Shown here: in pieces, positions 1 to 26,262 of the stretch
How the letters are laid out: every line of letters begins with the position of its first letter
Position numbering within the stretch: the stretch's first letter is position 1
Virus record (IMG/VR): IMGVR_UViG_3300031673_000415
Span: 1 to 26,262 of that record
DNA from: a virus
Direction: 5' to 3' (one strand)
Length of the DNA stretch: 26,262 bases
The notes under the pieces: model-generated
The model's input: the letters and a program-made list of their open reading frames with translations, nothing else
The model's database searches: none
What the model was told of the DNA's origin: nothing
Position numbers and translations under genes: made by a program

Positions 1-182
1 TCTGCGCCTGCTGCCCATGCTGCGTGAGCAAGGCTGGTAGGAACACCAGGATCACGGAAGCCGTCAAGGCCGAGCTTGTATGCGTTAGCTGCGGCAGTGC
101 CGTGATATCGTTTGTGGTTGCCAGTGCGGAACAAATCGTACATGTCCTGCAGGCCTTTGTGCTTAAATTTGCGAGTTTTCAT
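1..182 (-). CDS. Conserved small phage protein, N-terminal part only (cut by window edge)
   Basis: An open frame starts with ATG at 182 and runs off the left edge, giving 60 complete codons without a stop. The protein begins MKTRKFKHKGLQDMYDL and continues with a short basic region (HKRYHGTAAANAYKLGL) and a glycine/alanine-rich stretch ending AHAAWAAGA. The pattern of an alternating aromatic/glycine segment followed by an A-x-x-A-G unit resembles small phage proteins of the type in which an amphipathic helix carries an AxxxG repeat, but I cannot name a function. It starts 1 nt after the stop of the preceding 142-residue gene, so it belongs to the same early transcription unit driven from the sigma70 promoter near 1730. 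Confidence 0.6.
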   Translation of the reverse strand, partial: MKTRKFKHKGLQDMYDLFRTGNHKRYHGTAAANAYKLGLDGFRDPGVPTSLAHAAWAAGA

Positions 183-183
183 C

Positions 184-612
184 TTACATTCTCTTCAAAA
201 ATTTAATAAAATCCTGTTCCTTTTGCTTGCGAGCAGTGGTAGGAGCGACTGCGTTCAGTGCTTGCGTTTTGGCAAGCTCTTTTTGTGTCAGTGCTTCGAG
301 TTTGTCAAGAAACTTGTCAGCAGCGGCTTCAAATTCCTGCCAAGTGCCGCGACACGGATCAAAGGCAGATTTGATATCAGCTTTGAAATGCTTCCAGCCT
401 TTGCGCGACAAGTACATAAAGGCATAAGGAACTTCGCGACCAGCAGCGATACGATTACTTAGACCGCCAGATTTGACAGGAATTAAGTAATCAGTCGCGT
501 AATCAGTGTAATCAGTGCTGTTCGGACCAAAAGGATCGATTGCGAATTGCGGAACTTGAAGTGTGTGATACCCTTCACTTGCCAGTTGCGTTACTAAGCT
601 TGTGTCTACCAT
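184..612 (-). CDS. Hypothetical protein, 142 aa, early module
   Basis: Not recognised. The first half contains an aromatic, Asp/Tyr-rich stretch (STDYTDYATDYLIPV, about residues 32-46) and a globular-looking segment with RGREVPYAFMY-type hydrophobics. The second half (about residues 90-142) is a charged, probably helical region rich in Lys, Glu and Ala, ending KQKEQDFIKFLKRM, which may form a coiled coil. There is no signal peptide or membrane segment. It sits in a tightly packed row of small genes: 2 nt after the stop of the 62-residue gene and 1 nt before the next start. The location behind an early-type promoter suggests a host-takeover or accessory role, but this is inferred from position only. 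Confidence 0.75.
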   Translation of the reverse strand: MVDTSLVTQLASEGYHTLQVPQFAIDPFGPNSTDYTDYATDYLIPVKSGGLSNRIAAGREVPYAFMYLSRKGWKHFKADIKSAFDPCRGTWQEFEAAADKFLDKLEALTQKELAKTQALNAVAPTTARKQKEQDFIKFLKRM

Positions 613-614
613 TT

Positions 615-803
615 TTATTGCTCCCTTACGTTAACAGTACATCCAGTGGATGCGTGATTGATGTTACGATCGCTGACATTTTGACCGCAGTGTCTACATG
701 CTTGTCTTGTGTCCGGACCGAGCGGAGGCTGATAATCGCCCAGCATGATATCGGTAATCGCTTGCGCGTGATCGTTGATTGCTTTCAGTATTCGCTTAAT
801 CAT
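615..803 (-). CDS. Small putative zinc-binding protein, 62 aa
   Basis: A small protein with an N-terminal helix (MIKRILKAINDHAQAITDI) and a C-terminal half holding CRHCGQN, then NHASTGC. The spacing C-x2-C-x10-H-x4-C suggests one zinc site of C2HC type, in line with many small phage proteins that bind nucleic acid or host proteins. Its start overlaps the end of the 71-residue gene by 8 nt, which fits translational coupling. No family is recognised. Partner and function are unknown. Confidence 0.65.
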   Translation of the reverse strand: MIKRILKAINDHAQAITDIMLGDYQPPLGPDTRQACRHCGQNVSDRNINHASTGCTVNVREQ

Positions 804-1011
804 CGCGTGATCCTTTGTGGAGTTCGTGCTCGATCAGAGCGGCAGCGTCTTCCAGAATGGCGACGATTTGCCGCTGCGTCCCAGGCTTGAAATTGTCGAC
901 CATATCTGCTGCTTTGCGGATATTAATAGCTTGTCCAAGCAATTTGCTGCGAGTGTTTCGAATTCGCGTAGTTGCCTGTTCGATTGCTTTTAAGTCTGAT
1001 GTTATATTCAT
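796..1011 (-). CDS. Hypothetical helical protein, 71 aa
   Basis: Short, all-helical-looking protein rich in Ala, Arg, Ile and Asp, with no cysteine, no signal peptide and no membrane segment. Segments such as LKAIEQATTRIRNTRSKLL and RQIVAILEDAAALIEHEL read as two amphipathic helices, so a small helical hairpin or dimer is plausible. It follows the 93-residue gene after 9 nt and overlaps the next gene by 8 nt. I do not recognise the family. Confidence 0.65.
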   Translation of the reverse strand: MNITSDLKAIEQATTRIRNTRSKLLGQAINIRKAADMVDNFKPGTQRQIVAILEDAAALIEHELHKGSRDD

Positions 1012-1020
1012 TTTAATCTC

Positions 1021-1302
1021 TTAAAACGTGTCGCGAACGCTAGTGGCATCTTTTCGTTCCAGCCATAAACGGCCAGTTGCTTCGACCCGCGCACGGTTTC
1101 CGTACCAGTTGAAGAAGCGCATATACGATATTTCTTCGCCACAGCGTACACAAGTCGTATAACGCTCGTGATGATAATCGGCTTCCCAATCTACCCTTGC
1201 GGCGATGTTGTGTTCCGGAAAGGGCCAATCAGGCATAAGCTCACGAGACTCCATAGTCTCGCGATTTGGTTTATGTTCGAAGAATTTACACATCCAGCTC
1301 AT
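1021..1302 (-). CDS. Hypothetical protein with one CxxC, 93 aa
   Basis: The N-terminal part is charged and Pro-rich (HKPNRETMESRELMPDWPF). The middle has an aromatic/acidic stretch with two histidines (DWEADYHHERY), then VRCGEE within a C-x2-C pair, and the C-terminal part has aromatic residues (FFNWYGNRARVEATGRLWLE). One CxxC plus nearby histidines could bind a metal, but four clear ligands are not visible. The start is 1 nt after the stop of the 125-residue gene. The alternate-frame reading over 1040-1228 is a shadow. No function assigned. Confidence 0.65.
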   Translation of the reverse strand: MSWMCKFFEHKPNRETMESRELMPDWPFPEHNIAARVDWEADYHHERYTTCVRCGEEISYMRFFNWYGNRARVEATGRLWLERKDATSVRDTF

Positions 1303-1303
1303 T

Positions 1304-1681
1304 CTACATGCTCCAATAAGCTTCTGAAGCAGGAGACATGAAACCAGGAGTGTTGTCAGCTTCCATGTACTTCTTGCCTGACATCAGGTTAACTTTCTCA
1401 ACCATTTTGACAGGAAAAACTTCACGGTAAGTGTCAACATCGGCTACTGCGAAATCTTCTTTTACGTAAGGAGTTTCAACACGATCACTAATTTCCATGC
1501 CATGCTTGTTTGTACGTTTGACAAATTCAACAAGTGCGCCGAGCTTGCCTTTCTTGCCCAGGCGTGTAAGAGCTGCTTTAGCAGCTGACAAAGACTTGTA
1601 ATTAGTAACAAACATTCCAACTGAACGTGCGGGAGTGCGAAGTACTTCACCGGTTTCTTTGTTGTATATTACGTAGACCAT
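1304..1681 (-). CDS. Conserved phage protein of unknown function, 125 aa (YWSM C-terminus)
   Basis: First gene behind the sigma70 promoter. The protein opens MVYVIYNKETGEVLRT, has a helical AAKAALTRLGKKGKL segment near residues 33-47, and ends in NLMSGKKYMEADNTPGF followed by SPASEAYWSM. From memory, the combination of a YVIYN start, an AAKAALTR helix and an NLMTGK...TPxxxSPxSExYWSM end belongs to a widespread small protein family of tailed phages with no known function. Being first in an early-type operon suggests it acts soon after infection. The start ATG at 1681 lies about 28 nt below the predicted transcription start; its Shine-Dalgarno is weak (GTGAG). Confidence 0.8.
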   Translation of the reverse strand: MVYVIYNKETGEVLRTPARSVGMFVTNYKSLSAAKAALTRLGKKGKLGALVEFVKRTNKHGMEISDRVETPYVKEDFAVADVDTYREVFPVKMVEKVNLMSGKKYMEADNTPGFMSPASEAYWSM

Positions 1682-1715
1682 CTATTTGCTCACTGTTTTA
1701 TTGTTTAATACGTGT

Positions 1716-1744
1716 ATTATACAGCAATTTGAGGGTTTGGTCAA
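1716..1744 (-). promoter_or_regulatory. Sigma70-type early promoter
   Basis: Read on the minus strand the site is TTGACC, then a 17-nt spacer, then TATAAT: a perfect -10 and a 5/6 match -35 at optimal spacing. Transcription should start near 1709 and feed the row of small genes from 1681 leftward. It is the only near-consensus host-type promoter I found, so this row is probably early, in contrast to the T4-late boxes before the structural genes. The AT-rich DNA upstream has two TTGAAAAG repeats (plus-strand reading, 1778-1785 and 1794-1801), which might be an UP element or a regulator site. Confidence 0.85.
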
Positions 1745-1825
1745 GCGATTTGTGAGGATTTGGGCCCTACTAAGTTGTTGAAAAGCAAGGGTTTTGAAAA
1801 GAATTTGAACTATTTTGAGCGGATT

Positions 1826-1842
1826 ATGGCTATTATAGCCAT
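1826..1842 (-). other. Perfect 7-bp hairpin around the stop codon of the 90-aa gene
   Basis: The 17-nt inverted repeat has arms at 1826-1832 and 1836-1842 (ATGGCTA / TAGCCAT) and a 3-nt loop, 1833-1835, which is exactly the TAA stop of the upstream gene on the minus strand. No U-tract follows, so it is not a canonical Rho-independent terminator. It could stabilise the 3' end of the recombination-operon mRNA or be a protein-binding palindrome. It lies between the recombination genes and the early promoter. Confidence 0.55.
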
Positions 1843-2105
1843 TTATGGCTGATTGCCCAGTCGTAGATCTTCCGAAATGTGCTTGTTTTTGCGGGAGCCG
1901 AAGGAGTAACGTTTGCTTTACCAGCTGTGTACAGGTCGTAAAATTCTGTGCGTTTTAACAACACTTCCGCTCTTGCTGCTTCCTTAGCTTTGCCTGGCGA
2001 CAATGCCCTGAATACAGCAGTTGCGTCCTTTGTGTATTCTGCTTCTGCTTGGATGTAGCCGTTTGGTACTTCGACTTCGTGACCGCCTACGATTATTTGT
2101 TTCAT
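1833..2105 (-). CDS. Hypothetical protein, 90 aa, downstream of uvsY
   Basis: Last gene of the recombination operon. It begins MKQIIVGGHEVEVPNGYI, a short beta-type segment, then has a helical KEAARAEVLLKRTEFYDLY region and a Pro/Thr/Ala linker (NVTPSAPAKTSTF) before an aromatic C-terminus (IYDWAISHKWL). Its start overlaps the uvsY end by 4 nt (ATGA), a sign of coupled translation. No recognised domain. Its placement suggests a role near DNA replication or recombination, but this rests on position only. Confidence 0.7.
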   Translation of the reverse strand: MKQIIVGGHEVEVPNGYIQAEAEYTKDATAVFRALSPGKAKEAARAEVLLKRTEFYDLYTAGKANVTPSAPAKTSTFRKIYDWAISHKWL

Positions 2106-2557
2106 GATAGTGTTACGTCCTCTAATCCTGCCGCTCGCAGTCTGGTAATGTGTCCTAGCATGAAGTTTTTAGCTTCGATGCCTTTCATAATACCTAAGTA
2201 TTTATTACGGACGAGGGCTACCATATTCTTGAGTTCTTCCATATCAGTTACTTCCTCTTCGGCGGCCGCGTACTTTTCGGCATCGCGACTCGTTAGTGCT
2301 TTGTTATAGCCTTCGAGGTAGTATTTGTAATGCTTGCGTAATTCTTTGTTGTACTGGATGTTCATAAACTCCAGTATCGCTTCAATTTCTTGTAACTGAT
2401 TGAAGCGATACTCAAGTAAACCGGGAAGTTGAGCAACCTGCTTTTCTAAGTTTCCTTTGATTTTACATTCAAACTTTGCTTCTTCAATCTGCTTGTCGTA
2501 ATATGCCAAGCAGTTCGGAAGCTCGTCCATGTTTGCTACAACTTTGTTATACCACAT
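2102..2557 (-). CDS. uvsY: UvsY-like recombination mediator
   Basis: In T4, UvsY loads the recombinase UvsX onto single-stranded DNA coated with gp32. This 151-residue protein (T4 UvsY is 137) is almost wholly helical and charged. It has the UvsY-like stretch QVAQLPGLLEYRFNQLQEIE (about residues 41-60), a central Tyr-rich helix (LRKHYKYYLEGYNKAL), LTSRDAEKYAAAEEE, and a C-terminal ITRLRAAGLEDVTLS. The assignment rests on these patterns and on context: it lies two genes below uvsX and three below gp32, so the three proteins that form the presynaptic filament are encoded in one operon. It starts 1 nt after the stop of the 74-residue gene. Confidence 0.85.
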   Translation of the reverse strand: MWYNKVVANMDELPNCLAYYDKQIEEAKFECKIKGNLEKQVAQLPGLLEYRFNQLQEIEAILEFMNIQYNKELRKHYKYYLEGYNKALTSRDAEKYAAAEEEVTDMEELKNMVALVRNKYLGIMKGIEAKNFMLGHITRLRAAGLEDVTLS

Positions 2558-2558
2558 C

Positions 2559-2783
2559 TTACCACTCGCGGTCTTCGTCGTCTTCGTCTTCGTCGGCTAG
2601 ATATTCCCGTGCGGCTTCTTCTAGGTAACGATCGGATTTAACCAGACTCTGAAAATCAGAATCTGGAAAATCCATGTCGACGAGTAACGAAATCAAGTGA
2701 TCTGCTGCTTCTTGCTTTTCTTTGGCTGGAATGTACTCCTTTAATACCCTCCAGATTTCTTTTACTGACTCAATGTCTGACAT
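2559..2783 (-). CDS. Small acidic conserved protein between uvsX and uvsY, 74 aa
   Basis: An acidic helical protein: VKEIWRVLKEYIPAKEKQEAADHL is followed by a hydrophobic LLVDMDF stretch and a strongly acidic tail (LADEDEDDEDREW). The segment with YIPAKxxxEAADH and a following L-x3-D is, from memory, shared with small hypothetical proteins of marine T4-like phages found near uvsX, but no function is known to me. The acidic tail recalls those of UvsX and gp32 and could mimic DNA or contact the recombination proteins. It starts 30 nt after uvsX and ends 1 nt before the uvsY start. Confidence 0.75.
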   Translation of the reverse strand: MSDIESVKEIWRVLKEYIPAKEKQEAADHLISLLVDMDFPDSDFQSLVKSDRYLEEAAREYLADEDEDDEDREW

Positions 2784-2813
2784 TGTTGTATTCTCCGAAT
2801 CTATATGTAGTTA

Positions 2814-3905
2814 TCAATTTTCAACAAATTCTTCAACAAATTCGTCGGATTCGTCGTCTTCAATTTTTAAGTCAGAGATACCGTGGCCAGATTTCATAAC
2901 GTCTGCCATAACAAGATCCAAGACGCCTTCGTGGTTTGCTTCCCACTTCTTCTTAAACATCTTGTGTTCGTTTCCTTCGAGATCGGTATAAAGGTAACTG
3001 TTGCCAGATTTTGTCAGCATGCCTTTCTTTTCAAACAGATCAAACAAGCCGCTGTACGGATTCATGCCTTCTTCGTAAGGAATTTTAACTTGAACACTTT
3101 CAAACGGTTTTGCGTAACGTGTTTTCATTACTTTACACGCGGCACGAATACCACGAACGTCAGTAACCTTGTTGCCATCAGCATCTTCTTTCAGCTTCAG
3201 CTTGCGCATAGCAATAACAATAGAGCTAGCGTAAATGAAGCCTTGACCACCGCTGATCTTGTCGTCCGGGTCAAACATGTCCTGTGACGCATACGTGTGG
3301 TTGGTACAAACCATGCCCACGCCGTACGATCCAAACATGTTTACCGTGTTACGGACCAACGCGGTTAATGCCTTAGGCTTGCGGCCCAAATCACCCTTCA
3401 TGTCGCCAGCTTCGAACTGCTTGACGTCGGTTGGTGTTAGCATCATGCCAAGGCTGTCCAAGACAAATAATACCTTGCCCCGCGACTCCTCGTCCATTTC
3501 CTTGTACTCTTTCATGAATTCTGAAATAGTTTTAGCAACGTCATCGATCATTGACATGTTAAGTTTTAATAGCTTGTCCTCGGACGTATCAACGTCTAAG
3601 GCTTGCAGCCAAGCTTCATCTAGCGCATTTTCGGAATCAATTAATACGACAAAGATGCCTTGCTCTTGAGCTGCTTTTACTACGTTCGCGGCTGCGAAAT
3701 AAGATTTACCGGACCCGGACTCGCCCGCAAATACTGTTACTTTGCCGAGCGGAATGCCCTTGTTGAAATCAGCACTGATTAGGTAATTAAGTGCGTAATT
3801 GCCTGTACTCACCCAATCAGTTGGATCGTTAAATCCTACAGATAATCCGGGTACAGATTTTGTGATTGATTTGCGAAAACGGCTCGCATCGAATGGTTTA
3901 GTCAT
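2814..3905 (-). CDS. uvsX: UvsX recombinase (RecA/Rad51 family)
   Basis: RecA-type strand-exchange ATPase, used by T4-like phages for recombination-dependent replication and repair. The 363 residues include Walker A GESGSGKS at 61-68, LIDSENALDEAWL at 88-100 (the position of the RecA catalytic Glu), Walker B KVLFVLDSLG around 144-153 with Asp150, and a TNHTYAS segment at 201-207 matching the RecA Gln/Asn sensor region. GDLGRKPKAL at 171-180 and KISGGQGFIYASS lie in the DNA-binding loop area. The C-terminus is acidic (DDESDEFVEEFVEN), as in T4 UvsX. Length is near T4 UvsX (about 390). The start has a good Shine-Dalgarno (AGGAGA) 10 nt upstream. Its leader holds an unusual palindromic hairpin, entered separately. 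Confidence 0.95.
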   Translation of the reverse strand: MTKPFDASRFRKSITKSVPGLSVGFNDPTDWVSTGNYALNYLISADFNKGIPLGKVTVFAGESGSGKSYFAAANVVKAAQEQGIFVVLIDSENALDEAWLQALDVDTSEDKLLKLNMSMIDDVAKTISEFMKEYKEMDEESRGKVLFVLDSLGMMLTPTDVKQFEAGDMKGDLGRKPKALTALVRNTVNMFGSYGVGMVCTNHTYASQDMFDPDDKISGGQGFIYASSIVIAMRKLKLKEDADGNKVTDVRGIRAACKVMKTRYAKPFESVQVKIPYEEGMNPYSGLFDLFEKKGMLTKSGNSYLYTDLEGNEHKMFKKKWEANHEGVLDLVMADVMKSGHGISDLKIEDDESDEFVEEFVEN

Positions 3906-3926
3906 TGTTGAAATTCTCCTGTTAGG

Positions 3927-3977
3927 TGTACATAGCCCGACTGTACATGTTACACGTACAGCCGGGTTATTTGTACA
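3927..3977 (-). promoter_or_regulatory. TGTACA palindrome array and long hairpin in the uvsX leader
   Basis: Arms at 3932-3950 and 3952-3970 form a near-perfect 19-bp inverted repeat separated by 1 nt. In the minus-strand RNA it has one A-C mismatch and two G-U wobbles; in plus-strand RNA two of these become mismatches, so the structure fits the uvsX message better. No U-tract follows and the uvsX Shine-Dalgarno comes soon after, so it is unlikely to be a plain terminator. The 6-bp palindrome TGTACA also recurs at 3927, 3942 and 3972, with CGTACA at 3955. Either an RNA element (attenuator, processing site) or a protein-binding operator array is possible. Confidence 0.6.
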
Positions 3978-3979
3978 GA

Positions 3980-4966
3980 TTAAGCGTTAGTACGACTGCG
4001 AATCTTTTCTAAGATTGCTTGTGCTTTCGCGTTTCCAGTTGGAGCTTCTTCATCTTTTGATTCAGGAGCTTCGTCCTTTACTTCGGGAGTTTTCACTTCC
4101 GGCTGATCTTCTTTCTCAGCTTTAGGTGCTTCCGTTTTGGTTTCAGCTTTGTCGCCTTCTGCCTTCGGAGTTTCCGGAGTGTTCAAACCGTAAGGCTTGT
4201 AGAACTCTCCCCACTTCTCAAGATCATACGGCTCGCCGTCAACGCTTGCTTCGAACATTTCCTTGATGATTTCAAGGTTGCGGGCGTCAGGCTTGGCTGG
4301 TAAGAAGGAAGCCAAGTCGTACAGACCGTGCTCGTCCATCGCATCGCGTTCTTCTTGCGTAAGAGCTGACTCTTTGCGTGAGTACTTGCTAGTCGCGTAG
4401 CTTGAGTAAGGTGAACCTGCGGTTTTGTTGATAACGAAGTCTAAGCCGTTGTCGAAGTCGGTCGGCATTTCTTCCAGTTCCGGATCCATCAACGCTGACT
4501 TGACGATGTCAAAAATCTGCGGTGTGAAAATGAAACGACGGATTGGGTTTGCGATGTCTTCTTCGTCAAACGGTGTTTCGCGTACGAAACCTTGCATAAG
4601 GTATGAACGCTTTTTCCAGTACTTGCGAGCAACGTCTTCTAATGCTGGGTCTTTGAACCACGGACGAATTTCCGCTAGGACTGGGCAAGAACCCACTGGC
4701 TCCCACATTTCCATACATGGAACTTTCACTGTGCAAGGCTTGCTCATAGGGTCGCCTTTAACGCCAGTAAATGAAAGGTTAATAAGCAATCTTTCGATCC
4801 AGTAAAATGTGTTTGATTCGTCTGCGTCTGGTAGGAATCTTAATTTGCAAGATTCGCCGTCTTTGATATTCCAGTGAGCATAAATGTCGTTGCTGCCGGA
4901 AAAGTTGTTGGATTTTTTGTCTTCTTGTTCTTGAAGTTTTGCGCGTATTTCTGCTAATGTAGCCAT
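3980..4966 (-). CDS. 32: gp32-like single-strand DNA-binding protein
   Basis: Coats single-stranded DNA during T4-type replication and recombination and recruits UvsY/UvsX. The 328-residue protein (T4 gp32 is 301) has a short N-terminal helix (LAEIRAKLQEQEDKK), then the OB-fold core from about residue 29 with CKLRFLPDADES (40-51), SCPVLAEIRPWFKDP (93-107) and ARKYWKKRSYLMQGFV (near 113-128), all characteristic of gp32 of marine T4-like phages. The C-terminal 70 residues are Glu/Lys/Pro-rich and flexible, ending ILEKIRSRTNA. T4 gp32 binds zinc through His64 and a C-x9-C-x2-C set; here Cys78, Cys84 and Cys94 remain but the final Cys is absent, so zinc binding is doubtful. The Shine-Dalgarno AGGAG precedes the ATG. 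It heads the recombination operon. Confidence 0.92.
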   Translation of the reverse strand: MATLAEIRAKLQEQEDKKSNNFSGSNDIYAHWNIKDGESCKLRFLPDADESNTFYWIERLLINLSFTGVKGDPMSKPCTVKVPCMEMWEPVGSCPVLAEIRPWFKDPALEDVARKYWKKRSYLMQGFVRETPFDEEDIANPIRRFIFTPQIFDIVKSALMDPELEEMPTDFDNGLDFVINKTAGSPYSSYATSKYSRKESALTQEERDAMDEHGLYDLASFLPAKPDARNLEIIKEMFEASVDGEPYDLEKWGEFYKPYGLNTPETPKAEGDKAETKTEAPKAEKEDQPEVKTPEVKDEAPESKDEEAPTGNAKAQAILEKIRSRTNA

Positions 4967-5000
4967 GTTAGTTTTCTCCTAAGTTTTCATGTTTACCTGA

Positions 5001-5051
5001 TGAACTAGACACTCCCGTCTGTTCAGCTAGCAATAAGTTATTCCACTTATT
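5001..5051 (-). promoter_or_regulatory. Two RNA hairpins in the gp32 leader
   Basis: Read as minus-strand RNA, the arms at 5021-5025/5017-5020 and 5007-5010/5001-5005 form a 9-bp stem with a single bulged A and a six-base loop GGGAGU. Just upstream, AATAAGU (5051-5045) pairs perfectly with ACUUAUU (5038-5032) around GGAAUA. Both lie between a possible late promoter and the gp32 Shine-Dalgarno. In T4, gp32 represses its own translation by binding a structured pseudoknot and the unstructured region after it in the gene 32 leader. These hairpins are candidates for an equivalent element; I see no convincing pseudoknot. Confidence 0.5.
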
Positions 5052-5058
5052 ACATGTT

Positions 5059-5066
5059 TATTTATC
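5059..5066 (-). promoter_or_regulatory. Possible late promoter box (GATAAATA) before gp32
   Basis: GATAAATA on the minus strand, 92 nt before the gp32 start. It matches the form used before gp19 and the neck protein, but it lies in an AT-rich region where a chance match is easier, and gp32 needs early or middle expression too. I saw no good sigma70 or MotA-type promoter in the 4967-5170 gap. Confidence 0.4.
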
Positions 5067-5170
5067 TGTTTTTTAAGATTAATAAATTTTTCTTTCGATT
5101 ATGTAATTGTGTTTGCTTGGTAATATAGTTAGTTATGTGGTGCTAGGAGGGTGGGATTTATTCTTATCAA

Positions 5171-5512
5171 TTATTTGGCGATTCGAAAATATTCGATGGC
5201 TTCGTTGCCGCGGATTACGTTAAGACGGCCGGCCGCGTCTTCTCCATCAAATGCTACGTAAGCTTGCGAAGGATCGCCGTGTCCACAGCATGCGAAGCTG
5301 ACGCCTTCTAGCTGGTCAATGCAGGGATCGTGTCCGCTGGGTCCCGGCAGTTTGTGGCATTTTGGGCAAGGGTGGTTGGCATCTGGTTGAGCGTTGCCTT
5401 CTTCGTCTCGAGGAACGATAGCGTCATCATCTTGGAAATGCACTTCTGCTCCACCGTCCGAATATACTGGGTGACCAAATATTGTAGCTGTGATTATGTA
5501 TCGGCTCATCAT
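5171..5512 (-). CDS. Conserved putative zinc-binding phage protein, 113 aa
   Basis: A longer open frame reaches 5608, but the better start is the ATGATG at 5512-5507, which overlaps the TGA of the preceding GNAT gene (ATGA). This gives MMSRYIITATIFGHPVYSDGG or the same from the second Met. The protein contains NHPCPKCHKLP, GHDPCID and SFACCGHG, a Cys/His-rich set (C-x2-C ... H-x2-C ... C-C-x-H) able to hold at least one zinc. From memory, proteins with HPCPKCxxxPxxxGHDPCI and ACCGHG motifs are widespread unknowns in tailed phages. No catalytic role can be given. It ends the transcription unit that comes before the gp32 leader. Confidence 0.75.
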   Translation of the reverse strand: MMSRYIITATIFGHPVYSDGGAEVHFQDDDAIVPRDEEGNAQPDANHPCPKCHKLPGPSGHDPCIDQLEGVSFACCGHGDPSQAYVAFDGEDAAGRLNVIRGNEAIEYFRIAK

Positions 5513-5991
5513 ATTATTCCGTAAAGACCGGTTTTGACGCCGGTGGTTTTCTTTGCTACGTGTTTGAAATGTTGGTCGGCGTAGAATGTAGCACCCATCT
5601 TGCGCCAAAATGGTACCGCTTTTTGCTTGATGTCGTATATGCGTAGCGGGCTAAATGTGTCTACTAGTGATTCAATCGCTATGCGCCCAATTCCGTTACG
5701 GCGCATATTTGGTTTAATTTCTATATTTACAAGACCTTCGACATCCTGTGTTCCATCGTATACAAATAGTTCAACGAACCCAGATTCGCGTTTTTCTTGT
5801 TCTTCTTGTGTTAGCTGCTCTGTCGCACCGCGCATATCATAAATCATAAATTTTAAACGTGTTACCTCGGCACGAGACCCGCCTGAGCGCATGCCACCAA
5901 AGAATGTGACTTCATCGTTGTACATTTGATAAAGACCCATGCCGATGTCGGCCGTGGATAGGGTCGCTTCGGTTAACTCGACAATCTTCAT
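5509..5991 (-). CDS. GNAT-family acetyltransferase
   Basis: Predicted acetyl-CoA-dependent N-acetyltransferase, 160 residues. The key feature is VEGLVNIEIKPNMRRNGIG (about residues 84-102): a beta strand followed by the GNAT acetyl-CoA signature R/Q-x-x-G-x-G/A, here RRNGIG, then an alpha helix (RIAIESLVDTF) and LRIYDIKQKAVPFWRKMGA, typical of the conserved C-terminal GNAT part where the residue pair FWRKMG follows. Substrate unknown. It starts MKIVELTEA, a short N-terminal peptide resembling a prohead-protease capsid-targeting sequence (LTE before Ala). It overlaps the previous gene by ATGA and couples to the next the same way. Host-protein modification after injection is possible but is inference. 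Confidence 0.82.
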   Translation of the reverse strand: MKIVELTEATLSTADIGMGLYQMYNDEVTFFGGMRSGGSRAEVTRLKFMIYDMRGATEQLTQEEQEKRESGFVELFVYDGTQDVEGLVNIEIKPNMRRNGIGRIAIESLVDTFSPLRIYDIKQKAVPFWRKMGATFYADQHFKHVAKKTTGVKTGLYGII

Positions 5992-6308
5992 ATGCCGTAT
6001 TTGTTTTTCTTGCGCTTGGCAACAGGACTCGTATGGTCTGTATCAGTTGGTTCTTCTGTGGGGCCGGATTCGCTTTTTACATTCATGCCGTTCTTTTTAG
6101 CTGCCGCTTTAATTTTATCTACATCAGCGTCGGTGTAGGCAATGTAGTGACTACAAAGGTCAGTGTCTCTATCCATATCTTCGCCTCCTGCCATATCCAT
6201 TCCAAACCGATAATAATCGTAGTTAGACATTTTGTCAAAGGAAAGAATTCTCGGAGAAGTATCACCATTAAACATGTGATCTTCTTTTATGAATTCCTTA
6301 GCTCTCAT
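5988..6308 (-). CDS. Small protein with capsid-targeting-like N-terminus, 106 aa
   Basis: Begins MRAKEFIKEDHMF, closely like the T4 internal-protein leader MKTYQEFIAE, in which the prohead protease cuts after I-x-E. The middle is acidic and aromatic (NYDYYRFGMDMAGGEDMDR), followed by a DADVDKIKAAAKKNGM helix. The C-terminus is a low-complexity Pro/Thr/Glu stretch ending in a basic KRKKNKYGI tail. No catalytic motif. The start codon overlaps the stop of the 946-residue gene (TAATG) and the stop overlaps the GNAT start. A small DNA-associated internal head protein is a reasonable guess, as T4 internal proteins are also short and basic-tailed, but it is unproved. Confidence 0.75.
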   Translation of the reverse strand: MRAKEFIKEDHMFNGDTSPRILSFDKMSNYDYYRFGMDMAGGEDMDRDTDLCSHYIAYTDADVDKIKAAAKKNGMNVKSESGPTEEPTDTDHTSPVAKRKKNKYGI

Positions 6309-9148
6309 TATTTAATAATGCCAGCGTCGCGCTTTAGACGAGTTAATTGCGCAAGACCTTCGTTAACATGTAGACCTGTTGTTGCTGCTTGTTCTGCCAT
6401 ACGCTTTAGTGCGCCTTTGGCTGCGTTATGATCTGCTTCCTTGCCATCTTTCTTAAGTGCTGCGACCATACGTTTAGCGTCATCTTCTTCGTCGGTGCCG
6501 CCGATCGCTGCGCTCTTGTAAACTTCCAAGTAATCGCTATACGTTGCTTTTGGCAATACAACATCGCCGCGGTACTTGCGATCGCGCGAAGCTCTAGCTT
6601 CGCTAAATTCGTCTTCTTCAATTGATTCCCAGTTATTAGCTGTTTGCTTTACAATCTGGCCGTGGCCATCAAGTTCAACTCCAAGTTGTGATAACACGTT
6701 CTTCCAGGCCCCAAAGCTATCGCTTGAACCGAAGCCTTCGCCTTCTGGCCAGTCATCTGTTAACCAGCTTACTTCGTCACGTACTAGATTGTAAATATAT
6801 TCTGTTCCGTGCTTGGAAATTAAGTCTGGGAATCTAGCATCTAGTCTATTCAGCAGTTGGTTTGTAATGTTGTCGGTTAGTTGTGAATCTTCGTTCATTG
6901 ATTCTTCAAACATGCCGCCCGATCCAGAGTTAGGATCATACAGATCAACGAACGCTTGGATCAATTCACCCGGCGAATCAGAGCCTGGGCTCCATTCACC
7001 TGTATCCTGCTTTATAGTACTTTCCATGTGAGATAGGATTGTCATACGCGCATCTGCTTCTGGACCAAATTCGTCCGCTGCGTTAGCAAGTTCGTCGAAT
7101 AAATCGTCATCACCTATTAGGTCGTATATTGCGCTTGATGCGTTTTGTCCGTTCGGTCCAAATGGTACTGGACTGGACAATAGTTCTACTAGACGCTCTT
7201 GCTTGTCAGGAGTATCTGGAATAGCCCAAGTGCCTTCGGTCACCGCGTTCTTAACTGGCTTGATCTGTTCTTTGCGGTAATAAGTAGAAGTACCGTCGTC
7301 GAATTCAATTCCAACAATAGTTTTCCACGGGTGCATTTGAGAGAATGTGTGCTCACGTTCTACTCGCTTCACTGTACCAGTTTTGCCGTTGTGATCGCTC
7401 TTTCCGTAATCGTCTTGGCCACGTACTACTACGCTGCGACCAATCCAAGGATGGTCTCTAAGTGGTCCAGCTTTAACTTCGTTTACGGCACCTTCGTGGT
7501 AATGTCTACCTTGTCTCTTAGCTGCTGTTTTTTCTTGCCATGCTTCGTGATCGAGGTGGCTACGTCCTATTTCGTATCCTTTGTAATAGTCTGTAGCGTA
7601 TGGTCCAAAGGACGTGTGCGCTGCTTTCTTTGGACGACTGTTACGAGCATCGTCAAAGCCCATGTCGTATGCTTTCTTAGCGCCGCCTGTACGAGCGTCT
7701 TCTTTAAAAGATTGATTGCCTTTGCGATACTTAGTAGCGACTGGGATGTTTCCATTCTCGTCGCGACCATTTACGTTGCCATCTTTGCCCATTGACTTTC
7801 GAGCATGCTTTGTTGCCCAGTACTGAGTCTTGTCGAGCGCGTTTGGCCCGTGACGACTAACATGTCCGGCCCACTCTCTGTCATCTTCTTTCTGTCCTTC
7901 TTTAACTGCTTTGTTCTTTTCGTGGCAATCGCAATGCGGGCACTCTGGGCCGCAATGGCACTGGCTAATAGGCTTGCCGCAGCATTCTGTTGAGCACAGC
8001 TCTTCTGCTTCTTCAACTTTTTTATCTTTGCCAAGCGCATCTCTCATACGCTTCTTGTGCCCTAACCGCGCATCAGTACGGCGTTGGTTCTTGCGTTGTT
8101 GTTGCGCAGGTGTTGCTTTTGTCGGCATCTCGGTAATTTCGTCAGCCCATTCTTCAAATTCTGTTATTGGTTTCATAGATGGAGTCTTTGGTTTTAAGTT
8201 TTTACGGTTAAATGCTTTTCGTACTACAGGCATAGCATTTTCCATTTTATCGCTAAAGCGTTTCTTCGTGAATCGTTCTTTCATTTCAGACATCTCGTCT
8301 TCTAAGATTTCCTGCTGTTCTGTAACTTCAAAACTCTCTGCGTATGCTTTGTAACCGCGCTTGCCTTTAAGCTTACCTAAGGTCTTGCGGGTTTCTGCGT
8401 AATATTCTTTTGCTGCCTCTACCATCTGCATGGTAGTTTCGTCTTCGTAGATTGCGTTTCTGTTACGCGATACGAATGGGCGCAAGCTTGCGATTTCGCT
8501 TACCATCGTTGAAATGGATTCGCCAATGTCGTCGTAAGGGCGTCCACCCTGGCCAATGTGTTGAGCCATTGCTCGGGTACCAGGCAGATTGTTGAAGGGC
8601 ATTTTAAAACGCTCTCCTTCAAATGTTTCCACAAATACCGATTCGACTTTACGTGAGCGTGAGCCGCGTATCTCTGGGTCAATGTTTTGTGAGTGTCGCA
8701 CAATAATTTTAGCCGGACCTTGATCTTGGTAGCTGCTCTTTGTGCTGCCGTACATTTTACCTTCTTGCATACTATTTCTATTCACTGTTGATTGGATGTC
8801 AGCGATATCCAAGTTAGACTTAGTGATATCGTGTGTGTCGAAGCCGTATAGATTTGACATAGCGGTCTTGCGCATGTCTTGTAAGAATTCGTACCATTCA
8901 GTTAGCTCAGATCCACTAAGGTCGCTGGAAATGTTTTTACTGTAGTAAACTTTCATTGTTCTGTCAATTAAGCTTACGGTGATGTTTCCATGGTCGTGTC
9001 CTTGGTTATCAACGTAGTTAAAATTGAAGAAAACTGCGGTTTGTGGATCCTGGGTCGAATTGCCTTCGTCGTCACCCAAGGTGATTTGTCTAAATTTGCT
9101 TCGGAGCTTGTCAAAGACCTGCTCGCCTATTTTATTCTGAATTTCCAT
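6308..9148 (-). CDS. Large mosaic phage protein of unknown function, 946 aa
   Basis: The longest gene after the sheath. Residues 1-280 form one conserved-looking block (KMYGSTKSSY at 131-140, IIVRHSQNIDPEI at 148-160, LPGTRAMAQHI at 188-198) that I recall from unknown proteins of marine T4-like phages. Residues 340-380 are basic. Residues 384-408 are Cys/His-rich (at least eight Cys), a probable metal-binding knuckle. Residues 490-535 hold an AYDMGFDDA...YKGYEIG module like those in small RMF-like proteins. Residues 567-630 look like a KOW/SH3-type beta domain. Residues 655-710 (IGDDDLFDEL) and about 760-830 are two further helical modules. The starting MEIQNKIGEQ has an I-x-E. It lies directly below gp17 with its own late box 5 nt before the ATG and no Shine-Dalgarno. 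A virion role is likely but not shown. Confidence 0.85.
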   Translation of the reverse strand: MEIQNKIGEQVFDKLRSKFRQITLGDDEGNSTQDPQTAVFFNFNYVDNQGHDHGNITVSLIDRTMKVYYSKNISSDLSGSELTEWYEFLQDMRKTAMSNLYGFDTHDITKSNLDIADIQSTVNRNSMQEGKMYGSTKSSYQDQGPAKIIVRHSQNIDPEIRGSRSRKVESVFVETFEGERFKMPFNNLPGTRAMAQHIGQGGRPYDDIGESISTMVSEIASLRPFVSRNRNAIYEDETTMQMVEAAKEYYAETRKTLGKLKGKRGYKAYAESFEVTEQQEILEDEMSEMKERFTKKRFSDKMENAMPVVRKAFNRKNLKPKTPSMKPITEFEEWADEITEMPTKATPAQQQRKNQRRTDARLGHKKRMRDALGKDKKVEEAEELCSTECCGKPISQCHCGPECPHCDCHEKNKAVKEGQKEDDREWAGHVSRHGPNALDKTQYWATKHARKSMGKDGNVNGRDENGNIPVATKYRKGNQSFKEDARTGGAKKAYDMGFDDARNSRPKKAAHTSFGPYATDYYKGYEIGRSHLDHEAWQEKTAAKRQGRHYHEGAVNEVKAGPLRDHPWIGRSVVVRGQDDYGKSDHNGKTGTVKRVEREHTFSQMHPWKTIVGIEFDDGTSTYYRKEQIKPVKNAVTEGTWAIPDTPDKQERLVELLSSPVPFGPNGQNASSAIYDLIGDDDLFDELANAADEFGPEADARMTILSHMESTIKQDTGEWSPGSDSPGELIQAFVDLYDPNSGSGGMFEESMNEDSQLTDNITNQLLNRLDARFPDLISKHGTEYIYNLVRDEVSWLTDDWPEGEGFGSSDSFGAWKNVLSQLGVELDGHGQIVKQTANNWESIEEDEFSEARASRDRKYRGDVVLPKATYSDYLEVYKSAAIGGTDEEDDAKRMVAALKKDGKEADHNAAKGALKRMAEQAATTGLHVNEGLAQLTRLKRDAGIIK

Positions 9149-9153
9149 ACTAC

Positions 9154-9161
9154 TATTTATG
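9154..9161 (-). promoter_or_regulatory. Late promoter box CATAAATA, 5 nt before the ATG at 9148
   Basis: On the minus strand the order is CATAAATA, GTAGT, ATG. With the T4 late-promoter geometry (box at -13 to -6) transcription would begin at the A of the start codon. No Shine-Dalgarno is visible. The box abuts the TAG stop of gp17. Confidence 0.7.
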
Positions 9162-10727
9162 CTAACCCATTATAAATGGAAGCGGCATTATGTCTGCGTC
9201 TAGCTTGTCTCGTAGCGTTGCGTCTAGTGTCGGATCGTAGGCCTGCATTGTTTGTGCCATGCGTACTGCTAGGATGCTGGACATAACCAAATCGTCTGTT
9301 TCGCCTTCCTTAGCTTCAAAGCCTGCTCCTTTTGATACAAAAACTTTTAATTCGGATATTAGCGGACCACTGTTAATTGTCATGCGTCTGGATTCTATTA
9401 GCCCCTTCATCTTTGCGCATGCTGCTAACTTGCTGCGGTTGGTTGTGTTGAATCCTCGGCGGAATGCGCGTATGTTGCCACGCCGATGCGTTTCTGTTAA
9501 GAACAATCCACTTATATTTTCCTCTCCGATCTCGGCGATGGATACAAGAGCTGCCTCGCCCAGTGTGTTATTCTCCACCGAGTAGTAGACTTTAGTTGTG
9601 TCTTCTATTGCCTCTACCAAATACGTTGTAATACGGCAAAGGATATTAATTTGTTTTTGTATAGGAGTTTTGTTATTCATCCACTCGGCCACTTGTACCA
9701 TCTCGGGAAGCTCGAACACCTGTATCGCAGCATTGTCGCCTCCTGTTCCCAAACTTGGGTCAAGTGCTACAATATATGCGTGGCCTTTAGTTGGCTTCTT
9801 GAACCACCTTACTTGCCCAATCTTTTCTATTGCGTTAATTCCGTGAAGATTCATAAGTGTTAGCGCGTCGATTAGTGTTTCATCAAAGGATACGAATTCA
9901 ATGTTGTGCTCACGGCGGAAACGTTCATCTCCAATGCGGCCGCGTTCTTCTACAGCCCACTTTTCGTCTCTGTCTGGATGCTGCCACCAATATGCTTTGA
10001 ATGCTCGGAAGCCGTTGGTTCCTAGATGTGTAGTGTTGCCGTACTCATCAATACACTTGTTAGCGCCGTGCCATATTTGCGCGAACTGATCTTCGTCGTT
10101 GTTCGGTGTCGAAGTGATAATACACTTACCACCTGTTGCCAGTGTTGGAGAGATAGAAGTCCAAAATTCTTTCGCGATGTTTGGCGGCACGAAAGCAAAT
10201 TCGTCCACGTATAGCAGAGTAATAGCAAGACCACGCCCGGTTGTGCCAGTTGTCGCCTGTGACATAATACGTGAGCCGTTGTCAAACTCTATGCTGCTTT
10301 TGTTATAGCTGGTCACGCCTGCGCGTATAAAGTCCGGGCACAATTCATACGCATAGCGTATCTTCTGCATGATTTCTAACGCACCAGCGAACTTGTGCGC
10401 TGCGATAAGAATGGTAGCATCAGGGTTAAACATCGCGTACCAAAGCAAATAGCCGGCCGCTGTAGCTGTTTTACCTAGCTGTCGTCCTAATAGGTTGACA
10501 CAGAATCGATTGGTGTGGTACGTGTCGATTAGATCGACTTGGTAGTCGTACGGTTCGTATAACAGTTGACCGCGTGTAGCGTGTTGGATATGAAAGAAAT
10601 GAGTCATAAAATACATCGGGCCGGTGATCGGATCTGCGCAGCGGATAAACTCTGCTAGCTGCTCCGGCGTGTACTTCTCTTTTTGATGTGCTCTTTTAGT
10701 TAGCACTCCTTCCAATGATTTTGACAT
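9162..10727 (-). CDS. 17: Terminase large subunit gp17 (packaging ATPase and nuclease)
   Basis: Motor that pumps DNA into the prohead and cuts the concatemer. The 521 residues contain Walker A GRQLGKTA (81-88), Walker B TLLYVDEFAF (170-179) with Asp175-Glu176, and the coupling motif ITSTPN (204-209). The C-terminal RNase H-like nuclease has ALDPSLGTGGD (321-331; Asp323), YSVENNTLG (382-390; Glu385) and GETDDLVMS (475-483; Asp478/479), matching the T4 catalytic triad Asp401/Glu458/Asp542. It is shorter than T4 gp17 (610), mainly at the ends. The start is preceded at 6 nt by a late-box variant (ACTAAATA) and lacks a clear Shine-Dalgarno. Its partner gp16 lies about 4 kb upstream, which is unlike T4, where 16 and 17 are adjacent. 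Confidence 0.97.
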   Translation of the reverse strand: MSKSLEGVLTKRAHQKEKYTPEQLAEFIRCADPITGPMYFMTHFFHIQHATRGQLLYEPYDYQVDLIDTYHTNRFCVNLLGRQLGKTATAAGYLLWYAMFNPDATILIAAHKFAGALEIMQKIRYAYELCPDFIRAGVTSYNKSSIEFDNGSRIMSQATTGTTGRGLAITLLYVDEFAFVPPNIAKEFWTSISPTLATGGKCIITSTPNNDEDQFAQIWHGANKCIDEYGNTTHLGTNGFRAFKAYWWQHPDRDEKWAVEERGRIGDERFRREHNIEFVSFDETLIDALTLMNLHGINAIEKIGQVRWFKKPTKGHAYIVALDPSLGTGGDNAAIQVFELPEMVQVAEWMNNKTPIQKQINILCRITTYLVEAIEDTTKVYYSVENNTLGEAALVSIAEIGEENISGLFLTETHRRGNIRAFRRGFNTTNRSKLAACAKMKGLIESRRMTINSGPLISELKVFVSKGAGFEAKEGETDDLVMSSILAVRMAQTMQAYDPTLDATLRDKLDADIMPLPFIMG

Positions 10728-10733
10728 ATATAG

Positions 10734-10741
10734 TATTTAGT
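10734..10741 (-). promoter_or_regulatory. Variant late promoter box ACTAAATA, 6 nt before gp17
   Basis: The core TAAATA is kept; the second base is C instead of A. It is followed by CTATAT and the ATG of gp17, again with no Shine-Dalgarno, so the transcript would be leaderless or nearly so. It directly follows a terminator-like hairpin, as expected for a separate transcription unit. Confidence 0.5.
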
Positions 10742-10745
10742 CATT

Positions 10746-10770
10746 AAAAAGCCACTTTCGATAAATGTGG
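10746..10770 (-). terminator. Rho-independent terminator upstream of gp17
   Basis: In minus-strand RNA, CCAC-A-UUU pairs with AAAGUGG (seven pairs, one bulged A, loop AUCG) and is followed by C and five U. It would end transcripts coming from the accessory block (genes from 14821 to 10838) before gp17. The rest of the 10771-10837 gap holds a GCAG/CTGC inverted repeat but no supported gene. Confidence 0.65.
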
Positions 10771-10837
10771 TAGCGAATCACACTATCAGGCAGTGGCGAC
10801 CTGCTTGCCGTAACCATAAGGTCCTAAGGCAATAAAT

Positions 10838-11281
10838 TTAGTTTGATATGTGGAGTTGGTTGTCATCCCCTAAATAGACCCACTGTTCTCCAAATTTCTT
10901 GCTTAATTGAGTTAATCTTGTTGCATGCGGTTCCGGCCAATCACCGTCCCAAAAACCTGCACCGTGGCCGGCTCTAGTTAACCAAAAGTCATGCCCTGCG
11001 TTTGCTTCAATAATAGATGAATCATTGTGTATTTCATCTAGCTCACTTAAATTTGCCTGATCTTGGAATTGTGCGCAATCTTTTTTAATTTGTGCTAAAG
11101 CGTCTTCTGAAAAATCGCCCGGAGTAAACCCGGATTGATCGAAAGCATCGCCGCTTACATCGTCTATTTCTGCGAAAAGTATAGCCTCCATATAAGCCGT
11201 TGTAAATTCATCTACCATATAAGCCGCATCATTCTCTTTGAGTATGTCTGCGTACTTACGCATTATGTCTATATCGTGCAT
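10838..11281 (-). CDS. Conserved phage protein with AGHDFWLTR...GFWD motif, 147 aa
   Basis: The second half carries NAGHDFWLTRAGHGAGFWDG (about residues 93-112), a signature I recall from a widespread small-protein family of unknown function in many tailed phages. The N-terminal half is helical and acidic (AYMEAILFAEIDD). The invariant His, Asp and Trp residues look like a ligand- or metal-binding site rather than a structural motif, but I know of no shown activity. The start at 11281 has a strong Shine-Dalgarno (GAGGAAA). An internal Met at residue 7 gives MRKYADILKEND, which resembles the T4 capsid-targeting leader MKTYQEFIAE. It is the last gene before the terminator ahead of gp17. Confidence 0.85.
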   Translation of the reverse strand: MHDIDIMRKYADILKENDAAYMVDEFTTAYMEAILFAEIDDVSGDAFDQSGFTPGDFSEDALAQIKKDCAQFQDQANLSELDEIHNDSSIIEANAGHDFWLTRAGHGAGFWDGDWPEPHATRLTQLSKKFGEQWVYLGDDNQLHISN

Positions 11282-11282
11282 T

Positions 11283-11684
11283 TTATTTCCTCGGGTTGTT
11301 TGTCATTGACAAATCATCCACCACTTCATCGCGGGACGGTAGTTTCATCAGTGACAAGTTAAGTATCTTTTCTAATTTCAAACTATCCATTTTGGTATTT
11401 GAAATATAACGCCAGCAGTATGCGCCGTCAGGTTTTGTAATACCAAATACAGATTGTAGTATACCAATCTTAACTATGATTGCTCGCTCTCCGTCTAGGA
11501 AGACAATGTCGCCTTCTTTGAAGACAGCGTTGAATCTAAACATCATGCCTTTAGCAATAGCAGCGCCAGCATCTTTAATAGCCATGCCGAACATTACTGT
11601 CATCACTACTCCTAAAATAGGGATGAACAATACCGATAAACTGTTCGATAGTTCTGTTACGGTCATTATTGCTTCAGCTTCCAT
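11283..11684 (-). CDS. Mini-MscS-like membrane protein, 133 aa
   Basis: Residues about 12-48 form a hydrophobic segment (LFIPILGVVMTVMFGMAI followed by KDAGAAIAKGMMF), with the small-residue-rich pattern of the MscS pore helix TM3. It is followed by FNAVFKEGDIVFLDGERA and IVKIGILQSVFGI, very like the MscS beta domain, in which the sequence F-x-x-GD-x-I-x-x-x-G-x-x-G-x-V-x-x-I-G-L is conserved. Then comes DGAYCWRYISNTKM, matching the 'IPNS-x-hydrophobic' part. The first two MscS membrane helices and the C-terminal vestibule are missing (E. coli MscS is 286 residues). It would sit in the inner membrane. Function is open: a minimal channel, a modifier of host channels, or a lysis or injection factor. 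It starts 8 nt after the ParB-like gene. Confidence 0.7.
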   Translation of the reverse strand: MEAEAIMTVTELSNSLSVLFIPILGVVMTVMFGMAIKDAGAAIAKGMMFRFNAVFKEGDIVFLDGERAIIVKIGILQSVFGITKPDGAYCWRYISNTKMDSLKLEKILNLSLMKLPSRDEVVDDLSMTNNPRK

Positions 11685-11692
11685 GCTAATTT

Positions 11693-12256
11693 TTATCCAA
11701 ATTTATAAGCAAAAGACACAGGATATTTTTCTATTCCCAATTCCTTTGCTATGCGCAAGCGGTGATTCCCTTCACCTAATTGCACTTCGTAGTCTGCTCC
11801 ATTAGCAGATATTTCTAAGATGCCAGGATTGCTTATTCCTATGGTACTAATGTTTTTCATAAGCTCGGTATATTCTTCCTGGCGCATTTTGCCCGTCCAT
11901 CCGTCTTTCATATCGCGGTCATATTCGCGGTACGGATAAACTGCTTCTATTGGAAACTCCAATATGACAAAATCATCTATCTTAATATTGTACTCCGTGT
12001 ACAGAGCAATACAATTCTTAAGCGTTATTTTTGGTGTGTCTAAGTTTTCTTGTATCGCCTTTCTTACTTGTTCCTTGGACCGTAACCATTGCGAAAATGA
12101 ATTATGGTCGATGCCTCTTACTTTAACTGGCTGTCGCGCCGATGATGGTTGCGGTGTAAATTTTGGGCGAGGTGGTGCGTCGCCGCGCGACTTAAATTGC
12201 GGGAAATCAGCGAGGATATCATCTACGATATCCTCATTTAATTCCATTGCTTTCAT
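11693..12256 (-). CDS. ParB/sulfiredoxin-fold protein, 187 aa
   Basis: The C-terminal half (about residues 95-187) has the ParB-nuclease layout: FVILEFPIEAVYPYREYDR, a helix (RQEEYTELMKNI) ending in the 'GISNPGILEI' strand, then QLGEGNHRLRIAKELGI, the counterpart of the ParB box II G-x-x-R/H-R-x-x-A motif. Such domains bind or hydrolyse nucleotides (CTP in ParB) or act as nucleases in some phage proteins. The N-terminal half is a Pro-rich linker (PPRPKFTPQPSSARQP) after an acidic start, MKAMELNEDIVDDI. That start fits a capsid-targeting peptide (LNE before Asp). It overlaps the preceding gene's stop region by direct abutment (0 nt gap). Whether it acts on phage or host DNA is unknown. Confidence 0.78.
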   Translation of the reverse strand: MKAMELNEDIVDDILADFPQFKSRGDAPPRPKFTPQPSSARQPVKVRGIDHNSFSQWLRSKEQVRKAIQENLDTPKITLKNCIALYTEYNIKIDDFVILEFPIEAVYPYREYDRDMKDGWTGKMRQEEYTELMKNISTIGISNPGILEISANGADYEVQLGEGNHRLRIAKELGIEKYPVSFAYKFG

Positions 12257-13036
12257 TTAGCTGATTTCAGAAATTACTTTTTCTGCTTGCGTGCGGTTCA
12301 TCCATGTAGCAACCTCTGCTCTGTTAGCTGCTTTAATAGCGTAGATAGGATATTTACCGCCGACATGTTGTGCTGTCCACGGAGCCGGGTATGCGTCTGT
12401 TGGACCAAACACCTTTGCCTTAACACCGTCAAGCTGGTCAACTCCTTTCTGATGTAATTGCTTTAGCGTAGGTGATTCTCCAGTAGAGTCGCCTGCTGTT
12501 TCCAGTGCTACATCCGCACGAGCGTTCGCTATAGCTTCAAGCGAATCTCTAAGTTCGTTTTCTACTGCGCGGTGATTGCGCATTCTGCCACCATTGTGAT
12601 CAGTGTACTCTCTCATTAATGTATCAACGGCTCCTTCTACATCGCCGGCCATAATGTCATCTACAGCTGATTCAACATCGCCTGGCGCAACTAATGATTG
12701 CAGTGGGCCTGCGGCTAATGTGTGGTCAATCCAGTCGAACAATTCTGCCTCTGAAGACCACGTCTCGTCGCTGCCAGCCGATTCAGTTAATTTGAACTTC
12801 TCAAACTTGCGAGTCAACGCTTCTTCCAGATCAGTTTTGTCTGCTCTTGGGTTGTCGCCTGCTTTTTGCTTATATTGCGCTGGCTTCTTCTTATGCAAAT
12901 CGTTACCGAAGTTTTGCTGCGTAGCTGAGTCTAAAGTTTGCTCGCCCGGTGTGTTGGCATATGTTGCCTTGGGCTGATCAACTTCGGGAGCTTTCACGGC
13001 TTCCAAGAGTAATTTCATTTGTGTTGTTAGATCCAT
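12257..13036 (-). CDS. Hypothetical protein with conserved marine-phage modules, 259 aa
   Basis: The open frame extends to a TTG at 13045, but the ATG at 13036 is preferred: it lies just after the stop of the upstream gene and 12 nt below GGGAGG. The protein starts MDLTTQMKLLLEAVKA, with LLE before Ala as a possible prohead-protease site. Next is a polar segment with TYANTPGEQTLDS and KAGDNPRADKTDLEEAL, which I recall as a recurring module in proteins of marine T4-like phages. A helical middle (DDIMAGDVEGAVDTLM) and a C-terminal GKYPIYAIKAANRAEVATWM segment follow. No catalytic motif. It may be an internal virion protein; function unknown. Confidence 0.75.
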   Translation of the reverse strand: MDLTTQMKLLLEAVKAPEVDQPKATYANTPGEQTLDSATQQNFGNDLHKKKPAQYKQKAGDNPRADKTDLEEALTRKFEKFKLTESAGSDETWSSEAELFDWIDHTLAAGPLQSLVAPGDVESAVDDIMAGDVEGAVDTLMREYTDHNGGRMRNHRAVENELRDSLEAIANARADVALETAGDSTGESPTLKQLHQKGVDQLDGVKAKVFGPTDAYPAPWTAQHVGGKYPIYAIKAANRAEVATWMNRTQAEKVISEIS

Positions 13037-13038
13037 TT

Positions 13039-13719
13039 TTAGCAATTGCCTCCCTTAACGTTTGCTTCGCCTGCTGTTTTCATTAAACGCTTAACCATTT
13101 GTGCGTCTTCTGGAGACATGCTTCCGGCAATGCTGTTTAGCTGTTGCATTATCCATTGATGTCTTTCCATTGGAGTTTGAAATACTCTTCCCATTTCTTC
13201 GTCCAATGCTGCGTATTTTTCTTCTTTCTTGGCATGGAGACGATCAAGTGGACCGCCTTCGCCGCTGCGGCGAGCGCGTTGCTGTACGCGATCGAGTGCG
13301 CTGCCTTCTTGTTCGGTTGATTCAACTGCTTCTTCGCCGTCGTCGCCGTCGCCTATTCCCCAAGGATCATCACCGAAGTCATCGCCTCCGCCGTTTCTAG
13401 CTTGTACGCGAGCGTGTATGTTTCCAAACGCATCGCTGTCGCCTTCACTGTCGGAACAGTTAGGACATGGTGTGTCTGCTTGGTCCAAGCGTTGGCCAGT
13501 GTTACCGCAAGTTGCGCAGTACTGGTCATCATCGTCGCCTGGTGTTTCTTCTACGGTTTCGTCTTCGCTTTCACCGTATACACTTGCGCCTTCTGCTTCC
13601 TTGAGACGATCTTTAAAAGAATACTTGTCTGCGGTTTGAATTGCGCGAGCAACATCTTCGCTTTGGTTTCCATTTTCTGCGATCGCTCTAAGCTGATCTA
13701 GTACGTTTTTCATTTCCAT
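13039..13719 (-). CDS. Acidic zinc-ribbon-like protein, 226 aa
   Basis: N-terminal helix MEMKNVLDQLRAIAEN (an IAE before Asn fits a prohead-protease site), then an acidic stretch. A four-cysteine zinc site follows: Cys68-x2-Cys71 and Cys85-x2-Cys88, in a DnaJ/rubredoxin-like CATCGNTG and CPNCSD form. A Gly/Asp-rich linker carries DDPWGIG (117-123), a motif shared with the C-terminus of the upstream neighbour. Two short basic repeats, SALDRVQQRARR and GPLDRLHAKKEE (about 140-166), precede a C-terminal helical domain. The strong acidity suggests DNA mimicry or binding to a basic partner. Neighbour pairing with the next upstream gene suggests descent from a common module. Confidence 0.8.
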   Translation of the reverse strand: MEMKNVLDQLRAIAENGNQSEDVARAIQTADKYSFKDRLKEAEGASVYGESEDETVEETPGDDDDQYCATCGNTGQRLDQADTPCPNCSDSEGDSDAFGNIHARVQARNGGGDDFGDDPWGIGDGDDGEEAVESTEQEGSALDRVQQRARRSGEGGPLDRLHAKKEEKYAALDEEMGRVFQTPMERHQWIMQQLNSIAGSMSPEDAQMVKRLMKTAGEANVKGGNC

Positions 13720-13722
13720 AAT

Positions 13723-14241
13723 TTATTGTCCAAGACCCCACGGGTCTTCTCCTAAGTCGTATTTGTCTTCATCGTCGTAATCCATTGGATCAGAAATATC
13801 ATCCAGTGGCTCTACAACTTCGCCCCATTCATCGTCGCGTTCGACGGATTCAAATTCATCATCGTCTTCGTCTTCGTCGTTTTCGTATTCAAAAAATCCG
13901 TTCATGTGTGCCATTTCAGCTACGTTAGATTCGGACATGTAAGACATACATGCTTCTGCAACATCGCGAGGATTAAGTATCTCATCGTCCATTGCGTGGT
14001 AGATTTTATTAGTCATTTCGCGAACGTCACGGCCTTCTTCGATTCCGTCTTCAAATATTTCGCCTGCGCCGCCGCATGTTTCGCATTCGCCTTCTGGGTC
14101 GTAGCGTCCGCCTTCGCAATCTGGGCACATATTTGTTTTTGGCTGCATGTCAAATGCTGCGCGATCTGCTGCTTCGTCATCTTCCCAAGATCCTTCTAAG
14201 ATTTGGTTCATGCTTTCTATTAGTTTTCTAAAATCAGCCAT
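13723..14241 (-). CDS. Acidic DnaJ-zinc-finger-like protein, 172 aa
   Basis: Starts MADFRKLIESMNQILEG (I-L-E before Gly). Zinc site: Cys39-x2-Cys42 (MCPDCEGG) and Cys53-x2-Cys56 (CETCGGAG), the CxxCxGxG type of DnaJ chaperones. Then a helical module NPRDVAEACMSYMSESNVAEM (about 90-110), followed by a very acidic region and the end EDPWGLGQ, shared with the downstream neighbour. From memory, the 'VAxxCLxYMSExxVAxMA' module appears in unknown proteins of marine T4-like phages. No enzyme motif. Probable role: protein or nucleic-acid binding, possibly inside the head; this is inference. Confidence 0.8.
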   Translation of the reverse strand: MADFRKLIESMNQILEGSWEDDEAADRAAFDMQPKTNMCPDCEGGRYDPEGECETCGGAGEIFEDGIEEGRDVREMTNKIYHAMDDEILNPRDVAEACMSYMSESNVAEMAHMNGFFEYENDEDEDDDEFESVERDDEWGEVVEPLDDISDPMDYDDEDKYDLGEDPWGLGQ

Positions 14242-14242
14242 T

Positions 14243-14821
14243 TTATAAGTCGTCCGCTGTTGGCAGCTTGTTCTGACGAGTCATTGGACTCTCTGAACCT
14301 TGTGGCAAATCGTTGGTTGTTTCTGCTTTAGCATCATTGTCGGATGCGAAGCTGTATTCGCAAGTTTCAATGCTGTCTAAGAAATCTGTAATAAATTCGT
14401 TACCGTAAACTTTTTCAGTTAACGCATAATCGTCTAATTCTGTGTTTAGCAAAGCTTCGCCTTTTTCATAGATCGCATTTTGCGGTGTTCTATCGGCGTC
14501 CTGAGCTAGCGTGTATACTACGAACGAAGATCCAGTTAGGCCGCATCGTTCAACTAGCAACGAGTGTAGCATTTCTGGAATGACTGGGTAGCGTAAATCC
14601 ATTTCAATGACGTTAATTTCAACTGGACCTAGCTGCGGGAAGTTCACGATGTCTTCTTGTATTGGCAAGCTCTTCGGCTTAGTAATACTTTCAAGCTGAT
14701 AAGCGTCTAATGCTGCTTCAATCTTCTTGAACATTTTATCTGTACATTCAAACGCCATGCGCATTTTGAATGAATATACCTTGGCGTTGTCGCTTAGGTG
14801 GCTTGCAAATGATTTAATCAT
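14243..14821 (-). CDS. Conserved marine-phage protein of unknown function, 192 aa
   Basis: Begins MIKSFASHLSDNAKVYSFKM. Residues about 17-105 look like a repeated beta-alpha-beta fold: YSFKMRMAFECTDKMFKKIE, the central KPKSLPIQEDIVNFPQLGPVE, and VIEMDLRYPVIPEMLHSLL. I recall the pattern 'xPIQxxxxxFPQLxxxEVxxxxVxxxYP' in unknown proteins near capsid genes of several marine phages, which hints at a head-associated role. The C-terminal third is polar. It has a late box (GATAAATA) 25 nt upstream and a Shine-Dalgarno (CAGGAA), and opens the accessory gene block between gp16 and gp17. Confidence 0.75.
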   Translation of the reverse strand: MIKSFASHLSDNAKVYSFKMRMAFECTDKMFKKIEAALDAYQLESITKPKSLPIQEDIVNFPQLGPVEINVIEMDLRYPVIPEMLHSLLVERCGLTGSSFVVYTLAQDADRTPQNAIYEKGEALLNTELDDYALTEKVYGNEFITDFLDSIETCEYSFASDNDAKAETTNDLPQGSESPMTRQNKLPTADDL

Positions 14822-14846
14822 AGTTTATAATTCCTGTTATTAAGAG

Positions 14847-14854
14847 TATTTATC
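14847..14854 (-). promoter_or_regulatory. Late promoter box GATAAATA (leadered type)
   Basis: Located 25 nt before the ATG of the 192-residue gene, giving a leader of about 20 nt with a CAGGAA Shine-Dalgarno. It likely drives the accessory block down to the terminator near 10750. Confidence 0.7.
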
Positions 14855-14861
14855 TCAAAAG

Positions 14862-15356
14862 CTATTTCTTTTCCTTTAGAATCGCTGCTAAAATAGAATT
14901 GCGGTCAAGTAATCTCGAATCACCATCTAAGGGCGCGTCGTCTTCGTTTGCCTTAAGTCTTTGCAAATCCAGTCGCGCTTTCTGTATTTGTAGCTGGACA
15001 ATTTTTAATTTGTTATTAACTTTTGCGTTCTTAGCTGCGATTGCGTGGCCTAGCAATGAGCTAGCGGTCGATAGTATCTCGCCGCCCCTCATTGGCTCTA
15101 CGTTCATTCCAAGTTCAAGTAAATCATTAAACCCATCTTCGGCCATTTTGGACAAGCGGTCTAAATCTGCGTCGCTGGTGTTGATGTCTCGCACGGTTGG
15201 CAGGGCCGCGTCTATTCTTTCCAGTGTTGTGTCAAGCTCTCGGAGTTGTTGAGTGCTAATTTCCATTTCGGTTCCTACTATTTCAACTTCGCTTTCGCCT
15301 TCGTCGGCGAAGGGCAAATCTGCTAAATCAAATAGGTCTTCTAATTTTTTAGTCAT
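14862..15356 (-). CDS. 16: Terminase small subunit gp16
   Basis: Regulator of gp17 that recognises DNA and starts packaging. Length 164 equals that of T4 gp16. The N-terminus LEDLFDLADLPFADEGESE parallels T4 gp16 (LLDISDLPGIDGEE), and the remainder is helical: TLERIDAALPTV, a long central coiled-coil region (AAKNAKVNNKLKIVQLQIQK) and a C-terminal ILAAILKEKK. The assignment rests on the start motif, the coiled-coil design, the length and the neighbouring gp4 gene. The start overlaps the stop of the acetyltransferase-like gene by 8 nt and has a Shine-Dalgarno (AAGGAA). Confidence 0.82.
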   Translation of the reverse strand: MTKKLEDLFDLADLPFADEGESEVEIVGTEMEISTQQLRELDTTLERIDAALPTVRDINTSDADLDRLSKMAEDGFNDLLELGMNVEPMRGGEILSTASSLLGHAIAAKNAKVNNKLKIVQLQIQKARLDLQRLKANEDDAPLDGDSRLLDRNSILAAILKEKK

Positions 15357-15873
15357 GCTTTGTTCCTTTAAGTAATGAATGTGGATGTGGTTGTTTTGTT
15401 AATAAGAACATAACGCCAAACCCATCTCCTTCGTTGCTACTGCGACTGCGAGCACGAATTTCTTTATCGTCTATATAGCGCCAACCTTCTTTCGCAAATC
15501 CAGTTGCCATTCTGTTGTATAATTTTGCACGAGATGGTTCGGATGCGTCCGAAGTGAATACTAAATTCTGTATATTTTTTTCTTTCATGACTGTTTTTGC
15601 AATCTCAAACACTGTCGAAAAAACAACTATTGCGTTTCCCGTGCCTGTTACATGATCGGTTCCCCAGGCATGCTCTTCCGAAAACAGCATGAAGTTTACT
15701 TCCCACAAGTCTTTAAATACTTCGCGCGGGCCGCCAAGTTCAATTTTATTAATCTCGTGATCTTTTATAAAATCTACAATGTATCGGAGCTTATCAATCG
15801 AGAATGTAGCTCGAGTTCCGGAGGAATCAAGTTTCCAGTCTGTAGCGCGATCAAATAATTCTGTTAAAAACAT
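15349..15873 (-). CDS. GNAT-like phage protein, 174 aa, with Alt-like N-terminus
   Basis: Starts MFLTELFDRATDW, very close to the N-terminus of the T4 head-packaged ADP-ribosyltransferase Alt (MELITELFDED). The body has a beta-rich N-terminal half (IVDFIKDHEINKIEL, KDLWEVNFMLFSE), then TGTGNAIVVFSTVFEIAKTV (about 76-95), followed by IQNLVFTSDASEPSRAKLYN, where S-R-x-K-L-Y-x-R-M is a hallmark I recall for a widespread phage family with a GNAT-like C-terminal fold. The classical acetyl-CoA loop R-x-x-G-x-G is not visible, so activity is uncertain. A late box lies exactly 5 nt before the ATG and no Shine-Dalgarno is seen. Confidence 0.75.
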   Translation of the reverse strand: MFLTELFDRATDWKLDSSGTRATFSIDKLRYIVDFIKDHEINKIELGGPREVFKDLWEVNFMLFSEEHAWGTDHVTGTGNAIVVFSTVFEIAKTVMKEKNIQNLVFTSDASEPSRAKLYNRMATGFAKEGWRYIDDKEIRARSRSSNEGDGFGVMFLLTKQPHPHSLLKGTKHD

Positions 15874-15878
15874 AATAC

Positions 15879-15886
15879 TATTTATC
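15879..15886 (-). promoter_or_regulatory. Late promoter box GATAAATA, 5 nt before the ATG at 15873
   Basis: GATAAATA, GTATT, ATG on the minus strand. With T4 geometry, +1 is the A of the start codon. No Shine-Dalgarno is present; the promoter would also feed gp16 downstream. Confidence 0.72.
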
Positions 15887-15900
15887 GGAATAGGAGTTGT

Positions 15901-16365
15901 TTATTTCTTCTTGGGCTTAACGGGCTTAGGGCCGTTATTGTTTGCGAAGATCATGTCTTCTGTGATAACGCGGAATTTTAATCCCTTAGCTCTACACCAT
16001 ACTTGAGCTGTCTGCCACTTAGCCATGTTCAAGATTGTAGCTGCTTGGTCGCGCTTTGTTTTAGCGTACTGCATTGAAGATTCTTTCTTGGGTTTGATTT
16101 CTATAACCTCGCCGTGTTTATTGCCTTTCTTATCCACGTAGACGATCATAAAGTCCGGGACGTAAACTGTGCTCTTACCTGTGAATGGATTGCGATACGG
16201 AATCATAAAAGGCTCGCTTGCCCATTGTGTTATAGCTGGATTGTTGTCGCACATTCTGGCAAACACCTGCTCCCACGAAGATCGCATGAATGGTTTTTTC
16301 TTCCCAACATATTTCGTGGTGTTTTTTACTTCGTAAAGTCCCTGAGAATATTTTGACTTAGACAT
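15901..16365 (-). CDS. 4: Head completion protein gp4
   Basis: T4 gp4 (also called gp50) completes the packaged head before tail joining and has an endonuclease-like fold. This 154-residue protein (T4 gp4 is 150) carries the typical blocks: SSWEQVFARMCDNNPAITQW (about 29-48), EPFMIPYRNPFTGKSTVYVP (51-70), PDFMIVYVDKKG (70-81) and EVIEIKPKKE (86-95). The P-D-x(n)-E-x-K arrangement is that of restriction-type nucleases. The C-terminus is basic (KPVKPKKK). It starts 4 nt after the 123-residue gene. Good agreement throughout. Confidence 0.93.
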   Translation of the reverse strand: MSKSKYSQGLYEVKNTTKYVGKKKPFMRSSWEQVFARMCDNNPAITQWASEPFMIPYRNPFTGKSTVYVPDFMIVYVDKKGNKHGEVIEIKPKKESSMQYAKTKRDQAATILNMAKWQTAQVWCRAKGLKFRVITEDMIFANNNGPKPVKPKKK

Positions 16366-16369
16366 AATA

Positions 16370-16741
16370 TTAGCTCAGGATAGTGCGGGATATATGGTTG
16401 TTTACCTTGGGGACGTTTTTGACACCGAGTATGCTCGTATTGTTGCGTGTTTGATTTAGGAATGCTGCTAGCTGTACGTCTAACTTTGTATTCGTTGTAG
16501 CGGCCTTAAACGTATCCAATACTGCCATTGGATTCATTTTTGATCCCAGTGCTGTAACGATTACGGTATTAACTAACGCTAGTGCGGTTTGTTCATTCTC
16601 TGTTCGGCTAATAAAGAATGCGTAAAGCGCGTCAACCATATTCTGCGATACGTTGATTGGCGCGTCGAAGATGGTTCCAAAATATTCTAGCGTTTCTTCT
16701 ATGTTGGTTATGGGTAAATTTGTTGATGGACCTGGAGTCAT
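16370..16741 (-). CDS. Small hypothetical structural or assembly protein, 123 aa
   Basis: Not recognised for certain. The protein is helical: ENVDALYAFFISRTENEQ-type helix, ALALVNTVIVTALGSKMNP, a conserved-looking MAVLDTFKAATTNTKLDVQLAAFLN segment and a C-terminus GVKNVPKVNNHISRTILS. There are no cysteines, signal peptide or membrane segment. Its place between the tail-tube paralogue and gp4 (start overlapping the previous stop as TAATG) points to tail or head assembly. It could be a small virion component or chaperone. Confidence 0.75.
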   Translation of the reverse strand: MTPGPSTNLPITNIEETLEYFGTIFDAPINVSQNMVDALYAFFISRTENEQTALALVNTVIVTALGSKMNPMAVLDTFKAATTNTKLDVQLAAFLNQTRNNTSILGVKNVPKVNNHISRTILS

Positions 16742-17835
16742 TATGAGCTTGCTATCCCTTTGTTGTTTGATGTTGCTATATCGTTGCTGCCTGCTGGTTT
16801 TTTGCCTGTCGCTACTTGTGTTGCTCTAACGGGTTTTAAAGAATCTTGTACGTTTTGCAGCGGACCGGCGATTACTGCTGGAAAATTATATACGTCGGTG
16901 ATGTTATCGCCCGATGCAATTGCGGCGCCAAGGTTTCGCGTTGTGCTAACAAGCGAGTCTTTTAATCTGCCGCCGTTGCCAGACAAGACGCTGTCTATTA
17001 TACTTGCTACACCGCCTTCGTAATTACCATCGAAGAATTTATCAAACACGCTTACATTGCTGCGTATCTCCGCTCCAGATGATTCCACCGATGTTGGTGG
17101 TTGCGCGGCAGGATCGCCTTTGCCCAGCGGGCTTATTTCGTTGTCGTAATGTAGATCAGTGAAGAACTTAGGCTCCTCGTCTTCGCCGATGATGCCGTGC
17201 GAGTACAGCACAGATTCAAACACAAGAGACATTTCGTTGGATAATGCATCTTCGGAATCTGTGCTATGCTTGCCGTGCTTCCAGGATTTTATAAGAGGAT
17301 TAATCAGTGTGTATCCTGAAAACTTTTTTTGCGACAACGAGTATATTCTAATGCTTTCAAAAAACGGCTTGCTCGGCGGCACGAAACCCCAGTTCAATCT
17401 AAGACGGTCCTGGTATTTCGTGTCGACGCGATATTCTGCTGGTTCACCGTATGAATCTGCGTAGTAGTATTCATAATACGCTTGCCACATTGCGTTGGTT
17501 AAGTTAGCAGAGTCGTCGTGAAAAGTAACTCTAACATCGCCATATTCAATCTGTGATTGTATTAAGTTCTTTCTGTTGTATGCGTTATTTACTTTATTCT
17601 TAATTTCGTACGATGGTAGATCAACGTCCTTTACTAGCAAGCCAGCTTCGATTCTTTCAGCCGTAATGGTTTCACCGAAACCTATACTGCGACTAAAATC
17701 AAATGCCACATGGAATAAGTTAGCCTGCTTGGGAAGAAAGCGCATTGAATCTTCCGCAAACAGTTTACTCGCATGCTTATAGTCTCTAAGAGTCGCTTCG
17801 GCACTAGTTGTTAGATAGCCGTTATTAACCGCCAT
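16741..17835 (-). CDS. Tail-tube-like protein, gp19/gp54/gp48-type, 364 aa
   Basis: N-terminal domain (about residues 30-215) has the contractile-phage tail-tube layout: LFHVAFDFSRSIGFGE, VKDVDLPSYEIKNKVNNAYN, RKNLIQSQIEYGDVRVTFHD and the insertion WQAYYEYYYADSY. LINPLIKSWKHGKHS...ALSNEMSLVFESVLY corresponds to the conserved late strand-helix unit in tube proteins. The C-terminal 140 residues are Gly/Ser/Ala-rich and probably flexible. T4 builds its tube on gp48 and gp54, which are larger tube-fold proteins, so a tube-initiator or baseplate cap role is most likely; a minor tube component is the alternative. It lies 6 nt after the tail tube gene. Confidence 0.78.
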   Translation of the reverse strand: MAVNNGYLTTSAEATLRDYKHASKLFAEDSMRFLPKQANLFHVAFDFSRSIGFGETITAERIEAGLLVKDVDLPSYEIKNKVNNAYNRKNLIQSQIEYGDVRVTFHDDSANLTNAMWQAYYEYYYADSYGEPAEYRVDTKYQDRLRLNWGFVPPSKPFFESIRIYSLSQKKFSGYTLINPLIKSWKHGKHSTDSEDALSNEMSLVFESVLYSHGIIGEDEEPKFFTDLHYDNEISPLGKGDPAAQPPTSVESSGAEIRSNVSVFDKFFDGNYEGGVASIIDSVLSGNGGRLKDSLVSTTRNLGAAIASGDNITDVYNFPAVIAGPLQNVQDSLKPVRATQVATGKKPAGSNDIATSNNKGIASS

Positions 17836-17841
17836 GAGTTA

Positions 17842-18459
17842 TTAACCTGATACTACGTCGTTAACTGTTCGTGGTACCGGTGCGCCAATTCCAGAATCTA
17901 ATGGAATTTGTAATGCGTTGTCAAAACGGATGTCTAAGGCAATTGTCATTGGCTCGTCGCTGCTGTAGTCTGCTTCGCTGTATGATGCTTTAGTTACGAA
18001 ACAACCGTACATTTCCCAGGTCTCCAGTATTGTAGGTTCGTTAGCACCGTTACCACCGTCTGTTACTTCAAAACGTGTAGTAAATTTGTAGTCGATACCG
18101 GAAGCTGCTGATGATTGCTCCATGAAATCCATTTGCTTTTGCATTTGCTCGCCTACTAGACGAGATACTGCGCCGCTTGCGTCATCACGTACTGTACAAC
18201 TGGTTGGATCCCATACTGCTTTACCAGCATAGTGTAGAATGCTGTTGTAAACGTGGATAGGCTTGTCCGGTGTTGATACGGTTGGACGTGCGAATTTCAC
18301 AACTTGCTTCGTAAGTTCTGAACGCGGTGTTGAAATACCAAAGTTTTCAAAGACTACACGGAAACGGTAGGCTAACTTAGGCATTAATAGACCTTGGTTA
18401 GATGCGCTTTGGTCACCTGCCAATGGTACTGTAAATCTTGTTAATGATGAAACTGACAT
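17842..18459 (-). CDS. 19: Tail tube protein gp19
   Basis: Forms the inner tube of the contractile tail. The 205 residues (T4 gp19 is 163) contain PKLAYRFRVVFENFGI (26-41), VVKFARPTVSTPDKPIHVYN, the IHVYNSILHYAGKAVWDP segment (about 62-79), VRDDASGAVSRLVGEQMQKQ and ILETWEMYGCFVTKAS (about 145-160), all typical of the T4-like tube fold. The middle helix MDFMEQSSAASGIDY may be an insertion. A late box is 29 nt upstream with Shine-Dalgarno AGAGGA, so it is a leadered late gene. Confidence 0.92.
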   Translation of the reverse strand: MSVSSLTRFTVPLAGDQSASNQGLLMPKLAYRFRVVFENFGISTPRSELTKQVVKFARPTVSTPDKPIHVYNSILHYAGKAVWDPTSCTVRDDASGAVSRLVGEQMQKQMDFMEQSSAASGIDYKFTTRFEVTDGGNGANEPTILETWEMYGCFVTKASYSEADYSSDEPMTIALDIRFDNALQIPLDSGIGAPVPRTVNDVVSG

Positions 18460-18488
18460 ATTGAATATCCTCTAATTATGTATAGCAA

Positions 18489-18496
18489 TATTTATC
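18489..18496 (-). promoter_or_regulatory. Late promoter box GATAAATA before gp19
   Basis: 29 nt before the gp19 ATG, giving a leader of about 24 nt that contains AGAGGA. High expression is expected for the tube protein. Confidence 0.75.
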
Positions 18497-18533
18497 ATAA
18501 TCGATATTGAATCGTTCAAATGAGGTGAATTTG

Positions 18534-18549
18534 TAATATACGTATATTA
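18534..18549. repeat. Perfect 16-bp palindrome TAATATAC/GTATATTA
   Basis: A loop-less palindrome covering the TAA stop of the upstream membrane-protein gene and lying some 40 nt before the gp19 late box. Loop-less palindromes fold poorly in RNA, so a dimeric DNA-binding protein is a better candidate reader than RNA structure. Chance in an AT-rich gap is possible. Confidence 0.4.
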
Positions 18550-19047
18550 TAACCCTTCGTCGAAGTCTGAGGTTAGTTCTTGCGAAGTTGGTTGGTGTAG
18601 TTTGTGTGTTTCAAAGAAACCCAATTCCTGTGCAGTTGTCAAGCCCCAACCTACTGCGCCCAGTGTGACACTGATAGTAAACCAAACGGCCCAAGTAACC
18701 GCTCTCCACTTAGCAACATAACTGTCGAATGTGTTTTTGTTAGCATCGATTCTGCCAAGTTGTACGTGGTGCTGATCTGTTTGTTCTCTGTACTGCGAGT
18801 AAAGTACATCCATGTAATTTTTGTTGTATAGCTCCAGTCTCGCTAGTATTTGTTCTTGGTGTCGGTCAACTGTTTTGTTTAGTTCTAGTAAGCTTTTCTT
18901 AACGTTTTGGAATTCTTTGTCGTGATAATTTATGATTGTTTCAATCTTTATAATACGGTCGCGCAAAGGCAGAAGCTGCTCAGCTAAATATGCTTCAAGC
19001 TCTGCGGTTTGTTTTTCGTGCGCTGTTAAGGTCTTATTGTCTTCCAT
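18547..19047 (-). CDS. Coiled-coil membrane protein, 166 aa
   Basis: An open frame reaches a TTG at 19077, but that lies inside the terminator U-tract area. The ATG at 19047 (MEDNKTLTAHEK) is preferred, because a late-box variant sits exactly 5 nt before it. The protein has a long charged helical region (about 1-115: AELEAYLAEQLLPLRDRIIK, NVKKSLLELNKTVDRHQEQI) that reads as a coiled coil. One membrane segment follows (AVTWAVWFTISVTLGAVGWG, about 121-140) and then a short polar tail. With the membrane anchor near the C-terminus, it resembles neither a canonical holin nor an i-spanin. Its place between sheath and tube genes hints at an injection or lysis role, but this is not established. Confidence 0.7.
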   Translation of the reverse strand: MEDNKTLTAHEKQTAELEAYLAEQLLPLRDRIIKIETIINYHDKEFQNVKKSLLELNKTVDRHQEQILARLELYNKNYMDVLYSQYREQTDQHHVQLGRIDANKNTFDSYVAKWRAVTWAVWFTISVTLGAVGWGLTTAQELGFFETHKLHQPTSQELTSDFDEGL

Positions 19048-19052
19048 AGTAT

Positions 19053-19060
19053 TACTTATC
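19053..19060 (-). promoter_or_regulatory. Variant late promoter box GATAAGTA, 5 nt before the ATG at 19047
   Basis: GATAAGTA, ATACT, ATG on the minus strand: one mismatch from GATAAATA and the same 5-nt spacing seen at 9148, 15873 and 22496. No Shine-Dalgarno. It follows the sheath terminator by about 16 nt, as expected for a separate unit. Confidence 0.5.
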
Positions 19061-19075
19061 AATTGTTGCAGTCGC

Positions 19076-19101
19076 AAAAAAAGCCCATATTACTATGGGC
19101 T
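19076..19101 (-). terminator. Rho-independent terminator after gp18
   Basis: In minus-strand RNA, AGCCCAUA pairs perfectly with UAUGGGCU (8 bp, loop GUAA) and runs straight into about six U. It lies 18 nt after the sheath stop codon, so the sheath message is closed off before the next late unit starts. GUAA is a GNRA tetraloop, which stabilises the hairpin. Confidence 0.93.
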
Positions 19102-19119
19102 CTCTTCAAGCAGGGTGGT

Positions 19120-22100
19120 TTAAATTTCGCCTGTGTTTTGCAAACGTAGTGGAATGAAGATAAATTCAGCTGCCTTAACTGGCTCAATTGCCACGTCAGC
19201 CCATAGTTCGTTACGATCGATTCTTGCTGGTGTGTTGTTTGAATCATCACACACTACCAAGTAGTCGTAAATACCGCGTTTTGCTACTAGCTCGTTCAAG
19301 TACTTCTCAATCTCGTTCTTGAATTCGTCACGTGTTAGCTTGTCGTTGGGTTCAAAGATGAACGGACGAGAAAGTAAGCCTAATACATAACGTAGGTTAG
19401 CTGTTAAGCGAGCAACGTTGATACGATCCAACGATGACGCAATACCAGAGCGGGTCTTTTGACCGTAAACTGTAATACCTGATCCAGGTAGAATTGAGAT
19501 TGGGTTAACGTTGTTTGTGTAAAGAACGTCACGCAGGCCTTCGCCTACACCAATTGATTGGAATTCACCTGTAGCAGCATCAACGTAACCGATTGAAGTA
19601 GCGTTGTCAACTTTACCACGTCTAACACCTGCTGGCGCTATCCAAGGATAAGAAACGTTGTCGCTCTTAATCATAGTACGCAATGACATGTGACTTGATG
19701 GCATAACAACCGCGTTACCTTCCAGGTCGTTTGACAGACCTGATGGGTAGTAAACACCCAAGTATTCGCTTGTTGATACAAGACCGTCGTTGCCGTTGTC
19801 TGCTGCTAAATTAGCATTTGAAGCCCAGTTAGCTAGCGCAGATGAAGAAGCTGCTAGTGTCATTGGTGAATCGCCAATTACGAAACCGGTATCTTTTCTG
19901 TCAGTGTTAACTTTGACTAAGTTAGCAATCAGTTCAGGGTAGAACGGAGCTGTTAACAAGTTAATTGTTGTACGTTCTTCACGGACGTCAATGCTTGAAT
20001 CAATGCCGCCTTTCATAGCTGAAACAACCATGTTACGCACTGCGCCAGAACCCATGTAAGGTGAACCGTCTAGCTTAAGACCAGATACTGTTCTCCAAGT
20101 GTTAACTTCTGTTGGTAATGAACCAGAGAATGCTGATGCGTTGAAGTAATTTACTGCGTATTGCTTAACGTTGAAACCGCTTCGACGTGTGTTCCAAAGG
20201 ATTGTGCCACGTGGATACAAGTTTTCGTCTGGAGCGTCGAGGTCTAACCAATCGCTTGTTAGTAAATCAACAATGCTTGTCATGTCGTCTGTAATTGTGT
20301 CTGTTGTACCGTCTGTGTCCCAACGTGCGTCGGCGAACAAAATACCGTTTTCAGTTGTTGCGTCAGCGTTGTCAATTGTAACCCAACCTGTTGCGCCTGA
20401 ACCTAAGTTAGTCCAGCGGTTGATAATTGGGTAGTCGTTAATTTCGCTTGTGTCAATCCAAATGTCACCGAAAACAAGTGCTGTGCCGTCGGACTGTAGT
20501 GTTGGCTCGGACGCCGAAACTTGTGGTCCTAGTGGGTCTGTTAATGATAGGTCGGCATTACGTGCGTCGTTTGTAACATTTTGGTAACCTTTCCATGTAG
20601 TACCATCGTGCATCATCAGATCCACTTCGTCTACAGTTGAGAAGTACCATTGTGTACCATCTGCTGGATCAACGCTTGGTTGAATAAGTGAAGCAGTGTA
20701 TGTTGGCTTGACCCAGTTGCTTAGGACTAGTTGTAAATCAACAGTAGGAACAGCGATTGTAGATGCGTTTCCTTCTTCAATATATGTGTTCGCGATGGTA
20801 AAGCCGGCATCTGTTATCGGTGTACCAGTTGTTGTAGAACCTACTGTTGGATCTTCTACTAGTACGATTGTGCCACCGTATGAATGTGTTAGAACGATTG
20901 CGCCAGAAGCTGCTATAGATGCTGTTAGGCCATCAATGTTTGCGTTGATTACATCTTGAACAAACGTAGATGCTGTTGCGCCGGACATTGCAATGGTTTC
21001 TGGAGCTGTTAACGTGTTTGAACCTTTTTCTGACACTTGAACAGTAAAGTCGTCGGCCGGTGTAAATGTTGGTGCTATTACTGATCCAGTTACGTTTGTA
21101 GCACCGCTAACCAGTCTTTCATAAAGACTGAATGTTGCTGTGCCGTCTTCTACGGTGTCGTAACGAACATATAGTGCGCCCGAACCAATGTTAAAGCCGC
21201 CGCCGGTTGAGTCTAATGCGTTGTTTGCTTCTGCGTTGCTTCCGTATAATGGAGTATCAATGCGAGCCCATTCTTCTAGTACATCGTCGAATAAGCTAAC
21301 GTTCCAGTCTGCGCCTAGGTTCGGTGTAGTTGTCTTAACCCACACGCTTCCTGTTGGACGTGATAGTCCAGTGTCACTTGACTTCCATGTTGGAACGCTT
21401 GTGTGCTTGGATAGCTGTGTAGTTAAGCCGTTGAATGTTCCTGCTGTAAGTTCTAGGTCTGCTAATAAGGTGCCGGTTCCAGCCGCTATAGTAATTTTGT
21501 TGTCGTCGGTTGTGTTATCAGTAGATGCTGATGTTTCGTCGATGTAAAAAGTAATCTTGCCATCTACAAGTGCTGCTGTTACGCCTTGAATACCCGCACC
21601 AGGAATGTCCGTGGAAACATAAGTTGCCAATGACGTGCTGCTTGCTGGTATATCAATTGAGTTGATAACAATTGAATCAGACATGGAAATTAATGTTGCT
21701 GCGGCAGCACTGCCTTGAACAGTGTAGTAGCTTTCGTGCCATGCACCATCGGAACCAACTAAGTTCCAAGCGCCAGAAATATCCTTAAGATAAACTGGGT
21801 TTGTATCAACAGTTGTTACTACTGCGTAATCTAAGATCGTGCCAATATCAGCGTTTGGAACACCACCCGATTCGTCGGCTGTGTCGTCAATTACAATTGG
21901 CGTAATCTTGTTAAAAGTTTGGTCATTGGCATTCCATTCAAACAGACCAAAATCTGTATTGTCTAGGTCAAGCCACAATGTTCCGTTCGCCGGAGTGTTA
22001 GTTGGACGAACTGATGTTCCAATTAACTGGTTTAAGTCAATGTCTGCTCGCTGAACGTAGACGCGGTTTGTAACGCCTAATACGCTGTAAGCTACTTGCA

Positions 22101-22377
22101 GGCCGTATTCGTTTAGTTCGTGTGCTTGAACTACGCCGCCGGTTGAAGCCGCAACAAATGTTGGGTTGCCAAATAGTGTTACCAATTCACGACGTGAAGT
22201 TACCGGTGTTACTATATTAGCATTCTCTGCTGTAGTACCAATAGCTACGTCTCCTGCGCTATTAGTCTTGTCTTGTGCTGTTGCTAAAAGTATATACGGA
22301 ATTGAAGTCGATACGACTGGTGCGAAAAAACTTTCGTCTATTACCGTTACTTCTACGCCTGGTGAAAGAAGTGCCAT
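19120..22377 (-). CDS. 18: Tail sheath protein gp18, expanded to 1085 aa
   Basis: Contractile sheath subunit. The N-terminus SPGVEVTVIDESFF...IPYILLATAQDKTN (5-38) and C-terminal block (about 800-1085) are typical: PELIANLVKVNTDRKDTGFV, SVGVGEGLRDVLYTNNVNPI-like 942-960, ILPGSGITVYGQKT (962-975), DRINVARLTANLRYVLGLL (984-1002), FEPNDKLTRDEF (1008-1019) and KAAEFIFIPLRLQ (1068-1080). T4 gp18 is 659 residues; the extra length lies in about 125-765. It is made of two kinds of repeat: W-hairpins (GTLWLDLDNT 132, GSVWVKTTTP 343, GTQWYFSTVD 574, GDIWIDTSEI 637, GTILWNTRRS 724) and two D-type beta units (about 225-310 and 441-510). The repeats probably decorate the outer sheath surface. A consensus late promoter precedes it and a strong terminator follows. 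Confidence 0.96.
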   Translation of the reverse strand: MALLSPGVEVTVIDESFFAPVVSTSIPYILLATAQDKTNSAGDVAIGTTAENANIVTPVTSRRELVTLFGNPTFVAASTGGVVQAHELNEYGLQVAYSVLGVTNRVYVQRADIDLNQLIGTSVRPTNTPANGTLWLDLDNTDFGLFEWNANDQTFNKITPIVIDDTADESGGVPNADIGTILDYAVVTTVDTNPVYLKDISGAWNLVGSDGAWHESYYTVQGSAAAATLISMSDSIVINSIDIPASSTSLATYVSTDIPGAGIQGVTAALVDGKITFYIDETSASTDNTTDDNKITIAAGTGTLLADLELTAGTFNGLTTQLSKHTSVPTWKSSDTGLSRPTGSVWVKTTTPNLGADWNVSLFDDVLEEWARIDTPLYGSNAEANNALDSTGGGFNIGSGALYVRYDTVEDGTATFSLYERLVSGATNVTGSVIAPTFTPADDFTVQVSEKGSNTLTAPETIAMSGATASTFVQDVINANIDGLTASIAASGAIVLTHSYGGTIVLVEDPTVGSTTTGTPITDAGFTIANTYIEEGNASTIAVPTVDLQLVLSNWVKPTYTASLIQPSVDPADGTQWYFSTVDEVDLMMHDGTTWKGYQNVTNDARNADLSLTDPLGPQVSASEPTLQSDGTALVFGDIWIDTSEINDYPIINRWTNLGSGATGWVTIDNADATTENGILFADARWDTDGTTDTITDDMTSIVDLLTSDWLDLDAPDENLYPRGTILWNTRRSGFNVKQYAVNYFNASAFSGSLPTEVNTWRTVSGLKLDGSPYMGSGAVRNMVVSAMKGGIDSSIDVREERTTINLLTAPFYPELIANLVKVNTDRKDTGFVIGDSPMTLAASSSALANWASNANLAADNGNDGLVSTSEYLGVYYPSGLSNDLEGNAVVMPSSHMSLRTMIKSDNVSYPWIAPAGVRRGKVDNATSIGYVDAATGEFQSIGVGEGLRDVLYTNNVNPISILPGSGITVYGQKTRSGIASSLDRINVARLTANLRYVLGLLSRPFIFEPNDKLTRDEFKNEIEKYLNELVAKRGIYDYLVVCDDSNNTPARIDRNELWADVAIEPVKAAEFIFIPLRLQNTGEI

Positions 22378-22413
22378 TATTATAATCCTCTTATGTTAAT
22401 AATCTGTTACTGG

Positions 22414-22421
22414 TATTTATA
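22414..22421 (-). promoter_or_regulatory. Consensus T4 late promoter TATAAATA before gp18
   Basis: The only exact TATAAATA of the set, 36 nt before the sheath ATG; the leader of about 31 nt contains AGAGGA. It faces away from the plus-strand box at 22483. Best promoter for one of the most abundant virion proteins. Confidence 0.88.
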
Positions 22422-22482
22422 GCAAGTTGACGATTTTTGCCCTCCAGTTAAAGCCTACTTAAAGCCCAGGCGCGGAAGATGC

Positions 22483-22490
22483 GATAAATA
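22483..22490 (+). promoter_or_regulatory. Late promoter box GATAAATA, 5 nt before the plus-strand gene
   Basis: GATAAATA, TCAGT, ATG: the only plus-strand late box, right in front of the only plus-strand gene, with no Shine-Dalgarno. The coincidence of strand and spacing supports function. It is divergent to the gp18 promoter 61 nt away. Confidence 0.72.
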
Positions 22491-22495
22491 TCAGT

Positions 22496-22846
22496 ATGAA
22501 GAGACCTTTGTGTAAGAATTGTAAGACAAGACCTGCTGCCGTGAACTATATACGTCACGGTATACGTCACTACAGAAGTAAATGCGGATATTGTATAAGA
22601 GCGATTGCTAACCCAAAGAAGAAACTGGTTCCGTCGTGGTTGCTATCGGGTTATAAGAAGAAGATGAAATGCGAGCAGTGTGGGTTTAGAGCAGTTGACC
22701 AAAGTCAGATCGCTGTGCTCTATGTGGATGGGGATTTGAGAAATAACAATTGGCCAAACTTGAAATCAGTTTGTGCCAATTGCGTTATTGAGATTTCTAT
22801 TAAAGGATTGGGTTGGAAAGAAGATGACGTTCGACCAGACTTCTAA
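22496..22846 (+). CDS. HNH-like four-CxxC zinc protein, 116 aa (probably catalytically inactive)
   Basis: The only plus-strand gene in the window. Four CxxC pairs: CKNC (6-9), CGYC (30-33), CEQC (59-62) and CANC (93-96). The last part, LYVDGDLRNNNWPNLKSVCA, matches the HNH/5-methylcytosine-restriction type core H-x-DG-x4-NN-x2-NL-x3-C-x2-C, but the catalytic His-His pair is replaced by Leu-Tyr, so cleavage is unlikely. The basic N-terminal half could bind DNA or RNA. I recall similar small proteins beginning RPLCKNCxxRPAAVNYxR in marine T4-like phages. Its 3' end overlaps that of dNMP kinase by 47 nt tail-to-tail, so the two messages are antisense there. Function unknown. Confidence 0.85.
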   Translation: MKRPLCKNCKTRPAAVNYIRHGIRHYRSKCGYCIRAIANPKKKLVPSWLLSGYKKKMKCEQCGFRAVDQSQIAVLYVDGDLRNNNWPNLKSVCANCVIEISIKGLGWKEDDVRPDF

Positions 22847-23465
22847 CTCTTGTGTGGAGTCCCATCAAACTTCCATTGTTGTCTATGGTGTGAGTGGCGT
22901 TAACGCCAGCCCAAGAATATTCACTAGCATGAACTCCTAATTGTTCTGGCGTTTGGTTCAGATCGTGCATAACACGCCTAGTATCATCATTAAGCGGATG
23001 ATTAAATCTTACTGCGTAGTTCCACCAGTCTGGCTTTTGACCTCGCTCAACAACCCAAATGTCGCCGTGCTTCTTAACAAATTCAATCTCATTTGGAAAG
23101 CGGCAATCCGTGATAACGACCTTGTCTAGCTTGCGGATTTTGTTCTCTAGTGTTAGGATCCAGATGTCGTTGTGTAAGTGGTTACGCATGACTTCTGTAC
23201 CCATCTGCTGTAACGCTATACGTGGAGACCAGTCTCGTCCTAGCTTTTCTGTCCAGAATGGGTCTAGTATTTCGCGTTCTGCGCGTGTTTCGGGTGTGGT
23301 GCCTTCCAGCATGTTGCGGTCCCAATCAAACAGCACAGCGGTCATATCCTTAAGTGTGCCTGCGAAACTTAGCTTGGTGAAGCCGAATTCGTTGACCAGT
23401 ACTTCGCCTACTGTGTCTTTGCCTGAGCCAATTAGCCCGCATATTCCTATTACTTGTTTAGTCAT
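22800..23465 (-). CDS. 1: Deoxynucleoside monophosphate kinase (gp1-like)
   Basis: Phosphorylates dNMPs (in T4: dTMP, dGMP and the hydroxymethyl dCMP) to supply DNA precursors. The 221 residues (T4 gp1 is 241) start with the P-loop GICGLIGSGKDTVGEVLV (7-24; Walker A GLIGSGKDT). Then come FGFTKLSFAGTLKDM (27-41), LGRDWSPRIALQQMGTEVMR (about 75-94), the conserved KVVITDCRFPNEIEF strand-loop (114-128) and EYSWAG near the C-terminus, all usual in gp1-type kinases of T4-like phages. The start overlaps the stop of the 68-residue gene (ATGA). Confidence 0.93.
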   Translation of the reverse strand: MTKQVIGICGLIGSGKDTVGEVLVNEFGFTKLSFAGTLKDMTAVLFDWDRNMLEGTTPETRAEREILDPFWTEKLGRDWSPRIALQQMGTEVMRNHLHNDIWILTLENKIRKLDKVVITDCRFPNEIEFVKKHGDIWVVERGQKPDWWNYAVRFNHPLNDDTRRVMHDLNQTPEQLGVHASEYSWAGVNATHTIDNNGSLMGLHTRVRSLVERHLLSNPIL

Positions 23466-23668
23466 AGCATATCCTTTGGTACTTTGAATGAGTTTGTTAT
23501 TGATTTGATTATGTCGGCGTCGATTTCTTTTCTTATTTCTTCCGCCAATACAGATTGAAATTCGTGCTGGAATGATTCTTGGCGCTTGTTTTGAACATGT
23601 GTTCTGTATTTGCTGTAAAGTTTTCGTACAATTGCGCCAAATACTGTATTTGATGTCTTGGTGTTCAC
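23462..23668 (-). CDS. Small basic helical protein, 68 aa, GTG start
   Basis: Starts with GTG at 23668; no ATG or better start lies between the in-frame upstream stop and this codon, and no clear Shine-Dalgarno is seen. The sequence is charged and helical (AIVRKLYSKYRTHVQNKRQE, AEEIRKEIDADIIKSITNSF) with no cysteine. It ends in an ATGA overlap with dNMP kinase. Function unknown. Confidence 0.55.
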   Translation of the reverse strand: MNTKTSNTVFGAIVRKLYSKYRTHVQNKRQESFQHEFQSVLAEEIRKEIDADIIKSITNSFKVPKDML

Positions 23669-23713
23669 CGTGTATTTAACAGTGATATGCCGGAGGGTTA
23701 AATTTCTATTCGA

Positions 23714-23860
23714 TTAATTCCAGATACAATAATGCTGTGCGCTCGTCTGTGCTGCTTGGCATTGTCCTAGTGTGTTAAACGAGTAGCCTGTCCATTGCCC
23801 GTTAAACATTAACAGATATGCGAATAGTGTAACTATTAATCCTTTTCTTAATCTTTTCAT
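23714..23860 (-). CDS. Tiny exported or membrane protein, 48 aa
   Basis: A short frame with ATG at 23860, overlapping the TGA of the upstream 74-residue gene (ATGA), and TAA at 23714. The translation opens MKRLRKGLIVTLFAYLLMF, a basic start plus hydrophobic core fitting a signal peptide or membrane anchor, then a small domain with two cysteines (LGQC...HYCIWN). A lipobox is not present, so it is not a standard o-spanin. Because it directly follows the membrane protein, the two may form a cassette, possibly for lysis or superinfection exclusion. Support comes from the coupled start, the signal-like N-terminus and the cysteine pair. Confidence 0.55.
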   Translation of the reverse strand: MKRLRKGLIVTLFAYLLMFNGQWTGYSFNTLGQCQAAQTSAQHYCIWN

Positions 23861-24081
23861 TCTTTGATTGGACACTCCTTTTCCGCTAGTTCTACCTTTA
23901 GCTCGATAATTTCATTCATGTGTTTCATTTCGGATCTTAGTCCGCCAACTTCCAAACTTAATACATTTAAGTCTTTGTTTTGCTCATAATAAGCATAACC
24001 AAATCCCAGTGTAAAGACAACGAATATGACCCACGGCTTGTGAGCTATTAAGTCTACTAGTTCTTTGAATGCTGATAACAT
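23857..24081 (-). CDS. Small membrane protein with coiled-coil tail, 74 aa
   Basis: Residues about 15-32 (KPWVIFVVFTLGFGYAYY) form one membrane segment. The remaining 40 residues (NVLSLEVGGLRSEMKHMNEI, IELKVELAEKE) are an amphipathic, probably coiled-coil helix ending near a single Cys. An N-terminal anchor with a coiled-coil outside resembles i-spanins in shape, but they are usually longer; a holin-related role is also possible. Located 3 nt after the neck-like gene, and coupled by ATGA to the 48-residue gene. Confidence 0.7.
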   Translation of the reverse strand: MLSAFKELVDLIAHKPWVIFVVFTLGFGYAYYEQNKDLNVLSLEVGGLRSEMKHMNEIIELKVELAEKECPIKE

Positions 24082-24084
24082 AGC

Positions 24085-24837
24085 TTAACCTATGACGAAC
24101 CACATTGGCTGGCCACCATCTTCGAAGTTCAGTAGAGCCTTTTCTAGCTCTTCCATTTCCTTGGTTGCTTCGGTCTTCAATGTGTCGCCGTTTAAGCTTG
24201 TGCCGCCTTGCGGGCCGTTGATTGTGTTGAACTTGCTTCGTGCTTCGCCCAGGATAAATTTAGCTTGCGAATAAGCGTAGTCGTTAATCCATTGACCCGA
24301 GTATGTGTCGCGTAGGATGATAGCGTCCGGCTTGTAATTGTACTGCCAAAGCAATACGTTTTCTTCTGCGCCTTCTGGGATCTTACGTACAAGTGTGAGT
24401 GCTTTTGTAGTTGGGTTAAACGTGAAGTTCAAGTAACCACCGAACATGCGCATTGCTAGCTCTTGGAAGCCTGCGTACAGATCGTACATGACCATGCCGC
24501 CTTGACGTCCCGACTGTAGTAGGTACGCATTCATCCAGCCTGCGCTGAAGGGTTCAAAGTTCGATGTTGATTGCGAGTTACCTAAACCGCGTCGAAAGAT
24601 TTGTCTAACTGACATGACTTCGTTTGGTAGGATGTACGTTTGTTGCTCAGAAATTAATTCCAAGATGCCGTAGCTCTCTTCTACCGCGTTTTCGCTGCGT
24701 TGACGGTACTTGGATAGTGCTCGTTTTATAGCAGTGTCGTAGTGCTTAGGATCGAGTTCAACGTCGACCATATCTCCGCCCAACCTGCTATAAATCTGGT
24801 CTACTACGTCTTGCTTTAGTTCTTCGGGTGTTTGCAT
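24085..24837 (-). CDS. Neck/head-tail connector protein, gp13-like
   Basis: A 250-residue structural protein. Residues 1-55 form a helical start typical of connector adaptors (DQIYSRLGGDMVDVELDPKH, YDTAIKRALSKYRQRSENA). The middle has EQQTYILPNEVMSVRQIFRR (64-83) and a beta-rich region (GYLNFTFNPTTKALTLVRKI). The C-terminal WINDYAYSQAKFILGEARSK, NGPQGGTSLNGDTLKTEA matches the 'Y-x-x-A-x-K-x-x-x-G-x-x-x-x-K-F-x-x-x-x-G-x-x-x-x-NG' unit I recall from gp13-type neck proteins of marine T4-like phages. The match to T4 gp13 itself (309 residues) is weak, so the gp number is tentative. A late box is 20 nt upstream with Shine-Dalgarno AGGAT. Confidence 0.7.
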   Translation of the reverse strand: MQTPEELKQDVVDQIYSRLGGDMVDVELDPKHYDTAIKRALSKYRQRSENAVEESYGILELISEQQTYILPNEVMSVRQIFRRGLGNSQSTSNFEPFSAGWMNAYLLQSGRQGGMVMYDLYAGFQELAMRMFGGYLNFTFNPTTKALTLVRKIPEGAEENVLLWQYNYKPDAIILRDTYSGQWINDYAYSQAKFILGEARSKFNTINGPQGGTSLNGDTLKTEATKEMEELEKALLNFEDGGQPMWFVIG

Positions 24838-24857
24838 TATATTATCCTGTCTAATGG

Positions 24858-24865
24858 TATTTATC
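24858..24865 (-). promoter_or_regulatory. Late promoter box GATAAATA before the neck-like gene
   Basis: 20 nt before the ATG at 24837; the leader of about 15 nt contains ACAGGAT. Leadered type. Confidence 0.75.
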
Positions 24866-24877
24866 CAGGTAATATAA

Positions 24878-25285
24878 TTATAGGCCGGCTCTGTTCTGTC
24901 TTGCTCTTATATTCTTTAAAATATCGCTGGCGCGGTCTTTGTCGTCTGGAAACTTGGCTGTATTCGCCATTGAGAAATATGTTGCTTGTTTCTCTGTTGT
25001 TAAGAATACGTCAATTTGGTCCCGGTCGATGCGATCCGCAACAGACCAGCACCAGTACCAATCCAATCCCTTTGTTGGTAGTTTGGAAATGACTTGCCTG
25101 GATGGCGTGGAGTGATAATCTTTCTTTATTTGAACTTCTTCCCATTCTGCGCCATCCACGCTGGAAATAAGCTCTAGGATTTCAAGAAATTCTACAAACG
25201 ACATATCCTTGGGATAGTCGTATTTACACCAGTGCGATGCGCCAAACATGCGCATCGGATGATCTTTTGGAAGTTCCTTAATCAT
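24878..25285 (-). CDS. Tandem paralogue 5 (YLTTxEQ family), 135 aa
   Basis: Largest complete member of the tandem family. It has DVFLTTEKQATYFSMANTAK (about 95-114), the same C-terminal block as its neighbours, followed here by an extra basic helix (ASDILKNIRARQNRAGL). The middle contains a Trp-rich segment (GLDWYWCWSVADRI) and a Asp/Arg-rich stretch where neighbours have similar 'W-x(n)-R/D' patterns. Starts 8 nt before the stop of the previous member. Function unknown. Confidence 0.75.
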   Translation of the reverse strand: MIKELPKDHPMRMFGASHWCKYDYPKDMSFVEFLEILELISSVDGAEWEEVQIKKDYHSTPSRQVISKLPTKGLDWYWCWSVADRIDRDQIDVFLTTEKQATYFSMANTAKFPDDKDRASDILKNIRARQNRAGL

Positions 25286-25568
25286 TCTTGTCGAAGGCCA
25301 CCGAGCAAAAGGTTACTTGTTCTTCTGTGGTGAGATAGATGACGTGATTCATACAGCCAGTGTCAAGCCGACCAGGATCCTTGTTGCGGAACATCCAGCT
25401 ATTTCCGTCGTCTGCGCCAGTATTTGTATAAGGGAGTCCCATGCCAAACGCTTGTGCCAATCTCAAAATAGCTAGACTGTAGCCATGATGAGTGTGAAAC
25501 GTTATTGACCATTTCGCATAGCCGTATTTGAAGACGTTGTGCGTATTGTTAAGCTTTTTAATTTTCAT
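25278..25568 (-). CDS. Tandem paralogue 4 (YLTTxEQ family), 96 aa
   Basis: C-terminal block HVIYLTTEEQVTFCSVAFDK, the clearest copy of the shared motif. The N-terminal part has VFKYGYAKWSITF and a following helix (SLAILRLAQAFGMGLPY), the middle 'SWMFRNKDPGRLDTGCM'. The same order - aromatic strand, helix ending at Gly, Trp-containing strand, Arg/Asp loop, YLTT strand, helix - appears in the neighbours. It follows member 3 after 1 nt. Function unknown. Confidence 0.75.
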   Translation of the reverse strand: MKIKKLNNTHNVFKYGYAKWSITFHTHHGYSLAILRLAQAFGMGLPYTNTGADDGNSWMFRNKDPGRLDTGCMNHVIYLTTEEQVTFCSVAFDKND

Positions 25569-25569
25569 A

Positions 25570-25872
25570 TTAATTAAAGAATAAACTTACCATCGTAAGT
25601 TGTTCGGGTGTTGTTAAATAGATTTTATAGTTTGGAACGCAGGCTCCGTATCGGCGGCGTTCGGCGTCAGTGTAATACCACACGCTGTTGTCGCCGGCAT
25701 TCCTGCGGTATCCTCGTTCCAATTTTGATCGATCGTGCTCGATGCCTGGACCGTACGCATTTTCCATATATTTACATGCTGCTTTGAACTTTGCGCTGTC
25801 TTCAAATTTAAGCTGAACTATCGCGAAAGTATACAGCGAATGAAGCTTATGATTGATTACTTGCGCTATCAT
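25570..25872 (-). CDS. Tandem paralogue 3 (YLTTxEQ family), 100 aa
   Basis: C-terminal block YKIYLTTPEQLTMVSLFFN. The N-terminal strand-helix unit is FAIVQLKFEDSAKFKAACKY, ending at AYGPGIEHDRSK, and the middle is NSVWYYTDAERRRYGACVPN. The start overlaps the stop of member 2 (ATGA). Predicted small alpha/beta domain of unknown function. Confidence 0.75.
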   Translation of the reverse strand: MIAQVINHKLHSLYTFAIVQLKFEDSAKFKAACKYMENAYGPGIEHDRSKLERGYRRNAGDNSVWYYTDAERRRYGACVPNYKIYLTTPEQLTMVSLFFN

Positions 25873-26192
25873 CTGTCGTGACCATCGGAGTCTATATTAG
25901 ACATTGCTAATGTGATGTATGTTACTTGCTCTTGGCGTCGAAAATACATCTTGAAATCTCTCATTGGACGATCGATAGCATTGCTAGCTTTGAAGCTATA
26001 AAACCAGTCGCGCTTGTTGGGTATTTGCTCGTACTTGCGATAGCGACCAGGATTGAACCGCTGACCCTGATCATATGCTTTGGCCATTATTTTTTCAGCA
26101 CGGAAAAATTCCCTTGGCGTAAACAGACAGGCATACTTCGCTTGCCCTGTTTTGTGCAATTTGAACCGCTTGTCAAGTGTAATCCACCTCAT
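25869..26192 (-). CDS. Tandem paralogue 2 (YLTTxEQ family), 107 aa
   Basis: The shared C-terminal block is diverged: KMYFRRQEQVTYITLAMSNI. Upstream it has KYACLFTPREFFRAEKIMAK, ending in KAYDQGQRFNPG, then KRDWFYSFKASNAIDRPMRD, matching the strand-helix-G-W-R/D order of the family. It overlaps the cut member 1 by ATGA and couples to member 3 the same way. Function unknown. Confidence 0.75.
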   Translation of the reverse strand: MRWITLDKRFKLHKTGQAKYACLFTPREFFRAEKIMAKAYDQGQRFNPGRYRKYEQIPNKRDWFYSFKASNAIDRPMRDFKMYFRRQEQVTYITLAMSNIDSDGHDR

Positions 26193-26262
26193 ACTCGCTC
26201 CAGGTGCGCATATGCCAATTGCATAAATGTTAATTGATCATCGGTTGTTAAGTGAACGCAGA
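26189..26262 (-). CDS. Tandem paralogue 1 (YLTTxEQ family), C-terminal end only
   Basis: The frame entering from the right edge reads CVHLTTDDQLTFMQLAYAHL and ends ERV at a TGA (26191-26189) overlapping the next ATG. VHLTTDDQLT matches the YLTTxEQxT block of the four downstream genes. Only this C-terminal end lies in the window. Confidence 0.7.
   Translation of the reverse strand, partial: CVHLTTDDQLTFMQLAYAHLERV

Follow-up and report, generated by a model that had tools for sequence, protein, structure and literature searches.

The right end of a phage genome fragment of 26,262 bases (the whole virus record IMGVR_UViG_3300031673_000415, called the window below) carries a run of small genes on the minus strand, head to tail, directly upstream of a neck gene. 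Four of these genes are complete and a fifth is represented by its tail. The question raised by this locus is whether the genes belong to one family and, if so, what the products of such an array may do for the phage. The genes of the array (members 1 to 5, in order of reading) and the elements that border it are:

26189..26262, minus strand: member 1, the first gene of the array; the window holds its C-terminal 23 residues only
25869..26192, minus strand: member 2, 107 aa, pI 10.0, 'DNRFKL' subtype
25570..25872, minus strand: member 3, 100 aa, pI 9.1
25278..25568, minus strand: member 4, 96 aa, pI 8.6, 'LNxTHNVF' subtype
24878..25285, minus strand: member 5, 135 aa, pI 5.9, the most diverged, with an extra C-terminal helix
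24858..24865, minus strand: T4-like late promoter box GATAAATA, 28 nt before the ATG of the neck gene and immediately past the array
24085..24837, minus strand: neck protein (head-tail adaptor Ad2, phrog_211), the downstream border of the array and outside the family

An array of five diverged paralogues

From member 1 to member 5, the junctions are two ATGA overlaps of 4 nt, a 1-nt gap and an 8-nt overlap. The coordinates thus confirm the original prediction that five consecutive genes overlap or abut. The same prediction held that the array continues beyond the window, which is correct for the rest of the fifth gene but not further. Contig L002, from another metagenome, shares 1805 bp with the window with 1 mismatch and completes member 1 (L002:3940-4284; 114 aa, pI 4.9). 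Upstream of member 1 it then shows an 87-aa gene without a family-profile match and a 385-aa gene (phrog_11903). The array of the window's phage therefore consists of exactly five genes.

BLASTP comparisons between members gave an E-value of 9e-9 for members 3 and 4; for two further pairs of neighbours the values were 7e-4 to 2e-3. We also used profiles that leave out one subtype at a time (i.e. built without the given member and its orthologues) and searched a set of about 8,400 ORFs. These profiles recovered members 1 to 5 at E-values of 4e-4, 3e-7, 4e-10, 6e-13, and 1.4e-3, respectively, and all significant matches in the set lay between the 385-aa gene and the neck gene. One could still suppose that unrelated small proteins share a C-terminal block by chance, given that, when the five are aligned, the others are just 17-39% identical to member 3 and that the E-values of the most diverged members are near 1e-3. 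Chance similarity would have to explain, however, why left-out profiles find all five genes and why the significant matches all fall in the same interval of other phages. On both counts we regard it as refuted, with next to no probability left to it. The five genes are true paralogues, diverged and in tandem as first proposed.

The shared block itself is real, but its initial description as YLTTxEQ was too narrow; the pattern is roughly [IVLM][YFH][LF][TRK][TRSN]x[EDK]Q. A loose form of it, derived from the members themselves, is present in all five, and none of 10,000 shuffles placed it in all five at once. Across the related phages, the weakest members when left out are those of L011, L012:3721, and L005:342 (E 0.07-0.5), which are placed in the family mainly by position and motif. 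The candidate L006:1685 has no support as a member (left-out profile E 14).

A fixed site in one clade of phages

The window's tail sheath, tail tubes, large terminase, neck protein (Ad2), and dNMP kinase match PHROGs, and, among annotated relatives, those of Atu_ph07 and the PA5oct group are closest to the neck protein (43-44% identity). We infer a lineage of jumbo myoviruses that has Atu_ph07, PA5oct, and the Rak2-like phages as distant relatives; the phage is called jumbo because these nearest relatives are jumbo phages, the record itself being a fragment. The window also includes a 946-aa gene (6308-9148, minus strand) whose first 250 residues match the virion structural family phrog_13484, with no match listed for the rest.

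Seventy-five loci contain both border genes, and in sixty of them, all from more distant phages, the two lie 8-60 nt apart. In the clade, which we defined by at least 74% neck identity, the interval from the 385-aa gene to the neck gene is 397-1962 nt long and filled with family members. One to five members occupy it in ten related phage lineages. L002 (the window's phage), L005, and L007 have five each, L006 has four in addition to the candidate above, L012 has three (one of them weak), and L008 has two; L009/L010 carry one, as does L011 (weak). L162 and L165, which were found by a scan for the early promoter box described below and not by family search, show the 385-aa gene followed by one and five members, respectively, on contigs that are cut. 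In five other loci, different genes stand between the two border genes, so the interval accepts insertions in general. The more distant phages with adjoining border genes include the PA5oct-type phage 30-3, which keeps both genes as the array phages do but has them side by side, with only 36 nt between them. A family search of sixteen viral records and of the whole records of Atu_ph07 and phage 30-3 gave no convincing member in these two; the only returns were the array of L010 itself and an implausible match that contains stops.

Other contents of this region were also noted. A 333-aa gene in the same interval of two loci (L132:2028-3029 and L127:2180-3181) is radical SAM-like (CxxxCPLCPR). 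The 385-aa-to-neck interval of another (L118:3180-4432) holds small genes with a similar strand-(N/P)EED-helix ending, as well as a GIY-YIG-like gene on the other strand; both enzyme-like names were given by inspection only. A little upstream of the neck gene, L087:31-946 has a tandem run of four small genes with a different closing block, YEFxNEKDAxLFSLKFS. The similar last block raised the question of homology between this 'NEKDAxLFSLKFS' array and the family, which found no support: hhalign gave a probability of 0.3-0.8%, and only the last strand-helix block looks alike.

When twenty-seven members were scanned against Pfam, PHROGs, and NCBIfam, none scored above cut-off; the best E-values (0.016-0.034) were all single-member matches. 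The same three databases yielded no relative among known defence or anti-defence proteins, and PDB sequence searches gave no match better than E 0.2. Neither megablast with the window's last 10 kb nor tblastn with members 3 and 5 found a match in 50,697 phage records. Scans of viral contigs with the subtype 3 and subtype 4 alignments returned only the loci already known, and a scan of genome contigs with the subtype 3 alignment returned zero matches. No description of the family was found in the literature, where mostly non-subscription papers were covered. As far as the databases searched (Pfam, PHROGs, NCBIfam) go, this is a new protein family.

Old subtypes, shuffled content, and constraint

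Orthologues of member 2 occur in L005, L006, L007, L008, and L012 (27-39% identity where measured), and L165 has the N-terminal start of one more. Member 3 has orthologues in L005 (79%) and L006 (63%), and member 4 in L005, L006, L007, and L012 (46-54%). Mean identity is 45% for the same subtype in different phages and 28% for different subtypes in the same phage. The subtypes are therefore older than the divergence of these phages. A tree of all members is weak, with good support for the subtype 3 group and a few pairs. Gene order is partly kept, but the positions of members 3 and 4 are swapped in L006, L005 has an inserted 61-aa gene, and L008 has a 54-aa gene that is seemingly the start of one subtype joined to the end of another with the middle missing. 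A search for DNA repeats able to drive recombination found only short coding similarities.

The original prediction of a diversified tandem phage family is supported by these comparisons, but ongoing diversifying selection, as one reading of its further remark on selection, is not supported. Between member 3 and its L005 orthologue, dN is 0.137 and dS is 1.065 (dN/dS about 0.13). This is the one subtype for which dN/dS could be measured, with values of about 0.13-0.33; for most member 2 and member 4 pairs dS is saturated or unreliable. The measurable subtype shows purifying, not diversifying, selection, and the age of the subtypes also speaks against ongoing diversifying selection. Between the window and L005, identity is 39% for member 2, 54% for member 4, 79% for member 3, and 86% for the neck protein. 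This faster divergence of the members than of their borders is a matter of weaker or shifting constraint and not proof of positive selection.

An array of this kind might also be the by-product of recent tandem duplication, with little function and heading for loss. Copy number that varies from one to five and the fusion-like gene of L008 would suit such a history. Subtypes that are shared across phages and the constraint seen in member 3 do not, and we consider this explanation very unlikely.

Predicted fold and conserved residues

An AlphaFold2 model of member 4, made with thirteen relatives, has a pLDDT of 84.6 and a pTM of 0.78. It is a compact alpha/beta fold (beta, short helix, beta, alpha, beta, beta, alpha), and the shared block forms its last strand and last helix. 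The order of elements is close to that of the ferredoxin-like plait (beta-alpha-beta-beta-alpha-beta) with the last strand missing. No solved structure in the PDB was above background by fold; the best Z was 5.1, from mixed chains, and is not significant. In BFVD, three small uncharacterised proteins of uncultured Caudovirales phages (A0A6J5L697, A0A6J5LGW6, A0A6J7WDI0) are alike in fold, with a Foldseek probability of 1.00 and TM 0.54-0.65, but at 13-16% identity and E-values of 1e-3 to 3e-3 their homology to the family is unproven. The member 5 model is of low confidence (pLDDT 66.7); its element order is compatible with that of member 4, plus the C-terminal helix, and its BFVD neighbours differ from those of member 4. 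We place member 5 in the family by its sequence and position.

Invariant residues among the fourteen closest members are limited to Ala18, Trp58, and Gln84, and a wider set of sixteen retains only a Trp. Neither set gave any sign of a conserved catalytic constellation or active site. With so few invariant positions, the family fits binding proteins better than enzymes.

Promoter signals around the array

The late box before the neck gene is present in every clade locus that includes that gene. It has the form [TG]ATAAATA and, in the eight clade loci examined, lies 28 to 38 nt upstream of the neck ATG. From the start of the 385-aa gene to the neck gene's own box, no late box was found in these eight loci, two of which (L005 and L006) are on contigs that start inside the 385-aa gene. 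Thirty boxes of this form were found in nine sources against fourteen expected, and twenty-six of the thirty are just upstream of a same-strand ORF, for which the background is 16%. A T4-like late sigma factor has been reported for Atu_ph07 (PMC6102473).

Sites matching the sigma-70 consensus (TTGA-N19-TATAAT) were found nine times against 0.5 expected. A host-type sigma-70 site heads the operon that ends in the array in L002, L007, L009, L011, L012, L162, and L165, and the contigs of L005, L006, and L008 begin inside the operon, short of its head. In L002, a 10/12 site stands immediately in front of the 385-aa gene, and a site farther upstream is perfect (12/12). In L006 one member has its own sigma-70-like site (L006:1933-1968), which ends about 7 nt before the ATG; a consensus sigma-70 site at this place would imply a leaderless transcript, if real.

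The array is probably early, because a sigma-70 promoter heads its operon and the neck gene has a separate late box behind the array. An early array and a late neck gene would be the most economical reading of these signals. Since the neck gene has a late promoter of its own, the products of the array need not be in the virion. They could nevertheless be late accessory virion proteins of the neck region, as the array directly adjoins the neck gene on the same strand. Such a role sits poorly with a late box that comes after the array, with none inside the 385-aa gene or the array, and most relatives keep both border genes yet do without the array. We think a virion role improbable; from its promoters, the array looks early-expressed and non-structural.

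Further promoter signals occur elsewhere. The window also has an early promoter module (TTGACC...TATAAT) at 1701-1744, minus strand, which includes the box TGTATAATACACGTATTAAACAA exactly. Only seven viral contigs yielded the 21-base core of this box, which apparently marks early-type operons of the lineage. On other contigs the same box precedes operons with RecA/UvsX-like and AAA+-like genes (named from inspection of the sequence only), and in L166 a RecA-like gene lies upstream of the box, not behind it. A late box at 22483 of the window belongs to a Cys-rich 116-aa gene (22496-22846, plus strand), which runs opposite to the sheath and dNMP kinase genes that flank it. Similar Cys-rich starts with a late box are found in L005, L009, and L011. 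This gene has no Pfam match and, by inspection only, is possibly a degenerate HNH-type protein.

A possible role against host targets

Our best explanation, which we hold with moderate confidence, is an early accessory array at a fixed site whose products would bind host targets, most likely a defence component or a takeover target. In this scheme, old duplication followed by gain, loss, and reshuffling would have built the array from one small alpha/beta family. Host RNA polymerase would read the operon early from the sigma-70 promoter, through the small genes, the 385-aa gene, and the array. The products would keep one scaffold, with a Trp core and with T-T-x-E-Q as the cap that leads from the last strand into the last helix, and their surfaces and loops would vary so that each member may bind a different host target. 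Late transcription would then restart at the neck gene's own late promoter.

The main competitor is that the members are early RNA- or DNA-binding proteins that regulate gene expression in the phage or the host. In subtypes 2, 3, and 4 most members have a pI of 8.6-10, and the weak PDB likenesses of the predicted fold include ribosome-associated, KH, RRM-type, and ACT-type plaits, all within the non-significant range given above. Other subtypes are acidic, however (pI 4.6-5.9), and charge is not common to the family; there is no invariant basic motif, and no nucleic-acid-binding family was matched above cut-off. We treat regulation as a tentative alternative, possible but doubtful.

Small, diversified, binding proteins made early would best suit counter-defence or host takeover, so we take anti-defence or host takeover to be the most likely role. 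Probable early expression and variable copy number at a fixed site would both fit host adaptation or anti-defence. There is precedent for this line of argument in archaeal viruses, where early regulatory sequence was used to predict anti-defence genes and two inhibitors were validated (PMC11065993), and reviewers expect undiscovered anti-defence proteins among the small ORFs of jumbo phages (PMC13282480).

A stronger version would make the array a dedicated counter-defence repertoire at a fixed site. Each subtype of the diversified scaffold would inhibit a different host defence protein, and phages would exchange the set by recombination in the stretch bounded by a conserved early gene and a late promoter. 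We consider this version rather unlikely. If it were true, the runs of small genes in L087 and L118, which share a similar closing block and lie near the same neck gene in other lineages, would make the strategy recurrent.

Jumbo phages have many small ORFs of unknown role, among which anti-defence functions are expected. Here the fixed site, conserved flanks, single diversified family, and early promoter box offer a practical handle for finding members in related genomes, and the members could be cloned and tested against defence systems as one set. The array also shows how such repertoires evolve, with old subtypes, partly kept order, and gain and loss of single genes.

Comparison with known systems

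As a type of locus the array is not new, since T4-related phages are known to have variable early accessory regions. Arbiol et al. are said to have described, in 2010, modular shuffling in the hyperplastic, accessory early-gene regions of T4-type phages. Like the array, those regions have small accessory ORFs behind host-like promoters that are gained, lost, and reshuffled between conserved core genes. They differ in that the T4-type regions are mixtures of unrelated ORFs, whereas the array is one family at one fixed site, with old subtypes and a partly kept order.

The second comparison is with the anti-defence clusters of archaeal viruses (PMC11065993). The array belongs to a bacterial jumbo phage, and no Aca-like regulator and no known inhibitor were recognised in it. 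What the two have in common is small genes behind an early-type promoter and a content that is patchy between relatives.
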